Positions 1 through 51,624 of a DNA stretch of 51,624 nucleotides are shown here, in pieces. This stretch comes from Bacteroidaceae bacterium (GTDB lineage: Bacteria; Bacteroidota; Bacteroidia; Bacteroidales; Bacteroidaceae): contig JAFYPU010000013.1 of NCBI GenBank assembly GCA_017547385.1, positions 1 to 51,624 of the forward strand, read 5' to 3'. The position numbers and the translations under genes are program-made. Positions within the stretch are counted from its first letter, which is position 1, and every line of letters begins with the position of its first letter. The notes under the pieces are model-generated. The model had not been told where the DNA came from, did not search any database, and worked only from the letters and a program-made list of their open reading frames with translations.

Positions 1-142
1 GAGAAATACAAAGAATTTGGAGTGTAAACTCAGATAGTATTATCTTTGCCAAGTGTCAACTGCTATAGGCATAAAAAAAAGAAGTGTAAACAGGTATAGT
101 ATTTAAAGTTTAAACTGTCAACTTTTTTCAGTACACCTCAAG
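1..142. repeat. Left copy of 142 bp terminal inverted repeat
   Basis: Bases 1-142 are the reverse complement of 51483-51624, with one mismatch (position 92). The repeat holds degenerate direct repeats with a 31 bp period: AGTGTAAAC at 21, AGTGTCAAC at 52, AGTGTAAAC at 83 and ACTGTCAAC at 114. Several short direct repeats at an end are seen in IS21-like insertion sequences, but no transposase is present, so that identity is inference. The simplest reading is that both ends of the window run into the same side of a multi-copy element. Confidence 0.85.
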
Positions 143-220
143 AAGTCCCATATCTTTGATGACGAAGTGCCTTATCTTTGCCAACGAAGTGCCTTATCTC
201 TGGCAAAGATATGGCACTTC
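142..220. repeat. 22 bp tandem repeats ending in a palindrome
   Basis: Three tandem units of about 22 bp begin GAAGTSCC at 142, 164 and 186. The third runs into its own inverted copy, so 186-220 is an imperfect 35 bp palindrome bounded by GAAGTGCC and GGCACTTC. Units one and two contain TATCTTTG, a match to the Bacteroidetes -7 box, and the palindrome contains it on the minus strand (204-211). From 221 to 463 I see no gene, only AT-rich leader sequence for the next gene. Confidence 0.7.
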
Positions 221-370
221 AAAAAGCCTGTTTTGTGGGTTTTCCTTTGTAGTTGATTTCTTAGTTTGAAAAGCCCCAAATTCCATCTAAGGTTTGTCAA
301 AATCTGTGTATAAAAAACCGAAATTGGTATATTTTCATGTTATTCATCTCAAAAGTATTTACAAAACAAC

Positions 371-378
371 TAAATTTG
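371..378 (+). promoter_or_regulatory. Possible -7 box for the M60 peptidase gene
   Basis: TAAATTTG matches the Bacteroidetes TAnnTTTG -7 element and lies 85 bases before the ATG at 464. I see no convincing TTG at the -33 spacing, so this is a weak call. Confidence 0.4.
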
Positions 379-463
379 CAACGCAAGAATTGTGCACGTT
401 TCGTAAGTGCATAAACATTCATTAAAGTTTAGAATAGAAACAAATAATAAAATTTATAACATT

Positions 464-3400
464 ATGAGAAACACTCATGTGTGGAGGTTCACCCTCCTCA
501 CCGCATTATTTGGCCTTTTAGGGGTAGGTAATGTGTGGGCACAACTCACTTCGCTCGAATTGGGTAAGGTGTACCATTTTACGAATGTTGGCCGAGAAGG
601 CAAGGCATTGGGTGCAACTGCTCCCAGTAGTGTGGGAGGTGTTACTGTCGACAACAGCAACAAATCACAGCTGTGGTATGTGGAAGCAAAGAACGATGCT
701 GGCCACTATGCATTGCGTAACTTGGCTTTCGGTACTTACCTTCAAGGCAATGGGCAGTCTTCTGCTTGGACTTTAGCAAGCACCACTGCATCTGATGACT
801 CTTGGATACAATTGAGCACTGTTGGTAGCAACAACGTCTTTAAGGGGCACACCTATGGTGATTATGGTTTTGCACATATTGACAACAGCAGCAATATTGT
901 AGGCTGGACAACAGGAGCTACATCTACCCAATGGAACATCTCTAAGATTGAAATGTCTGATACCGACATTCAGAATGCGTTAAGCGTGTTCAACAATGTT
1001 GCGACTTATCAGACACACCTTGATGCCATCTTTACAGACAAGTCCTGCACAACTTTGAAGACCAGCTACAACCAAAGCGATGTCAACGCGCTTCCCGAAA
1101 CTTTGCAGAATATGGTGCGCAAGGTTGCGGGTACCACTTCTTGGGAAGAAGCAAATAAAGTTAGCGGTAAGGCAAGTTGGGGCGCTGACTATGCCAAGAA
1201 ATACCGTGTGCAATTGTACGAACCTTATAACGAACCCGAATGCGCTGCGTCTGCATTGGGTTTGAATGCGCATACCAACTTGAATAACCCCACGGGTATC
1301 TTTGCTAACAATGGCGATATCCTCTATGTAATGGTTGAAAGTGAAATCAAGGAAGGTTCTTCTCTCTACCTTTCGTACTACACAGGACACGGCAAGTTGG
1401 GAGGTTACAAGAATGGTTACGAACTCAAACAGGGCTTGAATGTTATTCCTGTATACTACGATGAAAGCAATTTCTGCGTGAACTATGTAGTTCACACTTT
1501 CGACACCTCTAAGGGTAAAGGTAACAAGGCGAAGGCGCGCAAACTCTCAGAGTATGCTCCCATCAAGATTCACATTGAGGGGGGATACATCAATGGTTAC
1601 TACAATAAGATGGGTGATGCCCTTTACCCCGCAGATAAGAATGCTAACTGGGAATACATTGAAGCACGCGCCACTCAAACCGATGTTACTGTTCTTGGTA
1701 AATACATGACGCTGCAGTTTCCATTGTTGGACAAAAATACCGTGAATGATGAGGGTAAACAAAATAAAGGGCTTGCCACTTATTTTAACGAAGAGGTAAA
1801 AGTAGAAGACTGTATCAATGAATGGGACAATGTAATGCTTTGGGAGCGCCTTTTGTTGGGCGTGTTGAGTGAAGGCACCATTCAAGCAGAAGCAAAGGAG
1901 TCCCCTTATTCTGTAACTCAAACCAAGAAGGTTTTTGAATACACAGGTGGAGACGGAGATTTTGAGAGTGATTATAGTGATTACTACAATGTTCACGGTC
2001 TCTCATTCGGTACGTCTTACAATTACATGTACGGTGGTTGGGACCACTGCGGTTACAACTTCAATACTATGGGCGGTGTCATCAAAGACCTTCCTACAAG
2101 TTCGGGTTCTCACTGGGGACCGGCGCACGAAATTGGTCACCAGCACCAAGGGCTCTTGAATATGCGCGGGCTTACGGAAGTTACCAACAACCTCTTTGCC
2201 AATGTGGTGTTGTGGTATTTCGGTGAAACCACTTCTCGCTACAATGGCTCTGAAGGTGCGTTGAGCGAAGTGTTGAAACAGTTTAACGCTGAAGACACAG
2301 ACTTCTTCAGCAACAACATTTGGTCGCAGACCATCATGTATTACAAGCTCTTCTTGTACTACCATGTCTTAGGCCACAACACCAAGTTCTATCCCCGCCT
2401 CTTCGAAATGCTCCGTCAGGACCCCATGACGATTGGATATGATCAGGACGGTAGCAAGTGTTTGATGCATTTCTATAAGAAGTGTTGTGAAGCCGCGGGC
2501 GAAGATCTCACAGAATTCTTCCGTGCACACGGTTTCTTTGAAGTGATGAACAACCGCTTGGTGGGCGACTATTCTAATGCTGTCTACAACTTAACACAGA
2601 CACAAATTGATGCAGCGATAGCAGAGGTTAAAGCAAAGAAATACCCAGAAAATATTTCTGTGCTCTTCATTACCGATGCTACGGGTGAAACTATCCAAAG
2701 CCATAAGGGTGATAACCTTGAGAAGTATGGAGAAACTACGGTTTGTGCTGAAGTGGGTTGTTATGCAAACTTCAATACCAATACAGAAGCCAACTACACT
2801 TATAGCATTTCGGGCAACACCGTAACCATGGAAGGTTCGGGCGGCGTTGGTTTCGCTATCCTCAACGAGAAGGGCGAACTCATTGGTTTCTCGGATAAGA
2901 AGACCTTTGAGATTTCTAACGAAACAGCTGCCGCAATTGCTTCAGGTAAGGCTTCCGTCGTAACCCTTAATGCAGACAATACACCTGTTGCCGCCACCAA
3001 CGTTATGGATACTGACAATACGGAGGCAAAGTATGAATTGTTGGGCGAATTGTTAGGCAGTGCAAAGCAACTTCTTGACCTTTCGGATGAAACAGGAAGA
3101 AAGGTGGGTTACTATAGAGCTTCTTCTTTAACCAATTTGCAAGAAGCATACGAATCAGCAAAGGCTGTTTACGATGCTCAAACCATTGCAGCTTATACTT
3201 CAGTGTATGATGTGCTCTATCAAGAATATGCAAACTTGATTAACAACGATTACGCGCGTGTCAATATTACAGAAGGATATGCTTATCGTTTGACCAACAA
3301 AGCTTATCCTGGTCGCAGTATGAGTGTTAAAACCGCTGAGGGCAATAATAAGAATGAGATGATAGGTCTTACAACGGCTAATGAAGACGCTCAACTTTGG

Positions 3401-6400
3401 TATTTCGAAGCGGGTGCATCTCCTGGCACCTACTATCTCAAGAACAAGGCTACAGGTTTATACCCTGGTAATGTTAGTACGGGTGCTGTATTAAAAGCTG
3501 ACAAGAGCGATAAGACTACTGACAACGGTGCTCACGCGTACCGCCTTCAGAACATGGGTAATGGTGTATTCGCCCTCGTGGGAGGAACTGGTTTGCACTG
3601 TTCTGCTTCTCAAAGTTACAACATCGTAGGTTGGGGAACTGACGCTGATGCGACACAGTGGTACATCACAGCAGAAGTGGTAGACGAAACCCTTGAAGCA
3701 CGCTTGAAGTTGGAAGAAACCATTGCTAAGACTGAAGTGCTTGTTAATGAAATGGCGGAAGTGAAAATTAAGGGTCGTGCTCTCGATTTAACTACTTGCA
3801 CCATTACGTCTAACACACCCGAAACAGGTCACGAAACAAAATACTTGGTTGATGGTAACCCCACCACATTCTTCCATACGAATTGGACGGGAGCGGCTAT
3901 CAGTGAGAACCACAACTTTATCATTGACTTGGGCGAAGGGAATAGTTTAGAGCAATTTGCATTCAATTATATTACGCTCCCCACTTCTGCTTATAACGTA
4001 GATGCTCCCAAAGCGATGGTGATTGAGGGTAGTACAGACGGAACTGACTATACTTCTATAACATCTTTGAGTGGACTTCCCACAACAAAGGGCACTACGT
4101 ATGCTTCTACCACCTTGGGAACAAAGGGTACAGCTTACCGTTACCTCCGCTTTAGTGTAACAGATGCTACAGGTGAAAAGTTGGGTAGTTACTATTACTT
4201 TGGTCTTGCGGAATTTGGTCTCACAAATATGCAGACTGAACTTCTTTCCGTAAAGGATGCTTATAGTTCCTCACAAACTGCAATTCTTGATGCCTGCGAC
4301 GGTTTGTATTCGGCTAACCTTGTTTACAACAACGAAACTGCAACACAGGAAGAACTTCAAGCGGCAGCATCCGCATTGAACGCATACTACGAAACCTTGC
4401 TTGAAGCGTACAATGAGAATGCTGGACTTGAAGCCAAGAAGGTGGAACTACAAGCGTTGATTGACAATACGACTACGCTTATCGGTGAGTGTGGTTCTGT
4501 TGTATGCAATGAAGAAACTACTCCTCAATTGAATACTTCAGCTGCGCCTTATAAACTTTCGGATAACAATGGTGCAAGTCAAGGATCTTTGGATAAGTTG
4601 TATGACGGTAAACAAGGTGAAGCATATAGTTACACGAGTAGTTGGGGCGGTACTCCTACCCAAGCTTCTTATTTGCAGGTAGATTTGGGTACGGGCAAAG
4701 AATTGGAAGAACTTATCTTTACGTTCACCAACCGCAATGAAGGTAATGCACCAACTCCCACAGAAATCGTGGTGAGCGCAAGTGCGGATGGCAATACATT
4801 CACTCCCCTTGCTACTTATACGTCTGAGGAAGCCAACTGGCCACCTGCTGCAAATAATCAAAACATTGCGGCTACAAAGTGGACATCTCCCGTAATTAAG
4901 GCAACTTCTGCCTGCCGCTACTGGCGCTTTACGGTTACGAAGTCACAACGCAATAGTGGAGGTGAGACCAATGCTAATGGTATTTACCACTTCGGTATCT
5001 CTGAATTCGGTATTGTTATCCCCGCAAGTTGCAAGGTAACAGTTAACGAAGGCATGGGCGGAGTGACAAAAGAACTCCTCTTGGCGACCTACGATGAAAA
5101 CCAAGAAGCAAAATCTACTCTCACTTATGCTACTACCGAAGCGCAACTCGATAAGGCAATTGCGAATTTGCAGGCGCAGTATGATGCTTTGGAAGCAGCA
5201 AAGAGTGTTGTTGATAAGTCAGGGTTGATTCAGTTGATTGAGACTGCAACAACGAGACTGGGTGAATGTGGTACCGTTACTCCTAACGGTGATGTTCTTG
5301 ATGTTACCCTCAACGAGCAAGCGGGTAGTGTGAATAAGAACATGCTCCGCGATCTTTACAGCGCCATCGAAAATGCACAGGGAGTAATAGACAACACTAA
5401 AGCTACGCAGGAAGAAGTTGATGCTGAAATAGCTGAACTGACGGCGCAGATTGAAGTAGTTCAAACAGCAAAGAACAGTACTGCGAAGGCTGACCTCAAG
5501 ACGGCTATTGATGACGCACAAACTGCTATTGATGCATGTACTTCAAGCATCACAAAGGATGGTGATGCATACACTGTAGAATGGAAGTCAGAAACTGCCG
5601 GTGACGTGGACAAGGCGACGCTCATCGCTGCTTACGAAGCATTTGTTCAAGCAAATGCGGTTTACAACGGTGATGCATCTGCGGTTAGCGAGTATCAAGT
5701 AGCGAAGGAAGCTTTGAATACTCTCATTGCCACTTTGAATGAATATAAAGAAGGCTATCATAAGGCGCAGCTCAAGTCTATGGTTGACTTATTGACTGCC
5801 CTCATTGAAAAATGCAATACTGAAGGTCAGGGCGACTTGACTGCAGGTATGCTTGAAGAAATGGTTCAAATAAATGAAACCGCAACAGCATATCTTACTC
5901 AGGAATTTGCCACTCACGAAGTTCTTGTAAGTACCATCCAAGGTGCAATCTCTGACATTGAGACTAACTATCCTACATGGTCTGCCGCACAGCAATCTAC
6001 TGCAAAGCAAGATCTCCTCGCAAAGATTGAACAATTGCAGAATTTGATTGATGAGTGTCGTGCCACCGGAACGAAGACCATTACTACGGATGTTCCTTGT
6101 GCCTTGCAGACAACGTCTCCCAACGCACCATTCTACCTTTCAACAAATGCAACAGACTCTGAAGGTGTGATATTCAACCTCGTGGATGGTAAGATGAACA
6201 CATTCTTCCAGACAAAGAGTGGTGTTGGAGAAGAACATTACCTTTTGGTGGATGCTGGTGATGGCAATGCGTTGAAGAAATTCAAGTTCTCTTATCGAAC
6301 CAACAAGAGTTTCTTCCCTTACACGATTGTGGTGTATGGTAGCAACGACAATACCAACTTCATACCGCTTGCAACCAAATTCTCAAAGGATGATAATGTG

Positions 6401-7447
6401 AATCCCTTGCCTACAAGCGCAGACCAACTTTGGATATCCTCTGAGATTGTTTCCGAAACTGCTTACCGCTACTTACGTTTCAATGTTACGGAATTAGGAC
6501 TTGCATTGAATGTTGACGGCGATAAGGAAATTGATACGTCTAAGGGAGAACAGCTCAGCAATAAGTACAGGAATTCTTTGGCTTCTTCAAATGCTACACC
6601 CTCTCAGGTGGTTGAGTGTTGCTTTGCGATGTCAGAATTTGACTTAATAAGTAGAGTCGACGTAGAGGGTGTTACAGAAGATCAAATTACTCCTGCGGAG
6701 GAGGCTATCGCTGAAGCCAATGATTTGGCAAACAATTCTGCGAATGCTACTGAGTTGAGTGAAATGAAGACTACTCTTCAAACTTCGTACGATGCACTCA
6801 ATGCTGCATACCTTGCTGCTTCACAACGTATTCAAGTAACTCTCACCACAACTGATGCAAAGAGAGACGAACTCCTTAGCGGTATTGAGTTTGGTCAGAC
6901 GATTGGTACGTTCAGTGTGCCTTATGCAACGGTAATTCCCGAAGGTGTTACTGCTTATTATGCTGAACAGGATTATGAAGGCGGAACTGTTTCGCTTACC
7001 CCTATTGAAGAAGGCATGGCGCTTCCTGCTGAACAGGGCGTAATTCTTATGGGTGAAGTTGGTGTAAATACTGTGATGTTCATCCCCGCTACAGATGAAA
7101 CGGAGGCGGATTTGAGTGCGAATACGTTCTCTCACTCTGCGACTTCTTCCGTAGTTATGGAAAGCAATGACTATATTTTGGCCAACGGAGGTCAAGGTAT
7201 TGGTTTCTATAAGGCAAAACAAGGTTCTACACTCAAGCAAGGAAAGGCCTTCTTCCGTCTCCCTGCTGGTGCAGCTCCTTTGAGCCTCGTCTTGAAGTTT
7301 GGTGGCAACACTACTGACATTGACATCATTGGAACGGACATGAATAACGTAGATGAGCCTATATTCGATATTTATGGTCGTCAAGTTACCCAAATCTTAA
7401 AGGGCCGTGTTTACATCAAGAATGGTAAAAAGTTTATCGCTAAGTAA
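464..7447 (+). CDS. Giant secreted M60 (enhancin-like) zinc metallopeptidase with discoidin modules
   Basis: A 2327-residue secreted protein. I start it at ATG 464 because a clear signal peptide begins there and ends near VWAQ; an upstream in-frame ATG at 407 would only add a polar tail. Modules in approximate order: a ricin-like domain (30-165), the M60 peptidase region (250-760) with the zinc motif HEIGH at 555-559 and a candidate third ligand Glu572, a second ricin-like domain (930-1070), three F5/8 type C (discoidin) domains near 1100-1255, 1340-1520 and 1865-2060 separated by helical FIVAR-like stretches, and a sorting tail ending NGKKFIAK. M60 enzymes of gut commensals cleave mucin-type glycoproteins, so a host or dietary glycoprotein substrate is likely; the exact target is not visible. 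It is unusually long for the family because of the repeated binding modules. It stands alone except for the small protein just downstream. Confidence 0.9.
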   Translation: MRNTHVWRFTLLTALFGLLGVGNVWAQLTSLELGKVYHFTNVGREGKALGATAPSSVGGVTVDNSNKSQLWYVEAKNDAGHYALRNLAFGTYLQGNGQSSAWTLASTTASDDSWIQLSTVGSNNVFKGHTYGDYGFAHIDNSSNIVGWTTGATSTQWNISKIEMSDTDIQNALSVFNNVATYQTHLDAIFTDKSCTTLKTSYNQSDVNALPETLQNMVRKVAGTTSWEEANKVSGKASWGADYAKKYRVQLYEPYNEPECAASALGLNAHTNLNNPTGIFANNGDILYVMVESEIKEGSSLYLSYYTGHGKLGGYKNGYELKQGLNVIPVYYDESNFCVNYVVHTFDTSKGKGNKAKARKLSEYAPIKIHIEGGYINGYYNKMGDALYPADKNANWEYIEARATQTDVTVLGKYMTLQFPLLDKNTVNDEGKQNKGLATYFNEEVKVEDCINEWDNVMLWERLLLGVLSEGTIQAEAKESPYSVTQTKKVFEYTGGDGDFESDYSDYYNVHGLSFGTSYNYMYGGWDHCGYNFNTMGGVIKDLPTSSGSHWGPAHEIGHQHQGLLNMRGLTEVTNNLFANVVLWYFGETTSRYNGSEGALSEVLKQFNAEDTDFFSNNIWSQTIMYYKLFLYYHVLGHNTKFYPRLFEMLRQDPMTIGYDQDGSKCLMHFYKKCCEAAGEDLTEFFRAHGFFEVMNNRLVGDYSNAVYNLTQTQIDAAIAEVKAKKYPENISVLFITDATGETIQSHKGDNLEKYGETTVCAEVGCYANFNTNTEANYTYSISGNTVTMEGSGGVGFAILNEKGELIGFSDKKTFEISNETAAAIASGKASVVTLNADNTPVAATNVMDTDNTEAKYELLGELLGSAKQLLDLSDETGRKVGYYRASSLTNLQEAYESAKAVYDAQTIAAYTSVYDVLYQEYANLINNDYARVNITEGYAYRLTNKAYPGRSMSVKTAEGNNKNEMIGLTTANEDAQLWYFEAGASPGTYYLKNKATGLYPGNVSTGAVLKADKSDKTTDNGAHAYRLQNMGNGVFALVGGTGLHCSASQSYNIVGWGTDADATQWYITAEVVDETLEARLKLEETIAKTEVLVNEMAEVKIKGRALDLTTCTITSNTPETGHETKYLVDGNPTTFFHTNWTGAAISENHNFIIDLGEGNSLEQFAFNYITLPTSAYNVDAPKAMVIEGSTDGTDYTSITSLSGLPTTKGTTYASTTLGTKGTAYRYLRFSVTDATGEKLGSYYYFGLAEFGLTNMQTELLSVKDAYSSSQTAILDACDGLYSANLVYNNETATQEELQAAASALNAYYETLLEAYNENAGLEAKKVELQALIDNTTTLIGECGSVVCNEETTPQLNTSAAPYKLSDNNGASQGSLDKLYDGKQGEAYSYTSSWGGTPTQASYLQVDLGTGKELEELIFTFTNRNEGNAPTPTEIVVSASADGNTFTPLATYTSEEANWPPAANNQNIAATKWTSPVIKATSACRYWRFTVTKSQRNSGGETNANGIYHFGISEFGIVIPASCKVTVNEGMGGVTKELLLATYDENQEAKSTLTYATTEAQLDKAIANLQAQYDALEAAKSVVDKSGLIQLIETATTRLGECGTVTPNGDVLDVTLNEQAGSVNKNMLRDLYSAIENAQGVIDNTKATQEEVDAEIAELTAQIEVVQTAKNSTAKADLKTAIDDAQTAIDACTSSITKDGDAYTVEWKSETAGDVDKATLIAAYEAFVQANAVYNGDASAVSEYQVAKEALNTLIATLNEYKEGYHKAQLKSMVDLLTALIEKCNTEGQGDLTAGMLEEMVQINETATAYLTQEFATHEVLVSTIQGAISDIETNYPTWSAAQQSTAKQDLLAKIEQLQNLIDECRATGTKTITTDVPCALQTTSPNAPFYLSTNATDSEGVIFNLVDGKMNTFFQTKSGVGEEHYLLVDAGDGNALKKFKFSYRTNKSFFPYTIVVYGSNDNTNFIPLATKFSKDDNVNPLPTSADQLWISSEIVSETAYRYLRFNVTELGLALNVDGDKEIDTSKGEQLSNKYRNSLASSNATPSQVVECCFAMSEFDLISRVDVEGVTEDQITPAEEAIAEANDLANNSANATELSEMKTTLQTSYDALNAAYLAASQRIQVTLTTTDAKRDELLSGIEFGQTIGTFSVPYATVIPEGVTAYYAEQDYEGGTVSLTPIEEGMALPAEQGVILMGEVGVNTVMFIPATDETEADLSANTFSHSATSSVVMESNDYILANGGQGIGFYKAKQGSTLKQGKAFFRLPAGAAPLSLVLKFGGNTTDIDIIGTDMNNVDEPIFDIYGRQVTQILKGRVYIKNGKKFIAK

Positions 7448-7471
7448 TAAAATAATTAATCGTTAGATTGC

Positions 7472-7648
7472 ATGAAGAAAACATATATTATCCCTTGTCT
7501 TGAGGTCGTTGAATTCTCTGTAGAGAACATTGTTGCCGTTTCCGTAGGTACGGGAGATGGCTCGGAAGATGCGGGTGGAGCACTCTCCAAAAAACGAGGC
7601 ATCAATGCCAGTAGTGAATCCGATATTTGGAGCAATATGCAGAAATAA
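7472..7648 (+). CDS. 58-residue small protein of Bacteroidales MKKxYxxP type
   Basis: A short reading frame of 58 codons begins MKKTYIIPCLEVVEF and ends SDIWSNMQK. It starts 24 bases after the stop of the M60 gene and is closed by a strong terminator at 7662, so it is probably cotranscribed with it. The plan is conserved-looking: a Lys-rich start, a short hydrophobic stretch around residues 12-25 (VVEFSVENIVAVSVG), a Gly/Ser-rich middle and an acidic DIW near the end. I know similar short proteins in Bacteroidales, usually annotated as hypothetical; the function is unknown. A precursor peptide or a partner of the secreted enzyme are both possible, but neither is shown. Confidence 0.65.
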   Translation: MKKTYIIPCLEVVEFSVENIVAVSVGTGDGSEDAGGALSKKRGINASSESDIWSNMQK

Positions 7649-7661
7649 ATACTGATTGAAG

Positions 7662-7699
7662 AGAGGGCAGCCAATGCGGATTGGTTGCCCTCTCTTTTG
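7662..7699 (+). terminator. Rho-independent terminator after the small protein
   Basis: A 14 bp stem (7662-7675 with 7680-7693, one G-T pair) closes a 4-base loop and is followed by TCTTTT. It ends the M60 and small-protein unit. Confidence 0.85.
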
Positions 7700-7747
7700 A
7701 TGTAAGAATTTTAGTTCCCAACATTGTTTGTTAATGATACTTATCAC

Positions 7748-7799
7748 AAAAGCAGACGAGCCACCATCGTGGCTCGTCTGCTTTTGTCGTTTTTTTGCT
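7748..7799. terminator. Bidirectional terminator, perfect 17 bp stem
   Basis: AAAAGCAGACGAGCCAC (7748-7764) pairs perfectly with 7769-7785 around a 4-base loop. T-rich tracts follow on both strands. It terminates the DUF3467 gene on the minus strand. Confidence 0.85.
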
Positions 7800-7806
7800 T
7801 GTGATT

Positions 7807-8145
7807 TTATGCTTTGCCTTCGGGGATACCAAAAGGAGTGGCTGTGCGTCCACCGCCTTGCTGAGGCTCACTGCCGGGCAGGTTGATGGTGCCGAATGCC
7901 TTTTCATACTTGATGATGTTGTCCTGCAAAGCAAAGAGCAAGCGTTTCGCATGCTCGGGAGCCAATACGATGCGGCTTTTCACGTTGGCTTTGGGCACAC
8001 CGGGAAGCACCCGGATGAAGTCGAGCACTACTTCTGCGCTTGAATGAGTGATGATGGCCAAGTTGGCATAGATACCATCGGCTACTTCAGGCGACAACTC
8101 GATTTGCAGTTGTCCTTCTTTGTTGGCATTGTTTTGATGACTCAT
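7807..8145 (-). CDS. DUF3467 family protein
   Basis: A 112-residue soluble protein. I place the start at ATG 8145 (MSHQNNANKEGQ); a longer frame adds 15 residues from within the promoter repeat. The core (LQIELSPEVADGIYANLAII, then a hydrophobic stretch, then SRIVLAPEHAKRLLFALQDN near residues 65-85) fits the DUF3467 family, common and short in Bacteroidetes and of unknown function. The tail is Gly/Pro rich (GSEPQQGGGRTATPFG). It is transcribed alone, away from ompA, from a promoter inside a foldback repeat, and ends at the strong terminator at 7748-7799. There is no membrane segment or signal peptide. Confidence 0.85.
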   Translation of the reverse strand: MSHQNNANKEGQLQIELSPEVADGIYANLAIITHSSAEVVLDFIRVLPGVPKANVKSRIVLAPEHAKRLLFALQDNIIKYEKAFGTINLPGSEPQQGGGRTATPFGIPEGKA

Positions 8146-8176
8146 ATTGTTCTTTATTGATAAATGATTTCGCAGC

Positions 8177-8207
8177 CAAAGGTAGTGCAATGCGAATGAA
8201 ATACAAA
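8177..8207 (-). promoter_or_regulatory. Promoter of the DUF3467 gene inside a foldback repeat
   Basis: On the minus strand TTTG (8204-8207), 19 bases, then TACCTTTG (8177-8184) match the Bacteroidetes -33/-7 consensus, 32 bases before the start codon. The box lies in one arm of the foldback repeat at 8177-8252. Confidence 0.7.
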
Positions 8208-8252
8208 GGAAAGCTCACTTTTCTTTTATTTCTGAGCAGCCGCCTACCTTGC
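8177..8252. repeat. Foldback promoter repeat, single copy
   Basis: AAGGTAG (8179-8185) is matched by CTACCTT (8244-8250), with GAAAT and ATTTC pairing further in. It has the same plan as the repeats at 23440 and 41034: promoter box, GCGA-like block, AT-rich centre, GAGC-GCCGCC block, inverted promoter box. Of the rest of the 8146-8519 gap I can explain only the ompA promoter. Confidence 0.65.
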
Positions 8253-8421
8253 GCGTTGGCGAAAGTGTGCAAAACGAGTACTCATGTGATACGTTTTGTT
8301 TCATTTATGCTGATAGGGAGACCGATTTCTTGTGGTTTTTCCTTTTATTCTGTGCACTCTGCCCTACATTTTTGCACATTTAGCCCGTTTTTATGCCTTA
8401 AATGCTGAAAATAAAATGGAT

Positions 8422-8455
8422 TTTGTTGCGAGATTTTGATTTTGTTGTACATTTG
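8422..8455 (+). promoter_or_regulatory. Promoter of the OmpA family gene
   Basis: TTTG (8422-8425), 22 bases, then TACATTTG (8448-8455), the Bacteroidetes promoter pattern, lie 65 bases upstream of ATG 8520. A second TTTG at 8436 is too close to serve as the -33 element. Confidence 0.7.
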
Positions 8456-8519
8456 CAGCAAAATAGCTAAGAATAAAAACTCACTTATTCACTAATAGTT
8501 TTACTAAACAATCACAATT

Positions 8520-9677
8520 ATGAAAAAGTTCTTTATGCTTTTCGTTATGGGCGCAGCCGTTCTGACTGCAAGTGCTCAGCACTCCGTAACAAATCACAAG
8601 TTCTTTGACAACTGGTCAATCGGCCTCGTTGGTGGTGGTGTAAATCCTACCAAGGGTAACTTCTTTGATGATACCCGTGCTGTTGGCGGTCTCGAAGTAA
8701 CTAAGCAAATCACTCCGGTGTTCGGTCTCGCTTTCCAAGGCGTATCTGGTTTCAACACAACCGGTGCTAACACTGTTGTTGACAATGTGAACGCTTCTGT
8801 TCTCGGTAACATCAACTTCAGCAACTGGTTTGCCGGTTACAAGGGTAAACCCCGTTTGTTCGAAGTAGAAGGTGTTGTTGGTGTTGGTTTCAACCACTAT
8901 TTTGGTGACAACGATCGTTTCACTGCTGTTGATCCCGCTCTCTGCTCTGGTAACACTTTCACCGGTAAGCTCGGTTTGAACCTCAACTTCAACCTCGGTA
9001 AGAAGAAGGCTTGGACAGTTGGTCTGAAGCCCGCTATCGTTTACGATCTCGAAGGTGCTCGTGGCGACGCTAACACTCACGCTCAGTTCAACATCAACCA
9101 CTCTGTTATCGAACTCATGGCCGGTGTTACTTACCACTTCAAGACCAGCAACGGTCAGCACTACTTCACTAAGATTAAGGAATACGACCAAGCAGAAGTT
9201 GACGGCTTGAACGCTCAGATCAACGCTCTCCGTGGCGACCTCAACAACAAGAACGGTCAGCTCGACGCTGCCGGTAAGAAGATCCGCGACCTCCAGGCTC
9301 AGGTTAACGAACTCCGCAACCGCAAGCCCGTTGTTCAGACTGTTGAAAGCAACGTTAAGTCTCTCGAAAGCATCGTTACTTTCCGTCAGGGCAAGACTGT
9401 TATCGACGCTTCTCAGCTCCCCAACGTTGAGCGCATCGCTACTTACTTGAAGAACCACGCAGACGCTAAGGTTGTTATCAAGGGTTATGCTTCTCCCGAA
9501 GGTCCCCTCGATCTCAACAACCGTTTGGCTAAGCAGCGTGCAGAAGCTGTGAAGAGCATGCTCGTTAAGAAGTATGGCATCGCAGCTGATCGCATCGACG
9601 CTTCTGGTCAGGGCATCGGCGACATGTTCTCTGAACCCGATTGGAACCGCGTAAGCATCGCTACTATCGAACAATAA
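8520..9677 (+). CDS. OmpA family outer membrane protein
   Basis: A 385-residue outer membrane protein. The signal peptide ends at about residue 19 (LTASAQ). Residues 25-215 form the predicted beta-barrel, with alternating Gly/aromatic strands ending YHFKT. Residues 225-270 are a helical linker (NAQINALRGDLNNKNGQLD). Residues 275-385 form the OmpA C-terminal domain that binds peptidoglycan, with the recognisable YASPEGPLDLNNRLAKQRAE block and a final DWNRVSIATIEQ. The protein links the outer membrane to the cell wall and is typically abundant; the codon use is strongly biased, in line with high expression. The gene is monocistronic, with its own promoter and the terminator at 9712. Confidence 0.95.
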   Translation: MKKFFMLFVMGAAVLTASAQHSVTNHKFFDNWSIGLVGGGVNPTKGNFFDDTRAVGGLEVTKQITPVFGLAFQGVSGFNTTGANTVVDNVNASVLGNINFSNWFAGYKGKPRLFEVEGVVGVGFNHYFGDNDRFTAVDPALCSGNTFTGKLGLNLNFNLGKKKAWTVGLKPAIVYDLEGARGDANTHAQFNINHSVIELMAGVTYHFKTSNGQHYFTKIKEYDQAEVDGLNAQINALRGDLNNKNGQLDAAGKKIRDLQAQVNELRNRKPVVQTVESNVKSLESIVTFRQGKTVIDASQLPNVERIATYLKNHADAKVVIKGYASPEGPLDLNNRLAKQRAEAVKSMLVKKYGIAADRIDASGQGIGDMFSEPDWNRVSIATIEQ

Positions 9678-9711
9678 TCATCGTGCAGCTCAGCTGCTGA
9701 TGAGAGATATA

Positions 9712-9742
9712 AAGAGTCAAACCGCAAGGTTCGGCTCTTTTT
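9712..9742 (+). terminator. Terminator of the OmpA family gene
   Basis: AAGAGTCAAACC pairs with GGTTCGGCTCTT around GCAA, followed by a T run. A second weaker inverted repeat (9678-9703) precedes it. Confidence 0.8.
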
Positions 9743-10363
9743 GTGTTGTGAGACCTTGTGCCCTATAGTTTCCCTTGGTGGGGGAGGGGTGTGCTTTCTT
9801 GCGGTATGGGAGCTTCGGTGTGGTGGCTGAAAGTCTATAATTTGTGTATAAAAAACGAGCGTCGGCTTTATTTCTAAAAACACATGTTTTTCATGCTTTT
9901 TCGAGCCGCGCTTTCTTCTTTCTGAAGGCGCGGCATAAATTTATCAAGCCGCGCGACGATATGCTTCGGTGCTCGAAAAAGTTCTTTTACGCCTTCATAA
10001 TTTTTCGTCGCAGCTTTCCTTTCTATCCGCAGTGCTTGCAGATTTTTCTGCAAGCACTGCAGAGAAATATGCAAGCACTGCGCAGCGAGCGGCTGCCGCA
10101 TGCCGTTATCCCTTTCGGCAGAACGAATACGGACGATGGGGGAGGGGAGACGCTTCTTTGGGGGCTCTGTTTTGCTCCATTTCATCGGAGATTTAATGCT
10201 TTTTCTCATGATAGGAAGCGGAGGACTTTTGAGCGGTTGGTGAATGGTTTGAAGCCTTTCGTACACTTTCGAAAACTTTTGGCGTGAGATGCTGTGCTGC
10301 TTGTACCTCTTCCGCGTTTTCGGAAAAGCCTACGGCAAATGGCTGAAAATTGATAAAAAAATG
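9743..10363. other. Intergenic stretch with a palindromic repeat, no supported gene
   Basis: Open frames here cross the repeat at 10029-10082 and have no family resemblance, so I reject them. The only structure I see is that repeat. The end of the stretch is the leader of the next gene. Confidence 0.6.
10029..10082. repeat. REP-like repeat with GCAGTGCTTGC core
   Basis: GCAGTGCTTGCAG (10029-10041) and CTGCAAGCACTGC (10048-10060) are a perfect 13 bp inverted repeat, followed by a further GCAAGCACTGC at 10071. The same core recurs at 16311, 27784 and 41287. Confidence 0.75.
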
Positions 10364-10371
10364 TAACTTTG
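10364..10371 (+). promoter_or_regulatory. -7 box upstream of the acetyltransferase-like gene
   Basis: TAACTTTG matches the TAnnTTTG box and lies 67 bases before ATG 10439. No good TTG lies at -33. Confidence 0.5.
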
Positions 10372-10438
10372 CTTCGCAATATATTCTGTATCGGAGTCCT
10401 TTGACTCGGTGCGACACAGCAAATCTTACAAACCGATT

Positions 10439-11572
10439 ATGGCAGTTGAAATCAAGCGAGTAAGCTCGCAGAAAGAGTTGAAGAAATTCATACGCTTCAA
10501 CTACGAATTTTACAAAGGCAACCCCTATTCCGTTCCCGACCTGTATAGCGACATGTTGGACACCTTTTCACCTCGGAAGAATGCAGCTTTCGAGTTTTGT
10601 GAAGCGGATTATTTCCTTGCCCTGCGTGATGGAAAAATCGTGGGACGTGTGGCGGCTATCATCAATCACCGTGCCAACGAAACTTGGAACAAGAAGACCG
10701 TTCGTTTCGGCTGGATTGATTTTGTTGATGACGAGGAGGTGAGCCGTGCACTCATTGAGGCCGTCAAGCAATGGGGGCGCGAGAGAGGCATGGAGGAAAT
10801 GGAAGGTCCGTTGGGCTTCACCGATCTCGATGCCGAGGGAATGCTGATTGAGGGTTTCGAGGAACTTTCCACCATGGCCACCATCTACAATTATCCCTAT
10901 TATCCCGAACACATGGAGCGGATGGGTATGGAGAAGTCTGCCGATTGGGTGGAAATGAAAATCTACATCCCGGAGGAAATTCCCGAAAAGCACAAGCGAA
11001 TAGCCGATATCATCCAAAAAAAATACAACCTGCACATCCGCAAGCTCAAAAGCAAGCGCGAAGTGATGCGCTCCGGTGTGGCACACGACATCTTCCGTCT
11101 CATCAATGATGCCTATGCACCTTTGTTTGGTTTCTCTCGTATGACGGAGCGTCAGATTGACCATTATGTGCGTGCTTATGTGCCGGTGCTTGATCTCCGC
11201 ATGGTAACCATCGTAGAAAATGAGCAGAACGAGATTGTGGCAGTGGGCGTTTCGATGCCTTCGTTGTCGCGTGCGTTGCAAAAGGCCAAGGGAAAGTTCT
11301 TCCCCTTCGGTTGGTTCCATTTGCTCAAAGCCCTTTTCTGGAAACGCCCCGAAGTGCTTGATTTGCTCCTCGTCGGTGTTCGTCCGGATTATCAGAGCAA
11401 GGGCGTGAATGCCCTCCTCTTCACCGACCTCATTCCGGTGTATCAGCAGTTGGGCTACAAGTATGCCGAAAGCAACCCCGAGCTCGAAACCAACGACAAG
11501 GTGCAAAACCAGTGGCAATACTTCAAGACCGAACAGCACAAGCGTCGCCGCTGTTATAAGTGCAGCCTCTAA
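10439..11572 (+). CDS. GNAT-like N-acetyltransferase
   Basis: A 377-residue cytoplasmic protein. I choose ATG 10439 (MAVEIKRVSSQKELK) because the upstream ATG at 10409 lies close to the promoter and adds unrelated residues. The C-terminal half shows a GNAT-type acetyl-CoA motif, VRPDYQSKGVNALL, near residues 320-335. The N-terminal half (FNYEFYKGNPYSVPDLYSDM) is typical of a large Bacteroidetes family annotated only as N-acetyltransferase or hypothetical. The substrate is unknown. The gene ends 37 bases before parE and is probably the first gene of the parE-coaD-protease run. Confidence 0.75.
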   Translation: MAVEIKRVSSQKELKKFIRFNYEFYKGNPYSVPDLYSDMLDTFSPRKNAAFEFCEADYFLALRDGKIVGRVAAIINHRANETWNKKTVRFGWIDFVDDEEVSRALIEAVKQWGRERGMEEMEGPLGFTDLDAEGMLIEGFEELSTMATIYNYPYYPEHMERMGMEKSADWVEMKIYIPEEIPEKHKRIADIIQKKYNLHIRKLKSKREVMRSGVAHDIFRLINDAYAPLFGFSRMTERQIDHYVRAYVPVLDLRMVTIVENEQNEIVAVGVSMPSLSRALQKAKGKFFPFGWFHLLKALFWKRPEVLDLLLVGVRPDYQSKGVNALLFTDLIPVYQQLGYKYAESNPELETNDKVQNQWQYFKTEQHKRRRCYKCSL

Positions 11573-11609
11573 ACAATAACATCACTCCTCACGGCATTAA
11601 TTCACCAAC

Positions 11610-13679
11610 ATGGCAGAAAACATTCAGTTGCAAAACGAGGCCGCTGCCGCACCCGGCAGTGCCAGTGCCACTTACACGGAAGATAACATCCGCACTCTTG
11701 AAGGTGTGGAACACATCCGCCGTCGTCCGGGTATGTACATCGGTCGTTTGGGCGATGGCTCGCATGCCGAAGACGGTATTTATGTGCTTCTCAAAGAGAG
11801 CATCGACAACAGTATTGACGAATTCAACGAAGGATACGGAAAGCGTATCGAAATAGATATCGTCGATGGAGCTACGGCCGCCGTGCGCGACTATGGTCGA
11901 GGCATACCCTTGGGAAGTTTGGTAGATGCCGTGTCAAAACTGAATACCGGTGCTAAATATGACACTGCCGTGTTTACGGCTTCTGTCGGTATGAATGGTG
12001 TGGGTCTCAAGGCGGTCAATGCTTTGAGCAGTCGGTTTGTGGCACGCAGCTACCGTGACGGAAAAATGCGTGAGGCGGTGTTTGCTTACGGAAAACTTGT
12101 CAGCGACACCGAGAGTGCCACGGAGGAAGAGAACGGCACTTACATTTATTTTCAACCCGATACCGAACTTTTCCAGAACTATCGTTTTCATTCGGAGTTC
12201 GTGGAAAACATGCTGCGCAATTACACCTATCTCAACACCGGCCTGGCCATCTTTCACAACGGCCGACGCATCATCAGTCGCAACGGCTTGGAGGATTTGC
12301 TGAACGACAACATGACCGCGCCCGGGCTCTATCCCATCATTCATCTCAAGGGTGATGGCATCGATATCGCTTTCACGCACACGGCACAATACGGTGAAGA
12401 ATACTATTCCTTTGTCAACGGTCAACACACCACCCAGGGTGGTACGCACCAAAGTGCTTTCAAAGAACACATTGCCCGCACCATTAAGGAACACTTTGGT
12501 AAGAATTTTGATGTGCAGGATGTGCGCAACGGACTTGTGGCTGCCATAGCCATTCGCGTGATTGAGCCGATGTTTGAGAGTCAGACCAAAATCAAGTTAG
12601 GCTCGTTTACCATGGCTCCAGACAAGGACCGCAATGGTCAGCCCTTCCCCCTGTCGGGCGTGAGTGTGAACAAGTTTATCGGCGATTTCATCAAGGAAAA
12701 CGTGGATAACTATCTGCACAAAAACACCGATGTGGCCGAGGTTTTGCAACAGAAAATTCAAGAAAGCGAAAAGGAACGTAAAGCCATTGCCGGTGTAACA
12801 AAACTTGCACGCGAGCGCGCCAAGAAAGCCAATTTGCACAACCGCAAGCTGCGCGATTGTCGTGTGCACCTCAATGACCCTGCTCCCAAGGTGCGCAAGG
12901 GAGAAGAGGACGACAACGACCCACGCCTCGAATCCGCCATTTTTATCACCGAGGGCGACTCGGCCAGCGGTTCCATCACCAAAAGCCGTGATGTAAACAC
13001 ACAAGCCGTCTTCTCGCTTCGCGGAAAACCGCTCAATTGCTTCGGGCTGACCAAGAAAGTGGTGTATGAGAATGAGGAATTCAACCTCTTGCAGGCCGCT
13101 CTCAACATTGAGGATGGATTGGACGGATTGCGCTACAACAAAGTGATTGTGGCAACCGATGCTGATGTCGACGGTATGCACATTCGCCTGCTCATGATAA
13201 CCTTCTTCCTGCAGTTCTTCCCTGATCTCATCAAGAAAGGCCATGTGCACATCTTGCAAACACCGCTGTTCCGCGTGCGCAACAAGAAAAAGAAAGTGAG
13301 GGCTGCCAAAATCACAGAGGTGGACGAGAAAAGTGCAGGAGCTGCCATTCTGAAGAAAACAAAGAATTCCGATCGTTCGGAGTTCGAGACCATCTACTGC
13401 TATACCGAGGAAGAACGTTTGGCTGCCATCGAACGTCTCTCGCCCGACCCTGAGATTACCCGATTTAAGGGACTGGGTGAAATTTCACCCGATGAATTCA
13501 AGAATTTCATTGGACCGGATATCCGTTTGGAGCAAGTGTCGTTGCACAAGAGCGATCAGGTGAAGGAATTGTTGGAATACTACATGGGAAAGAACACCAT
13601 GGAACGCCAGAACTTCATCATCGACAATTTGGTGGTGGAGCAAGACTTGCCCGACGAGGAAGCCGAGACCACCGATTAG
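11610..13679 (+). CDS. parE: DNA topoisomerase IV subunit B
   Basis: The 689-residue ATPase subunit of topoisomerase IV, which decatenates daughter chromosomes together with ParC. The GHKL ATPase domain shows [10 protein letters not shown] (Glu63, Asn67), DYGRGIP (Asp94) and GMNGVGLK (127-134). The Toprim domain shows EGDSASGS from Glu448 and DADVD at 517-521 for the metal ions. The opening [29 protein letters not shown] is the ParE rather than the GyrB form in Bacteroidetes. The length is normal. parC does not follow; coaD does, 39 bases downstream. The first 20 residues are Ala-rich and look like a variable extension. Confidence 0.93.
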
Positions 13680-13718
13680 CGGAGCAACAATCGTCCATTT
13701 CATCGAAGATTTCAGACC

Positions 13719-14219
13719 ATGGAAGCGCATAGCAAAAACACTCAAAGCTCTCTTCATCCTTCGGCCTCACAAGAGGCTGCAGAGCGCATCGCATTGTTCC
13801 CCGGCTCTTTCGACCCTTTCACCATTGGGCATGCCGACATTGTGAAGCGAGGGCTGGATTTGTTTGATAAGATTGTGATAGCTGTGGGTGTTAACGCAAA
13901 CAAGCACCATCATTTCACGGCCGAAGAAAGAGTGCAAGCCATCAGAAAACTTTATGACGGAGATTTGCGCATTGAGGTAACAAATTATGATGATTTGACC
14001 GTGGATTTGGCACAGCGCGTGGGAGCGAAATTCATTCTGCGTGGCATTCGCTCGGTCAAGGATTTCGAATACGAACGCGACATTGCTTCCATCAACAAGC
14101 GATTGGCAGATGTTGAAACCGTTTTCCTGTTTTCCGATCCGGCGCATGCAGATATTTCCTCGGGAGTGGTGCGCGAACTGATGGCTTTCGGAAAAGATGT
14201 CTCCGCCTTTCTTCCTTGA
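13719..14219 (+). CDS. coaD: Phosphopantetheine adenylyltransferase
   Basis: CoaD transfers AMP from ATP to 4'-phosphopantetheine, the fourth step of coenzyme A synthesis. The nucleotidyltransferase signature RIALFPGSFDPFTIGH (23-38) contains the TxGH motif, and the C-terminal SSGVVRELM block is present. At 166 residues it is longer than the usual 150-160 because about 20 Ser/Ala/Gln-rich residues precede the core; no internal ATG offers a shorter start, so the extension is probably real or a non-ATG start near 13780 is used. The stop overlaps the region before the protease, suggesting cotranscription. Confidence 0.93.
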   Translation: MEAHSKNTQSSLHPSASQEAAERIALFPGSFDPFTIGHADIVKRGLDLFDKIVIAVGVNANKHHHFTAEERVQAIRKLYDGDLRIEVTNYDDLTVDLAQRVGAKFILRGIRSVKDFEYERDIASINKRLADVETVFLFSDPAHADISSGVVRELMAFGKDVSAFLP

Positions 14220-14293
14220 ATGAAAACAAGCTGCGGAGAGGAAAAACTCCTGTCAGATACATGATGAACATAGACCATAAATATAATAACGAC

Positions 14294-15928
14294 ATGAAAA
14301 TTCATAGACTTTTGAACTGTTGTCTGCTGTTGTTGGGACTTATCTCAGCAAGCACTTTGCCCGTTTCGGCACAATTGCGCGACAATAGTCAAAATTTCGA
14401 TATGGAAGCGTTGCGCAAGCTGCAAATCGCCGAAATGGCGATTGCGCATTTGTATGTGGACAGCGTGGACCAGAAAAGACTGGTGGAAGATGCCATCAAT
14501 GGTATGCTCAAAACCTTGGATCCCCATTCCTCATATACCAATGCGGAGGAGACACGGCGCATGAACGAGCCGTTGGAGGGAAACTTCGAGGGAATTGGTG
14601 TGCAGTTTAATATCCTGGAAGATACCTTGGTGGTGATACAGCCCACTTCCAAAGGACCGAGTGAACGGGTGGGGATTCTGGCCGGCGACCGCATTGTCAG
14701 TGTGGACGGAGAACCGATTGCCGGTGTCAAGATGAGTCGCGACAGCATCATGAAGAAGCTCCGCGGACCTAAGGACACACAAGTAACGCTCGGAGTGGTG
14801 CGCCGAGGAGTCGATCATGTGCTGACATTCAATGTTACGCGAGATAAAATTCCCGTTAACACATTGGATGCTGCTTACATGATAGCCCCGAAAGTGGGAT
14901 ACATTCACCTGGATCGCTTTGGAGCCACCACAGCGCAGGAAATGCGTGAAAAAATCAAGGAATTGCAGAAAGCCGGAATGCAGGACCTCATCCTGGACTT
15001 GCAGATGAATGGGGGAGGATACCTCGGGGCGGCTATCAGCGTGGCCGGTGAATTCTTGGAGAAAGGCGACCTTATTGTGTATACCGAAGGACGCAGCACG
15101 CCTGTCAGCCGTTTTAACACAGAGGGCGGCGGACTGTTCCGAAAGGGGCGCTTGGTGGTGCTGGTCGATGAATATTCGGCCTCGGCATCCGAGATCGTGA
15201 GTGGTGCCATTCAAGACCATGACCGCGGCATCATTGTGGGTCGCCGCACTTTTGGCAAGGGCTTGGTGCAACGTCCCATCGAATTGCCGGATGGCTCGAT
15301 GATACGTCTCACGGTTTCGCACTATTTCACGCCATCCGGACGTTGCATTCAGAAACCTTACGTCAAGGGACACAAAGCCGAATATGATGAAGACGTGGAA
15401 CAGCGTTTCAAGCACGGAGAGCTGACATGCATCGACAGCATTCGTTTGGACTCCACACAAGTGTATTACACGCTCAAAGAACACCGCAAAGTGTATGGCG
15501 GGGGTGGTATCATGCCCGACGTCTTTGTGCCGCTCGATACGGCCGTTTACACACCCTATCTGCGAGCCGTGCGTCGGCACAACATCATCACCGACATGAC
15601 TTTGCACTATGTGGACAGCCACCGACAGGAATTGCGGAGCACATATCCTGACTTCGAACGCTTCATTAGCGATTATGAAGTGCCTACAGCCCTGGTGGAC
15701 AGCGTGGCAGCGCAAGCCAAACGCAAGAATGTGGTGCCGGCCGATAGTGCCGAATGGGAGAAGTCGCTTCCCGACCTTCGTTTCTTGCTGAAGAGTCTTA
15801 TTGCCTACAATGTGTGGGATCGCAACGAATACTTCCGCATACTCAACGGCCGTAGCGACATTGTAAAGAAAGCCTTGGAAATCCTCGCTACCAACAACGA
15901 GAAAAAGAAGACGGGCCGCCGGCGTTGA
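14294..15928 (+). CDS. S41 family C-terminal processing peptidase
   Basis: A 544-residue periplasmic protease. I start at ATG 14294 because the signal peptide MKIHRLLNCCLLLLGLISAS begins there, ending near VSAQ; an earlier ATG at 14216 overlaps coaD and would bury it. A PDZ domain spans about 85-175 (GIGVQF, then GDRIVSVDGEPI). The peptidase core has SASASE at 295-300 and FGKGLVQ at 320-326; by the 25-residue spacing known for Prc/CtpB the catalytic pair is Ser297 and Lys322, with Gln326 supporting. Such enzymes trim periplasmic or outer membrane proteins. It is the last gene of the acetyltransferase-parE-coaD run. Confidence 0.92.
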   Translation: MKIHRLLNCCLLLLGLISASTLPVSAQLRDNSQNFDMEALRKLQIAEMAIAHLYVDSVDQKRLVEDAINGMLKTLDPHSSYTNAEETRRMNEPLEGNFEGIGVQFNILEDTLVVIQPTSKGPSERVGILAGDRIVSVDGEPIAGVKMSRDSIMKKLRGPKDTQVTLGVVRRGVDHVLTFNVTRDKIPVNTLDAAYMIAPKVGYIHLDRFGATTAQEMREKIKELQKAGMQDLILDLQMNGGGYLGAAISVAGEFLEKGDLIVYTEGRSTPVSRFNTEGGGLFRKGRLVVLVDEYSASASEIVSGAIQDHDRGIIVGRRTFGKGLVQRPIELPDGSMIRLTVSHYFTPSGRCIQKPYVKGHKAEYDEDVEQRFKHGELTCIDSIRLDSTQVYYTLKEHRKVYGGGGIMPDVFVPLDTAVYTPYLRAVRRHNIITDMTLHYVDSHRQELRSTYPDFERFISDYEVPTALVDSVAAQAKRKNVVPADSAEWEKSLPDLRFLLKSLIAYNVWDRNEYFRILNGRSDIVKKALEILATNNEKKKTGRRR

Positions 15929-16102
15929 GGAAACAGGGCGGTTGAAACGAATGTCCGAAATTCTTATCAAAGGGCCATTGCTGCATGCCGTTCCATCCGA
16001 TGAAACATATTCTCGACTTTATCCCTAACGCTGCATTGGAGTTCACAAAGGTCAGTTTTGCCTTTTGTTGTGATGAATACAGCAAAAAAACACTGCAAAG
16101 AC

Positions 16103-16133
16103 TTGTTCGGTAAGAATTTTGTTAGTACTTTTG
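16103..16133 (+). promoter_or_regulatory. Promoter of tRNA-Gln
   Basis: TTG (16103-16105), exactly 20 bases, then TACTTTTG (16126-16133), matching the Bacteroidetes pattern, 27 bases before the tRNA. Confidence 0.75.
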
Positions 16134-16160
16134 CTCCGTCATTTGAGAATGACACGTGTT

Positions 16161-16232
16161 TGGTCCATGGTGTAATGGTAGTCACTACAGGTTTTGGTTC
16201 TGTCAGTCAAGGTTCGAATCCTTGTGGACCAA
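16161..16232 (+). tRNA. tRNA-Gln (anticodon TTG)
   Basis: The acceptor arms TGGTCCA and TGGACCA pair perfectly, with discriminator A. The anticodon arm ACAGG/TCTGT holds loop TTTTGGT, giving anticodon TTG, which reads CAA. The T arm carries GGTTCGAATCC. No CCA is encoded. A terminator follows directly. Confidence 0.95.
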
Positions 16233-16238
16233 CAACGA

Positions 16239-16269
16239 AAATCCCGAAGCGCAAGCCTCGGGATTTTTT
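16239..16269 (+). terminator. Terminator after tRNA-Gln
   Basis: AAATCCCGA pairs with TCGGGATTT (16258-16266) and runs into a T tract. Confidence 0.85.
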
Positions 16270-16310
16270 GTATATGTATGTAAAAACGTGTGTGCCGTTT
16301 GAGTGAATCC

Positions 16311-16388
16311 TGCGGTGCTTGCGCGATTTTCCGCAGTGCTTGCAGAAAATCGTGCGAGCACTGCGGAATTTTCTGCAAGCACTGCAGA
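16311..16388. repeat. REP-like repeat cluster, four GCAGTGCTTGC cores
   Basis: Four variants of the 11-base core occur in 78 bases, two on each strand, separated by GATTTTC or GAAAATC spacers. CCGCAGTGCTTGCA (16331-16344) and TGCGAGCACTGCGG (16353-16366) form a hairpin with one mismatch. Confidence 0.75.
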
Positions 16389-16472
16389 TATTGGCGCATG
16401 GCATTGCCTTATTGCCGAGGTGCGAATATGCCTGGCTGCGTTGTTCTTGGGAAGGACAAAAGGCCAAAGGAA

Positions 16473-16515
16473 ATCCCCTATGCATAAGCCATTATCAACG
16501 CTTAGCATAGGGGAT
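16473..16515 (-). terminator. Hairpin downstream of ddh
   Basis: ATCCCCTATGC (16473-16483) and GCATAGGGGAT (16505-16515) are a perfect 11 bp inverted repeat, extended by TAAG/CTTA. It lies 41 bases beyond the ddh stop and probably ends that transcript, though the T run is short. Confidence 0.55.
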
Positions 16516-16555
16516 GGATGTTTTTGCGAACCGAGATAAGCCTGTTGGTAGGTTT

Positions 16556-17455
16556 TTACACCAAATGGGCAATCAGTTCTTCGCGGTCGCCGTGCAGAAG
16601 GTCGATGACGGGGATTTCAATCATGGTGTAACAACCCGGTTGCTGCTTCATGGCTGCACGTGCAGCGCATACCAACACTTGGCCGGTGAGGGCGGGGTTG
16701 TTGATGCGCATGTTGAATTCGAACAATTGGTTTTGCGTTTCTCCCGAAACACCTTTGCGGGTGAGGTTAACACCGTGTCCCATGTCGAGAAGCTCGTCAA
16801 CACACGGCACTTCCACAACGTGCGTTTCGTCATTCACAAAGTAGGGATCGGCTTTGATGGCAGCAGCCACAGTAGCATAGTCATAGCCTTCGGCCACCTC
16901 TATATAGACCATGCGGCGGTGTATACCCGTTCCTGTGGGAATGGTCATGGAGAGGGCGGCTTTCACTCCTTCGATGGCTTTCACAGCCACGGTGTGTCCC
17001 ATCGACATGCCCGGACCGAAATTTGTATAGGTAATACCCTTGGGAGCGATGGCTTGCAGCAAAGTGCGCACCACTGAGTCGCTACCCGGATCCCAGCCGG
17101 CGGAGATAATGCTCACGGCATTCCCGGCCTTGGCAGCAGCGTCGAGCGAACTGCGCAGAGCAGTGATTTGACTATGGATGTCAAAGCTGTCGACGGTGCA
17201 AATGCCAAGGGAGAGGATGTCTTTGGCATAGGCTTCCACGCTGCGGGTGGGGGTAGAGAGAATGGCCACGTCCACAACTTCCAATTGGCGAATGTCGCTC
17301 ACCACGGGATAGTTGGCCAATTCGGCAGGCTTGTTGTCGGCACCTGAACGGCGCACAACACCGGCCACTTCGAAGTCGGGGGCTGCTTCAAGCGCTTGCA
17401 GGGCATAACGGCCGATGTTGCCATAGCCCACAATGGCGGCTCTGATTTTTTTCAT
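16556..17455 (-). CDS. ddh: meso-diaminopimelate D-dehydrogenase
   Basis: Ddh makes meso-diaminopimelate in one NADPH-dependent step from tetrahydrodipicolinate, feeding peptidoglycan and lysine synthesis. The 299-residue length fits the family. The nucleotide-binding start is [18 protein letters not shown] (residues 6-23), followed by [28 protein letters not shown] and [16 protein letters not shown] are typical substrate-binding and dimer blocks. It is transcribed alone: the next gene upstream ends 333 bases away, and a hairpin follows. A near-consensus -7 box lies on the minus strand near 17570. Confidence 0.92.
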
Positions 17456-17725
17456 CGTGTTTTAGTGTTTAGAAAATTAGTTGATGTGTGTATTGCTGTT
17501 TTAATATCATGTGCTTGAAAGTAAGCGCGTGTCCCGTGAAGGCGTGCGCCTCTTTTCTTTCAAGCCGCAAAGTAAACAAAAATCGGGCAATGAAAATACG
17601 CGAAGCAATAAAAAATAAGGATATTCATTACATTTTAGCGTTGCTTAGCCTTTTTGTCTTACGTTTTGTTAATGTGGGTGAACGGAGAATGGGAGGGGAA
17701 ACTGTGCACGCCTCTCCGAAAAATG
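17456..17725. other. Leader region of ddh, no gene seen
   Basis: About 270 bases without a supported gene. CTTGAAAG (17514) and CTTTCAAG (17557) form an inverted repeat in the ddh leader; a regulatory role is possible but not shown. Confidence 0.45.
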
Positions 17726-17759
17726 CGGAAGGCGTGCAGAAATATCTACACGCCTTCCG
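17726..17759 (-). terminator. Terminator after the peptide transporter gene
   Basis: CGGAAGGCGTGCAG (17726-17739) and CTACACGCCTTCCG (17746-17759) pair with one mismatch around a 6-base loop. On the minus strand a CATTTTTC tract follows, as a terminator needs. Confidence 0.75.
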
Positions 17760-17787
17760 GAATTTTATGCTTACTGTGTGAAGAGGT

Positions 17788-19314
17788 TTAGCAAACCTTT
17801 TCGAGACGCTTCATCATGATGAACATGAAGAGGGCAGAGAGGAGACAGAGTGCTACGAAGATGCCCCATACAGCCACCAATGAGAGGTTGCCCCAGAACA
17901 TCGAACCTACCACTGTGAGCATGTTGCCGAGAGCAGTGGCAACGAACCAGCCACCCATCATCATACCCTTGAGTTTGGGAGGAGCTACCTTAGATACGAA
18001 CGAGATACCCATGGGCGAAAGGAAGAGTTCGGCAAATGTAAGCACGAGATAAGTGTTGATGAGGAGGCTGGGCGATACGAACTGAGCTGCTTCGCCGGCG
18101 GCCTTCTGTTCGTTGGGCGAAAGGAGACCCATAGAACCTACTGCCATCACGATGAAACCAACAGCAGCGATGAGCATACCATAAGCAATCTTGCGAGGAG
18201 CAGAGGGTTCCTTACCCTTAGAGGCGAGGTAAGAGAAAACTGCCATGCTCACGGGAGTCAACGCTACAACATAGAAGGGGTTGAACGTCTGGAAATACTT
18301 GGCGTCAACAGTAACGATGTCGGCAGAAGTGGCAGCATATTGCCATCCGAGGTAAGCCAATACTGCGAGAACAATAACACCGGAGATGGCCTTTGCTTTT
18401 GATGTCTTGCTCTGGAAGAATGAGAATGCTGCATACACGCCAATGACAACAGCTACGAGGTTCCACACGTTGAAGAGTGTGCCGAGGAAACCGGTAGTGG
18501 TCTTTTCTGTAAATTCATTGGCGAAGTAAGTAAGCGTCAGACCATTCTGGTGGAACGCCATCCAGAAGAAGATTACCACGGCAAACACGAGGCAGAGCGC
18601 AACGACACGTGCCTTTGTTTCTGCAGGAGTGAGTTCTTCAACGGCAGCAGTCGCAGCATTGTTGTCGGCCTTCTTGGGGGTGTTACCTTCAACGTGCTTG
18701 AATGTTGAGCGAGATGCGAAGTAGATGGCCATTGATACAATCAACGATACGCATGCCACGCCGAATGCAAGGTGATAAGAGTCAGCCTTTGACCACTGAA
18801 GCACATTCTGACCATATTCCATGATCTTGATGGCTGCAGTGGGTGCAAAGAGGGCACCAATGTTGATGGCCATGTAGAAGAGTGAGAATGCGGCGTCGCG
18901 CTTGTTGGCGTACTTGGGGTCATCGTAAAGGTTACCTACCATCACCTGGAGGTTACCCTTAAAGAGACCTGTACCCAGAGAAATAAGGCCGAGTGCACCG
19001 ACTACTGCCCAAAGTGCTGTGTTGCCTGCACCAAAGGGAATAGAGAGGAGCAGGTAACCGAGGAACATGATGGTGATACCGATGGTTACCATCTTGCCGT
19101 AACCCAACTTGTCGGCGAGGATACCGCCAACGAGGGGCAAGAAGTAAACGAACATCAGGAAGCTTGAGTAGTAAGTACCGGCTTCTGAACCCGACATGCC
19201 GAAGTTGTCCTGCATGAAGAGTACGAATGCAGCCAACATGGTGTAGTAGCCGAAGCGCTCACCGGTGTTGGCGAGGGCAAGGGCAAAGAGCCCTTTAGGT
19301 TGTCCTTCAAACAT
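17788..19314 (-). CDS. POT (PTR2) family proton-dependent peptide transporter
   Basis: A 508-residue inner membrane transporter of the major facilitator fold that imports di- and tripeptides with protons. About 14 hydrophobic segments can be read, beginning with AFVLFM and SSFLMFVYFLPLVGGILADKLG, the latter being the family's second-helix signature. The first-helix motif reads NTGERFGYY (16-24): the usual ExxERFxYY has Asn in place of the first Glu, as I know from other Bacteroidetes members. It starts 39 bases after the ybaK stop and is probably the last gene of the uvrA run. The hairpin at 17726 ends the transcript. Confidence 0.92.
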   Translation of the reverse strand: MFEGQPKGLFALALANTGERFGYYTMLAAFVLFMQDNFGMSGSEAGTYYSSFLMFVYFLPLVGGILADKLGYGKMVTIGITIMFLGYLLLSIPFGAGNTALWAVVGALGLISLGTGLFKGNLQVMVGNLYDDPKYANKRDAAFSLFYMAINIGALFAPTAAIKIMEYGQNVLQWSKADSYHLAFGVACVSLIVSMAIYFASRSTFKHVEGNTPKKADNNAATAAVEELTPAETKARVVALCLVFAVVIFFWMAFHQNGLTLTYFANEFTEKTTTGFLGTLFNVWNLVAVVIGVYAAFSFFQSKTSKAKAISGVIVLAVLAYLGWQYAATSADIVTVDAKYFQTFNPFYVVALTPVSMAVFSYLASKGKEPSAPRKIAYGMLIAAVGFIVMAVGSMGLLSPNEQKAAGEAAQFVSPSLLINTYLVLTFAELFLSPMGISFVSKVAPPKLKGMMMGGWFVATALGNMLTVVGSMFWGNLSLVAVWGIFVALCLLSALFMFIMMKRLEKVC

Positions 19315-19353
19315 AATAATTAAGTTTTTAGAGTTATTGATTAATGAATTGTG

Positions 19354-19845
19354 TTATTCGCATTCTTCTTTCACCACATCTGCCACCTCCCCGCGACTTT
19401 CGCGAATGAGGTCGGCCGGATGAATTTTGATTTGCAATCCTCGCTGTCCGGCGCTCACGTAGATGTGTTCGAAGTCAAGGGCGGTGGCGTGGAAGAAAGT
19501 TGGGAAATGTTTCTTCATGCCGATGGGCGAACAGCCACCGCGAATGTAACCGGTGGTCGGCAGCAGTTCTTTCATGGGCAAGGGTTCTACCTTTTTGTTG
19601 CCACTCACCCGAGCCGCTTTCTTTAAGTCGACTTCGCAATTGCCCGGCACCACGCAGACGAGATGACCATTGCGGTCGCCCTGCAGAACAATGGTCTTGA
19701 ACACTTGCCGAATGTCCTGCCCTAATTCTTCCGCCACATGCTGAGCGGCCAAGTCATTTTCATCAAACGCATAGGCTATGAGTTCGTAAGCGACCTTAGC
19801 TTTGTCGAGCAGACGGGCTACGTTGGTTTTCTGTGGCTGTTTCAT
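19354..19845 (-). CDS. ybaK: Cys-tRNA(Pro)/Cys-tRNA(Cys) deacylase
   Basis: A 163-residue YbaK/EbsC family editing enzyme that removes cysteine from mischarged tRNA-Pro. The recognisable blocks are VAEELGQDIRQVFKTIVLQG (with the functional Lys), VVPGNCEVDLKKAARV, and GYIRGGCSPIGMKKHFPTFF. The length is normal and there are no extra domains. Its start codon overlaps the last four bases of uvrA, so the two are translationally coupled. Confidence 0.93.
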   Translation of the reverse strand: MKQPQKTNVARLLDKAKVAYELIAYAFDENDLAAQHVAEELGQDIRQVFKTIVLQGDRNGHLVCVVPGNCEVDLKKAARVSGNKKVEPLPMKELLPTTGYIRGGCSPIGMKKHFPTFFHATALDFEHIYVSAGQRGLQIKIHPADLIRESRGEVADVVKEECE

Positions 19846-22682
19846 GATTTTCGGGCAGATTGTTTGAGTTCTTCGGCCAGGAATAGGCTTGTGTAACCTT
19901 TTTCCGTAGCTGCCACCTCTTCCGGTGTACCGACGGCCACTACTTGTCCGCCGCCTCGACCGCCTTCCGGCCCCATGTCGATGAGGTAATCGGCCACCTT
20001 GATCACATCGAGGTTGTGCTCTATGACGATGACAGTGTTGCCCTTTTCGACCAAGCGTTGCAGCACGCCGAGCAGCACGCGGATGTCTTCAAAATGAAGT
20101 CCGGTGGTGGGTTCGTCAAGGATGTAGATGGTTTGTCCGGTGTCGCGCTTTGCAAGTTCGGTGGCGAGCTTCACGCGTTGACTCTCACCGCCCGAAAGGG
20201 TGGTGGAGGCCTGGCCGAGTTTGATATATCCGAGTCCCACGTCCTGCAGCACTTTTATCTTGTGCAGAATGGTAGGCACGTTCTCGAAAAATTCCACGGC
20301 TCGGTTGATGGTCATATCGAGCACGTCGGCAATGCTCTTTCCCTTGAAGCGCACCTCGAGCGTCTCGTGGTTGTATCTTTTCCCGTGGCACGTTTCGCAA
20401 GGAACGTAGACGTCGGGCAGAAAGTTCATTTCAATGGTTTTGTATCCGTTTCCCTTGCAGGTCTCACAGCGTCCTCCTTTCACGTTGAAGGAGAAGCGTC
20501 CCGGTTTGTAGCCTCGCATTTTGGCTTCGGGCAGGTTTACGAAAAGCGAACGGATGTCGGAGAACACCCCGGTGTAAGTGGCAGGATTGGAGCGCGGTGT
20601 GCGTCCCAGCGGACTTTGGTCCACGGCCACCACTTTGTCAATGTGTTCGATGCCCTCCACTTTCTCGTATTCCAGAGGCTCACGCAGGGAGCGATAGAAA
20701 TGCTGCGAGAGGATGGGCAAAAGGGTATCGTTGATGAGGGTGGACTTGCCACTGCCCGAAACGCCGGTAACGCAGATGAAAGTGCCCAAAGGGAAATCCA
20801 CACTGACGTTTTGCAGATTGTTGCCTTTGGTACCGCAGATGCGGAGTACTTGTCCGTTGCCCTTGCGACGCTCTTTGGGTATCTCAATGGCACGTCGGCC
20901 GTTCAGATAGTCGGCTGTGAGCGTTTCGGCTTGCAGCATTTCTTTGGGCGTGCCTTGAAACACCACTTCGCCGCCCAAGCGGCCGGCTTTCGGTCCCATA
21001 TCGACAACATAGTCGGAGGCCATCATCATATCTTTGTCGTGCTCCACCACCACCACCGTGTTGCCGGTGTCGCGCAATTCCTTGAGTGAGTTGATAAGTC
21101 TGACGTTGTCTCGTTGGTGCAGCCCGATGCTTGGTTCGTCAAGAATGTAGAGCACATTCACAAGTTGCGAGCCAATTTGTGTGGCCAAGCGGATGCGCTG
21201 ACTCTCACCGCCCGACAGCGTCATGGTGGAGCGTGAGAGCGAAAGATAATTCAGTCCTACGTCCAGCAGGAACTTGAGGCGCGTGCGCAGCTCTTTGAGA
21301 ATTTCGGTGGCCACGGCTTTGTTCTTGGGCGAAAGATGTGTTTCCACGCCGTCCAACCAATCGTAAAGCTCGGCAATGTCCATAGCGGCCAGTTCGGCAA
21401 TGTTTTTATCGTTGAAGCGATAGGAGAGTGCTTCCTTGTTGAGGCGTGTGCCATGACAGACAGGACAAGTGGCTGTGCACGAGAACTGCTCTGCCCACTT
21501 TTGGGCGGCAGCCGTCATTTCGTTGTCTGCCATTTGTCGGATGTATTTCACCAATCCCCCGAATTCCACCGAGTAATCGTCAGTGGTGTGAGCAATATCT
21601 GCCGGAATTTGCAGGCGGTCGGCCGAACCGTTGAATATCTCGTCCATGGCCTCTTCCGGAATGTCGCAGATGGGGGTGTCGAGGGTGCAATCATAGTGTC
21701 GGAGCACGGTCTCCACTTCCCAAAAGATAAGTGTGGAGCGATATTTCCCTAACGGTGCCAAGCCACCGGCGCGAATGCTGAGGCCGGCATCGGGTATCAC
21801 CTTGTCGCGGTCCATCATGCTGATATATCCCAAGCCTTTGCACTTAGGGCAAGCACCGCTCACCGAGTTGAAAGAAAAATTGTGCGGGGCAGGCTCGCGA
21901 TAGGAGAGGCCGGTGGTTGGGCACATCAGTTGCTTGCTGAAATAGCGGACCGTATTGTCGGTTGCGTCGAGCACGACCATCAATCCGTCGCCTTGTTCCA
22001 GAGATTTGTTAACGCTGCGCTTCAGACGTTCCTCGTCTTTCTCGCGTACCACCAGCTTGTCCACCACCACTTCGATGTCGTGGTTTTTGTATCGGTCCAC
22101 TTTCATGCCTTTCACCACCTCACGCATTTCGCCGTCCACGCGAACGGTGAGGAACCCCTTGCGTCTCACGTTGTCGAAGAGTTCCTTGTAGTGTCCCTTG
22201 CGGCTTTTCACGAGTGGCGACAGCAAATACACTTTGTGGTCGCCGTATTGCGAGAGGATGAGTTGCAGGATTTGTTCTTCCGTGTACTTCACCATGCGTT
22301 CGCCGGTGGCGTAGCTGTAAGCGTCGGCGGCTCTTGCATAGAGCAAGCGTAGGAAGTCGTATATCTCCGTAACTGTTCCCACGGTGGAACGTGGGTTTTT
22401 GTTGGTGGTTTTCTGTTCGATGCTGATCACGGGGCTGAGTCCGGTGATTTTATCCACATCGGGGCGTTCCAGGTTGTCGAGGAAGTTGCGGGCGTATGCA
22501 GAGAAGGTTTCGATATACCGGCGTTGGCCTTCGGCATAAAGTGTGTCGAAGGCCAATGAACTCTTGCCCGAGCCGCTCAAGCCCGTGATGACGTTCAGGC
22601 TGTGGCGTGGCAAAGTAACGTCCACATTCTTCAGGTTGTGGACGCGTGCTCCCAGTATTTCGATGTTCTTTTTCTCCGGCAT
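19842..22682 (-). CDS. uvrA: Excinuclease ABC subunit A
   Basis: A 946-residue damage-recognition ATPase of nucleotide excision repair, working with UvrB and UvrC. It has two ABC modules: Walker A GLSGSGKSS near residue 35 and GVSGSGKST near 650, each with its own LSGGESQR signature. The second zinc finger is intact (CETCKGNGY, then CETCHGKRYN). The first is not: residues 254-257 read CPTT where CPxC is usual, while the partner pair Cys278/Cys281 is kept with normal spacing. It starts 9 bases after the upstream surface-protein gene and overlaps ybaK. Confidence 0.95.
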   Translation of the reverse strand: MPEKKNIEILGARVHNLKNVDVTLPRHSLNVITGLSGSGKSSLAFDTLYAEGQRRYIETFSAYARNFLDNLERPDVDKITGLSPVISIEQKTTNKNPRSTVGTVTEIYDFLRLLYARAADAYSYATGERMVKYTEEQILQLILSQYGDHKVYLLSPLVKSRKGHYKELFDNVRRKGFLTVRVDGEMREVVKGMKVDRYKNHDIEVVVDKLVVREKDEERLKRSVNKSLEQGDGLMVVLDATDNTVRYFSKQLMCPTTGLSYREPAPHNFSFNSVSGACPKCKGLGYISMMDRDKVIPDAGLSIRAGGLAPLGKYRSTLIFWEVETVLRHYDCTLDTPICDIPEEAMDEIFNGSADRLQIPADIAHTTDDYSVEFGGLVKYIRQMADNEMTAAAQKWAEQFSCTATCPVCHGTRLNKEALSYRFNDKNIAELAAMDIAELYDWLDGVETHLSPKNKAVATEILKELRTRLKFLLDVGLNYLSLSRSTMTLSGGESQRIRLATQIGSQLVNVLYILDEPSIGLHQRDNVRLINSLKELRDTGNTVVVVEHDKDMMMASDYVVDMGPKAGRLGGEVVFQGTPKEMLQAETLTADYLNGRRAIEIPKERRKGNGQVLRICGTKGNNLQNVSVDFPLGTFICVTGVSGSGKSTLINDTLLPILSQHFYRSLREPLEYEKVEGIEHIDKVVAVDQSPLGRTPRSNPATYTGVFSDIRSLFVNLPEAKMRGYKPGRFSFNVKGGRCETCKGNGYKTIEMNFLPDVYVPCETCHGKRYNHETLEVRFKGKSIADVLDMTINRAVEFFENVPTILHKIKVLQDVGLGYIKLGQASTTLSGGESQRVKLATELAKRDTGQTIYILDEPTTGLHFEDIRVLLGVLQRLVEKGNTVIVIEHNLDVIKVADYLIDMGPEGGRGGGQVVAVGTPEEVAATEKGYTSLFLAEELKQSARKS

Positions 22683-22691
22683 GTCTGATGC

Positions 22692-23423
22692 TTATGGGGT
22701 TGCCCCTCCCGGGTTTTCGTCGTAGCGACGCAGCAGGTTGATGGTTTTCTTGATGTCATACACTTTCCCATCTGCACCGCGTGCTTGGATGCGCAGGAAG
22801 TATGCTCCGTCGGGTGCTTCGTTGTCGCCGTCGTTCCCGTCCCAGCCTTCAGCAATATCGTTCCATCTGAAGAGGCGTTTGCCCCAGCGATTGAACACGG
22901 TGGCTTCAAAGGAAACAATGCTCTGATAGCCCTCTTTCACCTTGAACACATCGTTGATGCCGTCGCCGTTGGGCGTGAAAGCATTGGGCACTTCGAGTTT
23001 TGATTCGCTGATGGCAATGGTGAATGGACTGTCCATCGCAAACTCCAGGGTGTCGGTGCCTTGCACGAAACTTATCAGCACCTCCACGGTGTAGCTGCCC
23101 GACTTTGTGAAAGTGTATTCGGTGTCGGCATCATAGCGCACAATGGTCTCCTCGCCACCCACAGGGTCGGCCTGACGCACAATGCGCCATTCGTACAAGG
23201 GTGTGTATTGTCCCAAGTCCTGCACGTTGCTGCAAAAGCGTGCTCGCAAAGGGGCAGAACCGTCGAAACCGGTAACATCCTCCTCTGTGCCGTCTGCCGC
23301 CACGATGGTCATGGTGGGGGAGGCCGAAGGGTAAGCATTCTGAGCATGTGCTTCTCTGCAGAAGATGCATCCTGTGAGAATGCCGACCATCAGCAGCATT
23401 ATTTTGAGTGCCTTCTTATCCAT
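22692..23423 (-). CDS. Surface protein with gliding-motility (CHU_C type B) sorting domain
   Basis: A 243-residue exported protein. I start at ATG 23423 (MDKKALKIMLLMVG), 16 bases below a good promoter. The leader ends either at AHAQ or, as LTGC at residues 16-19 could be a lipobox, as a lipoprotein. A PKD-like beta region covers about 30-140 (YTFTKSGSYTVEVLISF). Residues 150-235 are the CHU_C domain: VPNAFTPNGDGINDVFKV, VFNRWGKRLF, WDGNDGDNEAPDGAYFLRIQA. In Bacteroidetes this domain directs type IX secretion. It is the first gene of the run into uvrA, an odd partner for a repair gene. Confidence 0.88.
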   Translation of the reverse strand: MDKKALKIMLLMVGILTGCIFCREAHAQNAYPSASPTMTIVAADGTEEDVTGFDGSAPLRARFCSNVQDLGQYTPLYEWRIVRQADPVGGEETIVRYDADTEYTFTKSGSYTVEVLISFVQGTDTLEFAMDSPFTIAISESKLEVPNAFTPNGDGINDVFKVKEGYQSIVSFEATVFNRWGKRLFRWNDIAEGWDGNDGDNEAPDGAYFLRIQARGADGKVYDIKKTINLLRRYDENPGGATP

Positions 23424-23439
23424 ATTACATATTTGTTGG

Positions 23440-23471
23440 CAAAGATAGTGCAAGGCGAGCGGAATGCCAAA
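23440..23471 (-). promoter_or_regulatory. Promoter of the surface protein-uvrA-ybaK-transporter unit
   Basis: On the minus strand TTTG (23468-23471), 20 bases, then TATCTTTG (23440-23447) is a full match to the Bacteroidetes consensus. It is part of the first foldback repeat unit. The predicted leader is only about 10 bases. Confidence 0.8.
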
Positions 23472-23690
23472 TTTATTTGAGCATTCCCGAGCTGCAGCCT
23501 ATCTTGGGCGCAGCCAAAGTGTGCAAGGCGAGCGGAATGCCAAATTTATTTGAGCATTCCCGAGCCGCCGCCTATCTTGGGCGCAGCCAAAGTGTGCAAG
23601 GCGAGCGGAAAGCCAAATTTATTTGAGCATTCCCGAGCCGCCGCCTATCTTGGGCGCAGCCAATTTTATCCAAAGATAGTGCAACGCGCG
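23440..23690. repeat. 73 bp tandem foldback repeats, three copies
   Basis: GTGCAAGGCGAGCGG begins units at 23448, 23521 and 23594, an exact 73 bp period. Each unit folds back: GGAATGC pairs with GCATTCC, and GGCGAGCG with the CGAGCCGCC block. In copy one AAGATAG (23442-23448) is matched by CTATCTT (23499-23505). Copies two and three read AAAGTGT at the box, so only the gene-proximal copy keeps the promoter. A further CAAAGATA lies at 23671. Confidence 0.85.
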
Positions 23691-23724
23691 TGAGTTTGTT
23701 TTCTGTTTTATATGTGCTTCATAC

Positions 23725-24047
23725 CCCTCCGCCCTGACGGGCACCTCCCCTACTTTAGGTGAGGAGCGCCGTCCGGCTTGTCCGTACGCTGGGGCAGGGT
23801 GGTTGGGGCTGTAAGTCAGGAAACTCAGTGTGCGGACAGCCCGGATGGAGCTGTCCCCCTGAGGTAGGGGGACGAGCGTAGCGGAGGGGGTATGAGCAAT
23901 TGTGTTTTGTCTGTATTTATGCTTCATACCCCTCCGCCCTGTCGGGCACCTCCCCTATCTTATGGGAGGAGCGCCGTCCGGTTTGCCCGTTCCCTGGGGT
24001 GAACCAGCAGGAATTGCCTGGATGGAGGTGTCCCCTTAAACTTAAAG
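23725..24047. repeat. Dispersed CCCCTCCGCC element, two copies
   Basis: Copy one (23725-23897) opens TTCATACCCCTCCGCC and closes GCGGAGGGGGTATGAG, its own inverted end; inside are hairpins with CTCCCC and GTCCCCCT cores. Copy two (23924-24047) is shorter and diverged. The same element occurs in the same orientation at 27866-28380 and, more degenerate, at 47627-47838. No reading frame is supported in it. Confidence 0.8.
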
Positions 24048-24095
24048 TAACCGAGCAGTTCCTCCGAATAGTCTCCTTTGCAGAGCATATATAAG

Positions 24096-24128
24096 AAAAA
24101 GCCGCCCCACAATTGTGGAGCGGCCTTT
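24096..24128 (-). terminator. Terminator of the 1149-residue surface protein gene
   Basis: AAAGCCG pairs with CGGCCTTT, with an inner CCAC/GTGG. A TTTTTCTT tract follows on the minus strand, 31 bases past the stop codon. Confidence 0.8.
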
Positions 24129-24158
24129 GATATAGGGTTTATGTTTCTTGCGAAGTGC

Positions 24159-27100
24159 TTACTTCACGAGAACCTTCTTACCACCGATGATGTAGAGACC
24201 GGCGGGGAGGTTGCGAGTGGCAACACCACCCTTCACGTTGCTGCGGAGGCGTACACCAGAAATAGTGTAAACGTCAACAGTAGCGATGGGGTTGATTTCG
24301 AGGCTGCCGATAGCAACTTCAGAAGGCAATGTGCCATCGATCTTGAAGCTAACTTCACCTGTAGGAGCATCGAGGGCGGGAGCATACTTGAAGTAACCGG
24401 TGTTAGCGCTTACAGTAGTAGCAGCGTCCTTCATGCGGATCTTTGCGGTGCTGAGGATAGCGATGTCCTTCACAGTAACTGTGTCGACAACACCCATCAA
24501 ACCATTTACTTCGAACGGAGTGTAGTTATAAACGATTTCTTCGGGGCTTGTAGCTTCGAGGAAGAAGTTTTCAGTGTAGCTTTCCTTGTCGGGAGTGGGA
24601 ACGTAGATCACGGGAGTACCGGCCTTGATAGTCTCGTCAGTGTTTTCAACGAGGTAGAGTTGACCGTCCTTCTGACCTTCAACGTTGTAGAATGCACCGC
24701 TGGCGAGGTAAGGCATTACGTCGATAGGCAATGTGAGCACGCGAGCTTCTTCGTAGAAGTCGTAAACATAACCCACAGGCATTTCAGTTTCGATGAACCT
24801 GAAGGCTGAGTTGTCAGCACCTTCTGCAGTGTTCCAAGTAACCATGTTACCTACGCCGTTGCCGTTGGGCTGTGCGTTGAGGTATACACCGTCAGTCATC
24901 ACAACGTTGAAAGCACCTGCCAAGCCGGGAGCGCCGCGGAGCACGAAGCTGTCGGGTTCGGCCACTTGCTTAACAGCAGCATTGTTTTCCATGGGGTTAG
25001 CCATGTAGAGACCGGTTGCGAGGTTGCGGAGGCTTACAGAACCATCTTCGTTCTTGATAACAGTCCACATAGCATCGAGGCGAGATTCCATGTTGCCATC
25101 GTAAACACCATTGTTTTGGTCTTCTTCGCCTTCGGGCAGAGTGTAGTAACCGTGCTTGATGTTCACGTTAGTGCCGCTACCATTAGCGAAGAGGCGGTGG
25201 AAACCGGATTTGCCTTCAGAAGCACTTTCGATGTAGTAGATAGCATCCTGAGCGGGGATAGCGAGTGAGTTGTTGAACGCAGTGATGGCAGCGCGGAGCT
25301 GTTCCTTGAGCGGGTTGATTTCGTCAAGGCTCATCACGGTCTTCACCTGCGGAGTAACTTCGTCGATCACAGCTTGGAGAGCGTCAACAGCTGATTGCGG
25401 ATAGTAACCGAGTTCGTCACCGATAGCAGCGTTGTCAACGAGTTCCTGAGCTTGAGTGAGGAGGTTAGTGAGAACTGTGGGATCGGGATAGTTTTCTACC
25501 CATGCTTCGTAAGCAGCTTCCAATTCGTCCATAGTGGCCTGAGTGGCAGCGTTGTTGGCGAGTTCACCCTGAGCCTTAGCGATGGCAGCGAGCAAGTTGT
25601 TCACGATTTCTTCGGGGATAGCAGCGAGTGTAGAGTTAACTGCATCGTATTGAGCAGGATAGATGCGGAGCTCAGAGAGGTACCAGAAGGGATAACCTGA
25701 AGTGAGCTGCTGCTTGCCGGTCTTCTTCACAACCATGCGGATGTAGCGGTAGGGCTTGCTCAGCTCGATACCGGCGATACCTGCGTAGTTGTCCTTAGCA
25801 CCGCTTGCGTATTCCACAGTGTAAGTGTAAGTGAGGTTGAAGAGACCTTCGCTTTCCCAAGTACCGGTGGTGAGGTCGGCCATGTCGGCGTCGTTGCAAC
25901 CGAGGATTTCAACCTGCTGAGGAGCACCGTGGCTGTCGGCGAGGTCGCGCTTAGCATACTTCATGGCGAAGCAGCTGAGTTCTTCACCGAGGTCGAACTG
26001 CATGTTGTGCCAGTCGTTGGGCTCGGGAACTGTAGACCACATAGAGTGATAGAATGTGCCGAAGTCGCCATCGAGCAATGCATCGATAGAACCTTCAGTG
26101 GGTTCAGTGGCGTTAGAGGCAATCTGAGTAGCGTCGTAGATGAGACCGGGATCGTCGAAGTTGCCATCAGCAGTAGCATCGCTGGTGTAGCTGCGTGAAC
26201 CCTTGTAAGCTGCCTGAGCGTCAGAAACGAGAGCAGCCATTTCGTCGTTGCGCATAGCTTGTTCCACTTCGCCACGGAGAGCTTCGAGATCAGCTTCGTC
26301 AACAGTTACAACCTGCCACAATGAAGCGGGAGCAGTGGCGTACCAGTAAACGAGGCTCTTACCTGCCACCTGAGTGTGCATGGTGAAAGTGCTGGGGTTG
26401 CTGGGGTTGGCAATGTTGAAGTAACCGGCCAGGTTTTCTTCGTTGTTTGTGTTATAAGTAACGTAGTAACCGAAGGGCTCGTCTACCTGAGGCAATACCT
26501 GAGACAAACCACTCTGACCGCCGATGTACTTACCGGTCTTGTAGTTCTTGAGGTAGTAGATGTTGGGATCTTCTTCGCTCTGGATGAGCTGCCATACGTA
26601 AGCGGCAGTTTCCACTGTGGGAGCTTCGGGCAGTTCAGTGTAGTTCCAGTAAACACCGGCATCGCTGGCATAGATAGCAGCAGCGTGGCCGTCTGTACGC
26701 CAGTTCACGAAGTAGTAGTAACCCGGGCCGATAGGCTTAACGCTGGCGATGAGGGCGTCGTAAGCAGCGATGAGGGCTTCACCGGCAGCGCGGCAAGCAG
26801 CATCGTCAGTGCTTTCGTTCACCATGAGGTCATAGCAAGCATTGTAAGCATCGTTGCAAGCGTCGAGGAGAGCCTGGTCGCACTGACCGGGGTTTTCACC
26901 GGGAGCATAAGCATCGTAGCTGAAACCGTTGGGGAAGTATTCGGCCAGCAAAGAAGAAATCCATTCGGCACCCTTAGCTTCGTAAACGGGAACCACCTTC
27001 CACGCGTTGGTGTCGATGTAGCTCCAGAATGCGGGAGAGTTGCCACCCCACCAACCTGCGAAGTAGGTGTAAGTGTCGGGGTCGTCGTAGTTGAAGTCTT

Positions 27101-27608
27101 CAGAGGGGAACACCCATACATCATCACCCATGGGGCAGGTGCTGACATACTTAGTGAAACCATTTGCCCACAATTCTTCGAAAGTGAGTTCAACGATTTC
27201 GTCCTTAGCCACCCAGTCGGCCTTGCCGGCAGTGAAGCGGTAAGCTTCTTCTGCATCTGTGGTGAACTTCACACCTTCGTCGTTCTGGAGGTACTTGCCG
27301 TCGGTGTTGCGCTTCAGCATGTAAACGGTTTCACCTTCAGCGTTTTCGCCTACCACTTCGAACACGAAGAGACAAGAGTCTGTGATGGCAGCGCTCTTAC
27401 CTGCATTGCAGAGGTATTGGCCTTCTGAACCATCGCTGTTAGAACAAAGCAAAGCATAGGGAGTGCCGGGCACGATGGCCTGCACGTTGGGAGTACCGGC
27501 AGTGATATCACCACCCTGGTAGTCCGGCTTCCAATACTGCGCTTGAACTGCTGTGGCACCGGTGATCATGAGAACAACCGCTGCCAAAAGATTGTAAATC
27601 TTTTTCAT
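24159..27608 (-). CDS. Large secreted discoidin-domain surface protein
   Basis: A 1149-residue secreted protein of unknown function. The signal peptide MKKIYNLLAAVVLMITGATA ends near VQAQ. Three ricin-like stretches can be read at about 50-115, 295-365 and 785-890 (YYLKNYKTGKYIGG, SLRNLATGLYMANP). An F5/8 type C (discoidin) domain lies at about 466-660 (FDLGEELSCFAMKYAKR, then PYRYIRMVVKKTG). Helical segments around 690-780 resemble FIVAR modules. The last 35 residues (ISGVRLRSNVKGG, then LPAGLYIIGGKKVLVK) are a sorting tail. No catalytic motif is visible, so it may be an adhesin or glycan-binding protein. It resembles the M60 protein in build but lacks the peptidase. Repeat blocks on both sides suggest a movable cassette. 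Confidence 0.85.
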   Translation of the reverse strand: MKKIYNLLAAVVLMITGATAVQAQYWKPDYQGGDITAGTPNVQAIVPGTPYALLCSNSDGSEGQYLCNAGKSAAITDSCLFVFEVVGENAEGETVYMLKRNTDGKYLQNDEGVKFTTDAEEAYRFTAGKADWVAKDEIVELTFEELWANGFTKYVSTCPMGDDVWVFPSEDFNYDDPDTYTYFAGWWGGNSPAFWSYIDTNAWKVVPVYEAKGAEWISSLLAEYFPNGFSYDAYAPGENPGQCDQALLDACNDAYNACYDLMVNESTDDAACRAAGEALIAAYDALIASVKPIGPGYYYFVNWRTDGHAAAIYASDAGVYWNYTELPEAPTVETAAYVWQLIQSEEDPNIYYLKNYKTGKYIGGQSGLSQVLPQVDEPFGYYVTYNTNNEENLAGYFNIANPSNPSTFTMHTQVAGKSLVYWYATAPASLWQVVTVDEADLEALRGEVEQAMRNDEMAALVSDAQAAYKGSRSYTSDATADGNFDDPGLIYDATQIASNATEPTEGSIDALLDGDFGTFYHSMWSTVPEPNDWHNMQFDLGEELSCFAMKYAKRDLADSHGAPQQVEILGCNDADMADLTTGTWESEGLFNLTYTYTVEYASGAKDNYAGIAGIELSKPYRYIRMVVKKTGKQQLTSGYPFWYLSELRIYPAQYDAVNSTLAAIPEEIVNNLLAAIAKAQGELANNAATQATMDELEAAYEAWVENYPDPTVLTNLLTQAQELVDNAAIGDELGYYPQSAVDALQAVIDEVTPQVKTVMSLDEINPLKEQLRAAITAFNNSLAIPAQDAIYYIESASEGKSGFHRLFANGSGTNVNIKHGYYTLPEGEEDQNNGVYDGNMESRLDAMWTVIKNEDGSVSLRNLATGLYMANPMENNAAVKQVAEPDSFVLRGAPGLAGAFNVVMTDGVYLNAQPNGNGVGNMVTWNTAEGADNSAFRFIETEMPVGYVYDFYEEARVLTLPIDVMPYLASGAFYNVEGQKDGQLYLVENTDETIKAGTPVIYVPTPDKESYTENFFLEATSPEEIVYNYTPFEVNGLMGVVDTVTVKDIAILSTAKIRMKDAATTVSANTGYFKYAPALDAPTGEVSFKIDGTLPSEVAIGSLEINPIATVDVYTISGVRLRSNVKGGVATRNLPAGLYIIGGKKVLVK

Positions 27609-27651
27609 TGAGCATTAAGATTTAGTTAAACAAAAGATATTTTCACGGGGA

Positions 27652-27682
27652 CAAAGATAAATACAAATTCTTATCATGCAAA
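27652..27682 (-). promoter_or_regulatory. Promoter of the 1149-residue surface protein
   Basis: On the minus strand TTTG (27679-27682), 19 bases, then TATCTTTG (27652-27659), 43 bases before the start codon. Confidence 0.75.
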
Positions 27683-27783
27683 GGTTTGAAAGAAAAAATG
27701 CCACAGCCTCTCTCGCTTGTAACCTTTTTTTAGAAGTTTGCCTCAATTGCAGGCGGCATCTGCTCTGCGCTTCGGCGCAAATT

Positions 27784-27840
27784 CTGCAGTGCTTGCGCGA
27801 TTTTCCGGAAGCACTGCAGAAAATTCTAAACGCCTTGCAG
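27784..27840. repeat. REP-like repeat with GCAGTGCTTGC core
   Basis: CTGCAGTGCTTGC and GGAAGCACTGCAG face each other around GCGATTTTCC, followed by AAAATTCTAAACGCC, which is also found in the palindrome at 41269-41319. Confidence 0.7.
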
Positions 27841-27865
27841 ATTTTTGGGTGTTGTGCGGTTGGTT

Positions 27866-28380
27866 TCATACCCCTCCGCCCTGACGGGCACCTTCCCTAC
27901 TTTAGGTGAGGAGTGCCGTCCGGCTTGTCTGTACGCCGGGGCAGGGTGGCGTAAGTAATCCGAATGGAACTGTCCCCCTAAGTTAGGGGGACGAGCGAAG
28001 CGGAGGGGGTATGAGCAAGTGTGTTTTGTCTGTATTTATGCTTCATACCCCTCCGCCCTGTCGGGCACCTCCCCTATTTTAGGTGAGGAGCGCCGTCCGG
28101 TTTGTCCGTACGCCGGGGCAGGGTGATTGGGAAGTAAGTCAGGGAACCAGCATGCGGGCATCCCGGATGGAGCTGTGAGTTAGAGAAACGCATGTGCGGA
28201 CAGTCCGGACGGAGCTGTCCCCCTAAGGTAGGGGGACGAGCGTAGCGGAGGGGGTATGAGCAAGTGTGTTTTGTCTGTATATGTGTTTTATACCCCTCCG
28301 CCCTGTCGGGCACCTCCCCTACTTTAGGTGAGGAGCGCCGTCCGGCTTGCCCGTACGCCGGGGCAGGCATGTGTGGTTGT
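27866..28380. repeat. Dispersed CCCCTCCGCC element, three copies
   Basis: Copies at 27866-28013, 28043-28260 and 28287-28380, all oriented as at 23725. The first two close with GCGGAGGGGGTATGAG; the third breaks off about 115 bases before sufC. The units share GACGGGCACCT or GTCGGGCACCT and GCCGTCCGG blocks. Together with the block at 23725-24047 they frame the surface protein gene as direct repeats. Confidence 0.8.
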
Positions 28381-28421
28381 AAGTCTGAGCGCACGCTGCG
28401 CTGACATAAAAAAACAAGCAC

Positions 28422-28454
28422 TTGCGCATATCCCGTGAGAAATATGTAACTTCG
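28422..28454 (+). promoter_or_regulatory. Possible promoter of the suf genes
   Basis: TTG (28422-28424), 22 bases, then TAACTTCG (28447-28454), one base off the -7 consensus, 42 bases before sufC. Confidence 0.45.
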
Positions 28455-28496
28455 CCGCGAAATCACATATACATATAATATATATAAGACAAAGAT

Positions 28497-29249
28497 ATGC
28501 TTGAAATACGCAATCTTCATGCCTCTGTGGAAGGCAAAGAAATACTTCGCGGTGTTAATCTCAGCATCGGCGATGGCGAAGTGCACGTGCTGATGGGTCC
28601 CAACGGTTCGGGCAAGAGCACGCTCAGCCATGTGTTGGTGGGTAATCCCAAATACACCGTAACGGAAGGCACGGTGCAATTTAATGGCAAGGATTTGTTG
28701 GCACTTTCGCCTGAAGACCGCTCACACGAAGGCATCTTCATGTCGTTTCAGGCTCCCGTGGAGATTCCTGGTGTCTCGATGACCAACTTCATGCGTGCCG
28801 CAGTGAATGCCAAGCGCAAGTACTTCCAGCAAGAGCCGGTGGGAGCCTCCGACTTCTTAAAGCTGTTGCGCGAGAAGCGTCAACTCGTGGGGCTGGATGC
28901 CCACTTCATGAGCCGCGGTGTGAACGAAGGGTTCAGCGGTGGTGAGCGCAAGCGCAACGAGATATTTCAGATGGCGGTGCTCGAACCTTGCTTCAGTATT
29001 CTTGATGAAACGGACTCGGGCTTGGATGTCGATGCCTTGCGCATCGTTGCCGAAGGATTTAACAAACTTCGCACCGAACGCACCAGCGCCATGGTGATTA
29101 CGCACTATCAACGCATGCTCGACTATCTGAAGCCCGACTTCGTGCATGTGCTGGTGAATGGTCGCATTGTGAAAAGCGGCGATGCCTCGTTGGGATATGC
29201 CATTGAGGAGCGCGGCTTCGACTGGATTAAAGAAGAAATTAAAGACTGA
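28497..29249 (+). CDS. sufC: Fe-S cluster assembly ATPase SufC
   Basis: A 250-residue ABC ATPase that drives the SufBCD scaffold on which iron-sulfur clusters are built. Walker A is GPNGSGKST (39-47), the signature region FSGGERKRNE, and Walker B with its Suf-type DETDSGLD. Length and sequence are normal. It starts the gene run here; the usual Bacteroidetes order puts sufB directly upstream, but that space is filled by dispersed repeats. sufD follows 5 bases after the stop. Confidence 0.95.
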   Translation: MLEIRNLHASVEGKEILRGVNLSIGDGEVHVLMGPNGSGKSTLSHVLVGNPKYTVTEGTVQFNGKDLLALSPEDRSHEGIFMSFQAPVEIPGVSMTNFMRAAVNAKRKYFQQEPVGASDFLKLLREKRQLVGLDAHFMSRGVNEGFSGGERKRNEIFQMAVLEPCFSILDETDSGLDVDALRIVAEGFNKLRTERTSAMVITHYQRMLDYLKPDFVHVLVNGRIVKSGDASLGYAIEERGFDWIKEEIKD

Positions 29250-29254
29250 CATCC

Positions 29255-30595
29255 ATGGCCGGCGAAAAACAATATCTGCAACTCTACGAGGAACACCGCT
29301 CGCTGTTGGAACAACACAGCTGTGCTCCGATGAACCGCCACCGCGCTGCTGCGGCAGGGTGGTTGCGTGAGAAAGGGTTGCCCACTCAGCGAAACGAACA
29401 ATATAAATATACCGATGCCGATGCAGCCTTTGCGCCCGATTATGGCTTGAACCTGCGTCGCGTGTTGCCGGAGAAATCGCCTTACGAGGCATTTCGCTGC
29501 CATGTGCCCAACTTGAGCACTTTGGTGTTCTATATGGTGAACGACGTGGTGTGTGCTCCGCTTCCCACGCAACGCATGCCTGGGGGAGTGCGCGTGCTAT
29601 CGCTCTGTGATATGGCAAAGAAAAAACCCGCTTTCATCGATGAATATCTGCATCGGTTAGCCGCAAAAGCCGACGATGGCGTTACGGTACTCAATACCTT
29701 GTTGGCGCAGGATGGGTGGGTGATTCACATTACCAAGGGAGTGCACTTGGAAACTCCCATTCAGATTGTGAGCATACAAGAAGGGCATACAGACCTTATG
29801 TCCAATCGCCGTGTGTTGGTGGTGGCCGAGGAGGGAAGCGATGCCACGGTGCTGTTCTGTCATCATACGGCCGGTGCTTGTCGTTATCTCTCCACCGAAG
29901 TGATGGAGGCCTACGTGCATCCGCAGGCCCGTTTGCGATTGTATGGTGTGGAGGAGACCGGTGCAGGCTCACATCATTTCTGTCAGACTTATGCCGAAGT
30001 GATGCAAGGCGGACGCTTGGAGACTGGCAACATTCATCTGCATGGCGAATTGGTGCGCCACACTTCGCACATCCGTCTGGCAGAACCCGGTGCCGAGGCT
30101 GAAATGTTGGCAGCCGTGGTGGCCGGCGATGGCGAGCATGTGGACCACAATGTGCTGGTGGAACATGCAGCCGAGCAGTGCACAAGCGACATGCTGCACA
30201 AATATGTGCTCACCGGAAAGAGTATCAGTGCCTTTGCTGGCAAGGTGTTGGTGTGCCCGGGAGCACAACACACACTTTCGCAACAGACCAATGCCAATCT
30301 GTGTGCCTCGTCCGAAGCACGGGCTTATTCGCAACCGATGCTCGAAATCTATGCCGACGATGTGAAGTGTAATCATGGTTCTACCACCGGAAAGCTCGAT
30401 GAAAGCGCACTTTTCTATATGCGTCAGCGCGGCATTGCCGAGGCTGAAGCCCGCCTGTTGTTGCAGCATGCCTTTGTGAATGATGTGCTGCAACGCATCG
30501 AACTGGCACCCTTGCGCGAACGTTTGGCACATCTTGTGGAACTTCGTTTCCGTGGGGAACTGGGTAAGTGTCGGGGCTGCACGCTTTGCAGATAA
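29255..30595 (+). CDS. sufD: Fe-S cluster assembly protein SufD
   Basis: A 446-residue scaffold subunit that pairs with SufB and SufC. The beta-helix core is recognisable from GVHLETPIQIV through EEGSDATVLFCHH to the conserved end blocks VLVEHAAEQCTSDMLHKYVL, FAGKVLV, QQTNANLC and ADDVKCNHGSTTGKLDE, where the final His is the conserved SufD/SufB residue. The C terminus carries a CRGCTLC cysteine cluster just before the end, which I do not recall as a general SufD feature. It lies between sufC and sufS. Confidence 0.93.
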   Translation: MAGEKQYLQLYEEHRSLLEQHSCAPMNRHRAAAAGWLREKGLPTQRNEQYKYTDADAAFAPDYGLNLRRVLPEKSPYEAFRCHVPNLSTLVFYMVNDVVCAPLPTQRMPGGVRVLSLCDMAKKKPAFIDEYLHRLAAKADDGVTVLNTLLAQDGWVIHITKGVHLETPIQIVSIQEGHTDLMSNRRVLVVAEEGSDATVLFCHHTAGACRYLSTEVMEAYVHPQARLRLYGVEETGAGSHHFCQTYAEVMQGGRLETGNIHLHGELVRHTSHIRLAEPGAEAEMLAAVVAGDGEHVDHNVLVEHAAEQCTSDMLHKYVLTGKSISAFAGKVLVCPGAQHTLSQQTNANLCASSEARAYSQPMLEIYADDVKCNHGSTTGKLDESALFYMRQRGIAEAEARLLLQHAFVNDVLQRIELAPLRERLAHLVELRFRGELGKCRGCTLCR

Positions 30596-30653
30596 TAAAG
30601 GGAGATAAAGTCTTCAGAGACTTTCAGGTCGTTAAGGAAAAAGCATAAAAAAT

Positions 30654-31871
30654 ATGATGTTCTCAGTTGACGAAATAAGAAAGGATTTTCCCATCCTGAC
30701 ACGTGAGGTGTATGGGAAGCCTTTGGTGTATCTGGACAACGCAGCCACCACGCAGAAACCGCAGTGTGTGATTGATGCCATCAGTGAGGAGTATTGCTCG
30801 GTTAATGCCAATGTGCACCGGGGAGTGCACTTCCTTTCTCAGCAGGCCACGCAGCTGCACGAAGATGCCCGTGAGGTGGTGCGGAATTTCATCAATGCGC
30901 GTTCCACCGCCGAAATCGTTTTCACGCGTGGCACCACCGAAAGTTTGAACTTGGTGGCGAGCAGTTTTGGTGAAGCCTTTCTGAAGGAAGGCGACGAGGT
31001 GATTGTTTCGGAAATGGAACATCACAGCAACATTGTGCCTTGGCAACTGTTGCGCGACAAGAAAGGTATCGTGCTGAAGGTAATCCCCATCGACGACTGC
31101 GGACGCTTGAAACTTGAAGAACTGGAAGCCCTGCTGACACCACGCACTCGCCTGGTGAGTGTGGCCCATGTGAGCAACGTGCTTGCTACGGTGAATCCGG
31201 TGAAACGCATTGCCGAAATGGTGCATGCCCATGGGGCTTTGCTCCTGGTGGACGGGGCACAGAGCGTTCCGCACATCAAGGTGGATGTGCAGGACTTGGA
31301 TTGCGATTTCTATGTATTCAGTGGCCATAAAGTGTATGGACCAACCGGTGTCGGTGTGCTCTATGGAAAAGAAGCATTGCTCGACCGCATGCCGCCCTAT
31401 CAAGGCGGGGGCGAGATGATTGCCCGTGTTACGTTTGAGAAAACCACTTATGAGCGTTTGCCTTATAAGTTCGAAGCCGGAACGCCCGATTATGTGGGAA
31501 CACATGCTCTGGCCGTGGCTTTGCAATATGTTTCGCACATTGGTATGGAGGCGATTGCTGCCCACGAACATGCACTGACGCAGTTGGCCATGGAGCAGAT
31601 GCGTGGCATAAAAGGCATGCAACTCTACGGTGAAACCGATGATAAAGGTGCTGTGGTGGCTTTCAACATCGAGGGTATTCATCACTTGGACCTCGGCACA
31701 CTGCTCGACCGCCTGGGCATCGCCATCCGCACCGGCCACCATTGCGCCCAACCCTTGATGCAGCATTATGGCGTGGAGGGAATGGCACGTGCCTCGTTTG
31801 CCCTCTACAACACGAAAGCAGAAGTCGAGGCTTTGGTGGCCGGCATCGAACGGGTGCGACGGATGTTCTGA
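30654..31871 (+). CDS. sufS: Cysteine desulfurase SufS
   Basis: A 405-residue PLP enzyme that takes sulfur from cysteine and hands it to the SufBCD scaffold. PLP Lys226 lies in FSGHKVYGPTGVG, and the persulfide-carrying Cys364 in RTGHHCAQP, the short-loop form of the SufS group. VNANVHRGVHFLSQQAT and HHSNIVPWQ are typical. It starts 58 bases after sufD, preceded by a second in-frame ATG. Confidence 0.95.
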   Translation: MMFSVDEIRKDFPILTREVYGKPLVYLDNAATTQKPQCVIDAISEEYCSVNANVHRGVHFLSQQATQLHEDAREVVRNFINARSTAEIVFTRGTTESLNLVASSFGEAFLKEGDEVIVSEMEHHSNIVPWQLLRDKKGIVLKVIPIDDCGRLKLEELEALLTPRTRLVSVAHVSNVLATVNPVKRIAEMVHAHGALLLVDGAQSVPHIKVDVQDLDCDFYVFSGHKVYGPTGVGVLYGKEALLDRMPPYQGGGEMIARVTFEKTTYERLPYKFEAGTPDYVGTHALAVALQYVSHIGMEAIAAHEHALTQLAMEQMRGIKGMQLYGETDDKGAVVAFNIEGIHHLDLGTLLDRLGIAIRTGHHCAQPLMQHYGVEGMARASFALYNTKAEVEALVAGIERVRRMF

Positions 31872-31914
31872 GTTTCCCTTCTTTATAACAACGAAAGATA
31901 TATCAAAAAGCAAA

Positions 31915-32232
31915 ATGATACTTTCAACCACTTTTACACTTGACAACCATCCCGTGAAAGAATATCTGGGGGTGGTGAGTGCTGAAACCATCATCGGAGC
32001 CAATGCTTTTCGTGATTTGGCCGCCAGTGTGCGCGACTTTTTCGGAGGACGCAGCAATTCGTATGAAGAAGTGTTTGTTCGTGCCAAGGAAACGGCGTTG
32101 GCAGAATTGAGTCAGCGAGCCGCAGCCATGGGTGCCAATGCAGTGATAGGTATCAGCATCAATTATACGACTGTGGGTGCCAGTGGCTCGATGCTCATGG
32201 TAACATGCACCGGCACAGCGGTTGTTGTCTGA
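31915..32232 (+). CDS. YbjQ/UPF0145 family protein
   Basis: A 105-residue protein of the YbjQ (UPF0145) heavy-metal-binding-like family. I start at ATG 31915 (MILSTTFTLDNHPVKEYLGVV); a longer frame overlaps sufS and is not needed. The family blocks are ALAELSQRAAAMGANAVIGISINY, then GSMLMVTCTGTAV. The function is not established. It sits 43 bases after sufS and 42 before rnhB, consistent with one transcript. Confidence 0.88.
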   Translation: MILSTTFTLDNHPVKEYLGVVSAETIIGANAFRDLAASVRDFFGGRSNSYEEVFVRAKETALAELSQRAAAMGANAVIGISINYTTVGASGSMLMVTCTGTAVVV

Positions 32233-32274
32233 ACGGAAGATTCAGAAAGCCCGGAATGAACTTCGGCTTGGCTT

Positions 32275-32895
32275 ATGCTTTTACCTATATATAATACAGA
32301 CGGACTTTGTGAAGCAGGCTGCGATGAGGCGGGGCGTGGGTGCCTGGCCGGCAGTGTGTATGCTGCGGCCGTCATCCTGCCCCCGGATTATCACAACGAA
32401 TGGTTGAACGACTCCAAGCAACTATCGGCTCGCCGACGTTATGCCTTGCGAGAGCAGATCGAGCGTGAAGCCGTGGCGTGGGCAGTGGGCGTTGTTACGC
32501 CCGATGAAATCGATAAAATCAACATCCTGAACGCATCCATTCTGGCCATGCACAGAGCCTTGGATGCCTTGTCGGTGCGTCCGGAGTTCGTCATCGTGGA
32601 TGGCAATCGATTTAAGAACTATGGAGATACCCCTTGGAAAACCATTGTCAAGGGTGATGGAAAATATCTCTCGATTGCGGCGGCCAGCATCTTGGCCAAG
32701 ACATACCGCGACGACTATATGAAAAAACTACATGCGGAATACCCTTATTACGGATGGGACCACAATGCCGGTTACCCCACACGCGAACATCGCAACGGTA
32801 TTGCAGCGCATGGATTAACCCCTTATCATCGACGCAGTTTCCGTCAGTTGGCAGAAGGACAGATGGAACTATTCTCACCCGAGGATTTCGGATAG
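32275..32895 (+). CDS. rnhB: Ribonuclease HII
   Basis: A 206-residue enzyme that cuts RNA in RNA-DNA hybrids and at misincorporated ribonucleotides. The active site begins CDEAGRGCLAG (Asp17, Glu18), continues with FVIVDGN for the third acidic residue, and AAASILAKTYRD is the family block. The length is normal. Its last 52 bases overlap, on the other strand, the end of the macroglobulin-like gene. Confidence 0.94.
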   Translation: MLLPIYNTDGLCEAGCDEAGRGCLAGSVYAAAVILPPDYHNEWLNDSKQLSARRRYALREQIEREAVAWAVGVVTPDEIDKINILNASILAMHRALDALSVRPEFVIVDGNRFKNYGDTPWKTIVKGDGKYLSIAAASILAKTYRDDYMKKLHAEYPYYGWDHNAGYPTREHRNGIAAHGLTPYHRRSFRQLAEGQMELFSPEDFG

Positions 32896-35800
32896 ACCTG
32901 CAGTGTGCTTCCACTCGTTTGTGCCGAGAACTCGGGGGCATAAACGCATTGTGCAGAAGTAAGGCCGCTGTGATAAATTCCACTGCGGTCTGTCAGGTAT
33001 TCTTCGGTGAATACGTGAATTCCTTTGTTCAACTTTTCAAAAAAGAAGTCGGTGGAGGCATCGTGCACAGCGCGATAGCCGTGAATGTGATCGGCTCGGA
33101 AATATCCCGATAAGGGACGTGTAGGCACGAGACAGGCAGCGCGAGAAGTGCGCAGCGAAACAAAATCAAAATCGCGTTCTGCTGTCAGTGTGAAGACGCG
33201 GCGCAGATGCCGGCCTATGCTTAATGGAGTCTCTTCAAGGCTGATGGCGCGCCAAGTGCTTCCCTCTTTTATTTGCCATTCTTCTTTGATGAACAATCCG
33301 TTTCCGGAGGTTTTGACCGCGTCGGCCGGCAGTGTGTAGTGCGCCATCACTGCGCCCCACGATAAATGGTTGCTCTGATTTTCGATGATTATCCGGTCGG
33401 CACGCAGTGTGGAAGGATTGTCAAACGTATGCAATGTGTGGCCGGCAAGGAGGGAAGCAGATTTCTCCGAAGATGCATCCGAATACAAGGTTTGCTTACC
33501 TTTTAATAGAGAATAGTGCATGGGGGATGTCTCTCCCGCAGCGAAAAATGTGGTATCGGCATCCTGAGAATTCATGAGCATCAAGGCATAGATGGCATCG
33601 GCGGAGGCGCGGCTCGTCTCCCACATCTGTGTCCTTTTGGATTGTAGCAACCAAAGCTGCATTTCTTCGGTAAAATCGGAACTTTCGGGGCTGTTGACAT
33701 GGTGCAAGGCTTCAATGGTTGCCACTTGTGTGGGAATTCTGTAAGTACGGGATGTCAGTGGTGCACGTTGGCTGTCGAAGTATCGTCCCATTTCGGGGGA
33801 AACAACGGTGTGCTCCAGCAAACTTCTCAAAGCCGTTTGAGCCGCAGCATCCTTGTGTTGTGTTTGCAGAACAACCGCTGCCAGTGCCTTGCTGTGCATG
33901 TCCATTTCCGGCAACTGAAGTTCTGCTTTCTCGCAAAGGAAGCGAAGGTCGGCGGCTGCCTCTGCCGATTTTTCTCCCGGCATGAGTGAACACACGTAGA
34001 GATAACGCAGATGATGCTCGGTGATTCGGCTCTTTCGTCCGGTGCGTTGCTCGTTCTCCTTTATCCACTTTACGCTTTCGTGGATTTGCCGTTCCCAATA
34101 GGTCATGGCTTTCTGAAGCATTGCCTGTATGTCGGAGTTTTTGCCTGTGAGGTGTAGCAATCTTGCCAGTACGATGGCAACATCTGCGGTGATGTGTTCG
34201 TTAGCCGGCATCCCTTTGAACCAGCTCCATCCCCCTTCCGGAGTTTGCAAATCGCGCAAGCGGTCGATGGCAGATTGCTTGTGTAGGGAGGCCATATCGC
34301 AGTTGAAGAGTTGCACCAACGCTTTCCGACGTTCGGCCTCGGCTGCGGCTTGTGCTTCCCATGGGCTTTCGGCCATCAATACTTGTTTTAGCTCGGGATG
34401 GCGTTCCAATGGGCTTTCTTCGTGGCTTAAAACGGTATCACCTGCGGTGGAGGTGCTTTCAATGAATTGACGGAGATTTGGGTGTGATTGTGCGATGAAA
34501 TCGGCCAAAACAACAGCATAAAGTTGAGTGGCTCGTTGTGTGGCATTTTCTCCGTTTTCGCAAAAGATGGCCGGTAGGGCGGATAATACATACCCCATGG
34601 GTTGTGCTGAAAGTTCGACATGCAAGCGGCGGTTTTCTGCTTGGTGGGTGTCGGTCCACAATGTGTCGATGCGCAGGGTGCGTGTGCCTGCTTCTTCCAT
34701 TGAGAACGGAATGCTCCGAACGACCGGTACGCGATGAGAAAGCACCGGAAGAAAATGCTCCTCTCCATCACTGAATTCACCCCCTTCGGCCATGAAACGG
34801 CAGACGAGCATCGGGTGTTTATCGTCAGTGGGGAACGTGATTTCCACGGTGCGACTTTCGCCGGGCTTCAAGCGGTAGGGATGTGTGAAAGTGTGCAGCG
34901 TTTGTTCCTTCTGTGCTTCGGCAATGCGGCAGATGAGTCGGCCGGAGATTTCCTTTCCTGAAATGTTTTGCAACGTGGCAGGAAGCGTAACGCGGTCGCC
35001 GGCACGAACATAGCGAGGCATGGCGGCCTGCACCATAAATTCTCGGCGAGCCACCACCGTGGTATCCAACAAACCATAGTCCATACGTGCCGAATGAGCG
35101 AAGGCTGTGAAGTTCCATGAAGTGAGGCTTTCGGGTAACGTGAAAGCCAGGGTAACCGTTCCACTCGCATCGGTGCGAAGCTTGGGCATGAAGAAAGCCG
35201 TTTCAGAAAAGTTTTTGCGAAAATCTGTGGTGGAACCGCTGTTTTCGGTAATGTTGTTTTTTGTGAGTACCACTGCTTCGTGGAGCAACGCATCCTCATT
35301 TGCAGCATTCGTTGTGAGGCTGTTTTGGGTCATGGCCAAGTGGCGCGGTTGTGCGTAGCCCAGTGCACTCTTGGCCGAACCTGCTGCCACTCTGATGGAG
35401 CGCAGGCGATAGTCGTGAAGCGAAAAGAGTGAATCGTCCCAGCGTGTGAACGACAGTTGGTCCACCGAGTGCCGCTTGCGCTTTTCGCGGCCGTAAAGCG
35501 ACAATGCCCCGGAGGCGGGCAGGCTCCAGGAACCCAACGTGCTGTTGCGGTGGAAATAGAGTGCGAAGTGCCAAGGCGAAGCGTTGAGTGCATCCAGCGA
35601 GGCATCGTAAAGGCGTGCCATCACTGTGGCATCCGCCGGCGAACCATCCGGATGGGTGATGCGCAATCGCCATTCCTCCGTTTGTCCCGGTGTGAGCCGA
35701 CTGCGGAATGTGCTCCAGCGGAGCAACAAACGCTTGTCGGGTCGGGGGCGTTCGATGGGCACGCTGAAATGATGCAACGTGTCGTTCTTGACAAATGCAA

Positions 35801-38492
35801 AGCAAGCCTCTGCTCCCAAACCATATTCGGGACGATATGCCAAGTTGAAACGAAGCAGTGAGTCAGAGAAGTGAATGCGTCGACTCTCGATGAGCGTGTC
35901 GGCTGTCAGCAGGTCGTAGTGCAGCAGCACGTCGCGGTGGGCAGAACCCACGACAACGAAAACGGAATCGCCTTGTGCGTTGCGTCGGATGTATTGATGA
36001 AAAGGCTCTTTGCCGATGGGGCGCGTGTCGCTTTCAGAGAAAAGTTTGAGCAGACAGGTGTCGGTTTCCGACCTTTCGTGCAGAGAGGTGATAATGGTGT
36101 AGCAGCCGGAGGGTAAGCTGTTCAGTGACTCCGGAACAAAGGGGCGGTGGGTGTGAAAAGCATCTTGCGCCACGGCCGTCCCTTCTTGGTAAACGGTGAA
36201 TGTTCCCGCAGCCGAGAGTTTCTTGCCTGCAGCATTTGTGAGAGCAATGGTTATCTTGGGGAGTTGCTCTTTACAAATGGCCGAAGGCCACGAGGCGGAG
36301 AGAATGGTAGGTTGTGAGGCTGCGTAGAGCGTGTGCGAAGCCGAGGCAGTCTCACCATTGTCTGCCGTGGCCTCCACCTGAATGCGATAAGCATGGTTGA
36401 TGTATGGACGCGGCTGTTGGCTGTTTTTCTCGGTTTCATCGTAAACCAAGGGTACGGGAAAAGTGCACCGCCCCAGACTGTCGGTCAATGCCTCTCCATG
36501 GATGTCGGGCAGGGACGGACCATGGAAGCTTGCTGTCGGCGTGATGGTGTAGCGCACCCGTAAGGAGGACAACGGAATGTCTGTGTAGGTGGCGGCACAT
36601 ACAGAGAAGCTGATGGTATCGCCCAAAGCGTAGCCGATGGTTGGGGCTTCGGGGGTCAGCGTGAAGGTGGGACGTTTGTATTCCTCCACCAGGAAATCAG
36701 TGTTCCCCCTTGCTGTCGTACCTCTGCCGCATTCGATGTTGAAACGCCCCGGCAGACAAACTTCGGGTAAGGCAAAGGAACTGCTGAAATGTCCCATTTC
36801 ATCGCTGCAAAGTGTGGTGGAGAGGACTTCTTTTCCTTGCTGATTGCGGAGTGTTGCGGTAAAAGAATGATGTGGCAACACTTGATGTTCATCGCCCGAA
36901 TAGGTGTAAACCACCCCACTGAAATGCACCGTCTGCCCCGGACGATAAATGCCTCGGTCTGTGTAAACGCGAAGCCGGGTGCCTATGGTGTCGGGTTGAT
37001 ACCCATTGCCATTAGCGTAGATATTGAAAGGCGCAGCAGAAGTGTCGGTGTCGGTCATGACACAGGCTTGGAAAAGATGTTCGTTGGGCAACTCCAGTTT
37101 GATGCTCCCATCGTGCTCGGCTTCGTAAGTGCCGATGAGGGCGTGGGTGCGCCGGTTGAAAATTTTTACTCGCCCGCCTGAAATGACAGCCCCCGAAAGA
37201 GCATCTGTAGGAATGATGCGGCAACTGCGTTTTGTTATCCCGAAAATCAGCGGTTTAATGCGCGAAACATGCATGAGCTGTTCTGAGGTTTTCTTGCCGT
37301 TGAGCCACATTTCGCACAAGAAGATGCCGGCTTCAGGGGCTGTGAAACGAAGCGTGTCGCTCAGCTGATGATAAGGTGCGGCCTCAGGAAAACGATGTGT
37401 GAGTTTGCATTCGGGCTTTCTTTGCGCCGGATGCAGACTTTCGATTTCATCGCGCAAAATGAACTTGTTGTCTGCCGGAATGTCTATGCGGTAGAACCGA
37501 AGTTCGGTGTGGCGTGCATTCTTGCCGGTAAGGTATACGGCGTATTCCTTGCCGGGATATGCCGTTTGCGGCAGATTGTGCCATTCGGCTTGTGCCTGTC
37601 GGGCTTTTTCTATGTAATTCTTCAGAATGACAGAACGTTTTTCCCGATGATAGCGTTGCAATCCTTCTTCAGCCAAGTGATAGAAAATGCTGTCGCGGTG
37701 TGTCCCCGGAGGATACTTGTTGGCATTCTGGCAAAGAGTGATGTATGTCTCAACATTGAGCGGCAAATCAACAAAATCACGGGTGAGTTGGCACAGTGCA
37801 ACAAAGGTGGAATCGTGTTCGGGAAGGGTGTAGGAGAAACTTTCCTCTTTGAGGCTGTCGAGTGTCAGCAACAGCAGGGGTTCGCGCATCCCTTTTTGCC
37901 GATAATGATCACTCATCCGGGCACGATGCAATCGTTTTTCTTCACGAGAGAAAACATTTGAAGAAAAGGCTGCCTGTTGCAGCACGTGCAAAAGGTCATT
38001 GGAAAAATAACGGCTGTGCTTCCCGTGTTTCAATAATGGCAGATAATCATCTGTTCGTGCTTGGCTCAGCAGTGAAAGACTGTCGAGCGATTGCAGGAAA
38101 AACAGTCGTGCTTTTCGGTGATGTGCCGTGTCGTTGCGAAATGTTACGTGAACTTGTGCGAGTGCCGAAGCCCACATGGCACGTTCGATGGGCCGTTTCT
38201 CAGAAGCATAGGCGGCTTCCATTTGCTTCAATACCACCTTTCCGCTGTCAGGCGCAATGTCATTCCATAGTAGCCGCTGCATCAGCGATGCGCGTAGCAG
38301 TTGTGCATCGTTGCCGTCAGTCAAAGCCTTTTGGTAAACGGTGTTAACAGCAGTGAGTGCCGATTGGGGAAGGTCATTGCGAATGGCTGTTTCCGCCTGT
38401 TTCCATAGTTTGCTGTAGGATTGCGCATATGTAGGCAAGGATATGAGGCTTGTCAGGTGGAGGGTTAGCAGCAGGAAAATATACTTTTTCAT
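32844..38492 (-). CDS. Alpha-2-macroglobulin family protein without thioester
   Basis: An 1882-residue exported protein. The signal peptide ends at TYAQ (about 24). MG-type beta domains cover roughly 330-1000, including the MG2-like RLRVYTDRGIYRPGQTVHFSGVVY. The alpha-2-macroglobulin core (TDASGTVTLAFTLPESLTSWNF) lies near 1110-1135, and the helical toroid follows (LQTPEGGWSWFKGM). Where trapping relatives have CxEQ, this one reads CENGEN from Cys1311, so the thioester is absent. Such proteins are thought to guard the periplasm against proteases or serve as structural relatives of that system. It starts 20 bases after the flippase-like gene and is probably cotranscribed with it. Confidence 0.9.
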   Translation of the reverse strand: MKKYIFLLLTLHLTSLISLPTYAQSYSKLWKQAETAIRNDLPQSALTAVNTVYQKALTDGNDAQLLRASLMQRLLWNDIAPDSGKVVLKQMEAAYASEKRPIERAMWASALAQVHVTFRNDTAHHRKARLFFLQSLDSLSLLSQARTDDYLPLLKHGKHSRYFSNDLLHVLQQAAFSSNVFSREEKRLHRARMSDHYRQKGMREPLLLLTLDSLKEESFSYTLPEHDSTFVALCQLTRDFVDLPLNVETYITLCQNANKYPPGTHRDSIFYHLAEEGLQRYHREKRSVILKNYIEKARQAQAEWHNLPQTAYPGKEYAVYLTGKNARHTELRFYRIDIPADNKFILRDEIESLHPAQRKPECKLTHRFPEAAPYHQLSDTLRFTAPEAGIFLCEMWLNGKKTSEQLMHVSRIKPLIFGITKRSCRIIPTDALSGAVISGGRVKIFNRRTHALIGTYEAEHDGSIKLELPNEHLFQACVMTDTDTSAAPFNIYANGNGYQPDTIGTRLRVYTDRGIYRPGQTVHFSGVVYTYSGDEHQVLPHHSFTATLRNQQGKEVLSTTLCSDEMGHFSSSFALPEVCLPGRFNIECGRGTTARGNTDFLVEEYKRPTFTLTPEAPTIGYALGDTISFSVCAATYTDIPLSSLRVRYTITPTASFHGPSLPDIHGEALTDSLGRCTFPVPLVYDETEKNSQQPRPYINHAYRIQVEATADNGETASASHTLYAASQPTILSASWPSAICKEQLPKITIALTNAAGKKLSAAGTFTVYQEGTAVAQDAFHTHRPFVPESLNSLPSGCYTIITSLHERSETDTCLLKLFSESDTRPIGKEPFHQYIRRNAQGDSVFVVVGSAHRDVLLHYDLLTADTLIESRRIHFSDSLLRFNLAYRPEYGLGAEACFAFVKNDTLHHFSVPIERPRPDKRLLLRWSTFRSRLTPGQTEEWRLRITHPDGSPADATVMARLYDASLDALNASPWHFALYFHRNSTLGSWSLPASGALSLYGREKRKRHSVDQLSFTRWDDSLFSLHDYRLRSIRVAAGSAKSALGYAQPRHLAMTQNSLTTNAANEDALLHEAVVLTKNNITENSGSTTDFRKNFSETAFFMPKLRTDASGTVTLAFTLPESLTSWNFTAFAHSARMDYGLLDTTVVARREFMVQAAMPRYVRAGDRVTLPATLQNISGKEISGRLICRIAEAQKEQTLHTFTHPYRLKPGESRTVEITFPTDDKHPMLVCRFMAEGGEFSDGEEHFLPVLSHRVPVVRSIPFSMEEAGTRTLRIDTLWTDTHQAENRRLHVELSAQPMGYVLSALPAIFCENGENATQRATQLYAVVLADFIAQSHPNLRQFIESTSTAGDTVLSHEESPLERHPELKQVLMAESPWEAQAAAEAERRKALVQLFNCDMASLHKQSAIDRLRDLQTPEGGWSWFKGMPANEHITADVAIVLARLLHLTGKNSDIQAMLQKAMTYWERQIHESVKWIKENEQRTGRKSRITEHHLRYLYVCSLMPGEKSAEAAADLRFLCEKAELQLPEMDMHSKALAAVVLQTQHKDAAAQTALRSLLEHTVVSPEMGRYFDSQRAPLTSRTYRIPTQVATIEALHHVNSPESSDFTEEMQLWLLQSKRTQMWETSRASADAIYALMLMNSQDADTTFFAAGETSPMHYSLLKGKQTLYSDASSEKSASLLAGHTLHTFDNPSTLRADRIIIENQSNHLSWGAVMAHYTLPADAVKTSGNGLFIKEEWQIKEGSTWRAISLEETPLSIGRHLRRVFTLTAERDFDFVSLRTSRAACLVPTRPLSGYFRADHIHGYRAVHDASTDFFFEKLNKGIHVFTEEYLTDRSGIYHSGLTSAQCVYAPEFSAQTSGSTLQVYPKSSGENSSICPSAN

Positions 38493-38512
38493 ACGATGAA
38501 ATGGTGGTTTCT

Positions 38513-39517
38513 TTATACTTTATGAGACGTGCCGGCCTGCGAACGGTTTCGGTGCCAATGTGTGGCCACTTCCCAGTAATAAGTGATGTATGCCAAAATG
38601 CCCAGCAGCATCACAAGGACGGTTTTCAAGCCATGCGTAACAAGTGCAAAGGATTTGGCTACGGCGGCAGGCACAGCATGGGCGGTGGTGAGGGTTTTCA
38701 CTACGGCAAAGTGCCAAGGTCCGACACCGCCTGGGGTGGGGAGCAACAAACCGATGCCTGCCATGGCGAATATGTGGAATGCATCCATCGGTCCAATGCC
38801 GCCCAAAGCCTCGTAGCAGGGAATGATAAGCCATAGTTGCAGAAAATTGCAAGCCCAAATGCCGATGCAAAAACCGATGAAGCCTTTGGGGCTCTTCAGA
38901 CGGCTTATGGCAGTGATGCCTTGCCAAAAATTGAGAAGCAGTGTGCGGATGTGTTTCAGCTTGGGCAAGGTGAAACTTATGGCGATGCAGATCAGCAGGC
39001 CTATAATGATGTAGAGCGTATATGAGGGTACGGCCTGACGCATGCCATCGATGAAGCGGTGCACCAATTCCAGCGTGTCGTCCCATCTGAATGCCACAGC
39101 GATGGCTACCACAACAATGAGGCAGACTACATCGACCAGTTTCTCGATGATCACCGTTCCGAAAGCGCGTGTGGAAACCTCTGCATCACCCCGGCGCACC
39201 AGCAACGAACGGGTGAGTTCGCCAAGGCGAGGTGTAACGCTGTTGATGAGGTAAGAAATAAAGACCAATTCGATGGCGCGTCGCTTTTTGATGTGAATTT
39301 TGGCTGATTCCAGCAACATTTGCCAACGCAGTGAACGCAAAACATTGGCTGCAATACCGGCAATCAGGGTAAGTGTGATCCAAATATAGTTGTGGCGAAT
39401 GCAGAAAACCTCGTAAAGGTCCCGGAAATTGAAACCGCGATAAATCCACACCATGAGCAGAATGCCCAAAAGGGTGGAGACGATCAGAAACAGTATGTTC
39501 TTTATTTGTTTTGTCAC
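38513..39517 (-). CDS. Flippase-like membrane protein (UPF0104, lysylphosphatidylglycerol synthase TM family)
   Basis: A multispanning inner membrane protein of about 334 residues, matching the membrane half of MprF-like proteins. Segments NILFLIVSTLLGILLMVW, LTLIAGIAANVLR, LVDVVCLIVVVAIAVAF and the GGVGPWHFAVVKTL motif near the C terminus are typical. No catalytic synthase domain is attached. The start is uncertain: GTG 39517 (VTKQIKNILF) suits the family best, whereas ATG 39568 would lie inside the strong hairpin at 39525-39573. Function unproven; lipid or glycolipid flipping is inferred from the family. Confidence 0.85.
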   Translation of the reverse strand: MTKQIKNILFLIVSTLLGILLMVWIYRGFNFRDLYEVFCIRHNYIWITLTLIAGIAANVLRSLRWQMLLESAKIHIKKRRAIELVFISYLINSVTPRLGELTRSLLVRRGDAEVSTRAFGTVIIEKLVDVVCLIVVVAIAVAFRWDDTLELVHRFIDGMRQAVPSYTLYIIIGLLICIAISFTLPKLKHIRTLLLNFWQGITAISRLKSPKGFIGFCIGIWACNFLQLWLIIPCYEALGGIGPMDAFHIFAMAGIGLLLPTPGGVGPWHFAVVKTLTTAHAVPAAVAKSFALVTHGLKTVLVMLLGILAYITYYWEVATHWHRNRSQAGTSHKV

Positions 39518-39524
39518 CAAAGAA

Positions 39525-39573
39525 AAAGGTTGTTTCGGAGGTAAAATTACGCAAACCATCCGAAACAACCTTT
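39525..39573. promoter_or_regulatory. 15 bp perfect inverted repeat at the flippase gene start
   Basis: AAAGGTTGTTTCGGA (39525-39539) and TCCGAAACAACCTTT (39559-39573) pair perfectly around 19 bases. It lies directly upstream of the GTG start and could be an operator, a leader hairpin or a terminator. The loop contains TAATTTTA, a partial -7 box on the minus strand. Confidence 0.6.
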
Positions 39574-39661
39574 AAGAGGCGTTTAATAATACTTAAAGCA
39601 TGTTTCTGAATATTGAAAGACTCAGAGAATGTGTGGCGTTCCCTTGTCGTTGCAAGGGGAT

Positions 39662-40954
39662 TTATCCTTGGGTGGATTCGTCTAAGGCTTGTTGAATGTC
39701 TGCCAGAATGTCGTCCACATCCTCAATGCCCACCGAGAGACGGATAAGGTCAGGGGCCACTCCGGCTTCGCGCAACTGTTCGTCGGAAAGCTGACGGTGA
39801 GTGTGGCTGGCAGGATGAAGCACACAGGTGCGGGCATCTGCCACATGTGTAACAATGCAAATCATCTTGAGGCTGTCCATAAAGCGAATGGCGTCTTCAC
39901 GCGTTCCTTTCAGGCCGAAAGCAATGACACCGCAACCCCCTTCGGGGAGATATTTCTCGGCAAGGGCGTGATATTTGTCCTCAGGCAGACCGGCATAGTT
40001 GACCCATGCCACACGCGGGTCGCTTTGCAGAAATTCTGCCACGCGTTGTGCGTTTTTGCAATGTTGCTTCATGCGCAAGTGAAGCGTTTCGAGTCCGATG
40101 TTGAGCAGGAAAGCATTTTCAGGACTTTGTATGGAGCCGAGGTCTCGCATCAGTTGGGCCGTTGCTTTGGTGATATATGCGCCTGCTCCAAAACTTTCGG
40201 CATAAGTAAGGCCATGATAACTTTCGTCCGGTGAGCACAAACCGGGGAATTTGTCGGCATGCTCCATCCAGGGGAAACGGCCGCTGTCAACAATGCACCC
40301 TCCCACAGCGGTGGCGTGTCCATCCATGTATTTTGTTGTGCTGTGTGTAACGATGTCGGCTCCCCATTCGAAAGGACGGCAATGGATGGGGGTGGCAAAG
40401 GTATTGTCGATAATCAAAGGAACTCCGTTGCGGTGTGCCAATTGAGCAAAGCGTTCGATGTCGAGCACTACGCCACCGGGGTTTGAGATGGTTTCTCCAA
40501 ACACACATTTCGTGTTAGGACGAAACGCCTTTTGGATTTCCTCGTCGCTGCTGTCCGGGTCGACAAAGGTGCATTCGATGCCCATCTTCTTCATTGTTAC
40601 GGCAAAAAGGTTATAAGTGCCGCCGTAGATGGTGGAAGAAGAGATGAAGTGGTCGCCGGCCTCACAGATGTTGAACACGGCATAGAATGAGGCAGCCTGT
40701 CCGCTGGAAGTCAGCATGGCTGCTACACCGCCTTCGAGAGCTGCGATTTTGGCTGCTACGGCATCGTTGGTGGGGTTTTGCAATCGGGTATAGAAATATC
40801 CGGAGTCTTTCAGGTCGAACAGACGTGCCATCTGTTCGCTGTTGTCATACTTAAAAGTGGTGCTTTGGTAGATAGGTACAACACGTGGTTCGCCTTTCTT
40901 GGGTTTCCATCCACCTTGTACGCAAAGAGTGCCGCTTTTTTGTTTCTTTTCCAT
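39662..40954 (-). CDS. metY: O-acetylhomoserine sulfhydrylase (Cys/Met metabolism PLP enzyme)
   Basis: A 430-residue PLP enzyme that makes homocysteine from O-acetylhomoserine and sulfide, or cysteine by a related reaction. The family blocks are SGTLCVQGGW, PIYQSTTFKYD, YTRLQNPTNDA, SSGQAASF and the PLP Lys in VTHSTTKYMDGHATAVGG. HVADARTCVLHPASHTHRQL near the C terminus marks the MetY group rather than cystathionine enzymes. It is transcribed alone from the promoter in the foldback repeat at 41034. A CCCTTG/CAAGGG hairpin lies just past the stop. Confidence 0.93.
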   Translation of the reverse strand: MEKKQKSGTLCVQGGWKPKKGEPRVVPIYQSTTFKYDNSEQMARLFDLKDSGYFYTRLQNPTNDAVAAKIAALEGGVAAMLTSSGQAASFYAVFNICEAGDHFISSSTIYGGTYNLFAVTMKKMGIECTFVDPDSSDEEIQKAFRPNTKCVFGETISNPGGVVLDIERFAQLAHRNGVPLIIDNTFATPIHCRPFEWGADIVTHSTTKYMDGHATAVGGCIVDSGRFPWMEHADKFPGLCSPDESYHGLTYAESFGAGAYITKATAQLMRDLGSIQSPENAFLLNIGLETLHLRMKQHCKNAQRVAEFLQSDPRVAWVNYAGLPEDKYHALAEKYLPEGGCGVIAFGLKGTREDAIRFMDSLKMICIVTHVADARTCVLHPASHTHRQLSDEQLREAGVAPDLIRLSVGIEDVDDILADIQQALDESTQG

Positions 40955-41033
40955 GGTGCTTTTGTTTTTGAGTTTTTTGTGTCGTTTTGTTATTCTCGTT
41001 GCCTTGAAAACGCAACTTTGTGTTGGTCGGGTG

Positions 41034-41041
41034 CAAATATA
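41034..41041 (-). promoter_or_regulatory. -7 box of the metY promoter
   Basis: TATATTTG on the minus strand, 79 bases before the metY start codon, inside the foldback repeat. The nearest TTTG lies 23 bases further up, a little too far, so the -33 element is weak. Confidence 0.55.
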
Positions 41042-41190
41042 GTGAAAGGCGAGCGAAAAGCCACCAAAGAGTGTCAGCGAATTTGAGTGAGCTTTTCCGA
41101 GCCGCCTCCTATATTATGAAAATATAGTGAAAGGCGAGCGAAAAGCCACCAAAGAGCGTCAGCGAATTTGAGTGAGCTTTCTTTGCAACT
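41034..41190. repeat. 85 bp foldback repeats, two copies
   Basis: Two copies start AATATAGTGAAAGGCGAGCG at 41036 and 41121. In copy one AATATAG (41036-41042) is matched by CTATATT (41109-41115) and AAAAGC by GCTTTT. It is the same plan as at 8177 and 23440 with different box letters. The second copy is cut short at its far arm. Confidence 0.8.
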
Positions 41191-41268
41191 TCTGAAATAA
41201 CGGATGAAGCATGCCGAAGAGTTTGCCTTTGCGGTCATAAAACAAAGTGGGGTAGGGCAGTTTTTTTG

Positions 41269-41319
41269 CACGGCGTTTAGAAAATTCTGCAAGCACTGCA
41301 GAATTTTCTAAACGCCGTG
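41269..41319. repeat. Perfect 23 bp palindrome with REP core
   Basis: 41269-41291 and 41297-41319 are perfect inverted copies around AGCAC; the centre is the GCAAGCACTGCAG core of the REP-like family. From 41320 to 41714 I see no supported gene. Confidence 0.85.
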
Positions 41320-41714
41320 TAGGTTTGTGCAAGTTCGAGGTGCGTTTTTTTTGTTCCGGATTGAAGTGTGCTTATCGGTGTGGTAAAGATGCGTTGGTGG
41401 TAGCCTGAGAGTGTCAAAAGGTTTGTCTCGAAACATGATGCTTATACATATATAATATAATGCGCGCGCGAAATCGAAGGTGGTTGCTTCTTTTTTTTGT
41501 GAGAGAACCAGCGATATGCCGTGATGCTTGTCGAGGGCATTCTCAAGGGAGTGGTGTGGATGAAATAGAGGGTGCTGAGATTGTGGAAGTCGCGGCGGGA
41601 AAGCCAAAAGCATCGCAAGTGATGCTCCCTGAATTATTCATGTGCAGTTTTCGCATGTTGGCTTTTTGTGGATGGAAGCAGTGAAAAATCCCTTATTTTA
41701 TAGTCCTTTCCCTC

Positions 41715-41745
41715 TTGGGTATTCGGATTTTTATTGGTAACTTTG
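41715..41745 (+). promoter_or_regulatory. Promoter of the rpsL-rpsG-fusA-rpsJ genes
   Basis: TTG (41715-41717), 20 bases, then TAACTTTG (41738-41745): a textbook Bacteroidetes promoter, 82 bases before rpsL. Confidence 0.85.
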
Positions 41746-41827
41746 CAGCCCGAAAGGTGTAGTGTGCACTTTTGAAAATAAGAATAAAACAACAAATACA
41801 ATATATAACAAATTAAAAATCACTACA

Positions 41828-42211
41828 ATGCCTACTATTCAACAATTGGTAAGAAAGGGTAGAAGCGTAGCTGCGGAGAAGTCAAAGTCTCCCGCATTGG
41901 ATGCTTGCCCTCAGCGTAGAGGCGTATGTGTACGTGTGTACACCACAACGCCTAAGAAGCCTAACTCAGCTATGCGTAAGGTTGCGCGTGTGCGTTTGAC
42001 TAACTCTAAGGAAGTGAACTCTTACATCCCCGGAGAAGGTCACAACTTGCAGGAGCACAGCATCGTTTTGGTGCGCGGTGGTCGTGTGAAAGACCTTCCG
42101 GGTGTGCGCTATCACATCGTGCGTGGTACACTTGATACTGCCGGTGTTGCCAGCCGCACACAGCGTCGCTCTAAGTATGGTGCCAAGCGTCCCAAAGCAG
42201 CTAAGAAGTAA
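41828..42211 (+). CDS. rpsL: 30S ribosomal protein S12
   Basis: A 127-residue S12 protein of the ribosomal decoding centre. I start at ATG 41828 ([12 protein letters not shown]), the universal S12 start; a longer frame begins in the leader. The conserved loops [17 protein letters not shown] and [15 protein letters not shown] are intact. The Lys in TTPKKPN, where streptomycin resistance changes arise, is wild type. It opens the str-type operon, 88 bases before rpsG. Confidence 0.97.
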
Positions 42212-42299
42212 GAAACATTAATTTGGTTGGCAAAAGGTTGAGTAAACATCCGGAGGTGATGTTGAAGACTAATGCAGCCCAACAAAACCCAACAAAACA

Positions 42300-42776
42300 A
42301 TGAGAAAAGCAAAACCTAAGAAGCGTGTGATCCTTCCGGATCCCGTTTACGGAGACGTTAAAGTTTCCAAGTTTGTGAACCATCTGATGTATGATGGTAA
42401 GAAGAACATTTCTTACGAAATCTTCTACAAGGCCCTCAATCTCGTAGGTGAGAAGATGAAGGATCAAGAGAAGTCGGCTCTCGAAATTTGGAAGGCCGCT
42501 CTCGACAAGGTAACTCCTCAGGTGGAAGTAAAGAGCCGTCGTATCGGTGGTGCTACTTTCCAGGTGCCTACTGAAATCCGCCCTGATCGTAAGGAGTCTG
42601 TTTCTATGAAGAATATGATTAACTACGCTCGTAAGCGTGGTGGTAAGACCATGGCTGACAAGCTCGCCGCCGAAATCATGGATGCTTATAACGAGCAGGG
42701 TGGTGCTTACAAGCGTAAGGAAGATATGCACCGCATGGCTGAAGCTAACCGTGCATTCGCTCACTTCAGATTCTAA
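42300..42776 (+). CDS. rpsG: 30S ribosomal protein S7
   Basis: A 158-residue S7 protein, which nucleates assembly of the 30S head. [38 protein letters not shown] and the C-terminal [18 protein letters not shown] are typical of Bacteroidetes S7. It sits 88 bases after rpsL and 17 before fusA. The leader just upstream holds two CCCAACAAAA direct repeats. Confidence 0.97.
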
Positions 42777-42793
42777 GCAAAGGAGATACAATC

Positions 42794-44914
42794 ATGGCAA
42801 AGCAAGACTTACTTTTTACCCGTAATATCGGCATCATGGCCCATATCGACGCGGGCAAAACTACCACTTCTGAACGTATTCTCTTCTACACCGGTAAGAC
42901 TCACAAAATCGGTGAAACTCACGACGGTTCAGCCACTATGGACTGGATGGCTCAGGAGCAGGAACGTGGTATTACCATTACTTCTGCTGCTACCACCGCA
43001 TTCTGGAACTGGGCAGGCAAGCAATACAAGTTCAACTTGATTGACACTCCGGGACACGTTGACTTCACCGCTGAAGTAGAACGTTCACTCCGTGTGCTTG
43101 ATGGTGCTGTTGCTACCTATTGCGCAGTGGGTGGTGTTGAACCTCAGTCTGAAACCGTGTGGCGCCAGGCTGACAAGTATAACGTTCCCCGTATCGGATA
43201 CGTGAACAAGATGGACCGTTCGGGTGCCGACTACTATGAAGTGGTTCGTCAGATGAAGGAAGTGCTTGGTGCAAATCCTTGTCCCATCTCAATTCCTATC
43301 GGTGCTGAAGAAAACTTCAAGGGTATCATCGACCTCATCAAGATGAAGGCCATCCTTTGGCACGATGAAACTATGGGTGCCGAATACGACGTTGAAGAAA
43401 TTCCCGCTGATCTCTTGGCTGAGGCTGAAGAATGGCGTACCAAGATGCTCGAAGTGGCAGCCGAATGCGACGAAGCTTTGATGGAGAAGTTCTTTGAAGA
43501 TCCCGACACCATCACTGAAGAAGAAGTTGTAGCTGCTATCCGTAAGGGTACACTCGCGCTCGACATCGTTCCCATGACTTGCGGTTCTTCATTTAAGAAT
43601 AAGGGCGTGCAGACATTGCTCGACTATGTTTGTATGTTCCTTCCCTCTCCTCTTGACACTCCCAGCGTAGTGGGTACAAACCCTGACACCGGTGAAGAGG
43701 AAACTCGTACACCCAGCGAAGACGACAAGACTTCAGCTTTGGCATTTAAGATTGCCACTGACCCGTACGTAGGTCGTCTCACATTCTTCCGTGTGTACTC
43801 AGGTAAGATTGAAGCCGGTTCATACGTTTACAATGTGCGTTCAGGTAAGAAAGAACGTGTATCACGTATCTTCCAGATGCACTCCAACCACCAGAATCCT
43901 GTTGAAGTGATTGCAGCCGGTGATATCGGTGCAGGTGTTGGTTTCAAGGATATTCGTACCGGTGATACTCTCGCTGACGAAGGCGCACCTATCGTGCTCG
44001 AATCAATGGACTTCCCCGATCCCGTTATCGGTATTGCCGTTGAGCCTAAGACTCAGAAGGACCTCGACAAGTTGTCCAATGGTCTTGCCAAGTTGGCAGA
44101 AGAAGACCCCACCTTCACCGTACGTACCGACGAGCAGAGCGGCCAGACCGTTATCTCAGGTATGGGTGAGCTTCACCTCGATATCATCATCGACCGTCTG
44201 AAGCGTGAGTTCAAAGTAGAATGTAACCAAGGTAAGCCCCAGGTTAACTATAAGGAAGCCATCTCTAAGACTGTTAACCTCCGTGAGGTTTACAAGAAGC
44301 AGTCCGGTGGTCGCGGTAAGTTCGCTGACATCATCGTTAACGTTGGTCCCGTGGATGAGGACTTCAAGGAAGGTGGCCTGCAGTTCATCAACAAGGTAAC
44401 CGGTGGTAACATTCCTAAGGAATTCATCCCCTCTGTGCAGAAGGGCTTTGAAAACGCCATGAAGAGCGGTGTGCTCGGTGGTTATCCCCTTGATAGCTTG
44501 AAGGTGGAACTCCTCGATGGTTCTTTCCACCCCGTAGACTCTGACCAGTTGTCATTCGAAATCGCAGCTCTCCAGGCTTACAAGAACGCTTGTGCTCAAG
44601 CAGGTCCTTGCCTCATGGAGCCGATGATGAAGCTCGAAGTGGTAACTCCCGAAGAGAACATGGGTGATGTGATTGGCGACTTGAACAAGCGTCGTGGTCA
44701 GGTGGAAGGTATGGAAAGCGGCCGCAGCGGTGCTCGTATCGTGAAGGCTACTGTACCTCTGGCAGAGATGTTCGGTTACGTAACAGCTCTTCGTACCATC
44801 ACTTCAGGTCGTGCTACCAGCTCTATGCAGTACGATCACCATGCTCCCGTTTCTAACAGCATTGCCAAGGCTGTGCTCGAAGAAGTTAAGGGTCGCGTAG
44901 ATCTTATCAAATAA
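42794..44914 (+). CDS. fusA: Elongation factor G
   Basis: A 706-residue translocation GTPase. The P loop AHIDAGKTT, switch region [19 protein letters not shown] and [10 protein letters not shown] are all present, and domains II-V follow at full length. Strong codon bias fits high expression. The order rpsL-rpsG-fusA is the classical str operon; tufA is not the next gene, and rpsJ is, as in other Bacteroidetes. Confidence 0.97.
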
Positions 44915-44935
44915 TTTAAACAATAAATTGCCGGC

Positions 44936-44977
44936 AGAGTGGCGGGCTAACGAATGACTCTTAGCCCGCCTCACTCT
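44936..44977 (+). promoter_or_regulatory. Strong intercistronic hairpin between fusA and rpsJ
   Basis: AGAGTGGCGGGCTAA (44936-44950) pairs with 44961-44977, with one 2-base bulge. There is no T run after it, so it is less a terminator than a processing or regulatory hairpin ahead of rpsJ. Confidence 0.65.
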
Positions 44978-45004
44978 AAAGGTTTACCAAAACAACAAAA
45001 CACA

Positions 45005-45310
45005 ATGAGTCAGAAAATCAGAATTAAGCTGAAGTCTTACGACCACACTCTCGTTGAGAAATCTGCTGAGAAGATCGTTAAGAACGTGAAAGCAACGGGT
45101 GCCATCGTCAGCGGACCGATTCCCCTCCCCACTCGTAAGCGCATCATCACCGTGAACCGCTCAACTTTCGTTAACAAGAAGAGCCGTGAGCAGTTCGAAG
45201 TTTCTACCTACAAGCGTCTCATCGACATCTATAGCTCTACAGCTAAGACTGTTGACGCTCTCATGAAGTTGGAACTCCCCTGCGGTGTAGAAGTTGAAAT
45301 CAAGGTGTAG
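45005..45310 (+). CDS. rpsJ: 30S ribosomal protein S10
   Basis: A 101-residue S10 protein, also the NusE partner in antitermination. I start at ATG 45005 ([14 protein letters not shown]). The conserved [17 protein letters not shown] block and the ending [16 protein letters not shown] are intact. In Bacteroidetes I expect rplC to follow at once; here a strong terminator stands 27 bases on and unrelated genes come next, so this copy is cut off from the S10 ribosomal cluster. Confidence 0.97.
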
Positions 45311-45336
45311 TACATCTGTACTCAACTAGCGAATAC

Positions 45337-45380
45337 AAATGTCCGTATGCAGTTTTTTGTGTACGGACATTTATTTTTTT
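45337..45380 (+). terminator. Terminator after rpsJ
   Basis: AAATGTCCGTA (45337-45347) pairs with TACGGACATTT (45362-45372), then ATTTTTTT. A classical intrinsic terminator. Confidence 0.9.
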
Positions 45381-45432
45381 GCAGTTTGAGGTGAACTGAT
45401 AGAGAGGTACAACAGAATTGTATTATCACACC

Positions 45433-45639
45433 ATGAGGAAATCCACAAAGGGGAAGCAAACTTCCCGAAAACCGAAAGCCAAGACAGGAAAGGGTAGGGC
45501 ATCCGGTCAAAGAGTAGGAAAGTCGCGTGCTGATAAAGCTAACAATCAGCGCAACCGAATTTTGCGAAAAGCCCCCAAGCCGCAAATGATTATTACTCCC
45601 GATGGTCATTGCTTGCGGCCCGAAGTTGGTAAAGCATAG
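45433..45639 (+). CDS. Small basic hypothetical protein (68 residues)
   Basis: A 68-residue, very basic protein from ATG 45433; a TTG five codons earlier is possible. About a third of the residues are Lys or Arg, in KGKQ, SRKPKAKTGKGRASGQRVGKSRADK-type runs, then a hydrophobic PQMIITPDG and LRPEVGKA. It lies between two strong terminators, so it has its own transcript. I do not recognise the family. The composition would suit an RNA- or ribosome-binding tail protein, but composition alone cannot show this. Confidence 0.55.
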   Translation: MRKSTKGKQTSRKPKAKTGKGRASGQRVGKSRADKANNQRNRILRKAPKPQMIITPDGHCLRPEVGKA

Positions 45640-45641
45640 TC

Positions 45642-45682
45642 AAGCGATGTGCGGATGAAAGTTCATTCGTACGTCGCTTTTT
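45642..45682 (+). terminator. Terminator after the basic small protein
   Basis: An 18 bp stem (45642-45659 with 45662-45679, three G-T pairs) runs into TTTTT. Its presence supports a transcribed gene upstream. Confidence 0.75.
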
Positions 45683-45781
45683 CGTGGATACGGTTTTGAA
45701 GAAACCTCGAACTTTGTGCTGTTGTTTATCGTCTCTGCTTGGGGGTGGGGCGTAATGGATGCCAAGCAGGTGTTGGGCATG

Positions 45782-45820
45782 TTGTCATAGCTATGTTGTG
45801 TGCTATATTGTTGTCATAAC
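45782..45820. promoter_or_regulatory. Candidate operator upstream of umuDC
   Basis: TTGTCATA occurs twice as a direct repeat (45782-45789 and 45811-45818), and CATAGCTATG (45786-45795) is a perfect palindrome. They lie 43-81 bases before umuD. A damage-response repressor site is possible, but no known SOS box is recognisable. Confidence 0.35.
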
Positions 45821-45846
45821 ACAAGCAAGAGGAACGCAGAATGTTG

Positions 45847-45854
45847 TACCTTTG
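45847..45854 (+). promoter_or_regulatory. -7 box of umuDC
   Basis: TACCTTTG ends 8 bases before the umuD ATG, so the transcript would have almost no leader. There is no TTG at the right -33 distance, which fits an activator or repressor-controlled promoter. Confidence 0.5.
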
Positions 45855-45862
45855 TTGCCACT

Positions 45863-46291
45863 ATGGATAAGTTTGTACCACATACAATTGCTGCAGAAGA
45901 GTCGTATGAGAGTCATCTGTTGGGAGATGTGAAAGCCGGATTTCCTTCGCCTGCGGAGGATGTACGTGAGAAGTTGGATCTTATCAAGTTGCTGGTTAAA
46001 CACAAAGCGTCAACCTTCTTCTTTCGTGTGAACGGGGTCTCAATGGTGGATGCAGCTATGGATGAGGGCGACATCATTATCGTGGACAGGGCCATTGCAC
46101 CCTATAACAACTGCAAGGCTGTTTGCTTCATTGATGGCGAATATACCGTCAAGCGAGTGGAGATGGGAGATAACAAAGTCCGCTTGATGCCTGCCAATGA
46201 GAATAACACAGCTTATAGGCCCATAGAGGTAACGGCGGAGAACGATTTCATGATTTGGGGCGTCGTTACCTATGTCATCAAGAAGATGTAG
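45863..46291 (+). CDS. umuD: Translesion polymerase V autoproteolytic subunit
   Basis: A 142-residue UmuD protein of the LexA/S24 family, which trims itself on RecA filaments to activate UmuC. I start at ATG 45863. The cleavage region is KAGFPSPAED, with Ala25-Gly26 as the expected cut; the serine is Ser60 in NGVSMVDAAM and the lysine is Lys97 in YTVKRVE, the same numbers as in the E. coli protein. No helix-turn-helix domain precedes it, so it is UmuD and not LexA. Only two bases separate it from umuC. Confidence 0.93.
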   Translation: MDKFVPHTIAAEESYESHLLGDVKAGFPSPAEDVREKLDLIKLLVKHKASTFFFRVNGVSMVDAAMDEGDIIIVDRAIAPYNNCKAVCFIDGEYTVKRVEMGDNKVRLMPANENNTAYRPIEVTAENDFMIWGVVTYVIKKM

Positions 46292-46293
46292 CT

Positions 46294-47559
46294 ATGTTTG
46301 CCCTGGCCGATTGTAACAACTTTTTTGCTTCTTGCGAGCGGGTGTTTCGCCCCGATTTGCAGGGAAAACCCGTCATTGTTTTGTCGAACAATGACGGTTG
46401 TGCCATTGCCAGGAGCAACGAAGCCAAGGCCCTGGGTATAAAGATGGGTGCACCGTTTTTCAAGATAAGAGATATTGTCAGGAGGCACAATGTGGCAGTG
46501 TTCTCCGGAAATATGGCCCTATATGGTGATATGTCGCAGAGGGTTCGTTGGGTGCTGGAAGAGTTTGCCCCCGGCATCGAGGTCTATTCCATCGATGAGG
46601 CATTCCTGGATCTCAGGGGGATGAAAAATATAGACTTTGATGCGTATGCGAAGCGCATCTCTGCACAATGTTGGAAGATGACTTCTATCCCGGTTTCGGT
46701 GGGCATCGCTCCGACCAAGACGCTTGCCAAGATAGCCTCGAAACTCTGCAAGCAATATCCGAAACTGAGAGGCGGTTGCTACATGTATCGCCCGCAGGAC
46801 ATCGAAAAGGTGTTGCGCAAGTTTCCGATAGAAGATGTTTGGGGCATCGGGCGTCGCACTGCTCCGAAATTGAAAGCAAGGGGTGTCAATACGGCATACG
46901 AGTTTACGCAAATGCCGGAAGGCGTTGTGCGGATGATGCTTGGCATTGGTGGTGTCAGAACATGGAAAGAACTGCGAGGCATCCCTTGTCTGGAATTTGA
47001 AGACGGATTTGAGGCAAAGCAGTCGATATGCGTTTCGCGCAGTTTCTCTTCCGAGATATATGAGGTGAAGGAGTTGCAGGAGCAAATTGCCAACTTCGCT
47101 TCTGCCATGGCAAGCAAGTTGCGCAAGCAGCAGTCGGTAACGTCGGAAATGGTGGTGTTCGCCTATACCAATCGTTTCAGGGAGGATGTGCCGCAGATAC
47201 ATGCCAACACCCTTGTGCCATTCATCACTCCCACAGCCGAGGAGCGCATCATCATTGCGCAGGCGGTGAGTGCTGCCAAAACCCTGTTTAAGCAAGGCTT
47301 TGGATATAAGAAAGCGGGAGTGATAGCCACGAAGATAGTTTCCGAGAAGCATGTGATGCACTCGTTGTTTGAAGACCGGGAAGCAGTGGAGCGCGAACAC
47401 AAAATAACTTCAGCCCTTGATGCCATCAATGCTGCCTTTGGCAAAGGAACCATCAAATTGGCTGTTCAAGGAAGCGGAGAGATAAAGTCGTCGAGTGAAA
47501 ATCAGTCGCCGCACTACACGACGCGATGGAGCGATATCCCTCTGGTAACGGTCAAATAG
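46294..47559 (+). CDS. umuC: Translesion DNA polymerase V catalytic subunit
   Basis: A 421-residue Y-family polymerase. I start at ATG 46294, two bases after the umuD stop. The catalytic residues are in MFALADCNNFFASCERVF (Asp6) and YSIDEAFLDL; VSVGIAPTKTLAKIASKLCK and the HhH region IEDVWGIGRR are typical of UmuC. The C-terminal little-finger region, CVSRSFSSEIYEVKEL onward, is complete. Together with UmuD it performs mutagenic bypass after DNA damage. Confidence 0.94.
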   Translation: MFALADCNNFFASCERVFRPDLQGKPVIVLSNNDGCAIARSNEAKALGIKMGAPFFKIRDIVRRHNVAVFSGNMALYGDMSQRVRWVLEEFAPGIEVYSIDEAFLDLRGMKNIDFDAYAKRISAQCWKMTSIPVSVGIAPTKTLAKIASKLCKQYPKLRGGCYMYRPQDIEKVLRKFPIEDVWGIGRRTAPKLKARGVNTAYEFTQMPEGVVRMMLGIGGVRTWKELRGIPCLEFEDGFEAKQSICVSRSFSSEIYEVKELQEQIANFASAMASKLRKQQSVTSEMVVFAYTNRFREDVPQIHANTLVPFITPTAEERIIIAQAVSAAKTLFKQGFGYKKAGVIATKIVSEKHVMHSLFEDREAVEREHKITSALDAINAAFGKGTIKLAVQGSGEIKSSSENQSPHYTTRWSDIPLVTVK

Positions 47560-47626
47560 CAGAATATTCATGAGGGCTGTAGCGCAATGAACAAACCAGA
47601 GCGAGCCTACTTATCTCACCTGCTCA

Positions 47627-47838
47627 TACCTCCTCCGCTTCGCTCGTCCTCCTACCTTAGGAGGACAGCCCCGTCCTAATAGTTTGTCAATGAGGTCGGT
47701 TTGTGGCAACTCCATGCGGTATGTTTATCCTCTGAAGATAGATAGTTTTATCCTCTGATTTTCAGCGTCCGGGCAGGCCGGATGGCAACTGCTCCCCTAA
47801 GGTAGGGGAGCTCCTGGAACAGGTGAGGGGTATGAACA
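47627..47838. repeat. Degenerate CCCCTCCGCC element
   Basis: It opens CTCATACCTCCTCCGCTTCGCTCG and closes GTGAGGGGTATGAAC, with GGCAGGCCGGATGGCA and CTCCCCTAAGGTAGGGGAG inside. It is a distant or reverse-oriented relative of the elements at 23725 and 27866. It marks the start of the accessory stretch. Confidence 0.65.
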
Positions 47839-47888
47839 ATAGGTGGAAACAAACTTCTTTCAACAGAAAAACTCTCCGTATGGCATGA

Positions 47889-48096
47889 GTGGCAGATGAG
47901 TGACAGCAAAAGTGCCCATCTGTCACTCATGCAACCATATTGTGTTCAGTAACTTATGTCCTAAAAGTGACAGTATGGCAGTAAAATCCTCAAAAATCAA
48001 TGATGCGCGTGCACGCGCATACGCACGCGTAAGTGTTTAAATAGGAATAATTAGGCGACAGTTAGGCAAAGTGTGGTGGCAGAGATTTTGTGACGG
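47889..48096. repeat. Iteron-like GTGACAG heptamers and an 18 bp palindrome
   Basis: GTGRCAG-like heptamers occur at 47889, 47900, 47967, 48055 (GCGACAG), 48076 and 48090 (GTGACGG), with one inverted at 47920. ATGAGTGACAG (47896-47906) and CTGTCACTCAT (47920-47930) pair perfectly. ATGCGCGTGCACGCGCAT (48003-48020) is a perfect palindrome. No gene is supported here. An origin, a transfer site or a remnant of a mobile element's control region are all possible. Confidence 0.55.
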
Positions 48097-48100
48097 AAAG

Positions 48101-48133
48101 TTTGTTTAATTAAAAATATGTTTCGTACATTTG
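48101..48133 (+). promoter_or_regulatory. Promoter of the structured RNA and four-gene cassette
   Basis: TTTG (48101-48104), 21 bases, then TACATTTG (48126-48133), a full match to the Bacteroidetes consensus. The first gene starts 272 bases downstream. Confidence 0.8.
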
Positions 48134-48136
48134 CGG

Positions 48137-48355
48137 CAAGACGGAGAAATTCCGTTTGCGACATATTGAAATAACGTAGAAGCGTTATGCTCCTCTTGTA
48201 ACTGAAAACCTGAGAAATTTTCAATACGAACAAGAATGGCATAGTGGTTCTCACGCGTATAGCGTGGGCTACTTCCCCCATTTGTTCGTATAGGGTTTTC
48301 TCAGGACCTTCAGTTTAGGATGGGCAACAGTCAGTCCCACGCTTTGTGCATCTAT
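48137..48355 (+). ncRNA. Candidate structured noncoding RNA or leader RNA
   Basis: Starting just after the promoter, the RNA can fold as three stem-loops. One: 48141-48145 with 48151-48155, extended by CAA/TTG. Two: ATAACG (48171-48176) with CGTTAT (48183-48188). Three, a long composite arm: CTGAA (48202-48206) with TTCAG (48309-48313), CCTGAGAAA (48209-48217) with TTTCTCAGG (48297-48305), ATACGAACAA (48224-48233) with TTGTTCGTAT (48282-48291), and CACGC (48252-48256) with GCGTG (48262-48266) at the tip. A fourth pairing, GATG (48319) with CATC (48349), is possible. No reading frame is supported. It could be an independent small RNA (compare with Rfam Bacteroidales-1 and 6S) or a cis-acting leader of the next genes. 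Confidence 0.65.
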
Positions 48356-48405
48356 AAAGTAATAACATAGTTCTTTGGGGATTGAGGAATGAAAAAGTTT
48401 AGGCA

Positions 48406-48624
48406 ATGAATAAATTCGCAAAAGTGTTAATCTCTGTAGGGATTGTGTTTTTCTTCTTTATTGTTTTTGGTGCAATTGTTGGATCAAGAAGTGATGCAGG
48501 GGAAAAGACTCCAGGTGTATTAGGCTTAATTATTTTTGGTGCGCTGATTGGGGCTTTAAGGGCTATTTGGAAGAAATCAAAGGATGAAGATGGTAACGAT
48601 AGCACTTCCGTACTTCAAAAATAG
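48406..48624 (+). CDS. Small membrane protein, function unknown
   Basis: A 72-residue protein with two hydrophobic segments, about 8-29 (LISVGIVFFFFIVFGAIVGS) and 38-55 (VLGLIIFGALIGALRAIW), then a charged tail KKSKDEDGNDSTS. I do not recognise a family. It is the first gene after the structured RNA and stands 11 bases before the J-protein gene, so the two are probably translated together. Confidence 0.65.
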   Translation: MNKFAKVLISVGIVFFFFIVFGAIVGSRSDAGEKTPGVLGLIIFGALIGALRAIWKKSKDEDGNDSTSVLQK

Positions 48625-48635
48625 ACTTTCATATA

Positions 48636-49115
48636 ATGTTTAAGGACTATTATCAGGTTTTAGGCATCTTGCCGTCTGCTACAAAGCAAGAAATAAAGGA
48701 AGCATATAGAAAGATGTCTTTACGATGGCATCCAGATAGAAATCCTGATGTTGATGTTACGGCAATGATGCAAGACATTAACGAGGCGTACAAGATATTG
48801 AACAATGATATTAGTCGGGCAAGATATGATAAGGAGTATCAAGAATTCATTCGACAAGGTGAATGTCGGCAGTCGAAGCATAACGAAAATAAGTCTGAAT
48901 CGTGGGATTATGAATATGAAGTTCATAATGAGGACTTGAAGCGAGACATCAACGAGGCAAGGACATACGCAAAAGACATTGTTGATGAGTTTCTCAAAAG
49001 CCTCAGAGAGACATCTAAGGTCGCTGTTAAAGGGGTTTGGGATGGTGCTTATGGCTATATCATTGGTGGTATTATTGCTACTGTTATATTCGCATTAATC
49101 AGAGCGTGTCACTAA
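48636..49115 (+). CDS. Membrane-anchored J-domain protein
   Basis: A 159-residue protein. Residues 4-66 are a J domain with the HPD motif at 32-34 (LRWHPDRNPD) and the helix IKEAYRKMS; it should stimulate an Hsp70/DnaK ATPase. A charged linker follows (70-135). Residues 139-157 (YGYIIGGIIATVIFALIRA) are one membrane helix at the C terminus, so the J domain would face the cytoplasm. Neither the Gly/Phe nor the zinc domain of true DnaJ is present. The client is unknown. Confidence 0.85.
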   Translation: MFKDYYQVLGILPSATKQEIKEAYRKMSLRWHPDRNPDVDVTAMMQDINEAYKILNNDISRARYDKEYQEFIRQGECRQSKHNENKSESWDYEYEVHNEDLKRDINEARTYAKDIVDEFLKSLRETSKVAVKGVWDGAYGYIIGGIIATVIFALIRACH

Positions 49116-49127
49116 AAAACAACAATT

Positions 49128-50069
49128 ATGAAAGCAAAATTATTAACAGGATTGGTCGTGTCTTCTTTGTTGTTCTTCTCATGCGGACAAAAGAAGGAGA
49201 TTTCTTATAACAAAGTTTCAAGCGTGGATAAAACATATAGTGTTGAGGTGCCCTCATACGCAGTAGAAGGAAAATGTATTGCAGATTTTATGAGTTTTGA
49301 GAATACAAATTCACATCTAATAATTACCATACAGCATATTGACGAAGGGAGTCTTGCAGAGTATATCCGTAACGAGGATGTTACAAACAACTCTTTTTCA
49401 TACAATCTTTTTCAATCATCAGACACCACATATTTCTATAAAATCACAAGGGGAAACAATATGTGGTCAGCTTATGACCTTTATATGCTCAAAAAGTTTG
49501 AAGGAAAGAATTATCTTATCAAAGTCAGTTCTGATGTCCTTGGCCAATCGGAAATGATAGATATGATAAATCACATTTACTCATCAATGAAACTAAAAGA
49601 TGCTGAGGATGAAGATGCTGCGGTCATTGCCGCAGAAGATGTGGATACGCCTCTTCTTGAAAAGACATATTCAACACAATTCTATTCTATCAAATATCCC
49701 AAGCAATGGCAGGTTCAAGAACATTTGGACGAGATGACTGAAGTTTACATTGGCTATCAGCCAGATAATTTTGGATTTACCATGGTCCGGTTTGAAACGG
49801 ATTATTCTCTTGCAGAAGTTAATGCTGAAGGAAATGAGAATGTCCGTCAAGCTGGATTTAGAATATTAGAGGAAAAACAGATGAAGGTTGACGGTGTGAA
49901 ATGCTATAGGGCAATTCAGGCGATAACGATTCAGGGACAAACGGTAAAACATATCTCTTATACTTTCAAGAAGGGCGATATACTTTACAATATCAAGTTT
50001 GGCAGCGTCGCAACAAAAGCACAGGAAACTCTTGCTTCTGAAATCGTAGGTTCGTTCCACTTTAAATAA
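49128..50069 (+). CDS. Lipoprotein with two related domains
   Basis: A 313-residue exported protein. LLFFSCGQ at about 14-21 is a lipobox with Cys19, so it is probably lipid-anchored. Two domains of similar size seem related: VSSVDKTYSVEVPSYAVE (31-48) with following strands, and LEKTYSTQFYSIKYPKQWQV (around 176-196), joined by an acidic linker LKDAEDEDAAVIAAEDVD. Their strand pattern is like PsbP/DUF-type folds, but I cannot name the family. It sits 12 bases after the J-protein gene. Confidence 0.75.
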   Translation: MKAKLLTGLVVSSLLFFSCGQKKEISYNKVSSVDKTYSVEVPSYAVEGKCIADFMSFENTNSHLIITIQHIDEGSLAEYIRNEDVTNNSFSYNLFQSSDTTYFYKITRGNNMWSAYDLYMLKKFEGKNYLIKVSSDVLGQSEMIDMINHIYSSMKLKDAEDEDAAVIAAEDVDTPLLEKTYSTQFYSIKYPKQWQVQEHLDEMTEVYIGYQPDNFGFTMVRFETDYSLAEVNAEGNENVRQAGFRILEEKQMKVDGVKCYRAIQAITIQGQTVKHISYTFKKGDILYNIKFGSVATKAQETLASEIVGSFHFK

Positions 50070-50078
50070 GTCATTAAT

Positions 50079-50531
50079 ATGAAAAGATACTTTATCTTCT
50101 TTATAGCATTGATACCAATGCTATATGTAAATGCTCAAGAAATAAAAACAAAATCAGCATATCAATATGACTATATTGTATGTATGGATAAGGGTGGCAG
50201 CGTTGCTGATGAACTTGCTTGTGGGGGAATTATATTGTTTGCAGAAGCGGGAGGGCAAGAATGTATTTCTATTACAATCGGCGACACGGAAGGATATACG
50301 GGTATAGTACATTCTAAAAAACAGGAATATATAAGTGCGAAAGAAAGGATGACGGTATATCTTGTTATCCAAGAGTTTAATGGGCGTAAAGTTCCTTTGC
50401 AAATATTTGAAGTGTATGATTTGACAAAATCCTCAAATGTGCCGGATTATTTTATGGTCTCGATTTGTAGCGTAACGACAGGGGAGGTTGTGCGGAGTCA
50501 AGCATTTCATAAAATTTCACGCGTAAGGTGA
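50079..50531 (+). CDS. Secreted hypothetical protein
   Basis: A 150-residue protein with a signal peptide (MKRYFIFFIALIPMLYVNAQ, cut about residue 20). The mature part is beta-rich with two cysteines close together (VCMDKGG, ELACGG) and another two later. I see no family motif. It is the last gene of the cassette, 9 bases after the lipoprotein gene. Confidence 0.65.
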   Translation: MKRYFIFFIALIPMLYVNAQEIKTKSAYQYDYIVCMDKGGSVADELACGGIILFAEAGGQECISITIGDTEGYTGIVHSKKQEYISAKERMTVYLVIQEFNGRKVPLQIFEVYDLTKSSNVPDYFMVSICSVTTGEVVRSQAFHKISRVR

Positions 50532-50632
50532 AACTACGAAAAAGAAAAGATTTTTGAAAAATTAATAGAGATTGCATAACATCCCGAAATGCAGTGGACT
50601 TTAGTTGTATGGAGAATATATACCCAACAACA

Positions 50633-50662
50633 GGCGCGACACCCTTCAATGGATGCCGCGCC
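50633..50662. terminator. GC-rich hairpin between convergent genes
   Basis: GGCGCG (50633-50638) pairs with CGCGCC (50657-50662) with further partial pairing inside. It lies between the cassette and the HU-like gene and may end both transcripts, though T runs are weak. Confidence 0.5.
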
Positions 50663-50683
50663 CGTTATCATTTACGCGAAAGC

Positions 50684-51079
50684 TTATGCACTTTCGGATT
50701 GTTCATCGCTCACCTTTTCGTAGGTGATGTTGTGTGTTACGGCCAGCCTTAGCTGTTTGTCGCAGATGCAGTGCACCACCGGACGTTTGATGTGCTTGGC
50801 AGTACACTTTTCGGCACTCTCTGCTCCGGTCGATTTGAGCGTTACTCTGAATGTGCCGATGTCATCAAGTTTTACACAGTAGCCCTCGTTGAGGTACTTC
50901 GGTAGCACTTCCTGGAGGTTGCTGAATACATTTAACACATCGCCCCTGGTGAGCGAACATCTACCGGCAATTTCATCAGCAATCAACTTTGTGCTGATGA
51001 TGCCTTGCTTAATGCCTTGCGGATAATAAGAAATAGATTTATCCACAGGACTCTTTCTAATTAAACTTTTAAATTTCAT
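50684..51079 (-). CDS. HU-related DNA-binding protein
   Basis: A 131-residue nucleoid-type protein of the HU/IHF-related group common in Bacteroidetes. I start at ATG 51079 (MKFKSLIRKSPVDK). The core IADEIAGRCSLTRGDVLNVFSNLQEVLPKYL and GYCVKLDDIGTFRVTLKS match HU; the DNA-binding arm and an extended C-terminal tail follow. It may bind and bend DNA. Such genes often sit near mobile or accessory DNA. Confidence 0.88.
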   Translation of the reverse strand: MKFKSLIRKSPVDKSISYYPQGIKQGIISTKLIADEIAGRCSLTRGDVLNVFSNLQEVLPKYLNEGYCVKLDDIGTFRVTLKSTGAESAEKCTAKHIKRPVVHCICDKQLRLAVTHNITYEKVSDEQSESA

Positions 51080-51198
51080 CTTTTTATATAAATTATAAAC
51101 TGCAAACAATGAAGTGGGGTGTTTCCGTCTTGCCGATAATGCAATATCTTTTTCCGGAAAAGCAAGCGTGGAAAGACCGTGCTTGATTGTTTACGGTG

Positions 51199-51229
51199 CA
51201 AAGTTACGGAGAGAACAAGGTTTTTCCAA
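51199..51229 (-). promoter_or_regulatory. Promoter of the HU-related gene
   Basis: On the minus strand TTG (51227-51229), 20 bases, then TAACTTTG (51199-51206), 120 bases before the start codon. Confidence 0.7.
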
Positions 51230-51423
51230 TAGCCTAAATAAATCCTTAATGTTGACATAAATGATTTATTTATTGCCACCTCTTTTGGATGGGTGTTTCT
51301 CTATGTTTGTGTTATGGGGTGGGGAGCCTAGAAACAGCGTGGTGAGTTGGGCGCGAAACGCCTCTTTTGATGCGTAAAAACAGATATGCATTCTTTTGGG
51401 TGATGAAACGCCCTTTCTTCGCA

Positions 51424-51464
51424 AGAGATAGTGCTTATCGTTGGCATAGATGAGCACTATCTCT
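51424..51464. repeat. 12 bp inverted repeat next to the window end
   Basis: AGAGATAGTGCT (51424-51435) and AGCACTATCTCT (51453-51464) are perfect inverted copies around 17 bases. It mirrors in position the palindrome at 186-220 near the left end. I see no gene from 51230 to the end. Confidence 0.7.
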
Positions 51465-51482
51465 GAAGACGTGATTTTAGGG

Positions 51483-51624
51483 CTTGAGGTGTACTGAAAA
51501 AAGTTGACAGTTTAAACTTTAAATACTATACCGGTTTACACTTCTTTTTTTTATGCCTATAGCAGTTGACACTTGGCAAAGATAATACTATCTGAGTTTA
51601 CACTCCAAATTCTTTGTATTTCTC
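51483..51624. repeat. Right copy of 142 bp terminal inverted repeat
   Basis: Reverse complement of 1-142 with one mismatch. Beyond the repeat the flanks differ completely, so the repeat ends exactly at 142 and 51483. The right flank has no similarity to the left. Confidence 0.85.

Follow-up and report, generated by a model that had tools for sequence, protein, structure and literature searches.

The leader in front of a four-gene cassette in a Bacteroidaceae genome is, judged by comparison with its relatives, one copy of a large and divergent Bacteroidota RNA family with its own promoter. The family is apparently undescribed and sits at a fixed distance ahead of unrelated genes. We consider it rather likely that the cassette mRNA begins with this leader, which would belong to a family of cis-acting RNA switches spread over the Bacteroidota; such a family would probably act as a shared on/off translational switch for mostly exported proteins. 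Three things are conserved by comparison. The first is the promoter followed by a core, some 170 nt long, whose helices covary and which contains a 5' pseudoknot. The second is a 3' element of the CAGUUCC type; its partner is the loop of the last hairpin, which keeps a fixed distance ahead of the start codon. The third is a choice of partners in which a strand called B' pairs with either B or A', while A' otherwise closes the core together with A.

Bacteroidota is a dominant phylum of the gut, and to our knowledge its cis-regulatory RNAs are poorly known. With a family of this kind ahead of exported proteins, many surface and secreted proteins that are so far unexplained would come under common control, and there would be a definite sensor, signal and regulon to look for. 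It would further mean that genes transferred between gut bacteria, a beta-lactamase gene included, can carry a ready-made regulatory leader.

Positions below are those of the window, which is the whole stretch of 51,624 nucleotides that was analysed. Two covariance models were used for the family, R1 built from 68 sequences and R2 from a wider set of 73. The parts of the leader are the following.

48101 to 48133, plus strand: Bacteroidota-type promoter, TTTG at 48101-48104 and TAnnTTTG at 48126-48133, read directly from the sequence
48141 to 48155, plus strand: 5' hairpin ACGGA/TCCGT ahead of the core, from sequence and computed fold
48176 to 48347, plus strand: core matched by the covariance models (R1 149.2 bits, E 8.5e-31; R2 147.7 bits)
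48180 to 48185, plus strand: element A, AAGCGT, with partner A', ACGCTT, at 48339-48344 (own-versus-swapped pairing test)
48187 to 48201, plus strand: upstream ORF AUG-CUC-CUC-UUG-UAA (MLLL and stop)
48194 to 48199, plus strand: pseudoknot strand TCTTGT, with partner ACAAGA at 48230-48235 (own-versus-swapped pairing test)
48200 to 48206, plus strand: 5' strand of P2, partner at 48309-48315 (fold; changes on both sides in 6 of 7 pairs)
48209 to 48217, plus strand: 5' strand of P3, CCTGAGAAA, with partner TTTCTCAGG at 48297-48305 (fold and covariation)
48225 to 48233, plus strand: 5' strand of P4, TACGAACAA, with partner TTGTTCGTA at 48282-48290 (fold and covariation)
48250 to 48268, plus strand: central hairpin, B CTCACGC at 48250-48256 and B' GCGTGGG at 48262-48268 (swap test); the alternative partner of B' is A', here CCCACGC at 48336-48342
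48331 to 48338, plus strand: kissing element TCAGTCCC, with partner loop GGGATTGA at 48378-48385 (pair score 18.5)
48371 to 48389, plus strand: last hairpin, which holds the kissing loop and lies 16 nt ahead of the start codon

A sequence-only reading of this DNA had proposed a full promoter followed by about 215 bases of structured RNA without a reading frame, folding into three arms with long perfect pairings, in front of a four-gene cassette. Most of this was borne out. Both promoter boxes can be read, and they correspond to TTTG/TAnnTTTG, which we take to be the Bacteroidota promoter consensus. An exact -7 box TAnnTTTG, searched for 25-80 nt upstream of the core, is present in 132 of 165 non-redundant copies of the family as compared to 10 of 165 in an equal control stretch further up. 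The segment 48139-48360 folds with -82.5 kcal/mol (z -7.3), which none of 200 shuffled sequences equalled; the long pairings 48209-48217/48297-48305 and 48225-48233/48282-48290 are present, and the cassette follows from 48406. The folding into arms thus stands, but a count of three is too simple, as comparison supports pseudoknots and alternative pairings. The leader is also longer than proposed: with the final hairpin it extends to about 48389, and promoter and leader RNA together span 48101-48389. The claim that it lacks a reading frame does not quite hold, since a four-codon ORF is found at 48187-48201.

At the place of the 5' hairpin other members that were inspected have a hairpin of different sequence. 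Twelve bases just past the promoter, CGGCAAGACGGA at 48134-48145, recur on the minus strand at 51124-51135 at the far end of the cassette region. A UmuD/UmuC-type translesion polymerase pair (45860-47556) lies directly upstream of the leader.

The source genome has three copies by DNA search. With R1 it has five at E≤1e-5 and eight at E≤1e-3, the three weakest at 6e-4 to 9e-4, and with R2 at least seven. Six more copies came from plasmid records of Prevotella, Bacteroides, Phocaeicola and Parabacteroides, one from phage records and ten from viral contigs, and a pattern scan of genome contigs gave at least 117 stretches. It should be noted that this pattern requires an intact central hairpin, and the alignment called A2 is therefore biased towards that hairpin. 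Matches to R1 were found in 123 of 392 sampled Bacteroidales genomes and in 19 of 392 genomes sampled across the phylum. The corresponding figures for R2 are 173 of 392, covering 104 of 205 genera, and 53 of 392, six of these genomes being from outside the class. The highest copy number was 14, reached with R1 in three of 30 genomes which had been chosen for having matches. In surveys of more than 40 genomes at most seven candidates were scored per genome, so that copy numbers from these are floors. The contig of one copy (L084) carries the label Roseburia (Bacillota), which is most likely due to misbinning.

The statistics below rest on 224 matches, which remained after 33 rows had been dropped, and on the 165 of them left after removal of near-duplicates. 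The dropped rows are 19 antisense shadows, one weak second match in L034, and 13 truncated, cut-off or chimeric copies (the first copy of L015, and L021, L042, L064, L066, L075, L076, L083, L103, L105, L125, L169 and L231).

The inability of the sequence-only reading to place the RNA in a named Rfam family agrees with our scans. Rfam 15 found just a tRNA at 16161 in the window, and for 47900-48600, taken to E 10, it gave RMST_10 and PhrS alone, both far below the gathering score. Five other members, most of them divergent (L123, L145, L209, L214 and L230), had no match in Rfam 15 at E≤1. Membership of 6S-flavo, Flavo-1, Bacteroidales-1, Bacteroides-1 or the Rfam riboswitches was rejected as none gave a match at gathering score. 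The RNA is thus absent from Rfam 15, and in kind it is a cis-regulatory leader RNA with an unusual regulon. 6S RNA has a closing helix and a long interrupted arm and is about 180 nt long. The present family resembles it, and 6S-flavo (RF01685), in all three respects, but differs in having no match to the covariance model, in its pseudoknot, in its position ahead of genes and in its occurrence in up to 14 copies per genome.

The literature searched gave no recognisable description of the family. Passages of PMC8040213, PMC9723704, PMC2864571 and PMC10994844 describe no motif that could be matched. Two motifs of Weinberg 2010, Bacteroides-2 and GUCCY-hairpin, have no Rfam number, and Bacteroides-2 is reported from one sequenced organism. 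An earlier unnamed listing may exist, for example as Bacteroides-2 or as a human-microbiome candidate in PMC8040213. The closest in kind are the orphan riboswitch and leader motifs of Rfam and of the Bacteroidetes set of Weinberg 2010. They share with this family a structured leader, a pseudoknot, a kissing pair, a platform near the start codon and several copies per genome. The family differs from them in lacking an Rfam match, in standing ahead of unrelated and mostly exported genes, and in its tandem and gene-less copies.

The homologues show the covariation that a conserved RNA structure predicts. In alignment A2 96.3% of the cells are paired, and 326 are changed on both sides, against 107.5 (sd 8.1) when shuffled and 16-55 when the partner strand is slid along. 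The changes are concentrated in P2, P3 and P4. P3 is paired in 100% of the cells with changes on both sides in 3 of 7 pairs, and P4 in 87.3% with such changes in 6 of 6 pairs. The versions of P3 include CGUAGG, CCUGAG, CCUAGG and CGUGAG, each with a matching partner. The closing helix has one pair changed on both sides and the central hairpin none; both are nearly invariant in A2.

For the remaining pairings we used a swap test in which the strand of each copy is paired with its own partner or with the partner from another copy. The kissing pair, UCAGUCCC/GGGAUUGA in the window, scored on average 14.64 with its own partner as compared to 12.17 when swapped (sd 0.16, maximum 12.53 of 60 swaps, n=165), and compensated versions such as CAGUGCC/GGCACUG, CGGUUCC/GGAACCG, AACCC/GGGUU and UUGCCUG/CAGGCAG occur. 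For the 5' pseudoknot the values are 14.47 and 13.11 (sd 0.17, maximum 13.52 of 60, n=165). The support for the closing helix, the central hairpin and the alternative pairing comes from the divergent copies: B:B' scored 18.21 against 16.29 (sd 0.26, maximum 16.95 of 200, n=66), B':A' 18.85 against 17.89 (sd 0.20, maximum 18.5 of 200, n=65) and A:A' 15.96 against 15.02 (sd 0.20, maximum 15.46 of 200, n=65). Over all 157 copies the values are 18.41 and 17.95 for B':A', and 16.57 and 16.09 (maximum 16.33) for A:A', so the excess for these two is small. When RNAalifold was run on A5, the alignment with the greatest diversity (made with MAFFT), it independently picked one helix, B':A'; A5 was therefore left out of the helix counts, and the other helices rest on A2 and on the model alignment.

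The pairings of the central hairpin are mutually exclusive, and the RNA looks bistable. As B' cannot pair with B and A' together, and A' cannot pair with B' and A together, it appears to be bistable by design. A model with two states can be formulated on this basis. In the first state B:B', A:A' and the kissing pair would all be formed, the compact part of the leader would reach the border of the ribosome landing site, and translation of the gene behind it would be poor. In the second state B':A' would be formed with the kissing element engaged, which would free the last hairpin and allow the gene to be translated. Our assignment of the second state as "on" is a guess, scarcely better than tossing a coin.

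Two exclusive folds linked to an expression platform are what is asked of a riboswitch, and here they were found by comparison alone. In a classical ligand riboswitch the core would be the aptamer, binding a single small molecule or a signalling nucleotide, and the kissing hairpin would be the expression platform. The highly conserved stretches, the pseudoknot and the mutually exclusive pairings are as expected for such an RNA, and so are the platform at a fixed place ahead of the start codon and the presence of many copies in one genome. We nevertheless find it doubtful, as the first genes form no coherent pathway (at most 4 of 108 belong to any one Pfam family), no Rfam riboswitch matches and no candidate ligand can be put forward. 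Since the genes under control are mostly exported though unrelated, a general signal, such as the state of the envelope, of export or of translation, would for the cis-acting switch that we favour be likelier than a pathway metabolite.

A signal from translation could enter through the short upstream ORF. An AUG or GUG is found at the place of GCGUUAUGC in 132 of 165 copies, and in 128 of these 132 the ORF closes within at most nine codons; four are unclosed within 30. In 65 copies a stop triplet in P3 is in frame, and 24 of the 65 have an earlier stop too; in 66 copies the P3 triplet is out of frame, and 62 of these have an earlier stop (one copy in this comparison has no recognised P3). The difference has a Fisher p of 1.1e-12, which is too small as the copies are related. 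Closure of the ORF thus appears to be selected, since an earlier stop is present when that in P3 is out of frame. A translation-sensing attenuator, in which ribosomes on the upstream ORF hold the leader open or closed and so read initiation or stalling, would explain why closure is kept against the reading frame and why the ORF overlaps the pseudoknot strand and adjoins A. We regard this reading as unlikely. An AUG or GUG is missing in 32 non-redundant copies, among them all of the 17 examined copies that come from outside Bacteroidales (one further copy has an N there); seven of the start-less copies have a TTG-like triplet. The peptides vary (MLIL, MLILYLKT, MLISKSGT, MLFLRV, MSSSCVYKA and others), no conserved stalling peptide or codons were found among the upstream ORFs read, and frame closure could merely keep ribosomes off the fold.

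The upstream ORF as a universal mechanism was therefore rejected, as it is missing from one branch, and the absent starts make it an addition to the core mechanism rather than a part of it. For the cis switch this would mean that in one lineage an ORF of at most nine codons, overlapping the pseudoknot strand and starting beside A, could let ribosome loading tip the balance between the two states. The leaders of tetQ (CTnDOT) and of the erm genes are leader-peptide attenuators. The present family resembles them in having a short upstream ORF within a region that must refold and in the occurrence of some copies on mobile elements (blaMUN-1 in L006), whereas here the peptide is unconserved, the ORF is missing from one branch and the first genes are mostly not resistance genes.

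The sequence-only reading had left open a cis regulator or a free-standing RNA; both have support, and cis is the better option in view of the placement ahead of genes. An ATG-started ORF of at least 60 aa begins within 160 nt downstream in 137 of 165 non-redundant copies. The start is 160-300 nt away in 12 of 165, none is found within 300 nt in 11 of 165, and 5 of 165 have too little flank. Among copies with enough flank the same rule gave 136 of 159 downstream but, applied to the antisense of the upstream flank, 32 of 159. The spacing is tight, as the distance from the end of the core to the start codon has a median of 50 nt (quartiles 44-54). In the 72 gene-bearing copies with a kissing score of at least 15, the end of the kissing partner, which is in most cases the loop of a hairpin, lies a median of 22 nt (quartiles 19-25) before the start codon; only these 72 of the 137 gene-bearing copies reach that score. 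The partner is enclosed by a stem of at least 5 bp in 53 of the 79 copies scoring at least 15, against 10.6 expected. Gene-less copies have lower kissing scores (13.0, n=11) than gene-bearing ones (15.0, n=137; one-sided p 0.027).

This tight spacing, with a kissing hairpin just ahead of the start codon in many copies, argues against a trans-acting small RNA that stands alone and whose downstream gene is either independent or reached by read-through, and we consider such an RNA quite improbable. No terminator-like site was found at the end of the window leader, which also speaks against it, though there is one inside the core: a plus-strand site at 48264-48281, a stem with a T-rich tail, one of 4 sites in the scanned stretch where 1.0 (sd 1.2) were expected. 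Because of this site transcriptional attenuation may also apply. What a trans-acting RNA would account for is the arrangement of some other copies. L123 (145-1474; contig labelled Rikenellaceae) has a tandem array of five RNAs spaced by about 300 nt, with no plausible gene between them; the promoter box is exact in four of the five. In L126 two RNAs in a row precede one gene. A pure cis switch leaves these, and the 11 of 165 copies without a nearby ORF, unexplained. The existence of tandem and gene-less copies suggests that some of them may function on their own, as decoys for instance, beside those that would work as cis switches.

The genes of the cassette behind the window leader are the following.

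48406 to 48624, plus strand: gene 1, membrane protein of 72 aa, no Pfam match above the curated cut-off
48636 to 49115, plus strand: gene 2, DnaJ-domain protein (Pfam DnaJ, 1.3e-21)
49128 to 50069, plus strand: gene 3, lipoprotein-like, with a PsbP_2-like C-terminal half (PF18933, E 1.2e-5, 25.9 bits, just below the curated cut-off of 27)
50079 to 50531, plus strand: gene 4, exported-looking, family unassigned, with no match in Pfam, PADLOC or NCBIfam at the thresholds applied

A protein similar to that of gene 1 follows the truncated RNA copy in L021. A defence cassette was rejected, as the four proteins gave no convincing PADLOC match (best E 0.0039); for the first genes of the family the PADLOC matches are scattered, at most 2 of 108 per family. 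Among the 108 first genes scanned, which are the 109 first genes without that of L123 (probably spurious), no Pfam family has more than four members, and a rule of one protein family as cargo was therefore rejected. They include HtrA-type and aspartyl proteases, BspA repeat proteins, TPR proteins, cyclic-nucleotide-binding proteins, a zinc-ribbon group and one beta-lactamase.

What many of the first genes have in common is that they look exported. By a home-made rule (not SignalP) that asks for a hydrophobic N-terminus without a later membrane span, 73 of 109 first genes are exported-looking as compared to 156 of 717 neighbouring ORFs (odds ratio 7.3, Fisher p 2.6e-20), the background being ORFs of at least 70 aa, some of them spurious. 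A lipobox is found in 34 of 109 against 63 of 717. A hydrophobic N-terminus is found in 79 of 109 against 173 of 559 when the background is raised to at least 100 aa. Gene 1 of the window has a second, later membrane span and is outside the 73. We put forward, tentatively and with rather less than even confidence, that the family is an ancient phylum-wide class of bistable pseudoknotted switches that governs a regulon, the "secretome", in Bacteroidota. A sensor RNA common to all copies would place unrelated exported proteins under one signal, would have spread with and without mobile elements, and would have acquired a ribosome-sensing ORF in one lineage. If true, this would be a new sensory RNA class.

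The occurrence on mobile elements raises the question whether the element works as DNA, as a folded recombination or cassette site like those of integrons that is transcribed by chance. Copies on plasmid and viral contigs, Mob_Pre among the upstream genes (6 of 93), and copies chimeric or truncated near the central hairpin (L100, L232, L021, L083) would fit with this. The integron attC site is a long imperfect hairpin tied to mobile cargo and located 3' of the cassette gene. The present element is alike in being a long imperfect hairpin associated with mobile cargo, but it lies ahead of the gene with its own conserved promoter, and a position 3' of a cassette gene was rejected since an ORF start follows within 160 nt in 137 of 165 copies. 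Conservation of the promoter goes together with that of the RNA, many of the paired positions are G-U, the upstream genes are mostly of unrelated kinds, and ordinary homologous recombination in the most conserved stretch accounts for the chimeras. A DNA-level element is in our view very improbable, and the leader RNA remains the preferred reading. An upstream gene was in reach in 94 of 165 copies, and one spurious ORF of L123 was left out; apart from Mob_Pre no family among the 25 listed of 128 has more than two members, and an association with mobilisation genes as a rule was rejected on the same 6 of 93.

In L006 (4001-5126), from a Bacteroides uniformis plasmid, the RNA stands directly behind mobV and heads a beta-lactamase gene with the annotation blaMUN-1. 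L232 (823-2441) has two copies about 1.4 kb apart with identical 5' halves, the second with a foreign 3' half and broken helices; L100 resembles this type of chimera, and in L021 and L083 the copy breaks off close to the central hairpin. It seems that promoters and cargo are reshuffled by recombination within the conserved middle. In L105 (1-111), L120 (1213-1387) and L208 (574-753) the RNA is followed by a shared stretch of the TTTGATACCG.AAAGTTCCC type with no gene directly behind, and this stretch is perhaps the end of a mobile element.
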